Shown: positions 1-42,164 of the stretch, in pieces
How positions within the stretch are numbered: position 1 is the stretch's first letter
Layout: each line of letters starts with the position of its first letter
Made by a program: the position numbers and the translations under genes
Notes under the pieces: model-generated
Told to the model about the DNA's origin: nothing
The model's input: the letters and a program-made list of their open reading frames with translations, nothing else
The model's database searches: none
Origin: an uncultured Burkholderiales bacterium
Lineage (GTDB): Bacteria > Pseudomonadota > Gammaproteobacteria > Burkholderiales > Burkholderiaceae_C
DNA length: 42,164 bases
Direction of reading: 5' to 3'
Assembly: GCA_903876885.1 (NCBI GenBank)
Contig: CAIRBP010000116.1
Coordinates: forward strand, 1 to 42,164

Positions 1-558
1 AAAGACCTAGATGTTGGTCTTGATTGGAATTTCCCTAGAGATCAATTAATTAGTATCCTAAAGCACTCAGGAAATTACTGGATTGATCCCAAGAGCACTA
101 ACCCTAGTCATTACGACTTTAACTTTGGTGTTATCGAAAAGAGTAGAGGAATCAGTATAGATTTTTTCTTCTTTAAGCCGGACGGAGATTTTTTACTCTC
201 TGGTTTTCACCACTTACCCCGTCCGCTACTGTGGCGATTCAATCGTTTTGATTGGGGAGATATCAAATACAAAGGCAGAACATTCAAGGCCCCATCAAAT
301 CCTGAGCTATTTTTGACCGACATTTACGGACCAGAGTGGCGTGTACCTGACCCATATTTTGATTCATTGGTCTCTGGACTCAATTTGACTGAAGAATCAA
401 AGCCAATATCGCTGTTATACGCCCACTCAAGATTATTTGACTATCTGATGGAGCAAAATTGGCGAAAGGCCTACGGATATTGCTATCAGATAAGGACTTA
501 TTTACCTGTTGATCCTTTGATGGCGGAATTAATTGCCTTCTTGGAGCCTTTGATCTAA
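1..558 (+). CDS. LicD/fukutin-like family protein, 3' part only
   Basis: The reading frame is open from the first base of the window, so this is the C-terminal 185 residues of a longer protein. Near the visible start it reads KDLDVGLDW, matching the D-x-D-x-G motif of the LicD/fukutin nucleotidyltransferase fold, and further on it has DIYGPEWRVP, the 'YGxxWxxP' element that closes this domain in LicD-type proteins. These enzymes add phosphocholine or other phospho-groups to surface glycans; the substrate here cannot be read from the fragment. The internal ATG at 313 is not the real start, because recognisable domain sequence continues upstream of it. Family assignment is moderately sure; function is inferred from family only. 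Confidence 0.72.
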   Translation, partial: KDLDVGLDWNFPRDQLISILKHSGNYWIDPKSTNPSHYDFNFGVIEKSRGISIDFFFFKPDGDFLLSGFHHLPRPLLWRFNRFDWGDIKYKGRTFKAPSNPELFLTDIYGPEWRVPDPYFDSLVSGLNLTEESKPISLLYAHSRLFDYLMEQNWRKAYGYCYQIRTYLPVDPLMAELIAFLEPLI

Positions 559-729
559 TATTACTAGCGCAACTTTTGCTTGCATTTGCACTAATGGCTC
601 TAACGCGTGAGATACTTCGGGGTGTTAAAATGTTTCCAATAATTTTCCCGAATTGATAAAATATTGCAATAAGACTGCTTACTCTCAATTCTCATCTTTA
701 CCTATACAAATTAAGGCTAAGTTTCTTCA

Positions 730-1044
730 ATGAAAACACTACGAATCATTGTTTTAATTGGACTGCAGTTATTTTTTACAACTGTATTTGCTGAAGAAAA
801 CCATCAAGACAACAATGACTGCAGGCGAAAACCTACCCTTGATCAGCAAAAGTATTGTCTTGCAATAGTGCACAAGGATGGCGCTGGTTGTGAAAGCATC
901 AAGTCGTATGAGTTGAGAATGCATTGCATGCATGAAATCGCTGACTTTACTCGCCACACATTTAATTCTTACACTCCCATGAAAAAGGCTGAAGAGAAAA
1001 AAGACGATAAGAAGGAAGAAAAGAAAGAGGAGAAAAAGGAGTAG
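730..1044 (+). CDS. Small secreted four-cysteine protein with Lys/Glu-rich tail
   Basis: I do not recognise a named family. The 104-residue product begins with a clear signal peptide (about residues 1-21, ending VFA-EE), so it should be periplasmic or secreted. The mature part has four evenly spaced cysteines (C31, C43, C54, C66), suggesting two disulfides or a metal site. From about residue 85 to the end it is almost entirely Lys, Glu and Asp, a low-complexity charged tail. The gene stands alone and is followed by a perfect palindrome that could act as a terminator. It is probably real because of the signal peptide and the cysteine pattern. Confidence 0.6.
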   Translation: MKTLRIIVLIGLQLFFTTVFAEENHQDNNDCRRKPTLDQQKYCLAIVHKDGAGCESIKSYELRMHCMHEIADFTRHTFNSYTPMKKAEEKKDDKKEEKKEEKKE

Positions 1045-1056
1045 TAGTTAAATAAT

Positions 1057-1072
1057 CGTCCTAGCTAGGACG
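1057..1072 (+). terminator. Perfect 16-bp palindrome after the small secreted protein gene
   Basis: CGTCCTAGCTAGGACG reads the same on both strands. In RNA it would form a 6-bp stem with an AGCT loop, 12 bases after the preceding stop codon and followed by the T-containing stretch TATTCTT. A short terminator is the simplest reading. Because it is also a perfect DNA dyad about 40 bases upstream of the peptidase gene, an operator is the alternative. Confidence 0.4.
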
Positions 1073-1111
1073 TATTCTTAAAGAAACTAGCAGTCTTAAT
1101 TCGAGTTTTTG

Positions 1112-2413
1112 ATGCAACTTAGCGTTCATTTGGTTAAGTTACTATTACCTGCGGTGCTATGCCTTTTTATTGCCGGTTGTGGAGGAGGTGGAGGCAGCGG
1201 GGATACAAGTGGAACTCCAACTCCTGGACAGTTAGGTCAAAGTCCCGGTGCTTATACTCCCCCGACGCATCATTCACCGACCCCTTCCACAACCGTTTTA
1301 GGTCATACAACCGGGTACCCAGCTTCACTCAGCCCATCAGACCTTTTGCTTCATTATGGGTTCCCCACGGTAGCGCAGTCCTCTCCTTTAGCTGCCCTAT
1401 ACACCGGGGCTGGCCAAACAATTGTGATCATTGATGGCCCTGGAGCTTCTAATCAGACCATTATTAGTGATTTAGCAATTTTTAGTAGTTACTATAACTT
1501 GCCAGCTTGTAATCTTCAGATCATCGATCAAAGTGGTAGTGCTACATCTGACTCAGGCTACCAAGAGATTGCATTGGATGTTCAGTGGGCTCACGCAATT
1601 GCTCCGGATGCGAAGATTGTGTTGATTAAGACGGCTGATAATTACCTGGATAGTGTCATGACAGCACTTCAATCCGCAGTTCAATTGCCAAATGTAGCTG
1701 TTGTTTCTATGAGCTTTGGCGCTACCGAGTTTTCTGATCAAACCTCTAGTATGTATGATGGTTTTTTTAGTCACTATCCAGGCATTGCTTTTGTCGCCTC
1801 CTCTGGAGACAACGGAGGAGGTCTTTTGGGACAAAACTATCCAGCTGCCTCTCCCTATGTGACAGCTGTTGGTGGCACAACTATCACAGGGATTTCCGCA
1901 CCTTCCTCAAACAATATGTCTGAGACCTCTTGGTATTACGGTGGAGGTGGCCCAAGCGTTTTTGAGTCCATGCCGTCATATCAAACCAACTATATGAATT
2001 TAACCCATGACGCAGTGTTAATCGCCAACAACGGTAAGAGGGCAGTGCCAGACGTTGCTTACAACGCTGACCCTCAAGCTAGTCCGGTAGCTGTCGTAAT
2101 TAAGGGTGTGTGGAGCTTCTTTGGCGGAACCAGTGCGGGGGCTCCACAGTGGGCTGGAATTCTTGCAGGTCTTGCTCAGTATTTAACTATTAATGGGTAC
2201 AGCTATTCTGGACTTTTGACCCAAGCCGGAGGTTTAAACAGCATTTTGTATAAGCTAGCTATTAATAAACCCAACAGTTTTTATAACGTTGCGACTGGAT
2301 CTGATGGAAACTGCAGCCTGTGTTATGCAACTGTTGGCTATAACGACGTGACTGGGCTAGGCGTGCCTCTCGTTAGTAACTTCTATGCTAATTTCCCCAA
2401 TTACGCTCATTAA
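1112..2413 (+). CDS. S53 (sedolisin-like) serine-carboxyl peptidase, lipoprotein
   Basis: Predicted surface or periplasmic endopeptidase of the sedolisin/kumamolisin family. Numbered from the ATG at 1112 (a TTG one codon earlier is possible), a lipobox FIAGC places lipidation at C23, followed by a Gly run and a Pro/Thr/Ser-rich linker to about residue 65. Family motifs are in order: GYQEIALD with the Glu-Asp pair E152/D156, SSGDNGG with the oxyanion Asp D233, and GGTSAGAPQWAG with nucleophile S341. The end has YNDVTGLGVP, the usual C-terminal calcium-site region. Oddities: the large propeptide of about 180 residues typical of S53 zymogens is absent, and the first calcium Asp appears to be Asn (N392). 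All catalytic residues are present, so activity is plausible. Confidence 0.85.
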   Translation: MQLSVHLVKLLLPAVLCLFIAGCGGGGGSGDTSGTPTPGQLGQSPGAYTPPTHHSPTPSTTVLGHTTGYPASLSPSDLLLHYGFPTVAQSSPLAALYTGAGQTIVIIDGPGASNQTIISDLAIFSSYYNLPACNLQIIDQSGSATSDSGYQEIALDVQWAHAIAPDAKIVLIKTADNYLDSVMTALQSAVQLPNVAVVSMSFGATEFSDQTSSMYDGFFSHYPGIAFVASSGDNGGGLLGQNYPAASPYVTAVGGTTITGISAPSSNNMSETSWYYGGGGPSVFESMPSYQTNYMNLTHDAVLIANNGKRAVPDVAYNADPQASPVAVVIKGVWSFFGGTSAGAPQWAGILAGLAQYLTINGYSYSGLLTQAGGLNSILYKLAINKPNSFYNVATGSDGNCSLCYATVGYNDVTGLGVPLVSNFYANFPNYAH

Positions 2414-2430
2414 AACTAAGAAATTTAAAA

Positions 2431-4146
2431 TTAAGCTGATGGCTTAACAATTAAATCATTATCGTCAATTGAGAGTCCTTTGAAAATAGCATTTGTAAAT
2501 GATTGACAGACTTTATGTAATAGTCTGTTTGGAACCCCTTTAACGTAGGGGAGATAATACTGTGTTGTTAACACTGGCTTTTGATCAAGCAAGTTAACTT
2601 CAAAACTTAGTGAATTAATTTTTGAATTTAAAGTCTCTTTAAGAGTTGATACGTCATCAATTGACGCCCAATCATTTGCCTTACAGACTGCCTTTAAGAT
2701 TATTGATTTTGAGCTTGGCTCGATAAGAATATTGAGTGGGAACTCAAACCCTCCTAAGACTGTGATCTCTGTGGGAGAAATAGTGCGACAGATAAATCCT
2801 TTTTTCGAGAAGAATTGATTTATCAAAGAGGCTCTTAATTCAATGGGCTTCCAAACCGTTAGATTCGTGTCCTCAATTTGACATCGCGTCTCCTCGACCA
2901 ACTCCAAAATATGAGCAGCAGCAGTAGGCGCAGTTATTCGCTCCATCTTAAAGTGGTCAATGAGCAGATACGTCAGAATATTTGCGATTTCGTCAAAGGT
3001 TCCAATGCTCACTCGCATATTAGGGGGAGCCGTTTGTATGATTGGATTGGTATGTGAAATTCTTTCCTTTGGAAATACATAAGACATAAAGTTAATTTGG
3101 TCTGAGATCAAATTATCAATATTTGCATTAAACAAGTAATGACGTGTCTCTTTTTTCTCTACAACTAAAGCGTGAAATTCAGTAATGATATCTGCTGTCA
3201 GTTTTTTAGGATCACCGTAAGTTATCAAATAATCTAGGAAAGACAGCTTATTTTTCCTGGGGGCTATACTTTTTGAGGGTGTAACATTTGAATTTTGTGG
3301 TTGGAGCGAAGAGGTAGTTGTCGCGGTAATGGAGTTCGAGACATTAGCCCCACTTGTATTATTAACTTTGGTTGAGTTCTTTGAACTCGTGTCTTGCACC
3401 AGGAGAGTGCTTTCAGCGCCCAGGGCGGCATCAATTACGTTCCCGTTGGTGACTTTAAGACCCCTAAGTCTGAGTTGAGCATTAACTTGATCGATGACAG
3501 ATTTACCAAGATCTGTTGAATCCAAAAAGTGTATGAAACTCTCAATTAATGGCTGGCTGACAACTGCACTAGATCCTGGACTCATACTTACAAAATTTCG
3601 CATTGATAGCGAATCATTTAGTGTTTCTTCTAGGTTTTGTAAATTCAAACTGAACCAATGTCTAACCAAATAAATTCTTATTAGTTCGCTTAATTCCGGT
3701 GTACTCGTATTTTTCTTGAATTTTATATATTTCGGTTCAACAAGAGCCTTCAGTTCATCCCAAGATATTGATAAATCCATCCTTTGAAGAAAAGATCCTC
3801 TTTGTGTTGTTTTTGATAATTGAGCTAAGGGTTTGTTATCGGAACTAGGATTTGAATTATTTATTTTTTCAATTTCAGCTAGTAACTCTAACCCCCTATT
3901 CTCTAAAATACTAGCATTAGTCCTATATGTATGGAGATCTTTTAGTATGTTGTTTTTCTTTAAAGAAAGCTCTTGAAGTTCCAAATTAATTTCACTAAGA
4001 TTATTTTGTAAAAATTCAATCTTGGTATTTATTTCTAGTTTGGAACTATTTAGAGAGTTTAATTCTCCAGACAACGTTAAAAGCTTTTTCTTGGAGCTAT
4101 CAAGAGATTGATTTTGTTGAGTTTTTGAATGCTTCGTTTCTGACAT
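2431..4146 (-). CDS. Coiled coil - IS5 transposase N-domain - YbjN-like fusion protein
   Basis: A 571-residue protein of unusual build. Residues 15-98 are a heptad-rich coiled coil. Residues about 113-248 match the N-terminal (DUF772) domain of IS5-family transposases: KTTQRGSFL, ISWDELKALVEPKY, LIRIYLVRHWFSL, DSLSMRNFV, TDLGKSVIDQVNAQL, RGLKV, and VIDA, where D239 is at the first DDE catalytic position. After that the similarity stops: I find no second Asp motif and no GDKGY-like or late Glu motif. Residues 250-298 are a Ser/Thr/Asn-rich linker; 300-430 are unrecognised. Residues about 430-565 resemble YbjN/type-III-chaperone-like domains, a low-homology call. This reads as a domesticated transposase DNA-binding region rather than an active element. 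It is convergent with the peptidase gene, 17 bases away. Function unknown. Confidence 0.75.
   Translation of the reverse strand: MSETKHSKTQQNQSLDSSKKKLLTLSGELNSLNSSKLEINTKIEFLQNNLSEINLELQELSLKKNNILKDLHTYRTNASILENRGLELLAEIEKINNSNPSSDNKPLAQLSKTTQRGSFLQRMDLSISWDELKALVEPKYIKFKKNTSTPELSELIRIYLVRHWFSLNLQNLEETLNDSLSMRNFVSMSPGSSAVVSQPLIESFIHFLDSTDLGKSVIDQVNAQLRLRGLKVTNGNVIDAALGAESTLLVQDTSSKNSTKVNNTSGANVSNSITATTTSSLQPQNSNVTPSKSIAPRKNKLSFLDYLITYGDPKKLTADIITEFHALVVEKKETRHYLFNANIDNLISDQINFMSYVFPKERISHTNPIIQTAPPNMRVSIGTFDEIANILTYLLIDHFKMERITAPTAAAHILELVEETRCQIEDTNLTVWKPIELRASLINQFFSKKGFICRTISPTEITVLGGFEFPLNILIEPSSKSIILKAVCKANDWASIDDVSTLKETLNSKINSLSFEVNLLDQKPVLTTQYYLPYVKGVPNRLLHKVCQSFTNAIFKGLSIDDNDLIVKPSA
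3400..3810 (-). other. IS5-family transposase-derived domain inside a host gene
   Basis: This stretch encodes residues about 113-249 of the fusion protein and is the part homologous to IS5-type transposases. In those enzymes it lies ahead of, and runs into, the first strand of the RNase H-like catalytic domain. The reading frame is intact across it, with no frameshift or stop, which argues for retention under selection. I see no terminal inverted repeats or target-site duplication around it. Confidence 0.7.
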
Positions 4147-4451
4147 AGGAGCATTTTAAAAATTGTAATGGCTAGGCTGATGGTTTTAAGGGTTTTATAA
4201 ACCTATATCAAATTCTATCTTTAGGGCTTCAATTAATATTTTGACTGGGAATGGTTTTAATTATAATTAATGCTTCTTGTTTTTTTTGATGTATATCAAG
4301 TTCCTTTGATTTTAATTAATCTAATCTTGTTGTAGTTGGTGGAATTCTATGAGCATTGATTGCACGATATTCATGCCCGTGAGAGTTAAATATGAGCCAA
4401 GTTCGATGACAAAATATAATATATTTATAATAAAAAATTATTCAACTTAGT
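4147..4451. other. AT-rich intergenic region, 305 bp, with palindromes
   Basis: No convincing gene. The region is strongly AT-rich and holds a perfect 14-bp palindrome TTAATTATAATTAA at 4257-4270, a small inverted repeat GGTTT-TAT-AAACC at 4191-4203, and the run TATAATATATTTATAATA near 4410. It must contain the promoter of the minus-strand fusion gene starting at 4146 and the end of the minus-strand operon finishing at 4452. Such AT-rich DNA is a typical target for H-NS/MvaT-type or IHF-type binding, which is inference. Confidence 0.5.
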
Positions 4452-4664
4452 TCAAGACGCTAACAATTCCCAAGATTCACAGGCATTATCAGCTTTGACA
4501 ATGGGAAAATTTTCCATCCTTTGGAATTTTCTCATCAAAGGGCTTGATTTAAAGTAATTTAAGCCGCATCTCAATTTGGTTTGTGCGGTCTCCGAGGGCA
4601 TTACATATTTACACAGTTGGCACTGTGGATTCTGAGCATTGGGTAGTGTTTTATTTTTTATCAT
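4452..4664 (-). CDS. Small Cys4 protein, putative metal-binding
   Basis: A 70-residue protein that I cannot assign to a named family. It has four cysteines, C15-x2-C18, C33 and C62, in a CxxC...C...C layout that suits a zinc or iron-sulfur site, and aromatic and Met residues between them. There is no signal peptide or membrane segment, so it should be cytosolic. The start codon lies one base after the stop of the upstream leaderless ModA-like gene, so the two are almost certainly co-transcribed and translationally coupled, which suggests a shared task. Confidence 0.6.
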   Translation of the reverse strand: MIKNKTLPNAQNPQCQLCKYVMPSETAQTKLRCGLNYFKSSPLMRKFQRMENFPIVKADNACESWELLAS

Positions 4665-4665
4665 T

Positions 4666-5418
4666 TTAAGATATGGGTTCCAAACCTCTATCAGATAGGA
4701 TTAATCTCGCCTCTTTTGATTGCATGACCTTAAAAAACTTTTCAACAGTGATTGATTTTTTTGAGTAAAAGCTAGTGCCGCCCGAGAAAGTCGTAATTCG
4801 TTGTATATCGTTAGGAAGTGGACCAACTATCTCAATATTTTGAACAGAGGAGAGTTCGCTTATATTTTGCAACGCGAAGATGACTTGATCTTTTATGATT
4901 AACTCTGCAGCCAAGCCACCTTTAACAAGTTTTGTTTTTCCTGATAGTTCTTTAGTCATATTAAATTCCTCTATCAACTTGCCTATATAAATACCGCTCA
5001 CCCCGTCCGAGGTATAGGCGAGCGAAGGCGCGTCTTTAAGGAATTTTTTGAATTTTTCAACTGTACTAATGTCTGGCTTGTTATGCCCTAATTTCATGCC
5101 AACACCAATGCCGGTTTTAGCTAAGTCAAATCGAGGTTCTTTAAGTCTTTTTGCATTAATCAAGTTAACTATAGCTTCCTTAGTTAAGATCAGTGCATCG
5201 ATATCGTTATCTTTTTCAAAAACATCTAAAAGTTCAGTTGTCGGTCCGAAGCGGAAATTAATAGCGAACACACTAAGTTCACTGTGATCATTAGTAATTT
5301 TAAGGATCGCTGATTTTAAGGCTGTTGAACAAAGTATTTTCAAAGATCTAGATTGGATCGATGAATCACTTGTCGCAAAAGGTATGTGAACCATTTTTTG
5401 AATGGGTTTTGTCTTCAA
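4666..5418 (-). CDS. ModA-like periplasmic-binding-fold protein lacking a signal peptide
   Basis: The 250-residue product has the type 2 periplasmic-binding fold of the molybdate-binding ModA family: LKILCSTALKSAI near residue 30, then ALILTKEAI, GIGVGMKLGH, SLAYTSDGVSGIYIGKL, and GPLPNDIQ near residue 203. The fold starts directly at about residue 26 after a polar segment, and neither the TTG start used here nor ATG 5394 gives a signal peptide. It is therefore predicted to be cytosolic, unlike transport ModA. No permease or ATPase lies nearby. It sits 34 bases behind the NHL gene and 1 base ahead of the Cys4 gene. Two relatives lie at 16709 and 21396. The ligand is unknown; calling it a molybdate importer would be misleading. 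Confidence 0.72.
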   Translation of the reverse strand: MKTKPIQKMVHIPFATSDSSIQSRSLKILCSTALKSAILKITNDHSELSVFAINFRFGPTTELLDVFEKDNDIDALILTKEAIVNLINAKRLKEPRFDLAKTGIGVGMKLGHNKPDISTVEKFKKFLKDAPSLAYTSDGVSGIYIGKLIEEFNMTKELSGKTKLVKGGLAAELIIKDQVIFALQNISELSSVQNIEIVGPLPNDIQRITTFSGGTSFYSKKSITVEKFFKVMQSKEARLILSDRGLEPIS

Positions 5419-5452
5419 GCTACTTGGACGGATTATTCTTTCAAGAGTTGAG

Positions 5453-6592
5453 TTACCGAATTTTTATAAATTTTTGAATGCGTTTAGCATTATCAACCTC
5501 AGAGGTAAAAATATTTCCCTTTGAGTCAATTGCTATATTATGAAGCAGATGAAAATCTCCTGCCATTCGCCCTGAACGACCAAAGGAGCCTACCTTTTCA
5601 CCGGTCTCTCTCAAAACGATTTTTACTTCATTATTAGTACCATCTGCTACAAACAGATACTTTTGCCCTTTGTCCTCAGATCCTACAAGATCATAGACAG
5701 AGCCAGTCCCCGTGGGCGCTCCTTTCGTTTGTCCGTCAAGTGTAATTTGGCGAACAAACTTTCCATCTTTAGTGAATACATGAATCCTATTGTTAGATCG
5801 ATCACAGATATATAGCAACCCATCTATTAGTATCCTTGCGCAGTGCACAGGATTTGAAAATTGTTTGGCTAATGTCTCGTACTTTGGTAGGTCCAAATCC
5901 TCCGGCTTATTTCCAAATGCTCCCCAATGCCTTTTGTAGATTCCTGTGGTTGAATTAAATACGATCACTCGCCTGTTAGCGTATCCATCGGCAACAAATA
6001 TTTCCTCCGCTTCTTCGTCTATAACCATATGAGCAGGCCTACCTAAATTAGCCGTGTCGTTACTATTCTGAGTAACCCCAGGTGTTCCTATCTGTAATAA
6101 GAACTTTCCCTCTGGGGAGAATTTAAGTATCATTCTGTCTTCTTTGTCGTTGCCCGCGATCCAAACATTTTGCTTTTGGTCCACATATATGCCGTGCTCA
6201 TTCTTTGGCCAATTAAATCCCTCTCCTGGCCCGCCCCAATAGCGTAATAAGTTTCCGGCCTGATCGAACTCCATTACGGGTGGAGCTGCTACGCAACACT
6301 TAGAAATCGGTGGATTTGTACTTGCACCCAGTTCGTCAGGGGTTAGCGTTCGTGGTCGGTGAATAATCCAGATGTGATCATTTTTATCTGTAGCAATACC
6401 TGAGACTTGACCTAACAGCCAATTGTTGGGCAAAGGTTTAGGCCAAAAAGGATCTACAGAATATGCCGGACCACCAGACAGTCCTTCTACGCGCGCAGGT
6501 GAAGGAGCGTCTGCACCATAGGAAATAGGTATCTGAAACAGAGCAAAACAAGCAATTATTTGTAAATAAATTGGGTAAACATTAATTTTCAT
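5453..6592 (-). CDS. Exported NHL-repeat six-bladed beta-propeller protein
   Basis: A signal peptide (cleavage near SYGA-DAP) is followed by repeated NHL-type strands such as GIATDKNDHIWI, GIYVDQKQNVWIAG, HMVIDEEAEEIFVADG, ILIDGLLYICDR and NIAIDSKGNIFTSEV, spread over the whole mature protein. This is a periplasmic six-bladed propeller of the kind often labelled peptidyl-alpha-hydroxyglycine amidating-lyase-like. That enzyme name comes from animal PAL, and I see no proof of activity, so a binding or lyase role is open. The second in-frame ATG (6592) is chosen because GGA lies just upstream and it gives a normal K-containing signal peptide; the first ATG is at 6604. It is probably the first gene of the operon with the ModA-like and Cys4 genes. 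Confidence 0.75.
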   Translation of the reverse strand: MKINVYPIYLQIIACFALFQIPISYGADAPSPARVEGLSGGPAYSVDPFWPKPLPNNWLLGQVSGIATDKNDHIWIIHRPRTLTPDELGASTNPPISKCCVAAPPVMEFDQAGNLLRYWGGPGEGFNWPKNEHGIYVDQKQNVWIAGNDKEDRMILKFSPEGKFLLQIGTPGVTQNSNDTANLGRPAHMVIDEEAEEIFVADGYANRRVIVFNSTTGIYKRHWGAFGNKPEDLDLPKYETLAKQFSNPVHCARILIDGLLYICDRSNNRIHVFTKDGKFVRQITLDGQTKGAPTGTGSVYDLVGSEDKGQKYLFVADGTNNEVKIVLRETGEKVGSFGRSGRMAGDFHLLHNIAIDSKGNIFTSEVDNAKRIQKFIKIR

Positions 6593-6621
6593 TGTGTGTT
6601 CCATTTTGGGTTCAACTCTGT

Positions 6622-6690
6622 ATCAGTAAGCACATTTCGAAACTATTTTCCTCGATAAGCACGCGTAATTTTTTGATAGTGCTCACTGAT
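6622..6690. promoter_or_regulatory. Inverted-repeat operator candidate between divergent genes
   Basis: ATCAGTAAGCAC at 6622-6633 and GTGCTCACTGAT at 6679-6690 form a 12-bp inverted repeat with one mismatch. A further TAAGCAC copy sits at 6656-6662 in the same orientation as the left arm. The three half-sites lie in the 177-bp gap between the divergent NHL and RraA-like genes, where a shared operator is expected. No regulator gene is adjacent. Confidence 0.45.
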
Positions 6691-6781
6691 GCGGGTATTT
6701 ACCTAAAAAGGCATCATTAATGGGTAAGAAGTTAAACTACTGTAATTGTTTAATTTATGACTGTATTTTTAGGATAAAAAA

Positions 6782-7456
6782 ATGATTGGCCTTCAAATCT
6801 TTGAACGCAAGCGAGCCGTTAGCACTGATGTAGTTAAAAATTATTTAGGACTACCAGTTGCAAACGTGAGTGATTCAATGTCTAGACTGTTCGCTGGTGG
6901 TTCCAGGCTAAGGCCGATGCATAACGGAACACCCATGGCAGGTCCCGCCTTAACTGTTCGCACCAGACCTGGGGACAACCTCTTTATTCATAAGGCAATT
7001 GCCATGGCCTCACCCGGTGACGTAATCATAGTAGATGCGGGTGGCGATCTCACCAATGCTTTGATAGGTGAGATCATGGCTCATATGGCTGCGGTTAAGG
7101 GCCTTGGTGGCTTTGTCATAAACGGAGCCATCCGGGATGCAAAAGTGATTAAAGCAAAAGACTTTCCAGTTTTTGCCGCGGGTGTTACTCACCGTGGTCC
7201 TTACAAGGACGGTCCAGGTGAAATCAACACAACGATTGCTATAGATGGAATGGTAATTCAGCCAGGGGATCTAATAATCGGGGATGATGACGGTATTCTT
7301 TGCGTTCCTTTTGACCAAGTTGAATCCGTTTACAAAGCGACTTTAGCGAAATCCAACGCCGAAGCGAAAATGATGGCTGACATATCAAATGGTATCTATG
7401 ACAGTAGATGGGTTGATGAGGCGCTTCATAATATAGGATGTAAGGTCTGGGACTAA
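6782..7456 (+). CDS. RraA / 4-hydroxy-4-methyl-2-oxoglutarate aldolase family protein
   Basis: Class II (metal-dependent) pyruvate aldolase fold of the HMG/CHA aldolase-RraA superfamily, cytosolic, 224 residues, normal length. Conserved parts are GLPVANVSDSM near residue 23, AGPALTVR near 53, VIIVDAGGD near 81, GEIM near 96 and FVINGAIRD near 111, with R118 and D119 at the positions that bind substrate and metal. Family members that keep this G-x-x-R-D motif generally cleave 4-hydroxy-4-methyl-2-oxoglutarate or oxaloacetate to pyruvate, as at the end of protocatechuate or gallate breakdown; RraA proper instead binds RNase E. The neighbouring importers and catabolic enzymes favour the enzyme role. 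AGGAT lies upstream of the ATG as a fair ribosome site. Confidence 0.82.
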   Translation: MIGLQIFERKRAVSTDVVKNYLGLPVANVSDSMSRLFAGGSRLRPMHNGTPMAGPALTVRTRPGDNLFIHKAIAMASPGDVIIVDAGGDLTNALIGEIMAHMAAVKGLGGFVINGAIRDAKVIKAKDFPVFAAGVTHRGPYKDGPGEINTTIAIDGMVIQPGDLIIGDDDGILCVPFDQVESVYKATLAKSNAEAKMMADISNGIYDSRWVDEALHNIGCKVWD

Positions 7457-7674
7457 CGGATTTATTGCAGAGCCAAAATTGTGCATGTCCTTGGTACACA
7501 ACACCAATTGCTCCATTAATTCGCATTGTTTTGGTGCTATTTTAAAGGTGGACCTAAGTCTTAACAAATTCCTTTTGCTCACTTTTTCTTCATCTTGGAA
7601 TTAAGCAATAATAGTTCCCTTAACAAGCACTTTTTTGTTCACCAACTCAACTGTAGATAAGGCTCTGAAAACTT

Positions 7675-8493
7675 ATGAAATTCCACTCAATCAGCTTCAA
7701 AGAGAAATTCTTTAAACTCGTCGCGCTTTGTTCATTGGCTTTAGGTTTTCAACTAATGTCAACGGGTGTACAGGCTCAGTCCTCCTGGGACACTATTCAA
7801 AAGTCAAAGACTATTAAGATAGCTATACCGACTGATTTTCCGCCCTATGGCTTTGTCGGTATTGACCTTCAGCCCCAGGGCCTTGACGTAGAAATGGCTC
7901 AATTCATAGGGCAAAAACTTGGTGTCAAAGTCGAACTTGTGCCCGTCTCAAGTCCTAACCGAGTGGCTTATCTGCAAACCAAAAAGGTAGATCTGGTGAT
8001 CTCTACGCTAGGCAGAAATCCTGAGCGTGAAAAAGTGATTGACTTTACCCACGCTTATGCCCCTTACTATCAGGCTGTGTTTGCACCTAAAAGTCTCAAC
8101 GTCAAATCTTTTAATGATCTAGCTGGAAAAACAATTTCTGCAACAAGGGGATCATTGGAGGACACTGAGCTGACAAAGCTTGCTCCAGCGAGTGCGCAAA
8201 TTAAACGTTTTGAAGACAATAGCGCGACAGTGTCTGCTTTTGTGGCTGGGCAAGTGCAATCAATTGCAACAGGTGCTTCAGTTGCGGCTGCGTTAATACA
8301 GAAAAATCCTCAGTTAGGAGCTGAGTTCAAACTTCTCATAAAAGACTCTCCTTGTTTTATTGGTGTCGCAAAGGGAGAGGATACGCTGCGAACTAAAGTG
8401 AATGAAGTTATCACAGCTGCCTACAAGGCGGGTGACTTAGAGAAGCTTTCACAAAAATGGTTAGCCCGCTCAACCGGTGAATTACCCGAGTAG
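7675..8493 (+). CDS. ABC importer substrate-binding protein, family 3 (polar amino acid type)
   Basis: Periplasmic binding protein, 272 residues, signal peptide ending VQA (residue 34). Family 3 signatures are present: GLDVEMAQFIGQKLG (69-83), DLVIST near 106, R118 in NPEREKVIDF where the ligand carboxylate-binding Arg sits, and S160 in the GTT/GS loop. The segment that normally carries the amino-group-binding Asp reads GQVQSIATGAS (192-202) without an acidic residue. This suggests the ligand may not be an ordinary alpha-amino acid, which is inference. Two permease genes follow directly; no ATPase gene is next to them. The 218-bp region upstream is free of genes and presumably holds the promoter. 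Confidence 0.85.
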   Translation: MKFHSISFKEKFFKLVALCSLALGFQLMSTGVQAQSSWDTIQKSKTIKIAIPTDFPPYGFVGIDLQPQGLDVEMAQFIGQKLGVKVELVPVSSPNRVAYLQTKKVDLVISTLGRNPEREKVIDFTHAYAPYYQAVFAPKSLNVKSFNDLAGKTISATRGSLEDTELTKLAPASAQIKRFEDNSATVSAFVAGQVQSIATGASVAAALIQKNPQLGAEFKLLIKDSPCFIGVAKGEDTLRTKVNEVITAAYKAGDLEKLSQKWLARSTGELPE

Positions 8494-8528
8494 TTTGAGT
8501 TGCGATTGGCTACTTTTTTAGATTTGTT

Positions 8529-9206
8529 ATGAACGTCGAACTTGACTTTTCCGCAGTTCTCACGGACTGGCCTATTTTGGTCAACGGAGTTGCTTGGACT
8601 TTGGGCTTAACGGTAGTGAGTGCAGTCTTTGGTGTACTCTCTGGTTTGGTTCTGGCTTGGATTCGGATTCAGGCCTGGCCAATATGCGGCTCGTTCATAA
8701 AAATCTATGTTGAGTTGATTCGCAATACCCCGTTTATTGTCCAGCTTTTCTTTGTTTTTTTCGGTCTCCCAGAATTAGGTTTAAGACTAAGTGCAGAGAT
8801 GTCCTCAGTTCTTGCAATGGTGATTAACCTGAGCGCGTATTCAACTGAAATATTTAGAGCAGGTATTGATTCGACCTCCTCAGGTCAAATCCAAGCAGGA
8901 GAGAGTCTAGGACTGTCAAAGTTTCAAGTTTTTGTATATGTAATTTTGCCGCCTGCACTGTTTAAAGTTTGGCCCGCTTTAGTTGCTCAAATTATTATTG
9001 TGATGTTGGGGTCTGCAGTGTGCGGTCAAATATCGACCCAAGAGTTATCCTATTCTGCTAACCTTATTCAAAGTCGTAACTTCAGAGCGTTTGAGGCTTT
9101 TATTATTGCAGCATCGGTCTATTTATTGATGGCTATCGCAGTTCGTTGGCTTTTGAACCGTTTAGGCAGAAACTTTGTTTTTAAAGGTTTAATACAAAAT
9201 GGTTGA
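8529..9206 (+). CDS. Amino-acid type ABC transporter permease (first subunit)
   Basis: Inner-membrane permease of the HisMQ/GlnP group, 225 residues with about five membrane segments. The N-terminal signature ELIRNTPFIVQLFF near residue 63 is typical of polar amino-acid permeases, and the cytoplasmic ATPase-docking loop reads QAGESLGLSKFQVFVYVILP near residue 120. It lies 35 bases after the binding-protein gene, and its end overlaps the second permease by 8 bases, so the three genes form one operon and the two permeases probably make a heterodimer. Confidence 0.88.
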   Translation: MNVELDFSAVLTDWPILVNGVAWTLGLTVVSAVFGVLSGLVLAWIRIQAWPICGSFIKIYVELIRNTPFIVQLFFVFFGLPELGLRLSAEMSSVLAMVINLSAYSTEIFRAGIDSTSSGQIQAGESLGLSKFQVFVYVILPPALFKVWPALVAQIIIVMLGSAVCGQISTQELSYSANLIQSRNFRAFEAFIIAASVYLLMAIAVRWLLNRLGRNFVFKGLIQNG

Positions 9207-9846
9207 ATTTGCTTTTTGGGATATTTTCCGCAATTTGCTCTTAGCAACTCGTTGGACTCTTTTGTTGTCGGTCATTGCATTGTTTGGAGGAGCTATTCTT
9301 GCTTTTGCGCTTTTGATTTTGAGGCTGATAAACCGCAAAACTTTAAATTTTTTAATATCCATTTACGTTGAAATATTCCAGGGAACTCCACTGTTGATGC
9401 AACTTTTTTTGTTTTACTTTGGGCTTGCATTATTTGGATTTGATACCTCTGTTTGGTGGTCTGCCAGTGCAGCCTTGATCCTTTACACAGGCGCCTACCT
9501 CACCGAGATCTGGACAGGTTGTGTTCGGGCTGTTCCAAATGGGCAGTGGTTTGCGGGAAAAAGTCTTGGTTTTAGCTTTATTCAACAGTTACGTTGGATA
9601 ATTTTCCCCCAGGTATACCGTTTAAGCGTCGCACCTACTGTTGGTTTTTTAGTGCAAGTCATTAAAGGCACCGCTTTAACTTCGGTCATTGGTTTTGTTG
9701 AGCTCACTAAGGCCGGTACGATGATATCTAACGTGACCTTCAAGCCGTTTCTTGTTTTTGCTTGTGTTGCACTCATTTATTTTGCGATCTGTTTCCCGCT
9801 CTCTTGGATTGCAACCAGGCTTGAAATTCGCTTCGCAAGAGCTTGA
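9199..9846 (+). CDS. Amino-acid type ABC transporter permease (second subunit)
   Basis: Partner permease, 215 residues with about five membrane segments. It has the family signature VEIFQGTPLLMQLFLFYFG near residue 56 and an ATPase-docking loop AGKSLGFSFIQQLRWIIFPQ near residue 117. The ATG lies inside the end of the first permease gene (8-base overlap), which implies translational coupling. After it comes an MFS gene rather than the expected ATP-binding subunit, and no ABC ATPase gene occurs anywhere in the window. The complex must borrow an ATPase from elsewhere in the genome. Confidence 0.88.
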   Translation: MVEFAFWDIFRNLLLATRWTLLLSVIALFGGAILAFALLILRLINRKTLNFLISIYVEIFQGTPLLMQLFLFYFGLALFGFDTSVWWSASAALILYTGAYLTEIWTGCVRAVPNGQWFAGKSLGFSFIQQLRWIIFPQVYRLSVAPTVGFLVQVIKGTALTSVIGFVELTKAGTMISNVTFKPFLVFACVALIYFAICFPLSWIATRLEIRFARA

Positions 9847-9892
9847 TCATAAAGTCGTCTAATTTCAATCAAACTCTATAAAAACACTAAGA

Positions 9893-11311
9893 TTGCCTGG
9901 TTTGTCGTACTCTAAACTTATTCAAAAACTAAGCCTCATGGCTGTCCCGTTAATAGTGGCCACCTCCTTCTTTATGGAGAATTTAGACGGTACGATTATC
10001 GCCACTGCCTTACCTCAAATCGCTGATTCTTTGGGAGTTAATGCAGTTGATATGAGTGCGGGACTAACAGCTTACTTGGTCACGATCGCTATCTTCATTC
10101 CTGTCAGTGGATGGGTGGCTGATCGATTTGGCTCACAACTGGTGTTTGGTTCAGCCATTGCTGTGTTCACTCTATCCTCGATTCTTTGTGGGTTTTGTTC
10201 AAGTTATCAACAATTTATTTTTGCCAGAATGCTTCAAGGACTTGGTGGAGCGCTAATGGTTCCGGTCGGGCGCTTGGTTGTATTGAGGACTACGCCTAAG
10301 CATGAGCTTTTAAAAACCGTTGCATTCATAACTTGGCCTGGTTTGGTGGCTCCAATTATTGGGCCTCCGCTTGGCGGCTTCATTACTAGTTATTTCACCT
10401 GGCGTTGGATCTTTTTTTTAAATGTCCCATTAGGGCTTGTTGGCATGTACTGTGTTAGGAGGTTCATTAAAAACCAAATAGCAGATATAAAAAAACCGCT
10501 CGACTGGATTGGTTTTATATTGATAGGTGGGTGTTTAGCCACGATGCTCATTGGACTTGAAAAAATTGGTCAAGAGCAAATAAATACCGAATCCTTTAGC
10601 TACTGTTTGGTCAGTTTAATTCTTGGCTGCTTATCGTATTTTCACTGTATGAGGTGTGAACATCCTTTGTTGGACTTCTCCATACTAAAGATCCAGACTT
10701 TTTCTACAACTTTTTTTTATGGCTCTATGAACCGAGCCCTCGTTGGAATCACCCCGTTTTTAGCTCCCCTGATGTTTCAAGTGGCGTTTGGATACTCTTC
10801 CTTTATCTCTGGTTTATTGTTCCTAGGGGCTGCCCTTGGCAATTTAGGTCTTAAACCCATGACCACTTCAATTCTTAAACGCTTTGGTTTTCGTAATGTG
10901 TTAATTTATAACGGTTTGATCTGCGCCCTAGCGGCTGCATTATGTGCGTGCCTGAACGCGCAGACGAGTGTTTGGGTGATTACTTTGGTCATGTTGATTT
11001 ACGGTCTAAGTCGCTCCATGCAGTTCACCTGTTTTCAGGTTTTAGCTTTTGTAGACGTGCCAGAGAACAAGATGAGTGCAGCTAATACTTTATTTAGTAC
11101 AGTGTCTCAACTGTGTTTTGGAGTGGGAATTGCGCTTGGAGCCTTGGTTGTGCATACAACTATGTTTTTGGGTAAGCATGACAAAGCGACGCAGGTAGAT
11201 TTTTCTCTGGCTTTTATTACCGTTGCATTTGCAATTTTTATATTCCTAATTGGATATCTCAAATTAAAACCAGATGCGGGTTCACATGTCAGCTTACACA
11301 ACAAATCTTGA
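9893..11311 (+). CDS. MFS transporter, DHA2 (EmrB/QacA) family
   Basis: Proton-coupled transporter, about 472 residues, consistent with the 14-helix DHA2 type. The first helix has DGTIIATALPQI, the DHA2 motif D1; motif A follows as GWVADRFGSQLV near residue 73, with the motif C region GPPLGGFI near 157. The frame opens with a TTG at 9893; the first ATG, at 9938, would begin right at helix 1, so the exact start is uncertain. It begins 46 bases after the ABC permease gene in the same direction and may share its transcript. DHA2 proteins usually export drugs or metabolites, and export of a pathway by-product is one possibility. Confidence 0.85.
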   Translation: MPGLSYSKLIQKLSLMAVPLIVATSFFMENLDGTIIATALPQIADSLGVNAVDMSAGLTAYLVTIAIFIPVSGWVADRFGSQLVFGSAIAVFTLSSILCGFCSSYQQFIFARMLQGLGGALMVPVGRLVVLRTTPKHELLKTVAFITWPGLVAPIIGPPLGGFITSYFTWRWIFFLNVPLGLVGMYCVRRFIKNQIADIKKPLDWIGFILIGGCLATMLIGLEKIGQEQINTESFSYCLVSLILGCLSYFHCMRCEHPLLDFSILKIQTFSTTFFYGSMNRALVGITPFLAPLMFQVAFGYSSFISGLLFLGAALGNLGLKPMTTSILKRFGFRNVLIYNGLICALAAALCACLNAQTSVWVITLVMLIYGLSRSMQFTCFQVLAFVDVPENKMSAANTLFSTVSQLCFGVGIALGALVVHTTMFLGKHDKATQVDFSLAFITVAFAIFIFLIGYLKLKPDAGSHVSLHNKS

Positions 11312-11403
11312 TGGCTTTGGTGAGTGGTGTCAATTCGGCCTAATAATGAGTCTAAGAGCTTTAACGCAGGGTAAAATTTAAAGCAATTTAAAGGAATTCG
11401 TAT

Positions 11404-12279
11404 ATGAGCAAAACAATCTTAACCTGCGCTGTTACGGGCAATTTGACCAAGCCAGAGATGACCCCGTATCTGCCTATTACTCCTAAACAAATTGCAGATT
11501 CTTGTCTAGGCGCTGCGGAGGCGGGTGCTGCTGTGGTGCATATCCATGTCCGCGATCCCCTAACCGGTAAGCCCTCCATGGAGCTTGACCATTACGCTGA
11601 GGTTATGCATCTAATCAAGGCGCAAAATAAAGAACTCGTCATCAACTTGACTACGGGTCCAGGCGGACGTTTTGTGCCCTCAGAGGATGACCCAAAGACG
11701 TTTGCTCCCGGTACAACGCTTTGCCACCCTCTAAAGCGGGTTGAGCATATAACCAAGCTGAAGCCAGATATTTCCACTCTGGATCTAAACACAATGAATT
11801 CTGGGCCCGATGTAGTTATCAATACTCCCAGTAATGTGCGGAAGATGGCAAAAGTGATACGCGATGCGGGTGTTCTTCCAGAAATTGAAATATTTGACAC
11901 AGGAGATCTCAACCTGGCCAAAGATTTAATAAAAGAAGGTGTGTTGGAGGGGCCTGGTCTGTACACCTTCGTGATGGGTGTTAAGTATGGTCTCAACACA
12001 GATCCTGCGACACTGCTTTATATGCGTGATCAGTTGCCTCAGGGCGCAAAATGGGCGGCGTTTGGTATAGCTAAAGCCGAGTTCCCAATTGTTGCCCAAG
12101 CTTGGCTTTACGGGGGGCATGTCAGGGTAGGAATGGAGGACAACATTTACCTTGAAAAAGGAGTCCTGTGTGAGACAAATGCTCAATTGGTGGAACGGGC
12201 GCACCGAATTATTAAGGACCTAGGCGGTGAACTCGCAAGTTCTTCCGAAGCTCGTGAGTTACTAGGTCTGAAAAAATAA
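11404..12279 (+). CDS. BKACE family enzyme (DUF849, beta-keto acid cleavage)
   Basis: Zinc-dependent enzyme of the 3-keto-5-aminohexanoate cleavage family, which condenses a beta-keto acid with acetyl-CoA and splits it to acetoacetate plus a new CoA ester. The 291-residue length is normal. The metal and substrate motif HIHVRD is present with H46, H48, R50 and D51; TGNLTKPEMTPYLPITP at the start and NLTTGPGG near residue 79 are also family features. A good ribosome site (AAAGGAATTC) precedes the ATG. No lysine-fermentation genes are near, so the true substrate is another beta-keto acid, perhaps from carnitine-like or dicarboxylic compounds as in other family members. The 92-bp gap to the MFS gene leaves room for its own promoter. 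Confidence 0.9.
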   Translation: MSKTILTCAVTGNLTKPEMTPYLPITPKQIADSCLGAAEAGAAVVHIHVRDPLTGKPSMELDHYAEVMHLIKAQNKELVINLTTGPGGRFVPSEDDPKTFAPGTTLCHPLKRVEHITKLKPDISTLDLNTMNSGPDVVINTPSNVRKMAKVIRDAGVLPEIEIFDTGDLNLAKDLIKEGVLEGPGLYTFVMGVKYGLNTDPATLLYMRDQLPQGAKWAAFGIAKAEFPIVAQAWLYGGHVRVGMEDNIYLEKGVLCETNAQLVERAHRIIKDLGGELASSSEARELLGLKK

Positions 12280-12284
12280 TGGAT

Positions 12285-12461
12285 CTATTTTAGTGCGGGG
12301 TTTTTAATGACACAAAATAAAACCGCAGGAATGCTCACAAAGGGAGGGTAGATCAGTCCAAGGGTTAACCACTCACTAAATGAATCCCCGTGTTTGTTAG
12401 CGTACCACGCACAAAAAATACCTGAAGCGGCCGTTAAGACCATATAAACAATAAGTTCCAT
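12285..12461 (-). CDS. Small 58-residue membrane protein
   Basis: I found this gene by reading the minus strand between the BKACE stop and position 12480. The ATG at 12461-12459 has AGGA seven bases upstream, the frame runs 58 codons to TAG at 12287-12285, and the product (starting MELIVYMVLTAASG) has two hydrophobic segments, about residues 2-20 and 32-52, joined by a short polar loop ANKHGDSFSE. It fills almost the whole space, stopping 5 bases from the convergent BKACE stop. I do not recognise a family. The good ribosome site and hairpin-like two-helix layout support a real gene. Confidence 0.62.
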   Translation of the reverse strand: MELIVYMVLTAASGIFCAWYANKHGDSFSEWLTLGLIYPPFVSIPAVLFCVIKNPALK

Positions 12462-12674
12462 AGTTTTTCCTAAGACGATTGATTGAAATCTTGGAATTCA
12501 ACTTAAGTCTTGCACCGAAAAACTTTGAATTAAATTGCAAAAGCTAGTGCAGATTATTATTTACACTTTATTTATTAACGGATGAATCTTACTCGCTTTT
12601 AGTGTGCTTTTAGATGGACTAACCCTATGTTTGGTTGAATTTTTAATTTAACTTTTCCAACGAGTTCTTTGAGC
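12462..12674. other. Gene-free spacer, 213 bp
   Basis: AT-rich spacer between the start of the 58-residue membrane protein gene and the stop of the secreted protein gene, both on the minus strand. It should contain the promoter of the small membrane protein. I see no clear hairpin with a T-run, and no open frame worth calling. Confidence 0.4.
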
Positions 12675-13193
12675 TCAGTGAACAAGACTGCAGTCCTGAG
12701 TTTCTGAGGTGTGAAGCATCGGTCTGTTGGTGTTTAATTTATTTGTGGTCGTATTGAGCTCGAACCGGTTCAGAAATGGCAGACCTCTGAATTCAAACCG
12801 TATTAAATCCCCTTTTACGTAATAGATAGAGACGAGGTTGTAGGGTTTTACTCCCAAGTCACTTCCGTCTTTTTTGGAACCAACAAAGACCCAACCGTCA
12901 TAGAAGAGGAATGCATTCTTACCGCATTGCCAAAGCCGTCCGATTCCCTTGCCTTCTTTGATTATTTTTTGAAACTTATCCTTGTTTTCATCAGTGATGA
13001 GTGAATAAGCTGTTTTATCAATCTCATGCGCTTCGTAGTACTGACTTAATTCTTGGGTAAAAGCGGTTCCTGAGATTAGGATCGTACCTAAAAAAGTCAA
13101 CTTGATATTAGTTAAAACTTTTGTGAGGGTACGCATTAGGGGAAGTAACAACTGAGGCGGGACGCGTTGTTGATTCATTAAACTCAAGCTCAT
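12675..13193 (-). CDS. Secreted protein of unknown function
   Basis: No family recognised. The 172-residue product has a signal peptide around residues 20-47 (TFLGTILISGTAFT-QELS), which would be cleaner if translation starts at Met20 (13136) rather than Met1. The mature part is a small mixed domain with two cysteines (C90 and C168) and aromatic strands such as NAFLFYDGWVFVG and YNLVSIYYVKGD. It follows the TRAP permease gene on the same strand after a 45-bp gap containing a tandem repeat, so read-through from the TRAP operon is possible. Confidence 0.55.
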   Translation of the reverse strand: MSLSLMNQQRVPPQLLLPLMRTLTKVLTNIKLTFLGTILISGTAFTQELSQYYEAHEIDKTAYSLITDENKDKFQKIIKEGKGIGRLWQCGKNAFLFYDGWVFVGSKKDGSDLGVKPYNLVSIYYVKGDLIRFEFRGLPFLNRFELNTTTNKLNTNRPMLHTSETQDCSLVH

Positions 13194-13220
13194 AAGAGCT
13201 TTGTTTATTGCACTACCAGT

Positions 13221-13247
13221 CCAACTAGCTTGACTAGCTTAACTAGC
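13221..13247 (-). repeat. Three 9-bp tandem repeats over the dctM stop codon
   Basis: On the minus strand the sequence is GCTAGTTAA, GCTAGTCAA, GCTAGTTGG: three copies of a 9-bp unit. The first copy contains the last two codons (Ala-Ser) and the TAA stop of the TRAP large permease. Because the unit is three codons long, changes in copy number keep the frame, and a single change in that stop would extend the protein into the next copies. Confidence 0.7.
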
Positions 13248-14603
13248 TCTAGAGGAGACGGCTCCAAACACGTAATCAGGCATACCAAGGACCAGCTGTG
13301 GGAACAGGCACAACAGGAAAACTGCAAACATAATTAGGAACACAAATGGCAGGGTCCCCCAAACCACATCTTTTAAAGGTATGTCGGGTGCAATGTTGTT
13401 GATTACGAAGATATTCAAACCGACAGGTGGGTGGATTAGCCCCATCTCCATGATGACTGACATAACCACGCCAAACCAAATTAAATCAAAGCCCTGAGCT
13501 CTAAGAGGGGGCAATATGATGGGCGCAGTCATTAAAATGATACTGACAGGTGGGAGGAAGAAACCTAGGATCACGACCAAGGCGGAGACAGCCATGAAAA
13601 GGGTCCATTTAGACAAATGAAGATCGACTACCCACTCGGCTGCGCTTTGGCTGATATGCAAGTAACTCATCACGTATGAGTAAAGAAGTGACATGCCGAT
13701 AATCATCATCAACATAGTCGCCTCAGACAGCGTGCTGGTAAAGATAGGTTTTAAATCTGAGAATTTGTAAGCGCCGTATACAACAGCGATCAATACAAGT
13801 GCAAGTATGGCACCAAGACCAGCGGTCTCAGAGGGCGTTGCAAAACCGCCGTACAAAGCAAGCATCACGCCGAGCAAGAGTGTAAGAAAGGGCAAAACTT
13901 TGGGAAGTGCTGCAAATTTTTCCCGAACGCTATAGTTATCGACCTGAAGGATACGGGCACGTTCGCCACCTTGATCGGCAATCTTTTGAGCTGCTGAAAC
14001 CTCTGATCTGTACTTAAACATGCCGTAAAGGGCAAACAAAACAACCAATAAAAGCCCTGGAATAATTCCGGCCAGGAAAAGTCTACCAAGCGACTGTTCC
14101 GCCGCAACGGCAAATAATATGAGAGTTATCGAGGGGGGGAGCAAAATACCAAGCGTTCCACCCGCTGCAACTAAACCAGCACAAAGTCTGGCTGAATAGC
14201 CCCGCTGACGCATCTCAGGTATTGCGGAGCTACCAATCGCTGAGCAGGTCGCAGCGCTAGAGCCGGCCATGGCAGCAAAAAGTCCGCAGGCAATCGTCAC
14301 CGCTATCCCTAATCCACCGGGAACCTTTGATAGCCAGATGTGAAGTGCTGAGTACAAATCCTTGCCTGCACGGCTCTTTCCAATAGCCGCCCCCTTTAAG
14401 ATAAACAGTGGTATTGTCAAAAGGGTGATACTGGCCATTTCTTCATAAACGTTTTGAGCGACCGTATCTAAAGAGGCGTGGGGCATAAAGAAGTACATGA
14501 AAACGGAGGCAACTGAGCCAAGTGCAAATGCGATTGGCATTCCTGAGAATAAAACCGTAATTGTGGCTAGACCGAATAGCAGTCCAATTTGAAGGGTAGT
14601 CAT
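13239..14603 (-). CDS. dctM: TRAP transporter large permease subunit
   Basis: Inner-membrane 12-helix (plus) permease of a tripartite ATP-independent periplasmic transporter, driven by an ion gradient. Family features are SGMPIAFALG at the start, LTIPLFILKGAAIGKS, GSSAATCSAIGSSAIPEM near residue 115, GILLPPSITLILFA, FGVVMSVIMEMGLIHPPVGLN near 390, and an end typical of DctM. I use ATG 14603, giving 454 residues, because it lies one base after the DctQ stop and gives the normal DctM N-terminus; a TTG at 14630 would overlap DctQ by 26 bases. It acts with the DctQ and DctP genes upstream in one operon. Confidence 0.92.
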   Translation of the reverse strand: MTTLQIGLLFGLATITVLFSGMPIAFALGSVASVFMYFFMPHASLDTVAQNVYEEMASITLLTIPLFILKGAAIGKSRAGKDLYSALHIWLSKVPGGLGIAVTIACGLFAAMAGSSAATCSAIGSSAIPEMRQRGYSARLCAGLVAAGGTLGILLPPSITLILFAVAAEQSLGRLFLAGIIPGLLLVVLFALYGMFKYRSEVSAAQKIADQGGERARILQVDNYSVREKFAALPKVLPFLTLLLGVMLALYGGFATPSETAGLGAILALVLIAVVYGAYKFSDLKPIFTSTLSEATMLMMIIGMSLLYSYVMSYLHISQSAAEWVVDLHLSKWTLFMAVSALVVILGFFLPPVSIILMTAPIILPPLRAQGFDLIWFGVVMSVIMEMGLIHPPVGLNIFVINNIAPDIPLKDVVWGTLPFVFLIMFAVFLLCLFPQLVLGMPDYVFGAVSSRAS

Positions 14604-14604
14604 A

Positions 14605-15129
14605 TTAGGAGTGGCTAGTGCTGTTATCAATTGAGTGAGGGTGCATCCATGCAGTAGCAGCCGATAAAATCTGGATGAACAGGACTAATGCGAGTAATGA
14701 GGTGCCAATGGCCATGCAGCTGTAAGGTATCCAAAGTGGCGCTCCAAAAGCAGATCCAGAAATTTGGTGATCCTCAATAGCCTCAAGTAAGAGAGTCCAG
14801 GATTTCCAAGTAAAGAAAGCGCAAAATAAAAAAGACATGACGTCACTCAGCAGTCGTCTTGCTTTATCAATCCCTGGGCTTAAGACCGCCGATAGTGCTT
14901 GAATACCAATGTGACCCCTAGAGTGCTGGACCCATGCGCATGACAAAAATGTAGCGCCTACTAATAAAAATATTGTGACCTCATCTTGCCAATCGCTAGG
15001 AATTTTAAAAAGATACCTTGCTGTTGCCTCCCAAGAGAGAATACAACCCGCAATTGCAATTGCCACAGTGCAAAAAAAGACTATTAACTTATTCAACGCA
15101 ACGATTAATGATTCAAGTGCTTTAAGCAT
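14605..15129 (-). CDS. dctQ: TRAP transporter small permease subunit
   Basis: Four-helix membrane protein of 174 residues that pairs with DctM. It shows the DctQ pattern W-QDEVTIFLLVGATFLSCAW followed by the HIGIQAL motif near residue 72, and alternating hydrophobic helices. It sits between dctP and dctM, with a 1-base gap to the dctM start and a 130-base gap after dctP. That gap holds the short inverted repeats TCGGT-A-ACCGA and AACAC-TATAC-GTGTT, which could trim or stabilise the mRNA so that DctP is made in excess, as is common in TRAP operons; that role is inferred. Confidence 0.9.
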   Translation of the reverse strand: MLKALESLIVALNKLIVFFCTVAIAIAGCILSWEATARYLFKIPSDWQDEVTIFLLVGATFLSCAWVQHSRGHIGIQALSAVLSPGIDKARRLLSDVMSFLFCAFFTWKSWTLLLEAIEDHQISGSAFGAPLWIPYSCMAIGTSLLALVLFIQILSAATAWMHPHSIDNSTSHS

Positions 15130-15259
15130 GAAATAGTAAGTTCTAAATTGGTCGGTAACCGAACACTATACGTGTTTAGATGAACACACCAGGGGTAGCC
15201 CTGCTTGTGAATATTTACCTAACGCGTGAGTGTTCAGTCGTTAATGTGCGGCTGAGTGA
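15130..15259 (-). promoter_or_regulatory. dctP-dctQ spacer with two short hairpins
   Basis: The 130-bp spacer inside the TRAP operon contains TCGGT-A-ACCGA near 15152 and AACAC-TATAC-GTGTT near 15164. Both are short (5-bp arms) and have no T-run. They may be processing or partial termination structures that set the DctP to DctQM ratio. Confidence 0.3.
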
Positions 15260-16291
15260 TTAGCTGACCGCTTGTGCAAGTTTTAGGAACCGATCGCATT
15301 CTGCACTTCTATTGGAGAAATCAGCCCAAGCAGTTTCTTGAGCGATTTTCTTCCATTTTGCGATGATTGCATCATCCATATCAAAAACTTTCGCACCAGT
15401 TGCTTTGTAAACAGTTGCAACTTCCTTGTCATCAGCCTTGGCCATTGTTGTAGCAAAGCTCTCAAGTTCGAGGCCCACTTCATCAATTGCTTTTTGCTGA
15501 GAGCTACTAAGCGCATCATAAACTGCTTTGGACATTAAGAGCGGCTCAAACATGAACCAAAAGCTCTTTCCTCGCCCAGTGGTTAAGGCCTTGGAGATCT
15601 CTTCGAGTCTGAAAGATATTAGGCTTGTGGATGAGGTGACTGCTGCGTCAAGGGATCCTGTTTGCATTGCAGGATATATTTCATTGGATGGGACGCTGGA
15701 GATAATGCCCCCTGCACCTTTGAGCATCAAATCCATTTCACGGCTACCACCGCGAATCTTCAGCCCCTTAACATCATCAGGATTTACAACTGGTAAGGAG
15801 CGACTTACAACCCCTCCCGCTTGCCAAATCCAAGTAACAATTTTCACGCCCTTGGCATCTAACAGTTTAGTGAGCTCACGACCAATCTCCGCCTTTTTCC
15901 AAGCCATGCCTTGTTCATAGGAAGTCACCATACAAGGCATCAATCCGATATTTACCTCTTGAACTTCGCCTCCAGCATATGCCAATGGGTAAAGCGAGAG
16001 ATCAAGTGCGGACTTGCGTAAAGCAGAGAACTGTGCAACTGTCTTCATCAGCGAAGAGCCGGGATAGATCTCAAACTTTAATTCGCCTTTGGTTTTCTTT
16101 TCAACATCTTGGGCGAATTTTCGAGTTAAGCGGTCTCTGAAATCCCCTTTGTCGATAGTCCCACCGGGGAACTGATGTGAGATTTTGAGGGTTTTGGGGT
16201 CTGCAGCAAATGCAGATTGATCAGCTGAAAAAAACACCCCTGCGGAGGTGCCCGCGGCCATTGATTTAAGTACAGTTCTGCGATTGATCAT
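15260..16291 (-). CDS. dctP: TRAP transporter substrate-binding protein, Tat-type leader
   Basis: Periplasmic DctP-family binding protein; 343 residues from ATG 16291 (a TTG at 16315 would add eight). The leader has a twin-arginine motif NRRTVLK and ends near SAFA-ADP, so Tat export is likely, as for other TRAP binding proteins of this group. Family parts are LKISHQFPGG at the mature start, DVKGLKIRGGSREMDLM with the Arg that usually binds the ligand carboxylate, and SNEIYPAMQTGSLDAAV. The likely ligand is a small carboxylate; which one is not readable. It is the first gene of the dctPQM operon, with paired direct repeats upstream. Confidence 0.9.
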   Translation of the reverse strand: MINRRTVLKSMAAGTSAGVFFSADQSAFAADPKTLKISHQFPGGTIDKGDFRDRLTRKFAQDVEKKTKGELKFEIYPGSSLMKTVAQFSALRKSALDLSLYPLAYAGGEVQEVNIGLMPCMVTSYEQGMAWKKAEIGRELTKLLDAKGVKIVTWIWQAGGVVSRSLPVVNPDDVKGLKIRGGSREMDLMLKGAGGIISSVPSNEIYPAMQTGSLDAAVTSSTSLISFRLEEISKALTTGRGKSFWFMFEPLLMSKAVYDALSSSQQKAIDEVGLELESFATTMAKADDKEVATVYKATGAKVFDMDDAIIAKWKKIAQETAWADFSNRSAECDRFLKLAQAVS

Positions 16292-16314
16292 ATTAGAGTC
16301 TCGTTTGGTCAGCA

Positions 16315-16369
16315 ATTAGCTAACTTTGCGTGAAAACGGTATTGTATTCTAGTGATTAGCTAGATTTGC
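16315..16369. promoter_or_regulatory. Paired 15-bp direct repeats upstream of dctP
   Basis: ATTAGCTAACTTTGC (16315-16329) and ATTAGCTAGATTTGC (16355-16369) match at 13 of 15 positions and are exactly 40 bp apart, about four helical turns, on the same face of the DNA. They lie directly upstream of dctP. A regulator binding as two dimers, or a loop-forming repressor, would fit; no regulator gene is close by. Confidence 0.4.
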
Positions 16370-16435
16370 CTACATCTACAATTCCATATTAAACTGTAAT
16401 TTATATTGATTTACCAATGGGAAAACCCTTGATCA

Positions 16436-16651
16436 TTAAGGGGTATTTCTAAGAGGAACCAATAAGGCGCGTAGGTCATTGTGATCAATCTCATGCATGA
16501 GTTTGAGTAACTCTCCGAGCTCGCCTTTGGGGAATCCCTCCCTGGCAAACCAGCTTAAATAATTACCTGGTAAATCACAAATTAATTGCTCTTTGTATTT
16601 GCCAAAAGGCATCCGGTACGAAACAAGCTGCAATAAAGACTGTGCATGCAT
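16436..16651 (-). CDS. DUF3820 family protein
   Basis: A 71-residue cytosolic protein with the DUF3820 signature almost complete: MPFGKYKEQLICDLPGNYL followed by SWFAREGFPKGELGELL and LMHEIDHNDL. The family is listed under the name putative quorum-sensing-regulated virulence factor, but its biochemical role is not established. The gene ends the minus-strand run that starts with the MFS gene at 19104 and lies 57 bases behind the exported ModA-like gene; the pairing may be incidental. Confidence 0.85.
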   Translation of the reverse strand: MHAQSLLQLVSYRMPFGKYKEQLICDLPGNYLSWFAREGFPKGELGELLKLMHEIDHNDLRALLVPLRNTP

Positions 16652-16708
16652 GGGAATTTGCTTTTTATTGAAGGGGGCTAAATTCTGATCGAAGGACGTA
16701 TCCGCAGT

Positions 16709-17470
16709 TTAGTAGGGCTCAAGTCCATGAGCTCGCATATCTGCCGACCCACGTGCCGATTTAAGCCATTGAATTAATTCCTGCACCACGGGCGTGGACG
16801 GGCTTGAAGTCGGTATTGAACTTGGGATTGCAAAGGCAAATGTAGTTATGTACTGCACGTCCTCTGGCAAAGGACCCACAAAGTCGATTTCCGGGACACT
16901 CAAAATCTCAGGAATTTGTTGAAAGGCGATTTCTACCTCACCTCTTTTAACGGCGTTACCAACGGGTTCACCTTGAATCACTTTGGTTTTAGATTTAATT
17001 TGCTCGCTAACTCCCATTTGCTCAAAAAGAGAAGCTAAGTAAGCTCCACTAGGCCCTGTGGAATAAGCTAGAGACTTAGTTGTAATCAAAAGATTATGTA
17101 AATCTTCCTTGTTCCTGACAACCGGACGAGTTGCCCCTTTCGCAACTCCAATCCCAATCCCAGAACTTACATAGTTCACTTTGCTTGCAGCTTTTAGCTT
17201 GCCCTGGGCAATCAAAGAATCGATACTTTTGCTATCTATTATGACCAAATCACCCGCATCCTCTGCTTTAATATGCTTCACAATTTCAACGGTAGGTAGC
17301 CACGTTGTCGTAATCACGTGGCCTTTCTTTTCAAACTCGGCTGCCATTTTGAGGTATGGCTCTTTAAAAGCCACTGAGGACATGACCTTAATTTCATCTG
17401 CCTGTACATTTAGAGCACTGATCATGATAGTGAGAGCCGTAAGAGAGTGGTTGAGCAAAATTTTATTCAT
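16709..17470 (-). CDS. ModA-like solute-binding protein with signal peptide
   Basis: Type 2 periplasmic-binding protein of the ModA-like group; about 253 residues from ATG 17470 (TTG 17485 is the longer option). The leader MNKILLNHSLTALTIMISA ends near VQA-DEI, so this member is exported. Group features are IKVMSSVAFKEPYLKMAAEF, DLVIIDSKSIDSLIAQGKL, SGIGIGVAKGATRP, LAYSTGPSGAYLASLF and GPLPEDVQYITTF. The same landmarks (GIGxGV, AYxTGPSG, GPLPxDxQ) occur in the products at 4666 and 21396, so the three are related. There is no ModB or ModC gene. It follows the MFS gene by 26 bases and may be co-transcribed; the ligand is unknown. Confidence 0.8.
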   Translation of the reverse strand: MNKILLNHSLTALTIMISALNVQADEIKVMSSVAFKEPYLKMAAEFEKKGHVITTTWLPTVEIVKHIKAEDAGDLVIIDSKSIDSLIAQGKLKAASKVNYVSSGIGIGVAKGATRPVVRNKEDLHNLLITTKSLAYSTGPSGAYLASLFEQMGVSEQIKSKTKVIQGEPVGNAVKRGEVEIAFQQIPEILSVPEIDFVGPLPEDVQYITTFAFAIPSSIPTSSPSTPVVQELIQWLKSARGSADMRAHGLEPY

Positions 17471-17496
17471 ATATTTTTGAACCAATTTATGAGTTT

Positions 17497-19104
17497 CTAA
17501 TTTTTAAGTTGCGTCGCTATCCTCCTCACGATCTTTGGAGGTTCTGCATCGATATGAAATTTAGATCTTTCATCTTGCAAATGAAGGTCTGCGGCGGTGA
17601 ACCGGTCAAAGCGGCGTAAATAATCTGCCCACGTTTCATAAACAAAATATTCAATGACTTGACCAGGATGCTCAGCATCTGAGAAAAGACTCCAGGAAAG
17701 AGCCCCTTGTTTGATCCTGGCAACTTTGGTTTGTTTCATGATTTTTTTGAAATCTTCTAAAGTTTCAGGATTGATGTGATACTCAATAGAAATCATAACC
17801 GGCCCCTCAAAATGATCGATAGGCTTTGAGGGCCTTGGCCGCTCGATGGGACAGACTGGGGCAAGGTCTTCATCGTCTTGACCTGAGATCACCAGTCGGA
17901 CAATAAAGAACATAGATACTAGGCCAAATAAAGCCGCTACTTCAACGCTGGTTACAACGTCGGTGTGTTCGGCGATTTTTCCCCAAAAAGCAGCCCCTAA
18001 GGCGCTTCCACCCATGAGACTCATTTGATAAAAAGACATCGCTCTAGCTCTTATCCAACCGGGGAGGGAGAATTGAGCCGTCACGGTGAGGGAGTTAGCC
18101 ACAGTAAACCAAGACATACCATAAATAATCATGAGAGGGACAGCCTCCCAAAGGCTAGGCACTATAACGATACATATGGAGCTTAAAGATAAAATTGCGA
18201 TACCGTAGTTCGCCAATTGATTGTTGTTGAAACTATCTCTAAATCTAGGCAACTGAGAGCCAGCAATTATCGCTCCCAGGCCCAAGGACGACATAAGCAG
18301 AGTGAACGTATTGGCGTTACCATGGAAATGGGATTTTGCAAGAAGCGGCAATAAGGCGATAACGCATGACGCTTGAAAATAAAAGAGGAAAGCACGGACC
18401 AGAATGAATCTAATTCGTGTTGATTGAGATACATACTGAATTCCAAGGCGCATCGCTCCAAAAAAACGTTCGCCGGGTAATGCTGATTCAAAGTGTTGGT
18501 ATTTCCACTGAAGAACTACGTAAGTTGTGACAAGGCATAACACCATATTTAGGCCAAAAACGTATTGACTCCCTAGGCTTGCGATCAAAATGCCCGCAAT
18601 CAAAGGTCCAATAATGCGAGAGGCGTTCATTGCTAAACCGTTTAGGGTCAGCGCTGGGGCAAGGTGTTCCCGGTTTACCAAATCCGGAACAATGACCGCA
18701 AATACGGGCCACCGCATAGCCAGTCCTATGCCGTTCATAAAGGTAAAGAAAAGTAGCAACTCTGCGTTCAATAACTTGAACACCATTAAAAGCGTCAAAA
18801 TGGTTGCATTTGCTGCTAGCCACAACTGTGTGATTACGAAATACTTCTTTCGGTTCAAGATATCAGCCAATGCACCGCTAGGTACGCCAAGCAAGAGTAC
18901 CGGTAAATTGGACGCCGTTTGAACCAGCGCGATAAGCAGGGGAGAGTCTGTGAGGGACGTCATCATCCAAGCTGCCGCCACGTCGTTCATCCACATACAG
19001 ATATTGGCGATCAACCAAACCATCCAAAGAGTACGAAACACTTTGAATTTCAAAGGGGACAGCCAATAAGGCAGTGCTTTTGAATTGGCTTTGGTAAAAG
19101 ACAT
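17497..19104 (-). CDS. MFS_3 (EntS-like) transporter with C-terminal ABM-like domain
   Basis: A 535-residue protein: a 12-helix major facilitator domain (about residues 15-410) and a soluble C-terminal domain (about 435-530). The membrane part belongs to the enterobactin-exporter EntS group, with WLIANICMWMNDVAAAWMM in helix 1, the PSGALADILNRKK loop, and the WIRARAMSFYQM loop. The tail, MISIEYHINPETLEDFKKIM to YFVYETWADYLRRFDRF, resembles a dimeric alpha/beta-barrel (antibiotic monooxygenase-like) domain, an arrangement known in this MFS subgroup. Substrate unknown. It follows the aldo/keto reductase on the same strand after 117 bases. Confidence 0.86.
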   Translation of the reverse strand: MSFTKANSKALPYWLSPLKFKVFRTLWMVWLIANICMWMNDVAAAWMMTSLTDSPLLIALVQTASNLPVLLLGVPSGALADILNRKKYFVITQLWLAANATILTLLMVFKLLNAELLLFFTFMNGIGLAMRWPVFAVIVPDLVNREHLAPALTLNGLAMNASRIIGPLIAGILIASLGSQYVFGLNMVLCLVTTYVVLQWKYQHFESALPGERFFGAMRLGIQYVSQSTRIRFILVRAFLFYFQASCVIALLPLLAKSHFHGNANTFTLLMSSLGLGAIIAGSQLPRFRDSFNNNQLANYGIAILSLSSICIVIVPSLWEAVPLMIIYGMSWFTVANSLTVTAQFSLPGWIRARAMSFYQMSLMGGSALGAAFWGKIAEHTDVVTSVEVAALFGLVSMFFIVRLVISGQDDEDLAPVCPIERPRPSKPIDHFEGPVMISIEYHINPETLEDFKKIMKQTKVARIKQGALSWSLFSDAEHPGQVIEYFVYETWADYLRRFDRFTAADLHLQDERSKFHIDAEPPKIVRRIATQLKN

Positions 19105-19221
19105 ATTTTTAATAACGGGAGGGCAGATCAGGGAAGATTGAATCCTATTATCGTTGATCGCGATATGGCTTTGGACAGCCCTCTACAAAGGACCCTTTAG
19201 CCGCACACCAAGCTCCCCGCT

Positions 19222-20073
19222 CTAAATGACAGATAAACTGGTTTTAGCCCTAGGTGGGGTAAAAATCTGGTCAAGTGCCAAAAGCGTATCCGTGCTTAAC
19301 GTTAAGTCTTTACAAGACCAGTTCTCTTTAATTCTGAGCTTTGAAACTGATTTGGGTATTGCAACCGTGTTCTCTTGCCTAATAACCCAAGCTAAAGCCA
19401 ATTGGGCAGCACTTAAGCCCTGTGTTGATGCTAATCCTTGAAGTTTTTTATGTCTAATGAGATCACCTCCACCCAATGGTGAGTAGGCCATTAAGGAGAC
19501 CTTGTCCTCTCTTAATTTTGGTATCAAATCAAACTCGACGCCGCGGGCATTTAAGGCGTAAAAAACTTGATTTGTAGCCAAGCCATTTGTACGTTGGAGC
19601 CCAAAGGATTGCTCAGCTGCAGTCCATTCCTTCAGATCGTGTACATCAAAGTTACTTACCCCGTGGTGTTTTATGAGGCCTCGTTCCTTCAGATTTTGAA
19701 AACCCTCGAGTGTTGATTCAAAGGGATATTGGCCTCTCCAGTGTAAAAGGTAAAGATCCAAATATTCACAACCCAGTCTTTTTATCGAGGCCTCACACGC
19801 TTTGATGACCCCGTTTTTGCTGGCGTTATGGGGAAGGACTTTGCTGACGAGAGTGAGTTTGTCACGGCAGGAGTAGCCCAGATTTTTAATTGCTTTGCCA
19901 ATTAAAACTTCAGCTCCCCCGTTTGCGTACATCTCTGCCGTATCGATGACTTGGTAACCTAATCTAATCGCCTCTTCAATCGCATTGATCTCTTCTAGTT
20001 TCGAATTTTCGGACTCTCCCATACGCCAGGTACCAAGTCCGATTTTGTCTGGAAATTTAAAATGTGATTTCAT
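19222..20073 (-). CDS. Aldo/keto reductase
   Basis: NAD(P)H-dependent reductase with the TIM-barrel AKR fold, 283 residues, of normal length for the 2,5-diketo-gluconate-reductase-like group. The catalytic tetrad is complete: D44 and Y49 in IDTAEMYANGG, K78 in LVSKVLPHN and H111 in YLLHWRGQ. IGLGTWRMGE opens the barrel, and VSNFDVHDL and NQVFYALNARG follow the family pattern, ending with IPKSVS near residue 238 for the cofactor phosphate. It lies 20 bases after the MFS gene upstream (ending 20094), so the two are one transcription unit. It probably reduces an aldehyde or ketone handled by the neighbouring transporter pathway; the exact substrate is not readable. Confidence 0.9.
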   Translation of the reverse strand: MKSHFKFPDKIGLGTWRMGESENSKLEEINAIEEAIRLGYQVIDTAEMYANGGAEVLIGKAIKNLGYSCRDKLTLVSKVLPHNASKNGVIKACEASIKRLGCEYLDLYLLHWRGQYPFESTLEGFQNLKERGLIKHHGVSNFDVHDLKEWTAAEQSFGLQRTNGLATNQVFYALNARGVEFDLIPKLREDKVSLMAYSPLGGGDLIRHKKLQGLASTQGLSAAQLALAWVIRQENTVAIPKSVSKLRIKENWSCKDLTLSTDTLLALDQIFTPPRAKTSLSVI

Positions 20074-20093
20074 ATATAAGCCGAGTGTTATAA

Positions 20094-21308
20094 CTATTCT
20101 AATTTGTCAACAGCTTTTAAAGATGGAAATAATCTCATCCAAATCAGAGCGATCAAAATCGTTCCAACTCCACCGATGGCTACAGCGGGAACAGTGCCAA
20201 AAATCGCCGCAGTCATGCCACTCTCAAACCCTCCGAGTTGGTTAGACGTATTGATGAAGAGGAAATTGACTGCGTTAACTCGTCCCCTCATATCATCTGG
20301 GGTTGATAGCTGTACCAAAGATGATCTAATAATTACGCTCACCATATCAACTGCACCCATTAAAAAAAGTGCAAAAATAGACAACCACATAACTTTTGAG
20401 AATGCAAAGACTATAGTTGCTGCACCAAAAATGATGACCGACTGAAACATACGAAGTCCAACTGCTTTGTTTAAGGGATAACGACTCAGATAGGCTGTCA
20501 TCAATAATGCGCCAAGTGCTGGAGCGCTCCTCAATACACCCAGTCCCAGCGGCCCAGTTTGTAAAATATCTTTGGCAAAAATTGGCAACAGCGTTGTTGC
20601 TCCACCCAAAAGGACTGCAAAAAGATCTAGGGACAAGGTACCCAAAATAGCTGGATTATTTTTGACAAATGCTACGCCTGCAAATAAGCTGTCCGAGCTC
20701 GGTGACTCGGATTTAATTTCATTAGATTGATTTTTAATGCCTTGGTTAAAAACCGCAGCAAACGCCCATAACAAGGTCATCAAAACAAATGGAAGATTTG
20801 GGGAAGCTGCAAAGGCAAGCCCACCAATTGCTGGGCCGCTGATAGCGCCAATTTGGTATATAGCTGAGCCAACGGTTGTACCCTCCGTTAATCTCCCCTT
20901 TGGGACAACTGCGGGGAGTAAAGCCGCGGCTGCTGGTCCTTCAAAAGCCATCGCCATGCCAAGCACACCAACAGCAATAAAGATATTCATAACGCTCAAC
21001 CAGCCCTGATAGCTCCCAATAGTCAGAAAAAGGGCGGTTACTGCCTCCACCATTTGGCAGACTTGAACTAGGGTACGGCGTGGGTAATTATCAGCAGCGT
21101 GACCAATAACGAATACAAAAATTACAGAGGGTAGAAACTGGATCAATCCAATCAGACCTAAATCAAAAGCACTTCCCGATAAGGCGTAAACCTGCCAACC
21201 AAGTGCTACAAAAGCGATTTGGTATGCTAATTCTGAGAAGCCGCTTGCCCCGAAGAAGAGAAGAAATGGGCGGTGAGCAAAGAGCAGGCGGGTGCTGTGG
21301 ATTGACAT
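20094..21308 (-). CDS. MFS_3 (EntS-like) transporter
   Basis: A 12-helix major facilitator protein of 404 residues without the C-terminal domain of its neighbour at 17497. Group features are GASGFSELAYQIAFVALGWQ in helix 1, the loop GHAADNYPRRTLVQ near residue 65, PAVVPKGRLTEGTTVGSAIY, GAISGPAIGGL near 155, and DDMRGRVNAVNFLFI near 335, all typical of EntS/MFS_3 exporters. It is the first gene of the minus-strand unit with the aldo/keto reductase and is divergent from the leaderless ModA-like gene, with 87 bases between them containing a nested inverted repeat. Confidence 0.85.
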   Translation of the reverse strand: MSIHSTRLLFAHRPFLLFFGASGFSELAYQIAFVALGWQVYALSGSAFDLGLIGLIQFLPSVIFVFVIGHAADNYPRRTLVQVCQMVEAVTALFLTIGSYQGWLSVMNIFIAVGVLGMAMAFEGPAAAALLPAVVPKGRLTEGTTVGSAIYQIGAISGPAIGGLAFAASPNLPFVLMTLLWAFAAVFNQGIKNQSNEIKSESPSSDSLFAGVAFVKNNPAILGTLSLDLFAVLLGGATTLLPIFAKDILQTGPLGLGVLRSAPALGALLMTAYLSRYPLNKAVGLRMFQSVIIFGAATIVFAFSKVMWLSIFALFLMGAVDMVSVIIRSSLVQLSTPDDMRGRVNAVNFLFINTSNQLGGFESGMTAAIFGTVPAVAIGGVGTILIALIWMRLFPSLKAVDKLE

Positions 21309-21323
21309 AAGTATTTGGGCTTT

Positions 21324-21360
21324 ATCAATTGCAGCTTTTGTAAAGCTAATTTAAATTGAT
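21324..21360. promoter_or_regulatory. Nested inverted repeat between divergent MFS and ModA-like genes
   Basis: Inner arms AGCTTT/AAAGCT (21333-21347, loop TGT) sit inside outer arms ATCAATT (21324-21330) and AATTGAT (21354-21360). A possible plus-strand promoter overlaps it: TTGCAG, 17 bases, TAAATT. Position and symmetry suggest a shared operator. Confidence 0.4.
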
Positions 21361-21395
21361 TAAGCCATCAATGATTAGGTGGTGAAAACACGGGA

Positions 21396-22160
21396 TTGTC
21401 ATGTGAAATTCTAGAGGATAATGATTTTTTAAATTTAAATACAAGCAAAATGACAACTCCTAGTAAGAGTGCTGTACATCAGAGCATAAAGGGTTGGGCT
21501 TCCATCGCCCTTGGACCTGCAATACAAATTGTTCACGAGTTTGAGGCTCAAACTGGCATTACAGTCCAATTTGAGCTTCTCCCATCGGCTGATATTACCG
21601 TCAATTTAGGCAAGGGACTCTCAACTGACTTTGTTTTTTATCCTACGAAGCCAATTAAACACTTCATCAACGAAGGAATACTTAGCTCAGATTCTTTCAC
21701 ACCAGTTGTGGAGTCTGGGATTGGAATTACCGTTCCTATGAATTCGAAATTAAAAGCGCCACAAAATGCTAATGAACTCAAAGATATTTTGCTGAATGTT
21801 AACTCTATCATTTACGCAACGGGCCCTAGCGGAGACCATATTGAACATGTCCTCAATCAGCTCGAAATAAAGGATGTAGTTAAAAATAAAATTAAAATTA
21901 TTTCGGGGCTAGTCGCCAAGGGAATTGAGGAGGGAATGGGGGACATTGGTTTTCAACAAATTCCTGAAATTTTATTAGTACCAGGTGCGAAACTACTTTG
22001 TCCCCTTCCTAATGATATTCAATTAAAGACACCATTTTCATTGAGTATTCACCGCTCATCCTCCCGTATTCAGGAGTGTAAAGATTTATTTAAGTATCTA
22101 AGTGATCAAAAATATAAAGATCTTTATGCAAAATATGGTTTGCAGATGTTTGATTATTGA
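21396..22160 (+). CDS. ModA-like binding-fold protein lacking a signal peptide
   Basis: Related to the products at 4666 and 16709: SIKGWASIALGPAIQIVHEF, DFVFYPTKPIKHFI, SGIGITVPMNSK, IIYATGPSGDHIEHVL, GFQQIPEILLVPGAK and CPLPNDIQ are in the same order. From either start (TTG 21396 or ATG 21450) the N-terminus is polar, so the protein should stay in the cytosol. Only 5 bases separate its stop from the ATG of the ThDP enzyme, so the two are coupled. There is no ABC permease or ATPase near. A cytosolic ligand-binding or accessory role for the enzyme is possible but is inference. Confidence 0.72.
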   Translation: MSCEILEDNDFLNLNTSKMTTPSKSAVHQSIKGWASIALGPAIQIVHEFEAQTGITVQFELLPSADITVNLGKGLSTDFVFYPTKPIKHFINEGILSSDSFTPVVESGIGITVPMNSKLKAPQNANELKDILLNVNSIIYATGPSGDHIEHVLNQLEIKDVVKNKIKIISGLVAKGIEEGMGDIGFQQIPEILLVPGAKLLCPLPNDIQLKTPFSLSIHRSSSRIQECKDLFKYLSDQKYKDLYAKYGLQMFDY

Positions 22161-22165
22161 TATTT

Positions 22166-23704
22166 ATGAACGGAGCAGAAAGTCTTATTCACACACTTGT
22201 ACTGGGGCAAGTAGATACGTGTTTTGCTAATCCAGGCACCTCTGAGATGCATTTTGTCTCCGCTCTTGACCGCATAGAGGGAGTTAGATGTGTACTTGGT
22301 TTATCTGAAATCGTTGTAACCGGGTGCGCCGATGGGTATGGCCGGATGACGGGGCGTCCGGCAGCGACCCTGCTCCATTGTGGACCGGGGTTTACCAATG
22401 GTATAGCCAATATCCATAACGCCCGAAGAGCGTTGACCCCTATGCTCAACATTGTTGGTGATCATGCAACGTATCACAGGGTTTATGATGCTCCGTTGAC
22501 CTCTGATTTAGAGGGGTTTGCAAAGTCCGCCTCCCACTGGGTTAGGGCGAGCGTTGATTCCTCAACGGTAGGCGCGGACTGTGCATCAGCGATCTATGCC
22601 GCAAATACGGCGCCGGGCCAAATAGCAACCCTAATTCTGCCAGCAGATACTGCCTGGGGAGAGGGCGGCGAGATTGGTGAGGTTAAGCCAGCGCCTAAAA
22701 GGCGCTTGGTAGATGATCGAACTCTTGCCGCTGTTGCCCAACAATTAAAGTCAGGGCCCTCTACGCTTGTTTTGTATGGACAGGCGCTCAGCGAAGAGGG
22801 TTTAATTGCTGCAAACCGAGTTGCGTATGCTAGTGGCGCAACTCTTAAGAGTAATGCACAGGTTTCCCGCATGGCCAGAGGACGAGGACGGGTCCCCGTT
22901 GACCGAATACCCTATGCAGTTGATAGTGCACTGAAGCTATTTGCTGAGGTTAGAAATATTATTCTAGTCGGGGCTAAAGCGCCTACTGCGTTCTTTGCCT
23001 ATCCTGGTAAGCCAAGTTTGATTGCACCCAACGAGTCTATTACCTCAGTTCTTGCTCGCCCCGATGAGGACTGCGTATCTGCACTTCATATGCTGGCAGA
23101 TTTACTCGGCGCTCCCCAAACGGTTCCAATTCCTTTAGATAGCAGTCGTCCGGAGTTATTGAGAGGTGCATTTGATCCGGTTGCTTTTGCAACAACTTTT
23201 GCAGCGTTGTTACCTGAAAACGCTATTGTTTGCGAAGACGCTGTTACCTCGGGGCGTGCTTTGTTTGCTCCCACTTTTAATGCTGCTCCGAACGACTGGC
23301 TACAAAACACGGGTGGAGCAATTGGCTTTGCATTCCCATGTGCTACTGGCGCTGCAATTGCTTGTCCTGACCGTAAAGTCGTTTGTTTGCAAGCAGATGG
23401 TGCAGGTATGTATTCGCTTCAATCGCTTTGGACACAAGTCAGAGAGAACCTTGATGTTGTAAATGTAGTTTTTGCAAATAGCGTTTATAAAATACTTTAC
23501 GCAGAGTTGGTCGCCGTTGGCGCCAAACCCGGTCGTGCGTCTAATGAACTCTTTGACCTGTCAAGACCACAACTTGACTGGATGAACCTTGCCAAGGGCA
23601 TGGGAATGGAGTCTGTGAGTGTAGATTCCCTAGAGTCATTTGCAGATGTCTTCAAATCAGCTGTTAAGCGAAAAGGTCCATTTCTAATTGAGTTCAAAAT
23701 TTGA
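22166..23704 (+). CDS. ThDP-dependent enzyme, acetolactate synthase/benzoylformate decarboxylase-like
   Basis: A 512-residue three-domain thiamine diphosphate enzyme. E48 in VLGLSEIVVTGCADGYGR is at the position of the catalytic Glu that activates the cofactor; TLLHCGPGFTNGIANIHNA is the usual core loop. The cofactor diphosphate motif near residue 409 reads QADGAGMYSLQSLWTQ...FANSVY, where GDG is replaced by ADG (D411) and the usual NN by NS. Enzymes with this start (MNGAES...CFANPGTSEM) are annotated as acetolactate synthase large-subunit-like but carry no isoleucine-pathway context. ATG 22166 is chosen over the TTG at 22157. Decarboxylation or carboligation of a 2-keto acid is likely; the substrate is unknown. 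The VOC gene follows 30 bases later. Confidence 0.85.
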   Translation: MNGAESLIHTLVLGQVDTCFANPGTSEMHFVSALDRIEGVRCVLGLSEIVVTGCADGYGRMTGRPAATLLHCGPGFTNGIANIHNARRALTPMLNIVGDHATYHRVYDAPLTSDLEGFAKSASHWVRASVDSSTVGADCASAIYAANTAPGQIATLILPADTAWGEGGEIGEVKPAPKRRLVDDRTLAAVAQQLKSGPSTLVLYGQALSEEGLIAANRVAYASGATLKSNAQVSRMARGRGRVPVDRIPYAVDSALKLFAEVRNIILVGAKAPTAFFAYPGKPSLIAPNESITSVLARPDEDCVSALHMLADLLGAPQTVPIPLDSSRPELLRGAFDPVAFATTFAALLPENAIVCEDAVTSGRALFAPTFNAAPNDWLQNTGGAIGFAFPCATGAAIACPDRKVVCLQADGAGMYSLQSLWTQVRENLDVVNVVFANSVYKILYAELVAVGAKPGRASNELFDLSRPQLDWMNLAKGMGMESVSVDSLESFADVFKSAVKRKGPFLIEFKI

Positions 23705-23734
23705 AACTTCTTTTGAATAACAAGCGCTTTAGCA

Positions 23735-24208
23735 ATGCCAATACATTCCATTAATCATTTTTTCATCCGAGCTGAAAATATAGAATCTACTAAAGATTTT
23801 TATGTTCAAGTACTTGGTTTTGAAATTATGCCAAGACCAGATTTTCCATTTCCAGGATACTGGTTAGGTGTTAATGGATCTATTCAAGTTCATTTAGGGC
23901 CCTCCAATATCCCAAATCGTGAGAAATACTATTTGGGAACACCTCACGACGCCGTTAATGGACAGACGGGTGTTATTGACCATGTTGCTTTTTTAGCCGA
24001 GGATCCACAAGAGTTTGTAGATAAATTTAAATCTATTAATTTACCTTTCTTCCCTAGGTATTTTTCAGAATCTAAGCTGTATCAGATTTTTCTCAACGAT
24101 CCAAATAATGTAATGATAGAGCTCAATTTTTTTGGAATAACTAAAGCGCCAGAATGGGGTGGCGAAGATTATTCAAAGATGCAAAGAGTAAGTGAAATTA
24201 AAGCCTAA
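23735..24208 (+). CDS. VOC superfamily protein (glyoxalase/dioxygenase-like)
   Basis: A 157-residue vicinal-oxygen-chelate protein with two paired beta-alpha-beta units. Likely metal ligands are H8 in INHFFIRA, H53 or H83 (IDHVAFLAED), and E129 in NVMIELNF, matching the His/His/Glu layout. LDxxxxFYxxxLGF appears as ESTKDFYVQVLGFE. The family includes glyoxalase I, ring-cleaving dioxygenases and epimerases. Placement 30 bases after the ThDP enzyme suggests the same pathway, for example opening or isomerising the intermediate made there; this is inference. Confidence 0.83.
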   Translation: MPIHSINHFFIRAENIESTKDFYVQVLGFEIMPRPDFPFPGYWLGVNGSIQVHLGPSNIPNREKYYLGTPHDAVNGQTGVIDHVAFLAEDPQEFVDKFKSINLPFFPRYFSESKLYQIFLNDPNNVMIELNFFGITKAPEWGGEDYSKMQRVSEIKA

Positions 24209-24224
24209 TTTCGGAATCTTATCT

Positions 24225-24659
24225 TCACACCCAAGGCGTTACTGGGGGGACGGCGCACGGTCCCTCAGCCGTTATAGATCCGAAATCTGCAGGACCCACT
24301 ATTTCTAGGTATTCCATATCGGAAGAATAATCAAAAAGATAATGAACTATACCTGGGCGTTGATGAACACAGTCGCCCTGTGAGACCAAAGTGACTTTAT
24401 CTTCGTACATGAATCTTGCCCAGCCTTTCAACATGTATACGATTTGAAATTCAGCGACGTGGTAATGCCATCCTGTTCCGTCCTCTGGGGGGAGATTGGC
24501 TTTGGCAATATGTGCGATTACTTTGCCTTTAGTAGCTTTTGCGACGCCTAAATCTTTATAGACAAAGAAGTCTCTCAAACCACCCGGTAAAAATTTTGTA
24601 TCGTCTTTTTTGACGTGAGAAAATTCTGTATTGCTGCTGTAAGTTGCTATTTCACTCAT
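24225..24659 (-). CDS. Cupin-domain protein
   Basis: A single-domain cupin of 144 residues, cytosolic. Metal-binding motif 1 reads GWHYHVAEFQIVYMLKG with H65, H67 and E70; motif 2 has H106 in RPGIVHYLF. It is translated right after the GST gene (2-base gap), with GGAG in the GST tail as its ribosome site, so both are made together. Small cupins of this type serve as dioxygenases, isomerases or sensors; the substrate cannot be named. Confidence 0.82.
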   Translation of the reverse strand: MSEIATYSSNTEFSHVKKDDTKFLPGGLRDFFVYKDLGVAKATKGKVIAHIAKANLPPEDGTGWHYHVAEFQIVYMLKGWARFMYEDKVTLVSQGDCVHQRPGIVHYLFDYSSDMEYLEIVGPADFGSITAEGPCAVPPVTPWV

Positions 24660-24661
24660 AA

Positions 24662-25318
24662 TTAAAACTCCACTTCAAGTTCTTCAATGTCATCAGGCTC
24701 AGCCTGGGCTGCTTTAATCCACTCCTGCAAAAATTCTGTAGATAAGATCTGCTCACAATACTTCATGCAAGCTGGAGTAAGACTTACGCCGTAGGTTTTA
24801 AAGCGCAAAACTACTGGGGCGTACATCGCATCTGCAAGGGTCATGTGCTTGCCAAATAGAAATGGACCTTTGTAAGTTAGTAAGCATTCTTTCCAAATTT
24901 CTGTTATTCGGTCAATATCTAGCTGTGCCTTGGACCAAACTTTAAATCCCTTCATTTTTGCTTTTATATTCATAGGCAATGAAGAGCGAAGGGCAGAAAA
25001 ACCAGAATGCATTTCCCCACAAATTGCACGACAATGTGCGCGGTGCACCTGGTTGGTGGGCAAAAGGTTTGCTTTTGGTGCGATTTCGTTTAAGTATTCA
25101 CCAATGGCTAAAGTGTCCCAAACTTTTACTTTGCCGTGAGATAGGCTTGGAACAAGAATTGAGGGGGAAAGGAGTAGCAATTCCGCCCTTGCATCGGCAG
25201 TGTCCGTTGCAATACTTACTTCAGTGAATTCAAGGCCTGCCATTTTGACCATCAGCCAGCCCCTTAGAGACCAAGATGAGTAATTCTTACTACTGATGCT
25301 GAGTGTGGTTTTAGACAT
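24662..25318 (-). CDS. Glutathione S-transferase family protein
   Basis: A 218-residue protein with the thioredoxin-like N-terminal domain (LSISSKNYSSWSLRGWLMVK, where the Ser near residue 15 is the likely glutathione-activating residue; VPSLSH with the cis-Pro; AIGEYL after it) and an all-helical C-terminal domain with the N-capping motif LADAMYAPV. This start is characteristic of a bacterial subgroup beginning with SSKNYSSWSLR. It forms an operon with the cupin gene and is divergent from the PHB depolymerase gene. Confidence 0.87.
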   Translation of the reverse strand: MSKTTLSISSKNYSSWSLRGWLMVKMAGLEFTEVSIATDTADARAELLLLSPSILVPSLSHGKVKVWDTLAIGEYLNEIAPKANLLPTNQVHRAHCRAICGEMHSGFSALRSSLPMNIKAKMKGFKVWSKAQLDIDRITEIWKECLLTYKGPFLFGKHMTLADAMYAPVVLRFKTYGVSLTPACMKYCEQILSTEFLQEWIKAAQAEPDDIEELEVEF

Positions 25319-25495
25319 TTGGCACTTTATCCATTTTTAGCTTGAAAACACCAGTGCAATATATATGCCATTAAATCATTTATATCGCCGATTTTGAATG
25401 GCTCCTTTTACCTTATCTATTGGATCAGTAACAGGCATAACTTATGCATGAGACGTTACGGCGTTATTACCCGAATGCTCAATAAGTACTTAAAG

Positions 25496-26713
25496 ATGAT
25501 CTATCAAAATTATCAGTTGGTTGCCAATCTGAACGATCCAATTCGGTTGTTTGCTGACAATGCACAAAATGTTTTACAGTCTTGGAATGACAACCAAGGA
25601 GCAAGTCCACTTCGCAAAATGACTGCTTATTACGAGCAGATTGCACTGCTTGGTTTCACTCATAAATGTCCCCCTTTTAACATATGGGCCGTGTCTGGTA
25701 TCGGTGAGTTTAAAGTCGAGGTTCTTGAGACCAAGGTCTTGGAGTTGAGTTTTTGCAGGCTTCTCAGGTTTAAGAAGAATACCGATGAGGTATTGCCTCG
25801 TATTCTTTTAGTAGCCCCTATGTCCGGACATTTTGCTACTTTGCTAAGGGGAACAATACAGACTTTAGTGCAAGACCATGATGTTTATGTCACCGATTGG
25901 TTGAATATTCGTGATATTCCTTTGTCAAAGGGTGAATTTAGTTTAGATACATATGTACAAACTATCATTGATTGTTTGCGCCACCTTGGTTCAGGTGTAC
26001 ATCTCATGGGTGTTTGTCAGCCAACCGTAGCATGTTTGGCTGCGACAAGCATACTCTCTGAGGATAAAGCTGATTGTTTACCTGCAAGTCTCATTTTAAT
26101 GGCGGGTCCTATAGATACTCGTATCAATCCGACCAAGGTCAATGAATTGGCCACGAGTAAACCTATTGAATGGTTTAAGCAAAATTTGATTGGAAGTGTT
26201 CCTTTGCAATTTGCAGGTTCAGGACGCATGGTCTACCCGGGTTTTTTGCAACTTATGGCCTTTCTTAATATGAATTTAGAGAGACATCAAAAATCTTTTA
26301 AAGATCTCCTTGATCACAGGATGAAAGGTGAAGATGAGCGTGCAGATTTGATAAGAGATTTTTACAAAGAATATTTTGCAATCATGGATTTATCGGCAGA
26401 CTTTTATCTGGAAACTGTTGAGAATGTATTTCAAAAACATCAACTTCCGTTAGGCGAACTTAGATTCAAGGACAGAGTAGTAAACCCAAGTCAAATTAGA
26501 AAAACATTTCTGTTGACCGTTGAAGGTGAGCGAGACGATATATGTGGTATCGGTCAAACCCTTGCAGCCCAGGACCTGTGCTCCAAGATACCTGCCTACA
26601 TGAAAACTCATCACTTACAGGCAGGTGTTGGACATTATGGGGTATTTAGTGGCAAAAGATGGTCTTCTCAAATCTATCCAGTTTTACGCTCAATGACTCA
26701 TAGTGTGACATGA
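25496..26713 (+). CDS. phaZ: Intracellular polyhydroxybutyrate depolymerase
   Basis: Alpha/beta hydrolase that mobilises intracellular PHB granules. The nucleophile box is VCQPT with a Cys (C174 from ATG 25496) in place of the usual lipase Ser, which is diagnostic for intracellular PhaZ. APMSGHFATLLRGT, DWLNIRDIPLSKGEF, the Asp in TVEGERDDI and the His in AGVGHYGVFSGKRW complete the triad and family pattern. The frame opens at a TTG (25394), but family proteins begin like MIYQNYQLVANLNDPIRLFA, so ATG 25496 (or 25475) is more likely. A PII signalling gene follows after 8 bases. No PHA synthase gene is in the window. Confidence 0.9.
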   Translation: MIYQNYQLVANLNDPIRLFADNAQNVLQSWNDNQGASPLRKMTAYYEQIALLGFTHKCPPFNIWAVSGIGEFKVEVLETKVLELSFCRLLRFKKNTDEVLPRILLVAPMSGHFATLLRGTIQTLVQDHDVYVTDWLNIRDIPLSKGEFSLDTYVQTIIDCLRHLGSGVHLMGVCQPTVACLAATSILSEDKADCLPASLILMAGPIDTRINPTKVNELATSKPIEWFKQNLIGSVPLQFAGSGRMVYPGFLQLMAFLNMNLERHQKSFKDLLDHRMKGEDERADLIRDFYKEYFAIMDLSADFYLETVENVFQKHQLPLGELRFKDRVVNPSQIRKTFLLTVEGERDDICGIGQTLAAQDLCSKIPAYMKTHHLQAGVGHYGVFSGKRWSSQIYPVLRSMTHSVT

Positions 26714-26721
26714 GACTATAG

Positions 26722-27060
26722 ATGAAACTTATTTTTGCCATTATCAAACCTCACAAATTGGATGACGTTAGAAACGCATTGACTGCAAGGGGTTTTTCAG
26801 GGATGACCATATCCAGTGTTGAGGGATTTGGACGCCAAAAGGGAAGAACTGAAATATACCGCGGGGCGGAGTATTACTATGACTGGGTGCCAAAGGTAAA
26901 AATTGAAATTGCCGTTAATGACAATCGGGCGGAGGAAGTAATTCAACTCATACTTGAGAATGCCCGTTCCAATAAAATTGGCGATGGCAAGATATTTGTA
27001 CTAAACCTCCATAGTGCCTACAGGATAAGGACTGGCGAGACTGGAGGAGTTGTTCTGTAA
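26722..27060 (+). CDS. Nitrogen regulatory protein PII (GlnB/GlnK type)
   Basis: Full-length PII of 112 residues, a trimeric cytosolic sensor of 2-oxoglutarate, ATP/ADP and, through uridylylation, glutamine. The T-loop GFGRQKGRTEIYRGAEYYYDW keeps Q39 and the uridylylation site Y51; K58, K60 (PKVK), the B-loop KIGDGKIFV and the C-loop RIRTGETG are intact. Residues 52-53 are Tyr-Tyr where most homologues have small or aliphatic residues. There is no amtB, glnA or nadE next to it; instead it trails the PHB depolymerase by 8 bases, suggesting coupled control of carbon storage and nitrogen status. GlnB or GlnK cannot be separated from sequence alone. Confidence 0.93.
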   Translation: MKLIFAIIKPHKLDDVRNALTARGFSGMTISSVEGFGRQKGRTEIYRGAEYYYDWVPKVKIEIAVNDNRAEEVIQLILENARSNKIGDGKIFVLNLHSAYRIRTGETGGVVL

Positions 27061-27061
27061 A

Positions 27062-27670
27062 TTAGTTAATCGCTAGTTGTGATAGCAATAATGTGCCGTA
27101 CAAGAAAGTTGCTAGACCGGAGAGTTTTGTAACCCAAGGAATGGAGGAGGTGATTTTTCGGGCAAATATCAACCCAGTGACGTGAAGCAATGCTGAGCCA
27201 GTTACTAGTCCAATTAAGTCCATAGCGACACTGTATGAGTTGAACTCATTTAAAGCGGGTAGATAACCCGTATGAGCTAATCCGTGAAACACACCAAATA
27301 ATGCAAGCAGGCATTGACCTAGATAATCCGAGGTTTTGCGGTTAGTTATGAGTAAGTAACCAGTAATTAAAACGCTAAAAGATATTGCAAATTCAAGAGT
27401 CTGATTTGTTGCTATAAATAAGCCTGCAAATGAGCCAAATAGCATTCCAGTTAGGAACGATATAGGACCCAGCCAGATCTTTTTAAAAGCAAATGCGCTC
27501 CAAAATCCAACAAGTAATATGACAAGGAAATGATCCAATCCGCTTAAGGGATGCGTTATTCCGTTTGCAAAACCAATTGATTCGGAGTGGCCAGGGTGTG
27601 CAAAACAAAATACGGGTAAGAAACATAAAAACGTTATCAATAGATTTGATTTAATTTTGGACATCTTCAT
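27062..27670 (-). CDS. HupE/UreJ family protein (putative Ni/Co permease)
   Basis: A 202-residue membrane protein with a signal peptide ending near CFA-HPGH and about six helices. It has the family metal motif HPLSGLDHFLVILLVGFW near residue 40, the later GMLFGSFAG segment, and FHGLAHTGYLP near 125. HupE/UreJ proteins bring nickel or cobalt to hydrogenase or urease; neither enzyme is in the window. GGGAG stands before the first ATG as a good ribosome site. Its stop is one base from the convergent PII stop. Confidence 0.88.
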   Translation of the reverse strand: MKMSKIKSNLLITFLCFLPVFCFAHPGHSESIGFANGITHPLSGLDHFLVILLVGFWSAFAFKKIWLGPISFLTGMLFGSFAGLFIATNQTLEFAISFSVLITGYLLITNRKTSDYLGQCLLALFGVFHGLAHTGYLPALNEFNSYSVAMDLIGLVTGSALLHVTGLIFARKITSSIPWVTKLSGLATFLYGTLLLSQLAIN

Positions 27671-27725
27671 ATAAGCTCCCGTAAATTGAGTATTGAACGC
27701 CTGATTTACCCTAGTATAGGATTTG

Positions 27726-27753
27726 TTGAGATCACTCGGCCTAAGTCTATAAT
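27726..27753 (+). promoter_or_regulatory. Sigma-70 promoter of the hydratase gene
   Basis: TTGAGA (27726-27731) and TATAAT (27748-27753), the latter a perfect -10 box, are separated by 16 bases. They lie 27 bases before the ATG at 27781, with AAAAAGGG as the ribosome site between. This is the clearest promoter in the window. Confidence 0.65.
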
Positions 27754-27780
27754 AAATTTAACAAAAAAGGGTGTGTTTTC

Positions 27781-28584
27781 ATGAATCCAAATGAATTATT
27801 GAGTCACTACGATTCAGGTCAATGTTGGCCTCATGCTCTTGATTCTAATGGGCAGTATCCTGTTTCATCCGCATATCAAGACGCATTAACTGTTAGAGCT
27901 CTCAGAATTGCCAGAGGGGAGCGCCCTCTTGGCTACAAAATAGGCTTTACTAACCGAAAAATATGGGATTTATACAAAGTCTATGCTCCAATGTGGGGCA
28001 CTGTCTGGGACACGACAGTATCGTATGGGGTCAATTCTGAGTTAAGTTTATCTCTTAAGCATATATGTCAGCCTCGGATCGAGCCAGAAATTGTTTTTGG
28101 CTTTAGATCGACTCCAAAAATAGGCGCTACTTTGGATGAGCTTTTTGAATCCATAGAATGGCTAGCGCCTGGATTTGAGATTGTTCAGTCTCATATGCCT
28201 AATTGGAAGTTCACAGCGGCAGAGACTGTTGCAGATAGCGGTTTGCATGCAAAGTTAGGGATTGGTCAAAAGATTATGATCTCAGACCTAGCAGGAAATG
28301 CTGCAGAATTAATTAAATTACTCGCTAATTCATCGGCTAACCTTTATAAGGGCAAAGAATTGGTGGAAACTGGAGTCGGATCCAACGTATTGGATAGTCC
28401 ATTAGAGGCACTAAATTATTTCATCAAAGAGTTAAGGTCCTGTCCAGGTGCGACCGATATTCAGCCCGGCGATGTTGTAACGACTGGCACTTGGACTGAC
28501 GCATGGCCACTTTTGCCCGGTGAGTCTTGGAGAGTTGAATTTAGCTTAAAAAATGCACACTTCCAACTCAACTTGTTGGATTAA
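27781..28584 (+). CDS. 2-keto-4-pentenoate hydratase family protein (MhpD-like)
   Basis: A 267-residue member of the fumarylacetoacetate-hydrolase superfamily in the MhpD/DmpE-DmpH branch: hydration of 2-keto-4-pentenoate or decarboxylation of oxalocrotonate in meta-cleavage pathways, cytosolic and divalent-metal dependent. Visible family parts are RPLGYKIGFTN with K53, the metal-binding RIEPEIVF (E101, E103), FEIVQSHMPNW, ADSGLHAKLGIG and TTGTWTDAWPLLPGE near the end. The enzymes that normally precede it (ring dioxygenase) or follow it (aldolase DmpG) are not adjacent, though a pyruvate aldolase-family gene is at 6782. The HAD gene follows by 9 bases, so an operon is likely. Confidence 0.86.
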   Translation: MNPNELLSHYDSGQCWPHALDSNGQYPVSSAYQDALTVRALRIARGERPLGYKIGFTNRKIWDLYKVYAPMWGTVWDTTVSYGVNSELSLSLKHICQPRIEPEIVFGFRSTPKIGATLDELFESIEWLAPGFEIVQSHMPNWKFTAAETVADSGLHAKLGIGQKIMISDLAGNAAELIKLLANSSANLYKGKELVETGVGSNVLDSPLEALNYFIKELRSCPGATDIQPGDVVTTGTWTDAWPLLPGESWRVEFSLKNAHFQLNLLD

Positions 28585-28593
28585 TGTTTAAGC

Positions 28594-29409
28594 ATGAGCG
28601 TGCTTTCAAAGTCTGAACCATTTTCAGCTTTCCCCCACAATATATCTCGACATATTCGTTACGTCTTTAGTGATCTTGATGACACGATAACCACTCACGG
28701 AAGATTACTGCCCGAGACTTATCAAGCTGTATGTGATTTGACCCAAGCTGGTATTAAGGTCATCGTGGTTACAGGAGGTCCTGGCGGATGGTGCGACTGT
28801 ATTGCCAGGATGTGGCCTGTATTTGCAGTTGTTGGTGAAAGCGGTTCTTTTTACATGCACAAGGATAGCTTTTCAAAACGTATTCTCACACGTGAATTTG
28901 TACTACAGATTGAACGGGAGGCATACATAAAGCGATTATCTGAATTAAAAGGATCTGTCTTAAGGCGGTTCCCCGGTATTTGCTTATCCAGCGATCAGTT
29001 TTCTAGAATATTTGACCTAGCTATTGAAATTGATTCAATATGCGATCCAAAAGAAATTGGCAATTGCGATCGCTTTACAGAAGTAGTTGAGTATTTAATT
29101 GATCAAGGTTTAACTGTAAAGACTAGCTCCATACACATCAACGCTCATTGGGGTAATTGGGATAAGTTGTCTAGCACAAGGGCAATGATTCGTGAATTAA
29201 TGAACAAGGAGCTTGAAGACATTGTTGAGGAGAGTGCATTTATTGGTGACTCATTAAACGATGAAACAATGTTTGAGTTTTTTAAACATACCGTTGGTGT
29301 TTCAAACATCGCAAACTTTGAGTCCTCTTTAGTTCACCGTCCTAAGTGGGTAACTAATGCAGACCGAGGAGCCGGATTCGCTGAATTCGCTAATATCTTA
29401 TTGTCTTAA
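28594..29409 (+). CDS. HAD-superfamily phosphatase (HAD-IIB, Cof-like)
   Basis: A 271-residue hydrolase with haloacid-dehalogenase motifs: I, FSDLDDT with nucleophile D27 and acid/base D29; II, VVTGGPGG with T60; and IV, FIGDSLNDETMF with D219 and D223. The long insertion between motifs II and IV corresponds to a C2-type cap, as in sugar-phosphate phosphatases (Cof, sucrose- and mannosylglycerate-phosphatases). Context 9 bases after the hydratase gene does not define the substrate. Confidence 0.85.
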   Translation: MSVLSKSEPFSAFPHNISRHIRYVFSDLDDTITTHGRLLPETYQAVCDLTQAGIKVIVVTGGPGGWCDCIARMWPVFAVVGESGSFYMHKDSFSKRILTREFVLQIEREAYIKRLSELKGSVLRRFPGICLSSDQFSRIFDLAIEIDSICDPKEIGNCDRFTEVVEYLIDQGLTVKTSSIHINAHWGNWDKLSSTRAMIRELMNKELEDIVEESAFIGDSLNDETMFEFFKHTVGVSNIANFESSLVHRPKWVTNADRGAGFAEFANILLS

Positions 29410-29491
29410 TGGACAGTTTAAGACTGAATTCCTCTAACGGGCAATTTTGAAAGATATAAAACAAAAGCAAGCCTGTAATCACTACAAATAC

Positions 29492-29505
29492 CTCTAAAAT
29501 TAGAG
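29492..29505. promoter_or_regulatory. Palindrome upstream of the RND efflux operon
   Basis: CTCTAAAATTAGAG has perfect 6-bp arms around AA and lies 41 bases before the adaptor start codon. A TetR-type or other repressor site would be expected here, but no regulator gene flanks the operon. Confidence 0.35.
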
Positions 29506-29546
29506 ACTAATTGTTCATCACATTTGTCTAGCGACATTTTTAAAAT

Positions 29547-30797
29547 ATGTATAGTTCTCAACCTACTTTTTTTGAATTTAATTTTAAAAAAATTCGTAAT
29601 ACATCTTTTGCAATGGTTGTGCCGTTACTCTTGCTAGCGTGTAACAAGGGCGCCCCCCCAGCATCTCAGCCAACTATTCCGCTTGTTGGTGTGTACGAGG
29701 TTAATTCTCAGAGGGTATCTGTTTTTACGGAGCTCCCTGGTAGAACCTCTCCGTATCAGATCGCAGAGGTTAGACCTCAGATTAACGGAATCGTCCAAAA
29801 AAGGCTATTTACAGAGGGTCGGGACGTCAAAGCCGGTGAGCTTCTTTACCAAATAGATCCATCACTTTATAAGGCTGCATTTGATAGCGCTGAGGCGAAT
29901 TTACAAAGTATTCAGCTTAAATTTGAACGTTACAAAGAGTTGATCAAGGTTAATGCGGTATCTAAACAAGAATATGATGATGTAGATGCCTCTTACAAGC
30001 AAGCTTTAGCGGCTATGCAAACAGCTCAAATTAATCTGAGGTACACACAAATTGCATCTCCCATCTCAGGCCGAGTTGGGATTTCAAACATTACGCCTGG
30101 TGCGCTTGTATCTGCTAACCAAGCAAACGCACTTACAACAGTGCAACAACTTGATCCCATTTATGTGGATGTTATTCAATCAAGCACGGAATTAATGCGA
30201 ATAAAACGCGCACTTGAGTCTGGAGTTTTAAAGCGCGCGGGTCAAGACGCAGTCAAAATGAAATTGATCCTTGATGACAATATTCCTTATGCCTTGGAGG
30301 GTAAGTTTCAATTCTCAGATGTCACGGTCGATTCTGGCACTGGATCGGTAACCTTGAGAGCAGTATTTCCAAACCCTAAGCATGATCTATTGCCTGGCAT
30401 GTTTGTTAGAGCTGTATTGGAGGAGGGGGTCAATGAAAAAGGCCTCGTCGTCCCGCAGCAAGGCGTTACCCACGATGCCAGGGGCAATGCAACCGCTCTT
30501 GTTTTAAATAAAGAGTCTAAAGTTGAACTCAGGATACTCGAGCTTGGTGAGGCAATAGGGGACAAATGGGTCGTCAAAAGTGGGTTGAACGTAGGAGATC
30601 AATTGATAGTGGATGGAGTCCAAAAAATTAAGCCCGGCGGTTCTGCGCAAGCTGCGCCAAAAGACGCTCCTAAGGACAGTACTAAGGACTCATCTATGGA
30701 GCCGAATAAGGACTCAAAACAAGATGCCACTAAATCCACAAATATGCCCGACCCATCGCAAGCACTTTCAAAATCAGCTGAAAAAGCTGTGAAATAA
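29547..30797 (+). CDS. RND efflux periplasmic adaptor subunit (AcrA/MexA type), lipoprotein
   Basis: Membrane-fusion protein that links the inner-membrane pump to the outer-membrane channel. A lipobox LLLAC places the lipid anchor at C32. The first beta-barrel/lipoyl segment includes RTSPYQIAEVRPQINGIVQK, followed by the hairpin (QYDD-type, YKELIKVNAVSKQEYDDV), the second lipoyl half ASPISGRVGISNITPGALVSANQ, and barrel strands to about residue 370. The last 45 residues are a low-complexity Pro/Lys/Asp/Ser/Thr tail with repeated (P/T)KD, which is unusual for the family. It is the first gene of the three-gene RND operon. Confidence 0.92.
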   Translation: MYSSQPTFFEFNFKKIRNTSFAMVVPLLLLACNKGAPPASQPTIPLVGVYEVNSQRVSVFTELPGRTSPYQIAEVRPQINGIVQKRLFTEGRDVKAGELLYQIDPSLYKAAFDSAEANLQSIQLKFERYKELIKVNAVSKQEYDDVDASYKQALAAMQTAQINLRYTQIASPISGRVGISNITPGALVSANQANALTTVQQLDPIYVDVIQSSTELMRIKRALESGVLKRAGQDAVKMKLILDDNIPYALEGKFQFSDVTVDSGTGSVTLRAVFPNPKHDLLPGMFVRAVLEEGVNEKGLVVPQQGVTHDARGNATALVLNKESKVELRILELGEAIGDKWVVKSGLNVGDQLIVDGVQKIKPGGSAQAAPKDAPKDSTKDSSMEPNKDSKQDATKSTNMPDPSQALSKSAEKAVK

Positions 30798-30813
30798 ATT
30801 AGGCTGATCTACT

Positions 30814-33800
30814 ATGTCACGATTTTTCATAGATCGCCCCATCTTTGCATGGGTTATCGCTATTGTGATCATGATGGCTGGCGCTATCTCAATTGTCACA
30901 CTACCCGTTGCACAGTATCCTGCAATTGCCCCGCCGGCTATTTCCATAACCGGTAACTATCCTGGTGCATCTGCGCAAACTGTTGAAGATTCAGTAACTC
31001 AGGTGATCGAACAAAAGATGAAGGGCATTGATGGACTTCGGTATATGTCCTCAAGTAGCGACTCATCAGGCGCCTTAAACATAACGCTCACACTTGATAA
31101 CGGTACCAATCCGGATATCGGACAGGTTCAGGTTCAAAATAAACTGCAGCTTGCTATGCCACTGCTCCCTCAAGTTGTTCAACAACAGGGTCTCACAGTT
31201 GCTAAATCCACCAAGAACTTTTTGATGGTTATGGCGTTTGTCTCTGAAGACGATAGTATGACTCAGTTTGACTTGGCCGATTATGTAGCTGCTAACGTCA
31301 TGGATACGGTCAGCAGAGTTAAGGGGGTTGGTGACGTAACTATGTTTGGTGCGCAGTATGCGATGAGAATCTGGCTTGACCCGGCTAAGTTAACTGCATT
31401 CAAACTAACTCCTGTTGAAGTTATTAGTGCTATTCAAGCCCAAAACGCCCAGGTATCTGCTGGGCAACTAGGCGGTACTCCATCTGTTAAAGGTCAACAA
31501 CTTAACGCAACAATCACGGCGCAAAGTAGACTCCAAACCCCAGAGCAGTTTAAAAAAATCATCTTAAAAACCACCCCCTCAGGAGGTGCAGTATTGCTGG
31601 GCAGCGTAGCTAAGATTGAGCTTGGTAGTGAGAACTACGGCACCCTAGCCAGATTCAATACTCATTCTGCAACTGGTATTGCTATCAAAATGTCAACGGG
31701 GGCAAATGCTTTGGATACAGCTGTTGCTGTTAAAGCAAAGATTGAAGCGCTATCCAAGTTCTTCCCACCTGGCATGAAGGCCGTAGTCGCCTATGACACA
31801 ACCCCCTACGTGAAACTCTCAATCGAAGAGGTTATTAAAACCTTATTAGAGGCAGTTGTATTGGTATTTTTGGTGATGTATCTCTTTTTGCAAAATTTTA
31901 GAGCAACCTTGATTCCGACTATCGCTGTACCGGTGGTTTTGTTAGGTACTTTTGCAGTTTTGAATGCATTTGGATATTCAATTAACACGCTTACCATGTT
32001 TGCCATGGTGCTTGCAATTGGATTGCTTGTGGATGATGCGATTGTGGTGGTTGAGAACGTTGAACGGGTGATGCACGAAGATGGACTAAGTCCTAAGGAG
32101 GCTACGCAAAAGTCAATGGGACAGATCACCGGAGCTTTAGTGGGTATTGCTTTAGTGTTGTCCGCTGTTTACGTTCCAATGGCATTTTTCGGTGGGTCAA
32201 CTGGGGTTATCTATCGCCAGTTCTCTATTACAGTGGTCTCAGCGATGATTTTATCTGTCATCGTGGCTTTGATTCTAACTCCTGCACTTTGTGCAACTAT
32301 TCTCAAACCGGTTGAGAAAGGGGAGACTCTACAAACTCGAGGCTTCTTTGGTTGGTTCAACAGAAATTTTGAAAGCAACAGTCAGAGATATCAAAGCGTA
32401 GTCTCCAAAATTCTTAAGCGCTCAACCCCCTATATCATCATATATGCTGCTATCGTGGTGTTAATGGGAGTGTTATTTGCTTATCAACCAGGTGGGTTTT
32501 TGCCGGATGAAGACCAAGGTGTTTTGTATTCCCAAATTGTCTTGCCTGCAGGAGCAACCCAACAAAGAACACTTGAAGTTGTTAAAGCCGTTGAGCATCA
32601 ATTTTTAGTAGAAGAGGCTGAGAACGTTCAAACTATGTTTGGTGTTGTCGGTTATAGCTTTGGCGGAAGTGGTCAAAATGCAGGTCTAGCATTTGTGAGG
32701 CTTAAGCCCTGGGATGAACGCAAACGCCCGGATCAACGCGTGCAAGCCATTGTTGGTAGAGCTATGAAAGCGTTTGGTCAAATTCGCGATGCAAAGGTGT
32801 TTGCCTTCGCCCCTCCAGCTGCGCTTGAGCTTGGTAATGCCTCAGGTTTTGATTTGCAGCTCAAAGATAACGCCGCTTTGGGTCATGACAAATTAATGCA
32901 AGCTAGAAATCAACTACTCGGGCTTGCAAGTAAAGATCCCATTTTGTTTGCAGTCCGACCAAATGGACAAGATGATACGCCCGAGTACCGATTAGATATT
33001 GATCAATTAAAGGCGACATCACTGGGCCTATCGCTTACAGAGATTAATACGGAAATTAGCGCTGCCTTAGGTAGTGCTTATGTAAATGATTTTATTGACA
33101 AGGGGCGAATTAAGAAAGTCTACATTCAAGGTGCAGCAGAGTCCAGGATGTTGCCTCAAGATATCAACCGATGGTTTGCAAAAAATAACAAGGGAGAAAT
33201 GGTTCCATTCTCCGCATTTTCAACTGGACGTTGGTCCTACGCCTCCCCTCGTAGAGAGCGCTACAACGGGTTACCGTCTATTGAAATTCAAGGTCAAGCT
33301 GCCCCCGGTAAAAGCTCAGGGGAGGCTTTAAAAGAAATGGTTAAACTTGTTTCACAGCTGCCCGAGGGAATTGGCTATGAGTGGACTGGAATTTCTGATC
33401 AAGAGAGTAGCTCTGGTAATCAAGCACCAGTTTTGTACACTGTTTCAATTTTATTTGTATTCCTATGTCTAGCTGCGTTGTATGAGAGTTGGGCTATTCC
33501 TTTCTCGGTAATATTAATAGTTCCGCTCGGAATTGTGGGGGCTGTATTGGGGGCCTCTTTAAGGGGCTTTGCAGATGATGTTTATCTTCAAGTGGGTCTT
33601 TTAACGACGGTTGGTCTATCTGCGAAAAATGCAATTTTGATTGTTCAATTTGCAAAAGCTCAAATGGAGGCCGGTGGCGAGTTGGTGGAGTCAACGCTGG
33701 AGGCAGTTAGGATGAGACTTAGGCCAATTTTGATGACTTCATTAGCTTTTGGATTCGGTGTTCTACCGCTGGCGATTAGTCACGGAGCGGGTTCAGGCGC

Positions 33801-33948
33801 TCAAAATGCGATTGGAACCAGCGTGCTAGGCGGAATGATATCTGCAACTGCTTTGGGTATTTTCTTTGTTCCACTCTCATTCGTTTGGATTCGAAAGGTT
33901 TTTAAAGACAAGGGCGATTTAAGTCAATTTGGATCCTCAAAAACCTAG
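30814..33948 (+). CDS. RND multidrug efflux pump, HAE1 family (AcrB/MexB type)
   Basis: Inner-membrane trimeric proton antiporter, 1044 residues, the normal size for AcrB-like pumps. The start [17 protein letters not shown] is typical. The proton-relay pair D407-D408 is at the expected place in [16 protein letters not shown], and the matching Lys is in [29 protein letters not shown] and [17 protein letters not shown] are in the porter domain, and [17 protein letters not shown] begins the second half. It follows the adaptor by 16 bases and runs into the channel gene. Substrates probably include hydrophobic compounds; specificity is not readable. Confidence 0.95.
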
Positions 33949-33955
33949 AAAGTAT

Positions 33956-35449
33956 ATGCGTACTCTTCATCATAAAACTACCCGTATGCCTAAAATATTT
34001 GCCATAAGTGCTTTGAGTAACACTGTAGGTGTAGCCCTGACTTTATGCGTATTGCAGGGTTGTACACCGCTGATTCCAAAATATGAAAGACCTATTCCTA
34101 GTATCGAAGGCAAATTTCCAAGTAGTGATTCAAACTTAAATAAAGAAGACACTCAAAGTAAATTGGCCAAGAATGTTCCGGTATCTGTTGAATCTATTCT
34201 TTGGCAAGACTTTATTGTTGATCCGGTGATTCGAGCTGTTATAGATCTAGCACTAATAAATAACCGAGATCTTAGGATTGCTGCTCTGCAAATTGAGAAA
34301 GCGCAGGCGCAGTTTAATTTTTCACAAGCCAGTTTGTTCCCACAGATTAACGCCAGTGTCACTAACACTTCAAACAAAACCCCTGCTAAATTAACTGTAT
34401 CTGGTCAAGATACGATCATGCATGATTACAGCGGCGGCCTCGGATTTAGCGCTTATGAGCTTGACATGTTTGGACGCCTTCAAAGTCTTAAGGCAGCGGC
34501 GTTTGAGCAGTATTTGAGTACTTCTCAAGCCGCATTATCCGTAAAAATTAGCTTGATTGCGCAAGTTGCAACCCAGTACCTCATACTCTCTGCGGATCAA
34601 TCGCATTTGCAGTTGGCTGAACAAACTTTGGATGCGCAGATTAAATCCCACGAAATTGATAAAAAGAGATTCGATCTAGGAGTTATCTCTGAGCTTGATT
34701 TAAGTCAATCAAGAACATCAATTGAAACTGCGCGCGTTGATATTTCACGCTACAGGTCTTTGGTTGCACAAGACCTTAATTTGCTGAACTTACTGGTCGG
34801 TAAGAGCATACCAGAGGCGCTTCTTCCGAAAGATTTTCTTTCACAATCGAATGTGACTGTTATTTCACCAGGAATTCCATCAGATTTACTACGCAATAGA
34901 CCAGATATCTTGGAGGCGGAGCACCAACTTATAGCTGCCAATGCAAACATTGGTGCCGCTAGAGCAGCCTACTTCCCAAGTATAACGATGACCACTTTTT
35001 ACGGTTCTGCTAGTCCTGCACTGTCTGGTCTTTTTGGTGCAGGTTCTAAGTCGTGGCTTTTTGTCCCTCAAATCAACTTACCAATATTTGATGGCGGACG
35101 AATTTCTGCTAATCTAAAAACTGCTAAAGTTAATCAAAAAATTGCTTTAGAACTTTATCAAAAAACAATTCAAACTGCTTTTCGAGAAGTATCAGATTCA
35201 CTTAGTGTTCAAGACAATATTAAAGATGAACTTACTGCTCAACAAGCACTTGTTGAAGCCACAGCGCTTAGTTTTAAACTATCACAAGCTAGATATCAAA
35301 ACGGCATTAACAGCTATTTGAATGTACTAGACTCGGAGCGGTCTTTGTACGCCGCTAGGCATAACCTCATCAACCTTAAACTCTCACAAGTTGCTAATCA
35401 GTTTACACTTTACAAAGCATTAGGTGCTGGTTTACCTAAATCACAGTGA
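33956..35449 (+). CDS. Outer-membrane efflux channel lipoprotein (NodT/OprM type)
   Basis: Outer-membrane factor of the RND system, 497 residues from ATG 33956 (an upstream TTG at 33929 would overlap the pump gene by 20 bases). AGAAAG before this ATG is a fair ribosome site. The lipobox LQGC gives acylated C36. Two tandem OEP repeats carry the family marks LINNRDLRIAALQIEKAQAQ and GLGFSAYELDMFGR in the first half, and DLLRNRPDILEAEHQLIAAN, GAARAAYFPSI and LPIFDGGRISANL in the second. It completes a tripartite pump in the order adaptor-pump-channel. Confidence 0.93.
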   Translation: MRTLHHKTTRMPKIFAISALSNTVGVALTLCVLQGCTPLIPKYERPIPSIEGKFPSSDSNLNKEDTQSKLAKNVPVSVESILWQDFIVDPVIRAVIDLALINNRDLRIAALQIEKAQAQFNFSQASLFPQINASVTNTSNKTPAKLTVSGQDTIMHDYSGGLGFSAYELDMFGRLQSLKAAAFEQYLSTSQAALSVKISLIAQVATQYLILSADQSHLQLAEQTLDAQIKSHEIDKKRFDLGVISELDLSQSRTSIETARVDISRYRSLVAQDLNLLNLLVGKSIPEALLPKDFLSQSNVTVISPGIPSDLLRNRPDILEAEHQLIAANANIGAARAAYFPSITMTTFYGSASPALSGLFGAGSKSWLFVPQINLPIFDGGRISANLKTAKVNQKIALELYQKTIQTAFREVSDSLSVQDNIKDELTAQQALVEATALSFKLSQARYQNGINSYLNVLDSERSLYAARHNLINLKLSQVANQFTLYKALGAGLPKSQ

Positions 35450-35487
35450 GTCGGATTATTTGATGATCAAGCTTACTGATCGCAACT

Positions 35488-36666
35488 CTATTGGTGTTTT
35501 AATCCAAGAGTGGTTTGATAAAGTGCTGAAATCATATCAGTCTGATTGATCATTCCTACAAATAGACCTCGCTCATTCACTACTGCGATATGTCTTATTT
35601 TTTGATCAATCATCAAAGGTGCCAAGTCGATCATGGGACTGGTATCTAGTGCGGTTTGAATATTTGTACGCATTATTTGACCCACAACTTCAGCCTTATT
35701 TGAAGTTGAATTATTATTTTTCTTTAATAAATTCTTTAGTTGTGTTTTAAATCTAGAGAACTCATGTATCTCCACCTCTCTTAGGAAGTCCGATCGAGTT
35801 ACGATTCCTAATAAATGACCGCCCCGAGATAATACGGGTAGGGCTTGCATATTACGTTTTTTAATGATTTGCCAAGCCTCATTGAGTTCGGTTGAAAATT
35901 CAAGGGTATCAATATTTTTAGTCATAACCTGTTGACACTGAAGTCCTACAGATCGACGGTTATATGCAAGTCGCTCTGTTTGAAGAAATAAGCTCTCCAG
36001 ATCATTAATGTCTACATCTATTAATTGTTTGGATTGCCTTAGTGCCGCTGTTAAGTCACTTTTAATGAGACCGGCAGAGGAGGCCGTTGAGATTTGCGTG
36101 GAATTATCTCTGTCATTTTGCCTGATAGATTTCAAGTGTGGGTAATTTTGTCCTGTGGCTTTGTTATATATAACCGCACACATCACCAATAAAACAGTAT
36201 TGAGGCCAATTGGACTAATGACAAACATATAGCCCAGATCTTTTACTGCGTCACCTCCTAAAATTGTTAGCATAGCTACAGCACCACTTGGTGGATGCAA
36301 GCACCTAAGTGAGAGCATCAGCAAAGGAGCTACAAAAATGGCAACACTCACACACACCAGGGTTGAATTAAACATGTGTAAGCAAGTGATACCCACCAAT
36401 GCGCTTATCAGATTGCCTCCAATAATGGACCACGGTTGTGCAAGAGGACTAGAGGGAAGGGTAAATAAAATAATGGCAGAGGCTCCCATTGGAGCGATGA
36501 GCCAGAGTCGACCCTCCTCTGTAGGTGTAATTAGCGTGCTAATTGCGGCCGTAATTAAAATCCCAAAGACTGCACCTAAGCAAGCTCTGAGCTTTTGCCT
36601 TGTGCCAAGTTCGGGCAACTCGGGTATGGCCGTTTGGATCCAACTAGTTAGTCTCCAGGTTTTCAA
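35488..36666 (-). CDS. HPP family membrane protein with two CBS domains
   Basis: The N-terminal HPP domain has about four to five helices with RQKLRACLGAVFGILITA, LIAPMGASAIILFTLP, LAQPWSIIGGNLISALVG and the name-giving LHPPSGAVAML. The C-terminal part has two CBS domains: MTKNIDTLEFSTELNEAW to GIVTRSDFL, and IMRTNIQTALDTSP to GMINQTDMI. HPP proteins include plastid and cyanobacterial nitrite transporters; CBS pairs bind adenine nucleotides and may gate the transport. The frame continues back to a GTG at 36798, which would overlap the hydrolase gene by 61 bases; the TTG at 36666, after AGAGAAG, fits the family start better. Start uncertain, identity sure. Confidence 0.85.
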   Translation of the reverse strand: MKTWRLTSWIQTAIPELPELGTRQKLRACLGAVFGILITAAISTLITPTEEGRLWLIAPMGASAIILFTLPSSPLAQPWSIIGGNLISALVGITCLHMFNSTLVCVSVAIFVAPLLMLSLRCLHPPSGAVAMLTILGGDAVKDLGYMFVISPIGLNTVLLVMCAVIYNKATGQNYPHLKSIRQNDRDNSTQISTASSAGLIKSDLTAALRQSKQLIDVDINDLESLFLQTERLAYNRRSVGLQCQQVMTKNIDTLEFSTELNEAWQIIKKRNMQALPVLSRGGHLLGIVTRSDFLREVEIHEFSRFKTQLKNLLKKNNNSTSNKAEVVGQIMRTNIQTALDTSPMIDLAPLMIDQKIRHIAVVNERGLFVGMINQTDMISALYQTTLGLKHQ

Positions 36667-36737
36667 TATAACTTCTCTAATCTTGGGACGAATAATGTAG
36701 AGTCTATGAGGCTCATTTTTTTGAACTGTTATGCCGG

Positions 36738-37838
36738 TTAAATGAGCGCTAGAGCCATTTTTTGGGTGAAGGCAGGAAAATGAGCAGGATCTATCCACCT
36801 AACTACAACGACAGCATCTAACTCAGGATCAATCCATACGTAGTTGCCCCCAGCACCAAACATGAAATATGCAGACTCACTTGCCCCGGGGAATGTCTTA
36901 CGGCCTGGATTAAGCCAAGTTAAGAGTCCGTAAAATGGAGCAAGTGGACAGGGCGTTCTCATAGCTTTAATCCACTGTGCTGAGATGAGTTGCTTTTGAA
37001 TGCCTCCAACTGTGAAAGCCCCTTCATTTAAAAACAATTGCCCTATTTTTGCTTGGGCAAGCGCACTCATCCGGACCCCGCCCCCCCAATGAGTACCGCC
37101 CGGAACGGACTGAATACGTTTAGTGGTTTGAGTGACTGGGTCTGTAATTTCTACCCAAGAATTTTCATATCCTTCCCAAATAAAATTTTGTGAAATTTCT
37201 AAGGGGTCTAAAAAATATTCACATAAAACTTGTGGAATTGATTTTTGGTAAACATACAAAAGCGCTAAGGAAAGTTGATTGATCCTTACGTCGTTGTATT
37301 CCCAGTAAGTTCCAGGAGTTTGCAGCTGTCTTAGATCTCCTTTTTTACCACTTACAGGTTTAGGGTCCAAGACAACATGTCTAAAGTGTTCAACTTGGTC
37401 AGGTATACCAAAGGATGTGCCAGACCATTCACTGGTTTGGCTAAGTAATTGTCGCCAGGTAATTTGGCTGTTATGTGCTCCATCGAATCCAAGGTCACCT
37501 TTGTTACCGCGAGACCTTAGACTGTCATGAACAGATTGGTCTATACCTGAAATCAGACCAAGTTCAATAGCTTTCCCAGTAAGGAGGGCTAAATAGCTTT
37601 TTGCAACGCTAAACGTTTGATCCGATCTTGATGGTTCACCCCAGCTTTTGACAAGCTCACCGCCTTTGTAAACTACGCCCGATACGCCCCCTCTGGAATG
37701 TAAGGGTCCCAGTAATACGTTCCAGGGACTTGGTTCAGTGAAATGGACTCCGTAATTACCAGGCTCAGCTAAGGGGTCTCTAGTCCAGTTGATTTCATGC
37801 GCAATGGCAAATTCAATAGCATCTTCAAGGTTTTTCAT
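36738..37838 (-). CDS. Serine hydrolase, class C beta-lactamase-related
   Basis: A 366-residue cytosolic protein (no signal peptide) with the beta-lactamase/transpeptidase-like fold. The SxxK motif is S77-V-A-K80 in TFSVAKSYLALLTGKA, the YxN-equivalent is Y181-N-D in YWEYNDVRINQLSLALL, and the third motif is HWGGGVRMSA, as in esterase-type members. EstB-like esterases and peptidases are in this family, so hydrolysis of an ester or amide is likely rather than drug resistance. It follows the NTF2-like gene by 30 bases and ends just ahead of the HPP gene start. Confidence 0.82.
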   Translation of the reverse strand: MKNLEDAIEFAIAHEINWTRDPLAEPGNYGVHFTEPSPWNVLLGPLHSRGGVSGVVYKGGELVKSWGEPSRSDQTFSVAKSYLALLTGKAIELGLISGIDQSVHDSLRSRGNKGDLGFDGAHNSQITWRQLLSQTSEWSGTSFGIPDQVEHFRHVVLDPKPVSGKKGDLRQLQTPGTYWEYNDVRINQLSLALLYVYQKSIPQVLCEYFLDPLEISQNFIWEGYENSWVEITDPVTQTTKRIQSVPGGTHWGGGVRMSALAQAKIGQLFLNEGAFTVGGIQKQLISAQWIKAMRTPCPLAPFYGLLTWLNPGRKTFPGASESAYFMFGAGGNYVWIDPELDAVVVVRWIDPAHFPAFTQKMALALI

Positions 37839-37868
37839 TTTTCTCAGAGGGATTAATAATTACTATTT

Positions 37869-38486
37869 TTAAGGAGTTATTGCTTTGTTATCAAGCCAAG
37901 CTCTACCCTTGGCATACAGTGCTTGAACCTCTGGACCTTTGAGCATCGGCATGTCTCTTTTGACTTTATAGCCGATCTTTGTTTGAATGTATGCGAGGTG
38001 TTTATATCCATCAGGAAACTCCGCCAGCAAGCTCTCGTCTAACTTTAGGTGTGCACTAGGATCTAGAGGATCGATTCGGTCTTTTTCATAAATGGGTTGG
38101 CGTAGGACAACGCCCCAAACTCCGTCCCTTTTTTCTAGAAAATCGTAAAATCTTCCAGTACAAACTACATCACAAAGCACACCGTCAACCGGCCCCCTTT
38201 GCGATATTGTCATTTTAGTTTGTGAAATAGCTCTGTGTCCGTTTAGATCAATAGACATTCCGCCCAGGAAATGCAGGATACTTACTCCTTTATTCCAGCC
38301 CTCTATGGTGACCTTGATAAAATCTTCATAGTGACCCTGGAACCAGGTTGCCATCATTACACCGTCTTTATGCCATACTGTTTTGAATCGCTCCCAGTCC
38401 CCAGCATCACGCCATAGGGCCCAGTTTTCGATGACTTCCCTAATCAGTTGTTTTTCTTGAAGTTGATTTGAAACTATATCGTTCAT
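37869..38486 (-). CDS. NTF2-like (SnoaL/ring-dioxygenase-beta-like) protein
   Basis: A 205-residue protein with the cone-shaped NTF2-like fold: N-terminal helix IREVIENWALWRDAGDWERFKTVWH, then VMMATWFQGHYEDFIKV and long beta strands with KMTISQRGPVDGVLCDVVCTGRFYDFLEKRDGVWGVVLRQP. This fold serves polyketide cyclases, dehydratases and small subunits of ring-hydroxylating dioxygenases. The pattern DxWxxFxxxWHxDGVMMATW is common in stand-alone members of unknown function. It probably forms an operon with the hydrolase gene 30 bases downstream, and is divergent from the MOSC gene. Confidence 0.75.
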   Translation of the reverse strand: MNDIVSNQLQEKQLIREVIENWALWRDAGDWERFKTVWHKDGVMMATWFQGHYEDFIKVTIEGWNKGVSILHFLGGMSIDLNGHRAISQTKMTISQRGPVDGVLCDVVCTGRFYDFLEKRDGVWGVVLRQPIYEKDRIDPLDPSAHLKLDESLLAEFPDGYKHLAYIQTKIGYKVKRDMPMLKGPEVQALYAKGRAWLDNKAITP

Positions 38487-38596
38487 GGTTAGAGTAGATT
38501 TTGATCTTTGTTTAAAGAATGATGAATGGAGAGTTCAATACTCCCTCCGTTAGTCTTAAGCATAGATAATATCAGCAAAGCACTAAGGAAAATCCC

Positions 38597-39208
38597 TTGA
38601 AAATCATAAGCGTAAACACCGGTACCGTAGTCCCTCTTTTATCGAGTTCAGATCAAGCGGGCAAACAAGTGATGTCTGCTATACATAAAAAGTCTGTTAG
38701 CAGTCTTAGCCAACCAGTTCCCCAGGGTGTAGGCTTTTACGGCGTAAACGGTGATGAACAAGCAAATTTAGAAGTTCACGGTGGGCGCGATAAGGCTGTG
38801 TATGCCTATCCATTTGAACATTACGGCTTTTGGCAAGACTGTTTGTCTCGAGAGGGGGTGTCTAAGACACCACTTGAGTACGGAGCGTTTGGGGAAAACT
38901 TAACAGTTGAGGGCCTTAAAGAGGCAGAGGTTTACATAGGGGATCAATGGCGAATCGCAAACGTTTTGCTGGAGGTTGTTCGTTTTCGCGAACCGTGTTT
39001 TAAATTTAACATCAAAATGGGGTGGAGTGGGGCAGTTAAAGCAATGATTCAAAGTAACACTTCAGGTTGGTACCTAAGAGTTCTGGAGACTGGATCAATA
39101 CAAGCAGGAGACCTTATCGAAGTTATTCCTGGCAAGAGGGAGATCTCAGTTCTCATTCAATGCTCAAGCTTTTATAGCAAATCAAATCAAAAAGATTTGT
39201 GGAGTTAA
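38597..39208 (+). CDS. MOSC domain protein (YiiM-like)
   Basis: A 203-residue MOSC-domain protein. Family landmarks are VGFYGVNGDEQANLEVHGG, DKAVYAYPFEHYGFW, YGAFGENLTVEGL near residue 94 and VVRFREPCFKF with the conserved molybdenum-ligand Cys C134. YiiM-like proteins reduce N-hydroxylated compounds using molybdenum cofactor. The start is TTG at 38597 with a strong AAGGAA ribosome site just upstream and no usable ATG near, a clear case of TTG initiation. Confidence 0.88.
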   Translation: MKIISVNTGTVVPLLSSSDQAGKQVMSAIHKKSVSSLSQPVPQGVGFYGVNGDEQANLEVHGGRDKAVYAYPFEHYGFWQDCLSREGVSKTPLEYGAFGENLTVEGLKEAEVYIGDQWRIANVLLEVVRFREPCFKFNIKMGWSGAVKAMIQSNTSGWYLRVLETGSIQAGDLIEVIPGKREISVLIQCSSFYSKSNQKDLWS

Positions 39209-39242
39209 TGTCAGTAACGCTTGGCTTTTGATTTGTTTAGTT

Positions 39243-40151
39243 TCAAGCTATTAAAGCCGCCCCAATTACACCTGCGGAGTCTCCAAGGTGGTGGCGAATA
39301 ATAGGCGTTGTAAATTCTTTAGTAAATACTTTCTCAGCAACCTTTTTACGGCAAAGTTCTGGTAATCCATCAATATTGGACAGACCGCCCCCTAAAACAA
39401 TCGCGTCCGGATCCATCATATTAATTAAGTTAGCCAAGGCTTGTCCCAGATGGGAGTAGAACTGTTCAACCACTTTCACGGCTATTGAGTTCTCTGCACT
39501 GAGTGCCATTTGAAATATGGATTCACAAGAAATCTGCTCTCCAACAGAATTGTTCAGTGCTTGGTAATGGCGTTCCACACCTGAACCTGATATGAAGGTT
39601 TCCACGCATCCGTGCTGTCCACAAAAGCAACTGAGTCCTGTGGGGTCTAAAACCATATGACCCCATTCTCCTGCTAGGCGTTGGGGGCCTCTCCTTAGGT
39701 GTTTATTGATGACCCATCCACCCCCGCATCCTGTCCCCATAATTACGCCAAACACGGTGTCAAAATTTCTGCCAGCACCCAAAGTTGCCTCAGCAAGGGC
39801 AAAGCAGTTTGCATCATTCTCAATGAAGACAGAGCAGTTAAGCGCTTCTTCAATTACCCTTTGAAGAGCGATGCCGTTTAAACATACAGTGTTTGAGTTT
39901 CTAAGAAGACCAGTTTGTTCAGATATTGATCCTGGCGTTCCGATGCCCAGGGTGTGCGCTGGGTAAGAAGATTTAGCTTCGAGATAGAGTTTTGTGATTT
40001 GAGAGATGATGTGATCAACTCCTAACTGAGCCTGGGTAGGAACGCGTTTACGCATCATTACTTTATTTGAAGCGTCTAAAACAGCAAGTTCAATTTTGGT
40101 ACCCCCTAAGTCGATACCTATCCGAAATTTAGAGTTGGCGTTACTGGGCAT
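39243..40151 (-). CDS. ROK family sugar kinase
   Basis: A 302-residue cytosolic kinase. The phosphate loop is GIDLGGTKIELAVLD at residue 12; the ROK body includes LGIGTPGSISEQTG, ENDANCFALAEATLG with the catalytic Asp, MGTGCGGGWVIN, and the zinc motif GHMVLDPTGLSCFCGQHGCVE with its Cys cluster. Fructokinase and N-acetylglucosamine or glucose kinases share these features, and the sugar cannot be separated from sequence alone. There is no helix-turn-helix N-terminus, so it is an enzyme and not a ROK repressor. Divergent from the MFS gene at 40209. Confidence 0.9.
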   Translation of the reverse strand: MPSNANSKFRIGIDLGGTKIELAVLDASNKVMMRKRVPTQAQLGVDHIISQITKLYLEAKSSYPAHTLGIGTPGSISEQTGLLRNSNTVCLNGIALQRVIEEALNCSVFIENDANCFALAEATLGAGRNFDTVFGVIMGTGCGGGWVINKHLRRGPQRLAGEWGHMVLDPTGLSCFCGQHGCVETFISGSGVERHYQALNNSVGEQISCESIFQMALSAENSIAVKVVEQFYSHLGQALANLINMMDPDAIVLGGGLSNIDGLPELCRKKVAEKVFTKEFTTPIIRHHLGDSAGVIGAALIA

Positions 40152-40208
40152 TTTTGGTACTTGTAATTTTTAAAACTATTAGGGCTAGCGAATCAGAGAA
40201 AGTATTAA

Positions 40209-41573
40209 ATGGCCGTATTGATTTTAAGGGCAAGGTTTACAATAATCAGCATGAAAAATAAGTCTTCAAGAGTAAAAACCTCGTTCAAAAGCACTAAGAA
40301 CACTAAGAGCAATGCAGATCAGGGTGTTACACATCTTGCCAAAACTTCGTCTCCATTCCTGGCCTTATCAAACAAAGGTTTCAGAGCACTAATTATCACC
40401 TACACCTTGGCGATGATGGCGGACAATATTGAGCACGTTATTAGCTACTGGATGATGTATCAAAAGTTTCATTCGCCGGAGTTGGGTGGTTTTGCCGTGC
40501 TTTCTCATTGGTTACCTTTCCTGTTTTTCTCTGTGCCAGTTGGGATGCTTGGGGAACGCTTTGATCCAAGGCGCTTAATTCAAATTGGTATGGTGCTTTT
40601 TTGCTCAGCCTCTATTGGTTGGGGTTATTGTTTCTTTGTGGATGGCTTGCAAATTTGGCAAGCTATGGCATTGTTGGTGTTACATGGATGTGCAGGCGTT
40701 TTTTGGCACACATCTACCCAAATACTTTTACATGATGTGGTTACAAAGGAGGAGTTACCTGGCGCTGTAAGACTGCTCGCAACCGCTCGCTACTTGGGTA
40801 TTTTGGTTGGGCCTGGTGTGGGGGGGCTTATTTTGATTGGCTTGGGGCCAATTTACGGTATCTTTTTGAATGCATTCTTTTATGTCCCCACTTTCTTATG
40901 GCTCGTGAGTGCCCCTTATGGTCCTGCTTTTAGAGCAGCGGTGCGTTCTTTTAAAGTACCCGTGCGAGGTTTGTCTGATATCGTAAGTACATTTAAAGAG
41001 GTATCAACATTACCTGCAATTTTCTCAATGGTTATTTTGGCCGGTGCAGCCTCTTTCTTTGTGGGCAACAGCTACCAAGCGCAAATGCCCGCCTTTGCTG
41101 AAGATTTGGGGCACGGGGATCCGGGACTTTTGTATAGTCTGCTTTTAGCTGCGGATGCGGCTGGAGCGCTCTTTGCAGGGCTAATTTTAAGTAATAAAGG
41201 AATCATGAGACCCCGTCCAAGAACTGCGCTCACCTTAGCATTCATTTGGTGTATTGTCCTAACCAGTTTTGCACTTACAAACGACTACGCTATAGCCTTG
41301 ACGTTACTTTTTATAGCGGGCTTTCTGGAATTATCATTTAGCAGTATGGCTCAGACGCTAGTTCAACTCAATGCGCCAGAGGAGCATAGGGGGCGAGTCA
41401 TTGGGCTTTTTAATATGTTCTCACTCGGTATGAGAGCTGGGGCGGGAATTACCGTTGGCTTAACCGGGGGGCTTATCGGTGTTCACTGGTCTTTGGGCTT
41501 ATCAGGAGTGCTGTTAGCTGCCATCATATTAGTGGTTTTGTATATGTTTAGGCAACCTCAGGAATCCAAGTAG
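40209..41573 (+). CDS. MFS transporter (MFS_3 type) with basic N-terminal extension
   Basis: A 454-residue transporter with 12 predicted helices from about residue 60 on. Ahead of them is a Lys/Ser/Asn-rich stretch (residues 16-40) that is unusual for the family and presumably cytoplasmic. GEGAGAAAG-type ribosome site: GAGAAAG lies before ATG 40209; ATG 40251 would remove half of the extension. Family features are MMADNIEHVISYWMMYQKF in helix 1, the loop GMLGERFDPRRLIQ, GILVGPGVGGL near 200 and EEHRGRVIGLFNMF near 395. Two other MFS_3-like genes lie at 17497 and 20094. Substrate unknown. Confidence 0.82.
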   Translation: MAVLILRARFTIISMKNKSSRVKTSFKSTKNTKSNADQGVTHLAKTSSPFLALSNKGFRALIITYTLAMMADNIEHVISYWMMYQKFHSPELGGFAVLSHWLPFLFFSVPVGMLGERFDPRRLIQIGMVLFCSASIGWGYCFFVDGLQIWQAMALLVLHGCAGVFWHTSTQILLHDVVTKEELPGAVRLLATARYLGILVGPGVGGLILIGLGPIYGIFLNAFFYVPTFLWLVSAPYGPAFRAAVRSFKVPVRGLSDIVSTFKEVSTLPAIFSMVILAGAASFFVGNSYQAQMPAFAEDLGHGDPGLLYSLLLAADAAGALFAGLILSNKGIMRPRPRTALTLAFIWCIVLTSFALTNDYAIALTLLFIAGFLELSFSSMAQTLVQLNAPEEHRGRVIGLFNMFSLGMRAGAGITVGLTGGLIGVHWSLGLSGVLLAAIILVVLYMFRQPQESK

Positions 41574-41584
41574 TTTAAGTAAGT

Positions 41585-41630
41585 AAGTGTTAATCGCTCC
41601 GCAGCACTTAGCTTGAGATCGTTAACACTT
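41585..41630. terminator. Inverted repeat between convergent genes
   Basis: AAGTGTTAA (41585-41593) and TTAACACTT (41622-41630) are perfect 9-bp arms separated by 28 bases, in the 83-bp gap between the convergent MFS and GST genes. A bidirectional termination structure is the simplest explanation, although there is no long T-run and the loop is large. Confidence 0.4.
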
Positions 41631-41656
41631 TACTAAGCAAAGTGCAGGAGCATTAA

Positions 41657-42164
41657 CTATTTCTTTAGTCGCTCATTTTGAGGGAATAAGAAGCGACGCG
41701 CATCGTTATCTAATTCTGCTTTAAAGGTATGTTTGGTTTTGAGCGCCTCTGCCCGTTGAGCGGCAGGGCGTGCGTTGATAACATCCAAAAGGCGTTTGAG
41801 ATGAGGGTATTTCTCCCAGGCGTTCTCCATTCCTAAAACATACGGCACCATTCGAACCCATCCCCAAAAAGCCATATCGACAATGGAGTACTCGTCACCC
41901 AACATATATGTGTGAGTTTTCAGATGATCTTCAAGGATTTGCCAATGACGGTGTGCCTCGTAATCATATCTGTTTAGTGCGTATTCTTTGGGCTCTGGTG
42001 CAGCATGTCTGAAGTGAACAGATTGCCCTGAGTAAGGGCCAATTCCAGTAGCTATAAACATCAACCAAGAGAGTAATTTCGATCTTTCCGGGGTTCCGTA
42101 TTTTTGGGGTAAAAACTTTCCTTCACGTTCTGCTAAAAATAACAAAATTGCATTACTGTCAAAT
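41657..42164 (-). CDS. Glutathione S-transferase family protein, N-terminus beyond the window
   Basis: The frame is open to the window edge, so this is the C-terminal part (about 168 residues seen) of a GST. The start of the visible part, DSNAILLFLAEREGKFLP, is the glutathione-binding Ser-containing helix at the end of the thioredoxin-like domain, where E/D-S-x-A-I is standard. The helical domain follows, with SKLLSWLMFIATGIGPYSGQ and the N-cap motif EYSIVDMAFWGWVRM near the middle. It resembles YfcG/Ure2p-like GSTs. TTG 42145 is not the start. Confidence 0.85.
   Translation of the reverse strand, partial: FDSNAILLFLAEREGKFLPQKYGTPERSKLLSWLMFIATGIGPYSGQSVHFRHAAPEPKEYALNRYDYEAHRHWQILEDHLKTHTYMLGDEYSIVDMAFWGWVRMVPYVLGMENAWEKYPHLKRLLDVINARPAAQRAEALKTKHTFKAELDNDARRFLFPQNERLKK

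What the first reader, a model, noticed from the sequence alone, without database searches (positions are those of the whole stretch)
2431..4146. Domesticated IS5 transposase domain fused to a coiled coil and a YbjN-like tail
Seen: residues about 113-248 carry a continuous series of IS5-transposase N-domain signatures (ISWDELKALVEPKY, LIRIYLVRHWFSL, DSLSMRNFV, TDLGKSV, RGLKV, VIDA), but everything after the first catalytic Asp is replaced by a Ser/Thr/Asn linker and an unrelated C-terminal half resembling YbjN. An 80-residue coiled coil is added in front. The frame is intact over 571 codons. Known: the DUF772 region of IS5 enzymes lies ahead of the DDE core and is thought to take part in DNA or partner binding. 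Inference: a DNA-binding or oligomerising module captured by the host, perhaps a nucleoid or regulatory protein. I know of no described family with this build.
Basis: partly seen in the sequence, partly recalled or inferred. Interest (0 to 1): 0.8.

Follow-up and report, generated by a model that had tools for sequence, protein, structure and literature searches.

The report
Transposase fragment captured by globin-like protein
Some uncultured Burkholderiales bacteria carry an intact protein in which the front end of a jumping-gene enzyme is joined to a globin-like, apparently haem-less host protein, a bacterial case of a kind of gene invention better known from animals.

Summary
Window 2431-4146 (minus strand) is one intact 571-codon gene. 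Residues 113-242 are a genuine IS5-transposase N-terminal domain, cut just after the first catalytic Asp, behind a long coiled coil. The C-terminal half is more than 'YbjN-like': residues about 303-426 are truncated-globin-like but lack the haem-binding proximal His; only about 432-571 are (weakly) YbjN-like. C-half sequence occurs in 52 of 84 genomes of the genus, mostly without the IS5 part. The full fusion occurs at 6 loci in 5 of 84 genomes, forms one clade in trees of either half, and is under purifying selection in the one pair where this is well measurable. No further fusion showed in 399 genomes of the family. Fold-forming residues of the IS5 domain are kept; the IS5-invariant GRxP motif and R205 are lost in 6 of 6. 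Best reading: a homo-oligomeric sensor/adaptor whose captured transposase module is kept for assembly or docking, not transposition. DNA binding is possible but not shown. I rate it a new variant of a known kind of event (transposase-domain capture); my paper searches listed no bacterial case like it.

The parts
2431..4146 (-). whole gene, 571 codons, ATG start to stop
3853..4140 (-). coiled coil, residues 3-98
   Evidence: AF2 helix 3-98; heptad test
3421..3810 (-). captured IS5 transposase N-domain (DUF772), residues 113-242
3430..3432 (-). codon of D239, equivalent of the first catalytic Asp of IS5 (kept in 5 of 6 fusions; N in G049)
   Evidence: that this Asp is the first catalytic one is recalled
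3253..3420 (-). Ser/Thr/Asn-rich linker, residues 243-298, variable in length among relatives
   Evidence: least constrained part
2869..3240 (-). group-1 truncated-globin-like domain without proximal His, residues about 303-426
3025..3027 (-). codon of P374, aligned to the proximal (F8) His of truncated haemoglobins
   Evidence: alignment; 0 of 33 family members have His there
2434..2853 (-). YbjN-like domain, residues about 432-571
   Evidence: (low-confidence model)
4666..5418 (-). neighbour: small substrate-binding-like protein (by reading), next to the fusion in 4 of 4 subfamily-A loci
1109..2413 (+). neighbour: sedolisin-like protein (name recalled), next to the fusion in 3 of 4 subfamily-A loci

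Best explanation
A domesticated host protein made by a single capture of the N-terminal domain of an IS5-type transposase. SHOWN by sequence: order coiled coil - IS5 N-domain - linker - haem-less truncated-globin-like domain - YbjN-like domain (the last one weakly); one clade, i.e. most simply one origin; two subfamilies (A, B), both in the window's genome. INFERRED: the protein is cytoplasmic and homo-oligomeric, held together by the coiled coil and perhaps by the YbjN-like domain (AmyR, a YbjN protein, is a dimer). The globin+YbjN half, which also exists alone and is probably the older protein, does the sensing or partner binding. The IS5 module is kept for its fold, as an assembly/docking surface that positions this half on itself, on a partner or on DNA. 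It should be unable to transpose: the rest of the catalytic core is missing.
For: IS5 N-domain; model from 44 rows with IS5 blocks at pLDDT 66-92, seven helices then two strands ending at D239. Globin: profile of 33 members against PDB gives 22 matches up to E 5, of which ranks 1-19 are globins, best E 9.7e-11; profile-profile with true truncated globins 99.3%, E 2e-20, against 0.4% for both cross-controls. Proximal His absent in 33 of 33. YbjN: 87.5%, E 3.6e-6. One clade: 100/100 for the C-half, 97/98 for the IS5 part. dN/dS for G054/G031: coil 0.09, IS5 0.18, linker 0.34, globin 0.04, YbjN 0.11. Of 51 IS5-conserved positions 22 are kept in at least 5 of 6 fusions, 15 lost in all 6. AmyR dimer and action of YbjN proteins through partners: PMC5398634 (passages).
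Against: No function was measured, and no neighbour gene is shared by all 17 stretches compared. The C-half model was poor (mean pLDDT 41.5, 3 rows), so its folds rest on profiles. The YbjN link is weak: the PDB search hit no YbjN-named entry although AmyR has a solved structure, 30 of 33 members have no Pfam YbjN match, and neither the YbjN nor the Bac_globin model rings in the window's genome. Foldseek found no significant PDB match for the N-half and the IS5 profile no PDB sequence, so the domain's job in IS5 itself is not known from structure. The IS5 tree carries long-branch warnings. The window copy is the most diverged (IS5 part 40-44% identical to two orthologues; end branch 1.55), so its IS5 domain may be drifting. 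Only 5 of 84 genomes, many incomplete, show the fusion.
Confidence: 0.5

Rival explanations
1. DNA-binding regulator or nucleoid protein: the IS5 module binds DNA and brings the globin/YbjN sensor to promoters.
For: The domain lies ahead of the catalytic core in transposases, and R157 and R183 are kept in 6 of 6 fusions. Some stand-alone relatives lie near genes that by reading look like histidine-kinase and response-regulator genes (L043, L044; L086; L048 about 4 kb away).
Against: GRxP (146, 147, 149) and R205, in 23 of 23 IS5s, are lost in all 6, though GRxP lies beside an alignment gap. Net charge does not discriminate: -4 to +1 in fusions, -6 to +3 in IS5s. No significant PDB match; a Tc3 transposase DNA-binding domain appears only at rank 16 with E 1.9.
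Confidence: 0.3
2. A tame inhibitor of IS5 elements: the N-domain mixes with active IS5 transposase or occupies its ends and silences it.
For: Truncated transposases that inhibit their parent are known (recalled). None of the 5 fusion-bearing genomes shows another IS5 N-domain.
Against: Only 5 of the other 79 genus genomes show one (G009, G010, G026, G030, G081; hand count of listed rows), so absence says little. The IS5 parts are only 25-37% identical to the 24 IS5s compared, which makes mixing with such elements unlikely.
Confidence: 0.1
3. A chance recombinant, pseudogene or assembly chimera.
For: The window copy is diverged and below Pfam's DUF772 cut-off.
Against: Six loci in five assemblies, same order, no internal stops, one clade, purifying selection in the measurable pair, shared neighbours.
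Confidence: 0.03

Closest known systems
IS5 family transposases (NF033581; Pfam DUF772 PF05598)
   Same: N-terminal domain, residues 113-242, up to the first catalytic Asp motif
   Different: no further catalytic core, GRxP motif lost, coiled coil in front, globin/YbjN behind
Group-1 truncated haemoglobins (Bac_globin PF01152; e.g. PDB 3aq5)
   Same: globin profile over the domain
   Different: proximal His replaced (Pro 25, Ile 5, Ser 2, Asn 1 of 33), so presumably no haem
YbjN family (PF10722; AmyR)
   Same: collinear profile match; predicted helix-4 strands-helix-2 strands-helix (low confidence)
   Different: very remote; here behind a globin-like domain
Non-haem globin sensors such as RsbR of the stressosome
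   Same: a globin fold without haem used for sensing (recalled; only lists papers that hold the terms)
   Different: no sequence relation tested
Host-transposase fusions by transposase capture in animals (reviews PMC8700633, PMC10027918; search listing only)
   Same: part of a transposase joined in frame to a host protein and kept
   Different: bacterial, IS5, and the host part is a globin+YbjN protein

Membership tests
IS5 family transposase | IS5/DUF772 N-terminal domain | tested here: met
   NF033581 E 4.3e-14, below its whole-protein cut-off; DUF772 over cut-off in 5 of 6 fusions, window copy below it
IS5 family transposase | complete DDE catalytic core | tested here: not met
   plasmid matches end at residue 242 in 19 of 20 listed rows and at 246 in one; only the first Asp remains (D239; 5 of 6 fusions)
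IS5 family transposase | element with terminal inverted repeats | not tested
   no search for repeats flanking the gene was made
Group-1 truncated haemoglobin | truncated-globin sequence profile | tested here: met
   PDB ranks 1-19 of 22, best E 9.7e-11; hhalign 99.3%. But single members give at best E 0.0015, 19.1 bits, below Pfam's cut-off of 21
Group-1 truncated haemoglobin | proximal (F8) histidine for haem | tested here: not met
   0 of 33
YbjN | YbjN profile match | tested here: inconclusive
   3 of 33 members at E up to 1, best 0.0026; hhalign 87.5%; window copy no hit; no YbjN-named PDB hit
YbjN | class-I type III chaperone-like dimeric fold | tested here: inconclusive
   secondary structure order fits the family picture but pLDDT is low
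Host-transposase fusion (transposase capture) | recurrent in-frame fusion of single origin, kept by purifying selection | tested here: met
   (one pair well measurable)
Host-transposase fusion (transposase capture) | captured part still works as DNA-binding module | not testable with these tools
   needs binding assays

The most novel reading that the evidence does not exclude
A bacterial counterpart of the transposase-capture transcription factors of animals: a haem-less globin/YbjN sensor turned into a DNA-docked regulator by acquiring the N-terminal domain of an IS5 transposase, then duplicated into two subfamilies.
Probability: 0.3. Interest if true: 0.85.

Novelty: new variant of a known kind. 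Interest (0 to 1): 0.6.

Why it matters
Domestication of transposase parts is well charted in eukaryotes, but capture of only the N-terminal module of an IS transposase into a bacterial host protein did not turn up in my searches of an open-access library (titles and abstract starts seen). Here relatives in the same genus still carry the partner half alone; in two of them (G049, G054) it sits behind the same three genes as one of the fusions, so before/after comparison and direct biochemistry are possible. It also shows a genus-wide family of globin-like proteins without the haem histidine joined to a YbjN-like domain, which none of the models that I scanned names (Pfam; NCBIfam).

Tried and rejected
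Viral relatives: none confirmed by A1 or A5. Plasmid and phage hits of P0001, in the rows listed (20 each), lie within residues 29-246 and 85-242, never in the C-half; 19 of 20 plasmid rows are annotated as IS5-type transposase, one has no annotation; of the phage rows some are annotated as transposase or mobile element, others as hypothetical protein, baseplate hub or not at all. Structure of the C-half with 3 rows was poor and was not searched. Foldseek with the N-half gave nothing at E <= 0.001, perhaps because the long helix dominates. Coil relatives: mostly coils of SMC-length frames and other coiled-coil models; no match to the neighbour frames. Shared partner gene of the stand-alone family: none common to all; most of the widely shared clusters are overlapping frames, and a kinase-like cluster is shared by 7 of the 36 loci (5 genomes). 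NCBIfam gave one odd weak hit for a stand-alone protein (staphylopine dehydrogenase, E 0.00022, 20.2 of 675 bits), taken as chance. PADLOC: only matches in the coil (best E 0.013). No Rfam hit; promoter and terminator scan at chance level. Rows dropped: one search found 41 frames, 40 long enough; A6 uses 32 of these plus the window (six loci held twice, L017 and L025 left out). A7 uses 24 of 30 IS5 loci; one search leaves out L050 (23 IS5s). A9 uses 41 of 71 viral-contig IS5 loci. A10 and A12 use 24 of the 33 rows. The five globins of A13 had been found with profile A5, so that comparison is not blind; the PDB search is. The family search scored at most 3 candidates per genome.

Full report
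What is there. The gene lies at window 2431-4146 on the minus strand: 571 codons, ATG, no internal stop. The window is contig C116 of a 2.22-Mb genome in 116 contigs, 68% complete; two contigs with the same build in the public collection are titled 'uncultured Burkholderiales bacterium' and equal G054:C31 and G031:C118 by length and match position.

IS5 part. NCBIfam's IS5 transposase model NF033581 matches residues 119-242 at E 4.3e-14, and three further fusions at E 1.9e-17 to 3.3e-20; all stay below its whole-protein cut-off of 140 bits, as expected for a part. DUF772 is weak in the window copy (E 0.0013, below cut-off) but above cut-off in the 5 other fusions (E 1.1e-6 to 2.3e-11). A profile of IS5s alone scores P0001 at 101.3 bits against 4.6 for the best of 500 shuffles. 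tblastn against plasmids reaches its 5000-record limit; of the 20 listed rows 19 are annotated as IS5-type transposase and end at residue 242, one has no annotation and ends at 246. So the module runs from the 'KTTQR' region (TTRR in relatives) to the first catalytic Asp (role recalled) and stops there. No solved structure is recognised by sequence. With 41 IS5 rows from viral contigs AlphaFold gives, for the N-half, mean pLDDT 80.8 and pTM 0.50: one helix over residues 3-98, then seven helices and two strands that lead to D239, IS5 blocks at pLDDT 66-92. Foldseek finds no PDB match with E <= 0.001.

C-terminal half. The own genome carries a second protein of the same build (C85), and the genus many copies of the C-half alone. 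A profile of 33 C-halves against PDB gives 22 matches up to E 5; ranks 1-19 are globins (names as listed; THB1 and THB11 recalled as truncated haemoglobins), best E 9.7e-11, over the first 110 positions. Against five truncated globins of the family and order (Bac_globin E 8.8e-12 or better in the three that I scanned) the profile comparison gives 99.3%, E 2e-20; the swapped controls give 0.4%. The proximal His aligns to P374; 0 of 33 members have His there or within three columns. The rest matches YbjN weakly: three of 33 members hit PF10722 (best E 0.0026), and the profile comparison gives 87.5%, E 3.6e-6; but no YbjN-named PDB entry was hit, and neither Pfam model rings in the window's genome. 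The low-confidence model has the order helix-4 strands-helix-2 strands-helix.

Distribution and origin. P0001 matches 53 of 84 genus genomes; by my hand count of the listing 52 of them have C-half sequence (some cut by contig ends) and one (G030) only IS5. In G000 and G032 the C-half was seen only in fusions. The full fusion is at 6 loci in 5 of 84: window, G000:C85, G031, G032, G049, G054. In 399 family genomes (a few of the genus among them) 143 match; apart from the window's genome the best E of any is 1.6e-39, against 5e-295 for the window gene, and the listed matches outside the genus are IS5 parts only; not all matches are listed. The C-half profile matches 4 of 299 family genomes and 5 of 300 order genomes, own genome included; outside the genus the matches cover the globin part. 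Trees put the six fusions together for the C-half (100/100, 33 rows) and for the IS5 part (97/98, 30 rows, with long-branch warnings): most simply one capture, then duplication into subfamily A (window, G031, G049, G054) and B (G000:C85, G032). At the B locus of the window's genome the fusion follows three genes (69-86% identical) that in G049 and G054 are followed by a stand-alone copy; the other side of the locus differs. These two copies are the best-scoring stand-alone relatives, but the tree does not resolve whether they are sisters of the fusions. In subfamily A the substrate-binding-like neighbour is kept in 4 of 4 loci and the sedolisin-like one in 3 of 4.

Selection. G054/G031 (dS 0.46): dN/dS is about 0.09 coil, 0.18 IS5, 0.34 linker, 0.04 globin, 0.11 YbjN. 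The B pair gives dN 0.10, dS 1.6 for the IS5 part by YN00. In the pairs with the window copy dS is above 1 or not computable, so its own ratio is unknown.

What the IS5 module kept. Of 51 positions conserved in at least 90% of 23 IS5s, 22 are kept in at least 5 of 6 fusions (F119, L120, M123, W129, R157, W164, E173, D178, R183, F185, D239 and others) and 15 are lost in all 6, among them G146, R147, P149, T199, R205 and 245-250. GRxP lies beside an alignment gap. The fold is kept; features that are likely tied to transposition are not (inference). That favours an assembly or docking role; it does not exclude DNA binding.

Mechanism. Shown: architecture, one clade, selection in the measurable pair, loss of the haem ligand and of the catalytic core. 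Inferred: homo-oligomer through coil and YbjN-like domain (AmyR is a dimer and YbjN proteins are thought to act through protein partners: PMC5398634, passages); haem-less globin as sensor or partner-binding domain, as for the non-haem globin of RsbR (recalled; one search lists papers only); IS5 module as docking part.

Prior work. Ten paper searches were made. Those on IS5/DUF772 domestication (29), transposase domestication and capture listed no paper on such a fusion, as judged from titles and abstract starts; globin with YbjN gave no paper. Only PMC5398634 was opened (passages). The library holds open-licence papers only.

Noticed in passing
L041:6999-7811, L043:7574-8416, L044:6889-7704, L046, L047, L048 and others: A genus-wide family of stand-alone, about 270-aa proteins made of a haem-less truncated-globin-like and a YbjN-like domain; some lie near genes that by reading look like histidine-kinase and response-regulator genes (L043, L044, L086).
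   Followed up: partly
L037:7477-8574, L039:5830-6924, L040: A 366-aa variant of the same family with an additional C-terminal part; in L037 and L039 near genes that look like NiFe-hydrogenase genes (name recalled, not scanned).
   Followed up: no
L089:1036-1848: Response-regulator receiver domain fused to a truncated globin with proximal His (Response_reg E 1.1e-13, Bac_globin E 8.8e-12; His).
   Followed up: no
G009 (genus), contigs C33, C50, C53, C72, C138, C144, C161: Seven short IS5 N-terminal stretches in one genome, four of them with TAG stops inside.
   Followed up: no
window 4666-5418, 16709-17485, 21396-22160: Three small substrate-binding-like proteins (by reading) in one window, the first of them kept next to the fusion in other species.
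   Followed up: no
window 4147-4665: A 519-base, AT-rich stretch (GC 0.29-0.33) upstream of the fusion gene; promoter-like matches are at chance level and there is no Rfam hit.
   Followed up: partly
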